Shown piece by piece: positions 1-8,139 of a stretch of 8,139 bases of DNA. Origin of the DNA: Fimbriimonadaceae bacterium. Lineage in GTDB: Bacteria; Armatimonadota; Fimbriimonadia; Fimbriimonadales; Fimbriimonadaceae. Position 1 is the first letter of the stretch, and each line of letters begins with the position of its first letter. The notes below the pieces were generated by a model. The model saw only the letters and a list, made by a program, of their open reading frames with translations, was not told the origin of the DNA and ran no database searches. The stretch lies in assembly GCA_019694835.1 (NCBI GenBank), contig JAIBBE010000256.1:1-8139 (forward strand), written 5' to 3'. Position numbers and translations under genes: made by a program.

Positions 1-2452
1 CCTTCAGCAGCGTGCCGTGCTGCGGAATGACGCTGTCGAGCGCGTGGCGGCCGGACTTCGCATAATAAAAATTGCCTGCGGCATCGGTTTGCAGGCCCAT
101 GGCGAACTCGTGGAAGTGCTCGGTGACCTGTGCGTCGTCGTTGAAGCACTCGATGAAGTCGGTTTCGCCGTCCGCATTCAAATCGACGAGCTTGGCGAGT
201 TGATCGCGACAAAGCACAAACAGCTCTCCATCTCGAAACTTCACGCCGAGCGGTTGGAACAAGCCGCTGGCGATGCGACGCCACGTCAGCGTGGCAGGCG
301 CTTTCGCCATCAAGCCGTCCACGCGCCACACATCGCCATTCCACATCGCGACGATGGCCGCCTTGCCATCGGGCGTGAAATCGAAGCCACCGGGGCGCAT
401 CCAGCTTTGAAATGGATTCTCGATTGGCAGTGAAAAGTCATCGGCGATGAACGCGGCATCGTCTTTGCCTGCCACGGAGGTCGTGGCGACGGTTTGCGGC
501 CATTGCGCCGGAGCACCTTTGGTCAGCGGAGCCAGATCGAGCGGCGCGGCGAAGTTTTTTGCCATCGTCTCGAGCGAGGCCGGATCGACGCGGGAGATGA
601 AAAGTCGCGTTTGAGCCCCCGAAGCCAGTTTGGCGCCCCAGAAGCCGTTTTCGCGCTTCAACTCGCCTTCGCCCTTCAAAACGACATTCACGCTCTCAGG
701 TGCCACGCGAAGAAAAAGCGGCTGTTTGGCCTCGGCGACGTTCAAAGTGCGAACCAAGATCGGCGTGGAGCCGTAATCCATCCATGCGGGCGATTCGAGC
801 ACACGCGTGCCATGGATGTTCGCGGCGATCACACTTTGGTTTTGATGCTTGTAGAGGCCGAGGAAGCGCAAACCGGCCACGGGGCCGTATTTTTTGCCGT
901 CTTTGGCCGCGGTGCGTGTGTCTTCAAAACTACCGCTGAGGCTCCAACCGGGCTCGACGGGCAACACGAACTGTTTTTCGCCAATGAGGCTCGTGTGCGT
1001 GCCGTGGCTGCCATCGAAGGCGATGCCTTTCCAGTCCACAAACGCACCAGTGCTCGCGGCGGCCACGCGCATTGTGTCGTGATCGTAAACCATCCACGCG
1101 CGGCCTTTCGTTACGCCGCCGGGGCCGTCATCGAGGCGGATGGCGATGCCTTTTTGCGCGATGTTGTCCGCAGCGACCTCCAGCGTCCAAAACAGCGCGT
1201 TGCCGAGTTCCATGCGTTGATACGGCGGCAGCGTAGTGTCGATCTTTTCGGCTTCGGCGCGTGCGAGACCACGTGGCAGCGAGGCGAGGTCGATCTCTTT
1301 GAGTTGCGACGGATTGTGCGGGCGCAGGAAGGTCTCGCGGATGTAATGGATGACCGCATACTTCTGCGCGGTGGTGTATTGGGGCTGCGGCACCATCTGG
1401 CCGAAGCCATTGGTGAGCGTGAGATACATCGAGAAGGGATCGCTGCCGTTTTTGAACTGCCCTTCGGCAAATCGCAGCGCGGTGGGCAGCGAGCCCGGTT
1501 GCTCCTTCGTGCCGTGGCACACGACGCAGAGCGTTTTGTAGATTGTCGCGCCTTCTTCGAGCGTCTTTGCATTCCATCCGGCCACGATCTCCGCGTGGTC
1601 GCTGCGCTCCAGCGCCTGCACCCAGCCGCTGCCACCTTCGATGACCGGTTTGCCGCTCGCCTTCGGTGCATGCGTGAAGTCCGGCGTGTTCGCGCCTGCG
1701 CCGCTGTCTTTGAAGAGCAACGCGATCTCTTTCCGAGGCAGCGCCCGCTTCCAAACCTTCACCACGCTGATTTTGCCGTTGGTGAAGTCGCCAGCGAAGT
1801 TCGGCGCGGCGCGTCCGACTTTGAAAACGTGTCCTTGTTGATCCGGCTTCGTGAAGTTGGCCTTCTCCGCGATCTCCTTGCCATCGAGCCACAGCTTCGC
1901 GGTGCCGCCGCTGACGCTCAGCACGGCGGTGTGCGGTTTGCCGTCGTTCACCTTCGCGCCGGAGTTGATCGCGCCGAGCCAGCCGATGTCATACACGAGC
2001 CTCCCGCCGCGAATGAACAGCGCCTTCGCATCCGGCGACCACTTGCCCGTCGGTGCGCACATCGAGAACAGTGTGCCTTGCCCCGTCGATTCAAACTCCG
2101 CCATCGCCGTGAAGTCCGCGCCGAGATCAAGCCCCGCGTCCGGAAAATCCTGCGCCCCCGTTTTCGCCAACGTCGGCACTTCCTCCGGTCCACGCACGAG
2201 TTTGCCACCGCTCCACACCCGCAGCACGGGCGCACCCTGCGCCGGATGCTCCACCGCGATGTCGTGCGGGCCTTTCGCATCGAGCGAGAGCGTCATTTCA
2301 TCGCAAAGCTTCACTTCCGCCGTGCCTTCGAGATGCAGACGATAATTGAGAGGCCATTCCGGTGCATCGAGTGGCAGCGCATCGCGTGGTGTGGCCTGGG
2401 AATGGCCGCCAAAGAACGCAGAGATCGCAAGGAGAGTGAGGAGGAGCTTCAT
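1..2452 (-). CDS. Secreted LamG / c-type cytochrome / propeller protein (PVC type), C-terminus cut by window edge
   Basis: An uninterrupted minus-strand frame runs from ATG at 2452 to the left edge, giving 817 codons with no stop. Residues 1-20 (MKLLLTLLAISAFFGGHSQA) form a signal peptide, so the protein is probably periplasmic or exported. Residues ~115-240 look like a LamG/concanavalin-like jelly roll ('LWLDGKEI', 'VWKRALP'). A class I cytochrome c motif, CVVCH, lies at residues 309-313, and M353 in 'GFGQMVPQPQ' is a plausible distal haem ligand. From ~680 onward, segments such as 'FDFTPDGKAAIVAMWNGDVW' and 'GLFQPLGVKFRDGELFVL' resemble the propeller part of PVC membrane-bound dehydrogenase-like proteins. 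In the known family this is often followed by a further haem-binding domain, which would lie outside the window. The likely role is electron transfer coupled to oxidation of a sugar or alcohol; this is inferred and the substrate is unknown. No clear Shine-Dalgarno sequence precedes the ATG. Confidence 0.9.
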   Translation of the reverse strand, partial: MKLLLTLLAISAFFGGHSQATPRDALPLDAPEWPLNYRLHLEGTAEVKLCDEMTLSLDAKGPHDIAVEHPAQGAPVLRVWSGGKLVRGPEEVPTLAKTGAQDFPDAGLDLGADFTAMAEFESTGQGTLFSMCAPTGKWSPDAKALFIRGGRLVYDIGWLGAINSGAKVNDGKPHTAVLSVSGGTAKLWLDGKEIAEKANFTKPDQQGHVFKVGRAAPNFAGDFTNGKISVVKVWKRALPRKEIALLFKDSGAGANTPDFTHAPKASGKPVIEGGSGWVQALERSDHAEIVAGWNAKTLEEGATIYKTLCVVCHGTKEQPGSLPTALRFAEGQFKNGSDPFSMYLTLTNGFGQMVPQPQYTTAQKYAVIHYIRETFLRPHNPSQLKEIDLASLPRGLARAEAEKIDTTLPPYQRMELGNALFWTLEVAADNIAQKGIAIRLDDGPGGVTKGRAWMVYDHDTMRVAAASTGAFVDWKGIAFDGSHGTHTSLIGEKQFVLPVEPGWSLSGSFEDTRTAAKDGKKYGPVAGLRFLGLYKHQNQSVIAANIHGTRVLESPAWMDYGSTPILVRTLNVAEAKQPLFLRVAPESVNVVLKGEGELKRENGFWGAKLASGAQTRLFISRVDPASLETMAKNFAAPLDLAPLTKGAPAQWPQTVATTSVAGKDDAAFIADDFSLPIENPFQSWMRPGGFDFTPDGKAAIVAMWNGDVWRVDGLMAKAPATLTWRRIASGLFQPLGVKFRDGELFVLCRDQLAKLVDLNADGETDFIECFNDDAQVTEHFHEFAMGLQTDAAGNFYYAKSGRHALDSVIPQHGTLLK

Positions 2453-2583
2453 GGAGACGGATTCTAAAGGCACCAGACCATGCTGGTTATCAATCCAGCA
2501 TCATCGGCCATGAATCTACCCTGCCACAACCATCATGCCGCGTCTTGGAGCGATTGACCGCAAGGACCAGGCAATCAGGCACA

Positions 2584-2624
2584 GCCACTCTGGTGCAGTC
2601 CTCTGGACTGCTTCACAAAGTGGC
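2584..2624. repeat. Nested inverted repeat next to the 16-bp pair
   Basis: An outer 6-bp stem, gccact (2584-2589) with agtggc (2619-2624), encloses an inner hairpin. The inner hairpin has a 7-bp stem, gcagtcc (2595-2601) with ggactgc (2605-2611), and the loop tct. It directly abuts the 16-bp inverted pair at 2625, so the whole of 2584-2670 is one compound palindromic structure. This could be a dispersed intergenic repeat or a terminator/attenuator. All pairings are read directly from the sequence. Confidence 0.6.
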
Positions 2625-2670
2625 TTCGGCTTTAGCCGAACCGCCTCAAGAAGATTCGGCTAAAGCCGAA
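2625..2670. repeat. Pair of 16-bp inverted repeats, each itself a hairpin; possible terminator
   Basis: ttcggctttagccgaa at 2625-2640 and ttcggctaaagccgaa at 2655-2670 are exact reverse complements of each other, separated by 14 bp. Each copy is also a 7-bp stem (ttcggct/agccgaa) with a two-base centre. The RNA could therefore fold as two small hairpins or one long one, on either strand. It starts 21 bp past the stop codon of the 89-aa gene, a usual place for a terminator at the end of the eight-gene run. No T-run follows on the minus strand, so a classical intrinsic terminator is not proven. A dispersed REP-like repeat is the alternative. Confidence 0.7.
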
Positions 2671-2691
2671 ACCCCATTTCCCAAGCCCCAT

Positions 2692-2961
2692 TCACCGCCT
2701 CAGCGCATTAATCAGCTCGTCCACCTTGTTGATGAGGTCCTGCATCTGACTCTGGTTGTAGCTGCCGTCAGCCCCTTGGCCGAGCGTGGCGACGCCGTTG
2801 CTGTTGTTGCTCGTTTGGGCCAAGGCATTGGCGATGGCGTTGTTGAGGTCGTTTACCGTCGCCCGTTGCTGGATGTCGGCATTGAGCGAGGTGAGCTGAG
2901 AGCGCATCTCCGCCGAGGAGTTTGGCGAGTTGTTTGCGGGTTTGGTGGGGTCGAAGGGCAT
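2692..2961 (-). CDS. 89-aa hypothetical protein with FDPTKPANNSP N-terminus
   Basis: Small, soluble, mostly helical protein of 89 residues with no signal peptide or membrane segment. It begins 'MPFDPTKPANNSPNSSAEM', a conserved-looking Pro/Asn start. I recall similar starts in verrucomicrobial and phage-associated hypothetical proteins, but from memory only. Residues ~17-55 are Asn/Gln/Ala-rich and probably helical, 56-70 form a Gly/Asn/Ser loop, and 'QMQDLINKVDELINALRR' at the end is an amphipathic helix suited to coiled-coil pairing. The start lies 24 bp after the stop of the 202-aa membrane-protein gene, so the two are probably co-transcribed. It is the last gene of the minus-strand run and is followed by inverted repeats. 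Function is unknown; a structural or oligomerising role is only a guess. Confidence 0.8.
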   Translation of the reverse strand: MPFDPTKPANNSPNSSAEMRSQLTSLNADIQQRATVNDLNNAIANALAQTSNNSNGVATLGQGADGSYNQSQMQDLINKVDELINALRR

Positions 2962-2985
2962 GGGGGATTCGCTTCGTGTTTACTT

Positions 2986-3594
2986 TCACTTGCCGAGCAC
3001 GAGGTAGTTCGTGCCACGCACCAGTTGGCTGAAGGTAATCAAACCAAAGATAATACCCACAAACTGGGCAACGAGGCCGAGAAGTGGAATGATCCCGCAA
3101 ACCATGAGGATGCAGGTTGCCAAGAACAACCCTTCGCTTGCACGTTTATCTGGCTGATCAAGACCCTGGCTGACCAGATGCTGGTTGTAGTCCTTGGCCC
3201 ATCCGTGATAAGCCTGAAATACCCAATACAAGCCAAAGAAGGGAATGAAAAGATACCCCACAGCTTTGCCTGGGGTTGTTCGTGCGGTGCTCCCCTGAAG
3301 AGTCCGCCACGCTCGGTGAAGAACAATAGCACCGTAAATTGCGGTCCAAATAATTGCGATCCCTGCCAGAACAAAAAATACTGCTCCAACTTCTTCTTCT
3401 CGACTACCCATGGCTATCCCACCGATAACGGAAAATACAATGCCTGTCAGATTCGGCCAAAGAAACGCATGAAATGAGGAAGGTTTAAGGCTCGATGCGT
3501 CCAAATGAGCTGTTGCTGGGCTCAGCTGACTTCCTTGGCTGACGATGGAAGAAGGTTGGTTGATTCGATTCTGGGTAAGACGTGACTTTTGCAT
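2986..3594 (-). CDS. 202-aa four-helix integral membrane protein, function unknown
   Basis: Residues 1-40 are a polar Ser/Gln-rich leader. Hydrophobic segments follow at ~44-63, ~69-92, ~110-129 and ~155-190, the last long enough for two passes. Between helices 2 and 3 is 'HRAWRTLQGSTARTTPGKAV', and after helix 3 'WAKDYN'. I recognise this 'ARTTPGKAVGYLFIPFFGLY ... FQAY.GWAKDYN' pattern from uncharacterised membrane proteins of Verrucomicrobia and Planctomycetes, often attached to small N-terminal domains such as GYF_2. No catalytic residues are evident. The start ATG at 3594 lies 64 bp downstream of the ATPase stop, and the next gene begins 24 bp after its own stop, so it belongs to the same run. 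Base composition is close to 47% GC in a counted line, below the flanking genes. It probably sits in the inner membrane and may be a partner of the ATPase and the lipoprotein (inference). Confidence 0.85.
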   Translation of the reverse strand: MQKSRLTQNRINQPSSIVSQGSQLSPATAHLDASSLKPSSFHAFLWPNLTGIVFSVIGGIAMGSREEEVGAVFFVLAGIAIIWTAIYGAIVLHRAWRTLQGSTARTTPGKAVGYLFIPFFGLYWVFQAYHGWAKDYNQHLVSQGLDQPDKRASEGLFLATCILMVCGIIPLLGLVAQFVGIIFGLITFSQLVRGTNYLVLGK

Positions 3595-3658
3595 ATGATT
3601 TGGATGGCGGTGGAGGTGAGGTTTGTTTGTGCTCGGAGGTTAGATCGGTGACATTTAA

Positions 3659-4783
3659 TCAGGTTCCTTGGCGGGAAACCTTCTCTCGGATGATGGAGTG
3701 AATGCTACGCATGTGCCACTGACGGCCCTCGCTCACGAGTTGCTCCCATGCAGCGTCCGCAGCCGACTGGAGTTGTTCCGACGACAGCGGAGATTTGAGA
3801 CGCCCAGTCAACTGCAAGAGCAAAGCATAGCGATCAGCGAGGGAATATACTTCGATCTTCTCGATCGCGGGAATGGCACTAACTTTCCTTGTGCGATCTC
3901 GTTCACCGAAAAGCGATGGCAATAACTCCCGCCCAGTCTCCCAGAATTTGGTTGTCGAAAGGAATATCCACGACAGTGCAGGCAAGCCAGGAACGCGAAA
4001 TGCAAAATCATCGTGGAGATCCTGAAACGCCTGCACGGCAAGCAACTGGCCACTACGGTCGAGTGATTCCAGGGCTTCGACCTCGTCCAGCAGGAAAACC
4101 AATCGCCCCGCTAGCCCCATGTGATTGAATACCCCTAGAATCGCTTGCAGAGCCTCGTTGGCTAGAAGCGGTTCTTCCTTAGCTATCCATGCTGTCAAGA
4201 ATTCGGAAAGAAGTGAGGCATTGCCACTGAGTAGGGCTGTGGCGAAATCTTGTGCAAAAGTTGGATCGAGTTTGCGCAAGAACTTACGCGTAACCTCAAC
4301 CAGGCGTGCTTTAGCCCGAGGTGGCGGCTCTTTTGATAAGGTGTTGCGCAAAGCATCAAAGCCCGACATCTCGATACCTGATTCGATCCGAGAACCACAT
4401 TGTGAGAGCCAGAGATTTTGGAGTGCACGTGCCCAAACTTCTCCGACGGAGCGATCTCCAGTCATCTGGCAATGCATGACGAGGGTTTTCGGTGCCGTGC
4501 TGATGAAGTGGTATTTCAGCAAGAATCCGAGATGGCTCTTCCCTGAGCCAAACTCACCAATGATGGCCTCAATGGAGGCTCCAGCGTAATCGGGTTGTGG
4601 ATTGTTTAGAGAGAGGAACGTAGCTGTGCGGTCCTGAACTTTTTTGAGCAGATCAACACGCCCGCCCGCTGTGCTCATGAATGCTAGCCCGTCCACCCAG
4701 TCTTGAGCAACCCTGCTTTGATAAACTTGAAGAAGTTCTTCGGCGAATTCTGTGAAAGAGAAGGTCTGGCTGCTGTTGCTCAT
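3659..4783 (-). CDS. 374-aa P-loop AAA+/STAND-like ATPase
   Basis: Cytosolic ATPase with no signal or membrane segment. Walker A is GEFGSGKS at residues 76-83, followed by H84-L85. Walker B is 'RLVFLLDEVE' with D233-E234. A sensor-1-like strand, 'WIFLSTTKFW', covers 272-281, and Arg residues in 'FGERDR' (295, 297) are arginine-finger candidates. About 145 residues lie between Walker A and B, including a helical insertion at ~140-220, as in Orc/Cdc6-like or STAND-like ATPases. The 'GEFGSGKSH' start and the 'LLDEVE' box followed by a long helix resemble DUF2791/BREX BrxC-BrxD-type P-loop proteins, but the similarity is judged by eye and family assignment is uncertain. The last ~60 residues are helical and may be a winged-helix region. 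The gene lies 54 bp after the lipoprotein gene and 64 bp before the membrane-protein gene, all in the same direction. GC content is low for the window (48% in 4201-4260). Confidence 0.88.
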   Translation of the reverse strand: MSNSSQTFSFTEFAEELLQVYQSRVAQDWVDGLAFMSTAGGRVDLLKKVQDRTATFLSLNNPQPDYAGASIEAIIGEFGSGKSHLGFLLKYHFISTAPKTLVMHCQMTGDRSVGEVWARALQNLWLSQCGSRIESGIEMSGFDALRNTLSKEPPPRAKARLVEVTRKFLRKLDPTFAQDFATALLSGNASLLSEFLTAWIAKEEPLLANEALQAILGVFNHMGLAGRLVFLLDEVEALESLDRSGQLLAVQAFQDLHDDFAFRVPGLPALSWIFLSTTKFWETGRELLPSLFGERDRTRKVSAIPAIEKIEVYSLADRYALLLQLTGRLKSPLSSEQLQSAADAAWEQLVSEGRQWHMRSIHSIIREKVSRQGT

Positions 4784-4837
4784 GCTGCTGTGATGGGGTG
4801 GTTTTAGGGTTGCAATTGTTCGTGTGGAAAACTCAGA

Positions 4838-5770
4838 TTAGTTGGGAGTGTTCTCCTTCATTGCTTGAAGCGCCTCATTCGAAATAGCTGCGACATAAGG
4901 TGATTCACCGGGGTTGTCGCTGCGGCTCTCAACGACTGACAGAAAGTTCTCTCGTCTGAGTATCGGATGACCGCACGAACTGTAGGCAGAATTGGCAGAT
5001 GCTAAGATGCTCCTAACATCAGCGGTGGAACAATTCGCCAAACGGGCAATGGCGTCCAAGCGCACTCTGATGATACCACCCATGGGATGGACCTCGGAAG
5101 CACAGATCAGAAAAGCGCTAATCACGGACTTTGCCTCAGGTGACTGCATGGTCACTGGATCGCTGCGCGTCAATTGCACCATCGAATCGCCATGTGCTTT
5201 TGTCGGTGGGCCATTGTCACGAAAAGACATGCTATGCTCTTCGATCCTGCGGTCGAGTATCTGCGCGAGCTGTTTGGGTAGAATTTGCACACTTGATCGA
5301 ATCTCATCCATCTCACGCTTGAGGCTGGCGGAGAGCGCCCGCAGTTGCTTTTTAACTGCCACGACTTGGACAAGTGTCACGATTAACAAAAGCAGCAAAA
5401 CCAAAACAGGGACGAAAAAGCCAAGGAGTAAGATGAGCTGTTGCCAGTCGGCACTGCCATCCTCCTTTGTCCTCTTGTCCGGCTTCTTTGTCGAGGATTT
5501 ACCCGACGGCTGGACTGTCTCAACCGGTGCCTTTGGAGTTTCTGCTGCAGCACTGGATTTCTTTTCGTCAGCAGCCGGCGAAACCTTTTTTGTGGCCGAT
5601 GCGGCGGGGGTTACTGCATTACTATCCGCTTTGCCCGCATCCTTTTCTTCCTTGCCACATCCTGCAACCAGGAAGCATGCAATCAAAAGGGTCAGCCAGG
5701 TGGCAAGGTTGGTATTCAATGTGCAAGACTTGATCCTGAGGAAGCTATTGAAAGAGATAAAGGGGGGCAT
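4838..5770 (-). CDS. 310-aa lipobox protein with transmembrane helix, coiled coil and C-terminal domain
   Basis: A hydrophobic segment at residues 22-37 ends in a lipobox, 'LVAGC', with C38 as the candidate acylated cysteine. Residues 39-108 are a Lys/Ala/Ser/Pro-rich low-complexity linker. A strong membrane helix occupies ~110-138 ('LILLLGFFVPVLVLLLLLIV'), followed by a charged heptad-like stretch at ~139-180 that should form a coiled coil. Residues ~215-310 are a compact domain; 'RLDAIARLANCSTADVRSIL' in it resembles a helix-turn-helix. If C38 is lipidated on the periplasmic side, the helix would put the coiled coil and last domain in the cytosol, where they could contact the ATPase encoded next. 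That topology is inference. The ATG at 5770 is preferred because it leaves a 21-residue n-region before the hydrophobic core, which is longer than usual, so an internal non-ATG start is possible. No family is recognised. Confidence 0.82.
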   Translation of the reverse strand: MPPFISFNSFLRIKSCTLNTNLATWLTLLIACFLVAGCGKEEKDAGKADSNAVTPAASATKKVSPAADEKKSSAAAETPKAPVETVQPSGKSSTKKPDKRTKEDGSADWQQLILLLGFFVPVLVLLLLLIVTLVQVVAVKKQLRALSASLKREMDEIRSSVQILPKQLAQILDRRIEEHSMSFRDNGPPTKAHGDSMVQLTRSDPVTMQSPEAKSVISAFLICASEVHPMGGIIRVRLDAIARLANCSTADVRSILASANSAYSSCGHPILRRENFLSVVESRSDNPGESPYVAAISNEALQAMKENTPN

Positions 5771-5843
5771 AAGTGCAGGGTCAGACCGAGAGATGGAGAA
5801 GCAGAAGTTTGGTTGCCTACTTTGTTGGCTTCAAATGACCAAC

Positions 5844-6020
5844 TTAACGCCGATGCACGGTCACACTGGGGGAATCTTTTGACGGCTCGAAGCGGTCGTT
5901 GCCGGATTTCCAGGCACCGGACTTTACGGGGTAGGCCTCGCGGTTGGTGAGGGTGGCATCAACTTTGGCTTCGGTCTTGGCCACGGTGCGGCCTACGGGA
6001 TGTTTGTCGGAGCGGGTCAT
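5844..6020 (-). CDS. 58-aa basic hypothetical protein
   Basis: Short open frame from ATG at 6020 to TAA at 5844-5846, encoding 58 residues that begin 'MTRSDKHPVGRTVAKTEAKV'. It is rich in Lys, Arg, Thr and Ser, with 'NREAYPVKSGAWKSGNDRFE' in the middle. No signal peptide, membrane segment or cysteine is present. The ATG is 20 bp after the stop of the coiled-coil gene, and high-GC third positions continue through the frame, which supports it being a real gene of the same operon. No Shine-Dalgarno sequence is visible; this is also true of the neighbours. Function is unknown; a small structured or nucleic-acid-binding protein is possible but unsupported. Confidence 0.65.
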   Translation of the reverse strand: MTRSDKHPVGRTVAKTEAKVDATLTNREAYPVKSGAWKSGNDRFEPSKDSPSVTVHRR

Positions 6021-6040
6021 GATCGTGGTAGTGGCGAGTG

Positions 6041-6343
6041 TTAGCGGAGACGGTTAAGGGCACGTTCGGCGAGCGTGATCTCGTGCTCAATGAAGCGGAT
6101 CTTGCTTTCGAGGTATTCGACTTTTTGCCGCCATTCGTTCCTCCGGCTCTCGCTTGCGCCGGGCACCATGCTTTCGTGGCCGTCATACTGAGGACCGCGC
6201 GCTTTAGTATCGGCGAGCTGCTGGATCACGGATTGCAGATCACGACGAGAACTGGGGATCTGGCGTTCAAGGGATGAGCGGTCGTAACCGTTGTAGGTGT
6301 CTTCGCGTGGCAGTTCGCCACGGTTGTAGAGATGAGAAGACAT
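6041..6343 (-). CDS. 100-aa coiled-coil hypothetical protein
   Basis: Begins 'MSSHLYNRGELPREDTYNGY' from ATG at 6343-6341. Two charged helical stretches follow: one around 'SSLERQIPSSRRDLQSVIQQ', and a longer one in the last 35 residues ('EYLESKIRFIEHEITLAERA') with regular hydrophobic spacing typical of a coiled coil. They are joined by a Gly/His/Pro-rich loop. The protein looks soluble and cytosolic. The frame is open upstream to a GTG at 6388-6386, which overlaps the TGA stop of the zinc-ribbon gene (GTGA); starting there would add 15 residues and allow translational coupling. I prefer the internal ATG because the added residues (ISLASRSKPNQTTT) look like untranslated leader, but this is uncertain. 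Family unknown. It sits between two other small genes in the same direction. Confidence 0.75.
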   Translation of the reverse strand: MSSHLYNRGELPREDTYNGYDRSSLERQIPSSRRDLQSVIQQLADTKARGPQYDGHESMVPGASESRRNEWRQKVEYLESKIRFIEHEITLAERALNRLR

Positions 6344-6384
6344 GGTTGTTGTTTGGTTGGGTTTGGATCGTGATGCTAACGAAA

Positions 6385-6531
6385 TCACCAGCCATAACTG
6401 GCTGCACAGCCGCTACAGCGTTTGTGACCACAGGTGCATGAGTCGCGGGTGAACTCGTGGTGGCTGCCACATTTGCAGCACTTCCATTTGCGCAGGGCCA
6501 TGTGGATGAGGTGACGAAGGGAGGAGAGCAT
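6385..6531 (-). CDS. 48-aa cysteine-rich zinc-ribbon-like protein
   Basis: Minus-strand frame from ATG at 6531-6529 to TGA at 6387-6385. The core 'KWKCCKCGSHHEF' is followed by 'DSCTCGHKRCSGC'. Cysteines fall at 18, 19, 21, 32, 34, 39 and 42, with H36 between them. C18-x2-C21 and C39-x2-C42 make a plausible zinc ribbon, and C32/C34/H36 could complete the site or bind a second metal. An internal ATG at 6501-6499 would give a 37-residue protein starting 'MALRKW' directly before the metal-binding core; this may be the true start. The gene lies 22 bp downstream of the 267-aa gene and abuts the coiled-coil gene. Proteins with a similar Cys pattern are often adaptors or nucleic-acid binders, but nothing here decides the role. 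Confidence 0.75.
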   Translation of the reverse strand: MLSSLRHLIHMALRKWKCCKCGSHHEFTRDSCTCGHKRCSGCAASYGW

Positions 6532-6553
6532 GATGAAGGCGGAGTTGTGGAAA

Positions 6554-7357
6554 CTAACCAACGGTGATGCTCACCTCTGCGCTCCATTGGCCGACTTGCT
6601 GGTCGTCCACGCGGTAGATGGCGCGGTATTTCCATTTCGTCGGCGCGGAGGGGAATGGGGTGCTGTCGGTGTAGCCGGGGGTGGTGTCGAAGGTGAGGAC
6701 TTGCCAGCCCGCGCCGCGATCCACCTGGATTTCGCACTGGTCGAGGTAGGCGCTGTTGCCCTGCCAGCCCCAGTCGAGTTCCACTTTGTTGCCTGCGAGG
6801 CTGACTTTCAGCACGGGCTGGAGGGTGGCGAGGTCGGGGGCGGTCTTGCCTGCGCCGATGATGCCGAGGTCCTGGCCGATGGCATCCGTGTAGGTGTCGC
6901 TGGCTTTGATGTCGGCCACGGTGTCGAAGATGCGGGCGAGGGCTCCGGGTGGACGGGCGACGACGGCGGGCTGACCTCCGGCAGCGGCAGGCAAGGCGGG
7001 TGGGGTAAAGAGTGGGAGCACGAGGGCGGCGGCTCCGCTGCCGCTCTGGGCCTGCTCAGCAGCGGCGGTGCAGGCTTTTTGCCAATCCCGCACGGCGGGC
7101 AGCCAGGAGCCGAGTGTATAGACGAGCCAACGGGCATCGGCGATGGCGGCCTCGCATTTGGCGACGGAGATGCCGAGCGTGGGGGCGTGCCCGGCAAATT
7201 TGTTGCGGAGGTTTTCCAACCAGAGGATCTGATCGGCGACACGAACGGGGTAGTAGGCTTGGCGGGTCATATGCGTTTTCTTCTTGAGGGTGGATGTTGG
7301 CGTGAATGAATCGGAGTCCCAGGACTGGCTGTCCCAGCTTCCTTGGTCCCAGGGCAT
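6554..7357 (-). CDS. 267-aa protein: WDxxS repeats, helical domain, FN3-like C-terminus
   Basis: The ATG at 7357 is chosen because GGAGG (7368-7372) precedes it by 10 bases and the codons are in frame with the rest; the next ATG at 7270 would give 238 residues. Residues 3-17 are three tandem pentapeptides, WDQGS-WDSQS-WDSDS, followed by a Thr/Lys linker. Residues 30-115 ('MTRQAYYPVRVADQILWLEN') are a helical, Ala- and Trp-rich domain. Residues 116-140 form a Pro/Ala linker, and 140-180 are again helical. Residues ~182-267 ('VELDWGWQGNSAYLDQCEIQ', 'TKWKYRAIYR', 'VGQWSAEVSITV') have alternating strands like a fibronectin type III fold. There is no signal peptide. I recall similar 'MTRQAYYP'-type proteins as uncharacterised Verrucomicrobia families. 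It is the first gene of the run, downstream of a phased palindrome array. GC is high (67% in 6781-6840), unlike the ATPase block. Confidence 0.85.
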   Translation of the reverse strand: MPWDQGSWDSQSWDSDSFTPTSTLKKKTHMTRQAYYPVRVADQILWLENLRNKFAGHAPTLGISVAKCEAAIADARWLVYTLGSWLPAVRDWQKACTAAAEQAQSGSGAAALVLPLFTPPALPAAAGGQPAVVARPPGALARIFDTVADIKASDTYTDAIGQDLGIIGAGKTAPDLATLQPVLKVSLAGNKVELDWGWQGNSAYLDQCEIQVDRGAGWQVLTFDTTPGYTDSTPFPSAPTKWKYRAIYRVDDQQVGQWSAEVSITVG

Positions 7358-7367
7358 GTCAGGCGGC

Positions 7368-7372
7368 CCTCC
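7368..7372 (-). promoter_or_regulatory. Shine-Dalgarno site (GGAGG) for the 267-aa gene
   Basis: CCTCC on the plus strand reads GGAGG on the minus strand, ten bases before the ATG at 7357. It is the only good ribosome-binding site seen in this run of genes, and it decides the start in favour of the WDxxS-containing form over the ATG at 7270. Confidence 0.6.
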
Positions 7373-7437
7373 GGGTGAGAGTGTGAAATGCCAGACGAGA
7401 AGACTGGGAGAGGGGGAGAAGAGAATACTGGCAAAAG

Positions 7438-7689
7438 GGAGCCTCTTCCTGCGCTGAGGGATGCATCTCTGGCGAAAAGGTAAGAATCCCTGATGCCGAG
7501 GGAAGCTCCTGCTGGAACTGGGGATGATTCCCTCTGTCTGAGGTGACAATCCCTAACGACGAGGGAACGATCCCTCGGGCCGAGGTAACGTTACCTGAGA
7601 GCTGGGGATGAATCCCTTTCCTCATGACGCGAATCCCTCCTGCTGAGGTAAAGCTCCCTGAGAGCGAGGTAAGGTTCCCTTTTCGTGAG
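7438..7689. repeat. Array of about 12 degenerate palindromes with exact 21-bp period
   Basis: Starting at 7438, units of exactly 21 bp follow one another without indels (7438, 7459, 7480, 7501, 7522, 7543, 7564, 7585, 7606, 7627, 7648, 7669). A remnant follows at 7690. Each unit typically reads G-K-W-A, three variable bases, TCCCT, six variable bases, then GAG. Joined to the preceding AG this makes an imperfect dyad, AGGKA-N4-TCCCT. Examples are aggtaacgttacct (7583-7596, a perfect 14-bp palindrome), gagggaacgatccctc (7561-7576) and gggatgaatccc (7605-7616). The two half-sites are conserved while the spacers are not. This fits tandem binding sites for a dimeric protein, or repeated RNA hairpins, better than coding sequence. 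The units at 7501 and 7627 are the most degenerate. Confidence 0.85.
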
Positions 7690-7746
7690 GGAAGATGATT
7701 GCAGACTTGAAAAACGCCGAAATGGACGGGCCGCGAGCCGCTACAT

Positions 7747-7816
7747 GCGCTGTGCGCTGTGCGCTGTGCGCTGTGCGCTGTGCGCTGTGCGCTGTGCGCT
7801 GTGCGCTGTGCGCTGT
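7747..7816. repeat. Heptanucleotide microsatellite, (gcgctgt) x 10
   Basis: Ten perfect head-to-tail copies of gcgctgt run from 7747 to 7816 (acagcgc on the minus strand). Perfect identity across 70 bp indicates recent expansion or continuing slippage. The tract lies between the 21-bp palindrome array and the plus-strand gene, 390 bp upstream of the minus-strand start and 219 bp upstream of the plus-strand start. If it is regulatory, copy-number change would alter promoter spacing by 7 bp per unit. Confidence 0.97.
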
Positions 7817-7828
7817 GTAAGATGGCGG

Positions 7829-7846
7829 CCCCTAAATGCATAGGGG
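7829..7846. repeat. Short inverted repeat (6-bp stem)
   Basis: ccccta at 7829-7834 pairs with tagggg at 7841-7846 around the six-base centre aatgca. It lies 12 bp from the end of the heptamer tract, in the divergent intergenic region. It could be an operator or a small terminator-like hairpin; no T-run follows on either strand. Confidence 0.4.
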
Positions 7847-8035
7847 AATAGATGCTCACAAGTCGTTGCCGAAACGCAAGATATTTTTGAACAGATTTCT
7901 TGTTGTGGATCGGATGCGCTCGCGGATTCGGGCTCGGCTGATGATGCGGATGAGGGAGAGCATGAGCAGTCGGGTGAGTGAAATCAGAATGAAACAAGGG
8001 GTTGCCGGGAGGGAATCTGTCGGGCAAAATGCGCC

Positions 8036-8139
8036 ATGAACTCAGACGTCCCCCAACCGATCCCCCTCGAGGAGGCGCAACGGATATGGACCTTGCAGAA
8101 GCAGAACAAGCCGCTCTCTCCGGAAGACCAAAAGCTGCT
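8036..8139 (+). CDS. N-terminal fragment of an unidentified plus-strand protein
   Basis: Open frame from ATG at 8036 to the window edge, 34 complete codons, beginning 'MNSDVPQPIPLEEAQRIWTL' and continuing 'QKQNKPLSPEDQKLL'. The frame is chosen over the overlapping ATG at 8029 because about 27 of its 34 third positions are G or C, as expected in this genome, while the other frame is poor in GC at that position. The translation looks like a normal amphipathic helix followed by a Pro/charged turn, with no signal peptide. A purine-rich gggaggg lies at 8008-8014, too far away to be a standard ribosome-binding site for 8036. No family can be named from so short a piece. Confidence 0.6.
   Translation, partial: MNSDVPQPIPLEEAQRIWTLQKQNKPLSPEDQKL

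Follow-up and report, generated by a model that had tools for sequence, protein, structure and literature searches.

The window, the 8,139-nucleotide stretch of DNA analysed here, carries an array of dyad units repeated every 21 bp upstream of a gene encoding a 267-amino-acid (aa) protein. This array belongs to the gene family, since an upstream array is found in 81 of the 85 family loci tested and the best period is 21, 42 or 63 bp in 70 of them. The property conserved between loci is geometry, meaning the pitch and the dyad symmetry, and not a consensus sequence. A subset of the arrays lies beside HTH regulator genes, and one pair of loci is a clear case of joint replacement of regulator and array. 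We favour the reading that the array is probably a DNA-level, many-site operator of a neighbouring HTH regulator.

The array of the window

Table 1. Array, downstream gene and associated elements of the window
Feature	Position	Strand	Remarks
Gene for the 267-aa 'MTRQAYYP' protein, first one downstream of the array	6554..7357	-	Start MPWDQGSW... common to close homologs
21-bp-period array	7438..7689	-	12 units, ~8 good; consensus AGGKANNNNTMCCT + 7 bp
Extra left half-site beyond the 12 array units	7688-7692
TGCGCTG heptamer repeat, 10 copies	7746..7817	.	Gene-distal side of the array
Conserved block CTTGCG ... TGAGCAT ... ATGCA	7836..7880	-	Common to L017 and L018

The preliminary description had proposed about 12 palindromic sites in exact 21-bp register, and the register is borne out: printed as 21-bp lines, the array shows all its units with zero indels. 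As sites only about 8 of the 12 are good, one arm being degenerate in the units of lines 7438, 7459, 7501 and 7627. Self-identity of the array is 0.49 at lag 21, 0.47 at lag 42 and 0.56 at lag 63, and among lags 5-69 the only other value above 0.38 is found at lag 64 (0.381). The pattern RGGD-N5-TMCCY repeated three times gives 4 matches on the two strands, corresponding to 3 places, and 0 in 200 dinucleotide shuffles. The perfect 14-bp palindrome reported earlier is present (aggtaacgttacct at 7583-7596). The covariation of its arms, T on the left with A on the right, holds for this unit and fails in the other four of the five left arms with T (7478, 7541, 7646 and 7667, besides 7583). Nor do the bases between half-sites vary wholly freely, as had been stated, the columns directly before the left arm being mostly GAG. 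The symmetry test on the window's own region, neighbouring heptamer repeats included, is not significant (p 0.25).

A gap of 80 bp separates the array from the minus-strand start codon (7357) of the 267-aa gene. The unit type of the window, AGGKA-N4-TMCCT, recurs in L017 and L018, the two relatives closest to the window, and is sparse in L019 and L020. Gene-distal tandem repeats of 7, 8 or 14 bp flank the arrays of several relatives as well (L020, L031, L034, L044 and L046). The conserved block beyond the heptamer repeat may be a promoter, as a weak candidate; a scan for sigma-70 promoters ahead of 74 arrays revealed no clear strand preference or sense-strand excess, and no promoter was placed.

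A 222-aa minus-strand frame spans the window array and similar frames are found in L017 and L018, as would be the case if the array coded for 7-residue repeats in an upstream ORF. This explanation is hardly credible: the chain model needs steps of 22 or 23 bp in L021, L035, L037, L038, L047, L050 and L051, the period of L039, the one copy in Haloferula luteola, is 22 bp, and the units of several loci translated by eye would give unlike peptides, some with stops.

The family of the downstream gene

The 267-aa protein has no match in Pfam. Helices at the N-terminus and an FN3-like domain at the C-terminus are predicted by the best AlphaFold2 model (mean pLDDT 87, pTM 0.57; 73-76 for the other four models). 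Foldseek with this model gives FN3 domains among its matches, for the C-terminal part only. The family counts 892 homologs at E <= 0.001, without NCBIfam match or PDB sequence match; Pfam matches are weak and limited to few members (3/20, best E 0.0023), and PHROG matches are weak too (best 0.029). A scan of genome contigs identified 44 related loci, nearly all labelled Verrucomicrobiota, with L020 and L044 labelled only as bacterium. The family is patchy: while a single genome can give as many as 20 matches (15 chosen genomes), members were detected in just 6 of 288 genomes sampled from the whole phylum, possibly an undercount since a maximum of 8 candidates was scored in each.

What aligns between loci at the DNA level is mostly the array with the gene, or just the gene, and neighbouring and downstream genes usually differ; L029 and L030 are an exception, sharing also at least 5 kb of upstream flank. 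The module formed by array and gene is found at many different genomic sites, on contigs of up to 2.7 Mb.

Two contigs of one MAG, L054 and L055, both start within a family gene and match each other over 346 bp at 98% identity; they may represent a recent duplication, able to break the assembly. Several ORFs in G001, G002, G003, G005, G011, G013 and G015 align with the family profile only in its N-terminal part (roughly positions 1-50, 'WD..W..LRWG..LEPGDPG'), a hint of an N-terminal segment shared with other proteins. In L052 and L056 the ORFs downstream of the family gene continue into collagen-like GPxGPQ repeats.

Arrays accompany the family genes

An array was called when its score exceeded 1.3 times the best of 20 shuffles. 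The score considers lags 21, 22, 42 and 63 only, which 7- or 14-bp repeats match too; repeats of this kind lie inside the stretch that was scored for at least the window, L031, L045 and L134. Loci with less than 180 bp upstream or a missing gene start (L028, L040, L054, L055, L057-L060, L116, L117 and L128) and repeat retrievals of a single place (L021, L025-L027, L029, L033, L035, L052 and L053) are not among the 85. These 85 loci are not independent, since some are recent duplicates of each other (L104/L105/L109, L108/L110, L119/L120 and L135/L136, among others) and some hold partial genes. From the 81 arrays above threshold, 79 have at least 4 units; 72 have at least 500 bp upstream.

Only four loci lack an array (L046, L106, L122 and L145). 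Within lags 10-70 the best is 42 in 33 loci, 21 in 21 and 63 in 16, and 11 of the remaining 15 have their best lag at 14, 16, 24 or 48, as expected from 7- or 8-bp repeats. Ten further loci behave alike in part: the best lag is 21, 42 or 63 upstream of the gene in 6/10 (0.64-0.95) and downstream in 0/10, with L081, L193, L194 and L196 unclear. Orthologous loci devoid of an array, which the preliminary description had named as an argument against a function of the DNA sites, are therefore not the general rule (4/85 lacking, 4/10 unclear).

In a survey of 800 kb of genome G005, the arrays with a period of 21/42 bp number five, not counting a 7-bp repeat and one array of 22-bp period; four of the five precede the four clear family genes of that stretch. 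The fifth, G005:C1:6131-6584, is a 21-bp array next to no recognised family gene. The 22-bp array, at 244975-245251, has a weak family match (E 0.004) on the opposite strand. Both are possible remnants.

Unit sequence, dyad symmetry and the choice between DNA and RNA

The unit sequence is mostly unlike between loci and among the 17 G005 copies, where shared array types are restricted to L099/L108/L110, L104/L105/L109 and L098/L110. As conservation lies in the geometry, a search for the consensus of the window elsewhere, a check suggested with the preliminary description, has little yield; IMG/VR gave 5 and 11 stretches that are apparently unrelated repeats or chance.

Dyad symmetry tested against column permutation is significant at p<0.05 in 37/81 arrays, 27 of them at p<0.01, when about 4 would be expected (mean z 2.26). 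It is strongest in arrays with a 42- or 63-bp super-period. The other 44/81 arrays, that of the window included, are not significant for symmetry, which counts against the operator reading. The 63-bp super-period of L104 and L105 holds three different palindromes, each with the same centre modulo 21. This is odd for one sequence-specific binder and counts against an operator too.

Pairing within units reaches 4129 compared to 3779 with swapped arms (79 arrays; 26 at p<0.05, 4 with z below -1.64). Because the phase had been chosen on the same data, the test was repeated on split samples: a smaller excess remains (3602 against 3427; 131 halves, mean z 0.33, SE 0.11). A cruder early count, in which unit types were mixed and L024, L034, L045, L046 and L049 absent, indicated little compensation (1163 against 1119).

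This pairing excess would suit an array transcribed as a long 5' leader, forming a string of RNA hairpins for protein binding or tuning of translation. The distance from array to start codon is short in some loci, the palindromes keep one centre modulo 21 even where units differ, and the window array folds better than its shuffles (z -3.5), all in line with hairpins. However, the antisense strand folds at least equally well (z -4.3), the exact 21-bp pitch has no obvious reason in RNA, and Rfam gives 0 matches in the window at gathering score, which speaks against a known structured RNA. Neither strand carries an RNA wobble signature: G-T mismatches number 688 against 695 expected and A-C mismatches 795 against 827, with 77 G-T and 97 A-C at internal positions. 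G-T is not favoured over A-C; therefore, DNA dyads fit better than RNA hairpins, which we regard as an unlikely account of the arrays.

Regulator genes upstream of a subset of arrays

L141-L143 have an XRE-type HTH ORF on the upstream side of the array. An iterated profile, seeded and iterated on the same loci, finds such an ORF directly upstream and on the same strand in 23 of the 72 arrays that have 500 bp or more of upstream sequence (21/51 genome copies and 2/21 others). Elsewhere in these loci its sole match is downstream of L022, and in the 800 kb of G005 its two matches are both directly upstream of arrays. Adding L119, whose XRE ORF is cut by the contig end just short of the 500-bp criterion, 24 arrays in all have an XRE ORF. 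Because the profile was seeded on these loci, 18 of the ORFs were put to Pfam (those of L048, L097, L101, L119, L120 and L137 are outside this check): 15 reach the HTH_3 cut-off, L100 and L094 are just below and L121 has no match. The same place is occupied by a LuxR/GerE-type ORF in 5/72 arrays (L037, L038, L050, L092 and L113), all above the Pfam GerE cut-off.

In total, 28/72 arrays have an HTH regulator of XRE or LuxR type directly upstream, suggesting, from gene position, matched lock-and-key control units. The 44/72 arrays with neither type count against the operator reading, as do the ten extra loci, where the XRE profile has a match in 0/10. One of the 44 is L018, whose array resembles that of the window and which has a LysR gene. 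No regulator gene is seen in the window itself, whose end lies ~450 bp beyond the array and truncates the upstream gene; the regulator would sit beyond the window end.

Do regulator and array change together?

When all pairs among 22 loci are compared, the similarity of the arrays is correlated with HTH similarity (Mantel r 0.42, Spearman 0.11) and with FN3 protein similarity (0.48 and 0.28). This correlation does not separate the HTH from the FN3 protein and counts against the operator reading. More informative are the best 14 gene pairs listed (gene similarity 0.82-0.99), which stem from few loci: HTH identity is at least 0.83 in 4, with array similarity 0.93-0.99; in the other 10 it is at most 0.45, with array similarity 0.28-0.55 for a background median of 0.32.

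L118/L119 is one clear case of joint replacement of regulator and array. The genes are 89% identical, the arrays do not align, and the XRE regions have no DNA similarity (HTH identity 0.22). Between them a 164-bp segment, composed of ~135 bp of array-side spacer and 29 bp at the beginning of the called array, is 97% identical. Linkage alone hardly explains this arrangement, because two separated segments were replaced around a conserved one. L114/L115 is a weaker second case, with a conserved flank of 40 bp. Same-genome genes that are 79-90% identical and have non-aligning arrays are found in L118/L119, L114/L115 and L097/L099, the similarity beginning near the array/gene border; L124/L125 look alike in the DNA comparison, yet their unit profiles are fairly similar (0.66). 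Conversely, L098 and L110 have an array type in common and not the gene, at the thresholds used. To judge from these alignments, whole arrays are exchanged as modules.

The recognition-helix stretch VTDQTILN is common to L095 and L149, two loci of different genomes whose arrays are similar (0.80). In L141, L142 and L143 the XRE gene and its flank have ~80% DNA identity (HTH 64-77%) and the arrays are unlike (0.19-0.39) despite the related XRE, so the array changed there without wholesale replacement of the regulator; this counts against the operator reading.

Wholesale replacement of arrays, recent tandem duplication and 42/63-bp super-periods are features also of a fast-turnover minisatellite, in which tandem duplication and template-switch correction would act in a tolerant leader with no binder; compensation restricted to Watson-Crick pairs fits template-switch correction. 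Such an origin appears improbable, given that the pitch stays at 21 bp (22 in L039) across different sequences and several verrucomicrobial lineage labels, that the arrays precede most tested family genes and are rare elsewhere (4/5 in the 800 kb), and that HTH genes lie directly upstream of 28/72.

A probable many-site operator

The preliminary description had left the choice between a multi-site operator, a nucleoprotein platform and a string of RNA hairpins. The first two together are now the best reading, on the evidence of the arrays (81/85), their period (70/85), the dyads (37/81), the HTH genes (28/72) and L118/L119, and the hairpins are disfavoured. In an operator of this kind, the HTH regulator, encoded in a subset of loci directly upstream and in the same orientation, would bind each dyad unit as a dimer. 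The two-turn spacing of the units would align roughly 10-30 dimers on one face of the DNA, and the aligned dimers would build a cooperative nucleoprotein array that may control, positively or negatively, the adjacent FN3-like gene and the genes after it. The two-turn pitch would be required for dimers, whatever the regulator type, to pack on one face. Different copies in one genome would mostly use different regulator/array pairs, and the pairs would be replaceable together.

A more specific version, which we put forward tentatively and hold to be rather doubtful, is that these are private pairs: up to ~20 FN3-like modules per genome, each with its own dyad code read by its own XRE, LuxR or other HTH protein, the two-turn pitch remaining invariant and matched exchange occurring under selection to differ from the other copies. 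The loci look like a natural collection of unlike regulator/operator-array pairs, with one geometry and a sequence that turns over. They open two questions, on the co-evolution of HTH specificity and operator and on why two-turn many-site arrays persist. They might supply tagging and circuits with orthogonal regulator/array pairs, and they offer a way into an FN3-like gene family that has no name yet.

Comparison with known systems

Cro/CI-type operators normally have 1-3 sites. The arrays resemble such XRE operators in the HTH_3 gene beside dyad-symmetric sites in a subset of loci, where dimer binding is expected; dyad sites characterise the family as a whole (37/81), with p 0.25 for the window's own array. 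They differ in length, with a median of 12.8 units and a maximum of 33, in the many dissimilar regulator/array pairs at one pitch, and in the FN3-like nature of the downstream gene.

Plasmid iterons are tandem sites at about two DNA turns whose sequence varies between systems, and parS/parC partition arrays are multi-site nucleoprotein platforms. The tandem ~21-bp sites recall both, and a module of array and gene present at many sites, with up to 20 matches per genome, could be a mobile module with a platform for its replication or partition. We consider this very improbable. Here the units are palindromic and stand at the 5' ends of genes, some beside XRE/LuxR genes, and the copies are carried by contigs as large as 2.7 Mb. 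A scan of the eight window proteins revealed no Rep domain and no ParA/ParB or ParM/ParR domain, the window ATPase matching BrxC_BrxD and weakly AAA_22, not ParA. The gene has no relative in 72,556 plasmid and 50,697 phage records, and none was found by an IMG/VR pattern scan.

A CRISPR array was rejected as well: the unit is 21 bp, both arms and the interval diverge, and none of the eight window proteins scanned was recognised as CRISPR-Cas. In type III toxin-antitoxin systems, ToxI is a locus-specific array of tandem repeats that immediately precedes a protein gene. The likeness lies in the upstream, locus-specific tandem repeats; here, in contrast, the unit is 21 bp, there is no wobble signature and the protein is predicted to be helical and FN3-like. 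REP and other palindromic extragenic repeats are described as short palindromes outside genes (PMC3733652). The present units are likewise short extragenic palindromes but, instead of being dispersed, form long in-register arrays that are locus-specific in sequence and tied to one gene family. The arrays are set apart from the iteron, partition, CRISPR and REP families. A literature search over titles and abstract openings, within limited subscription coverage, gave no description of such arrays, by which novelty is not proven.

Other genes of the window

The array had been presented as an element of an eight-gene run. It belongs to the first gene, and among the other seven only a gene for a small 89-aa protein has relatives (4/44 loci; tblastn E <= 1e-4). 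The window also encodes on its minus strand (3659-4783) a 374-aa ATPase that scores 24.9 bits to BrxC_BrxD, just above the curated cut-off of 22.2, and has no relative in the 44 related loci. Its gene is flanked by those of a transmembrane (TM) protein and of a DUF4328-like TM protein. The 89-aa protein (MPFDP...NSPNSS, encoded at 2692-2961, minus strand) recurs in L017, L030, L033 and L052.
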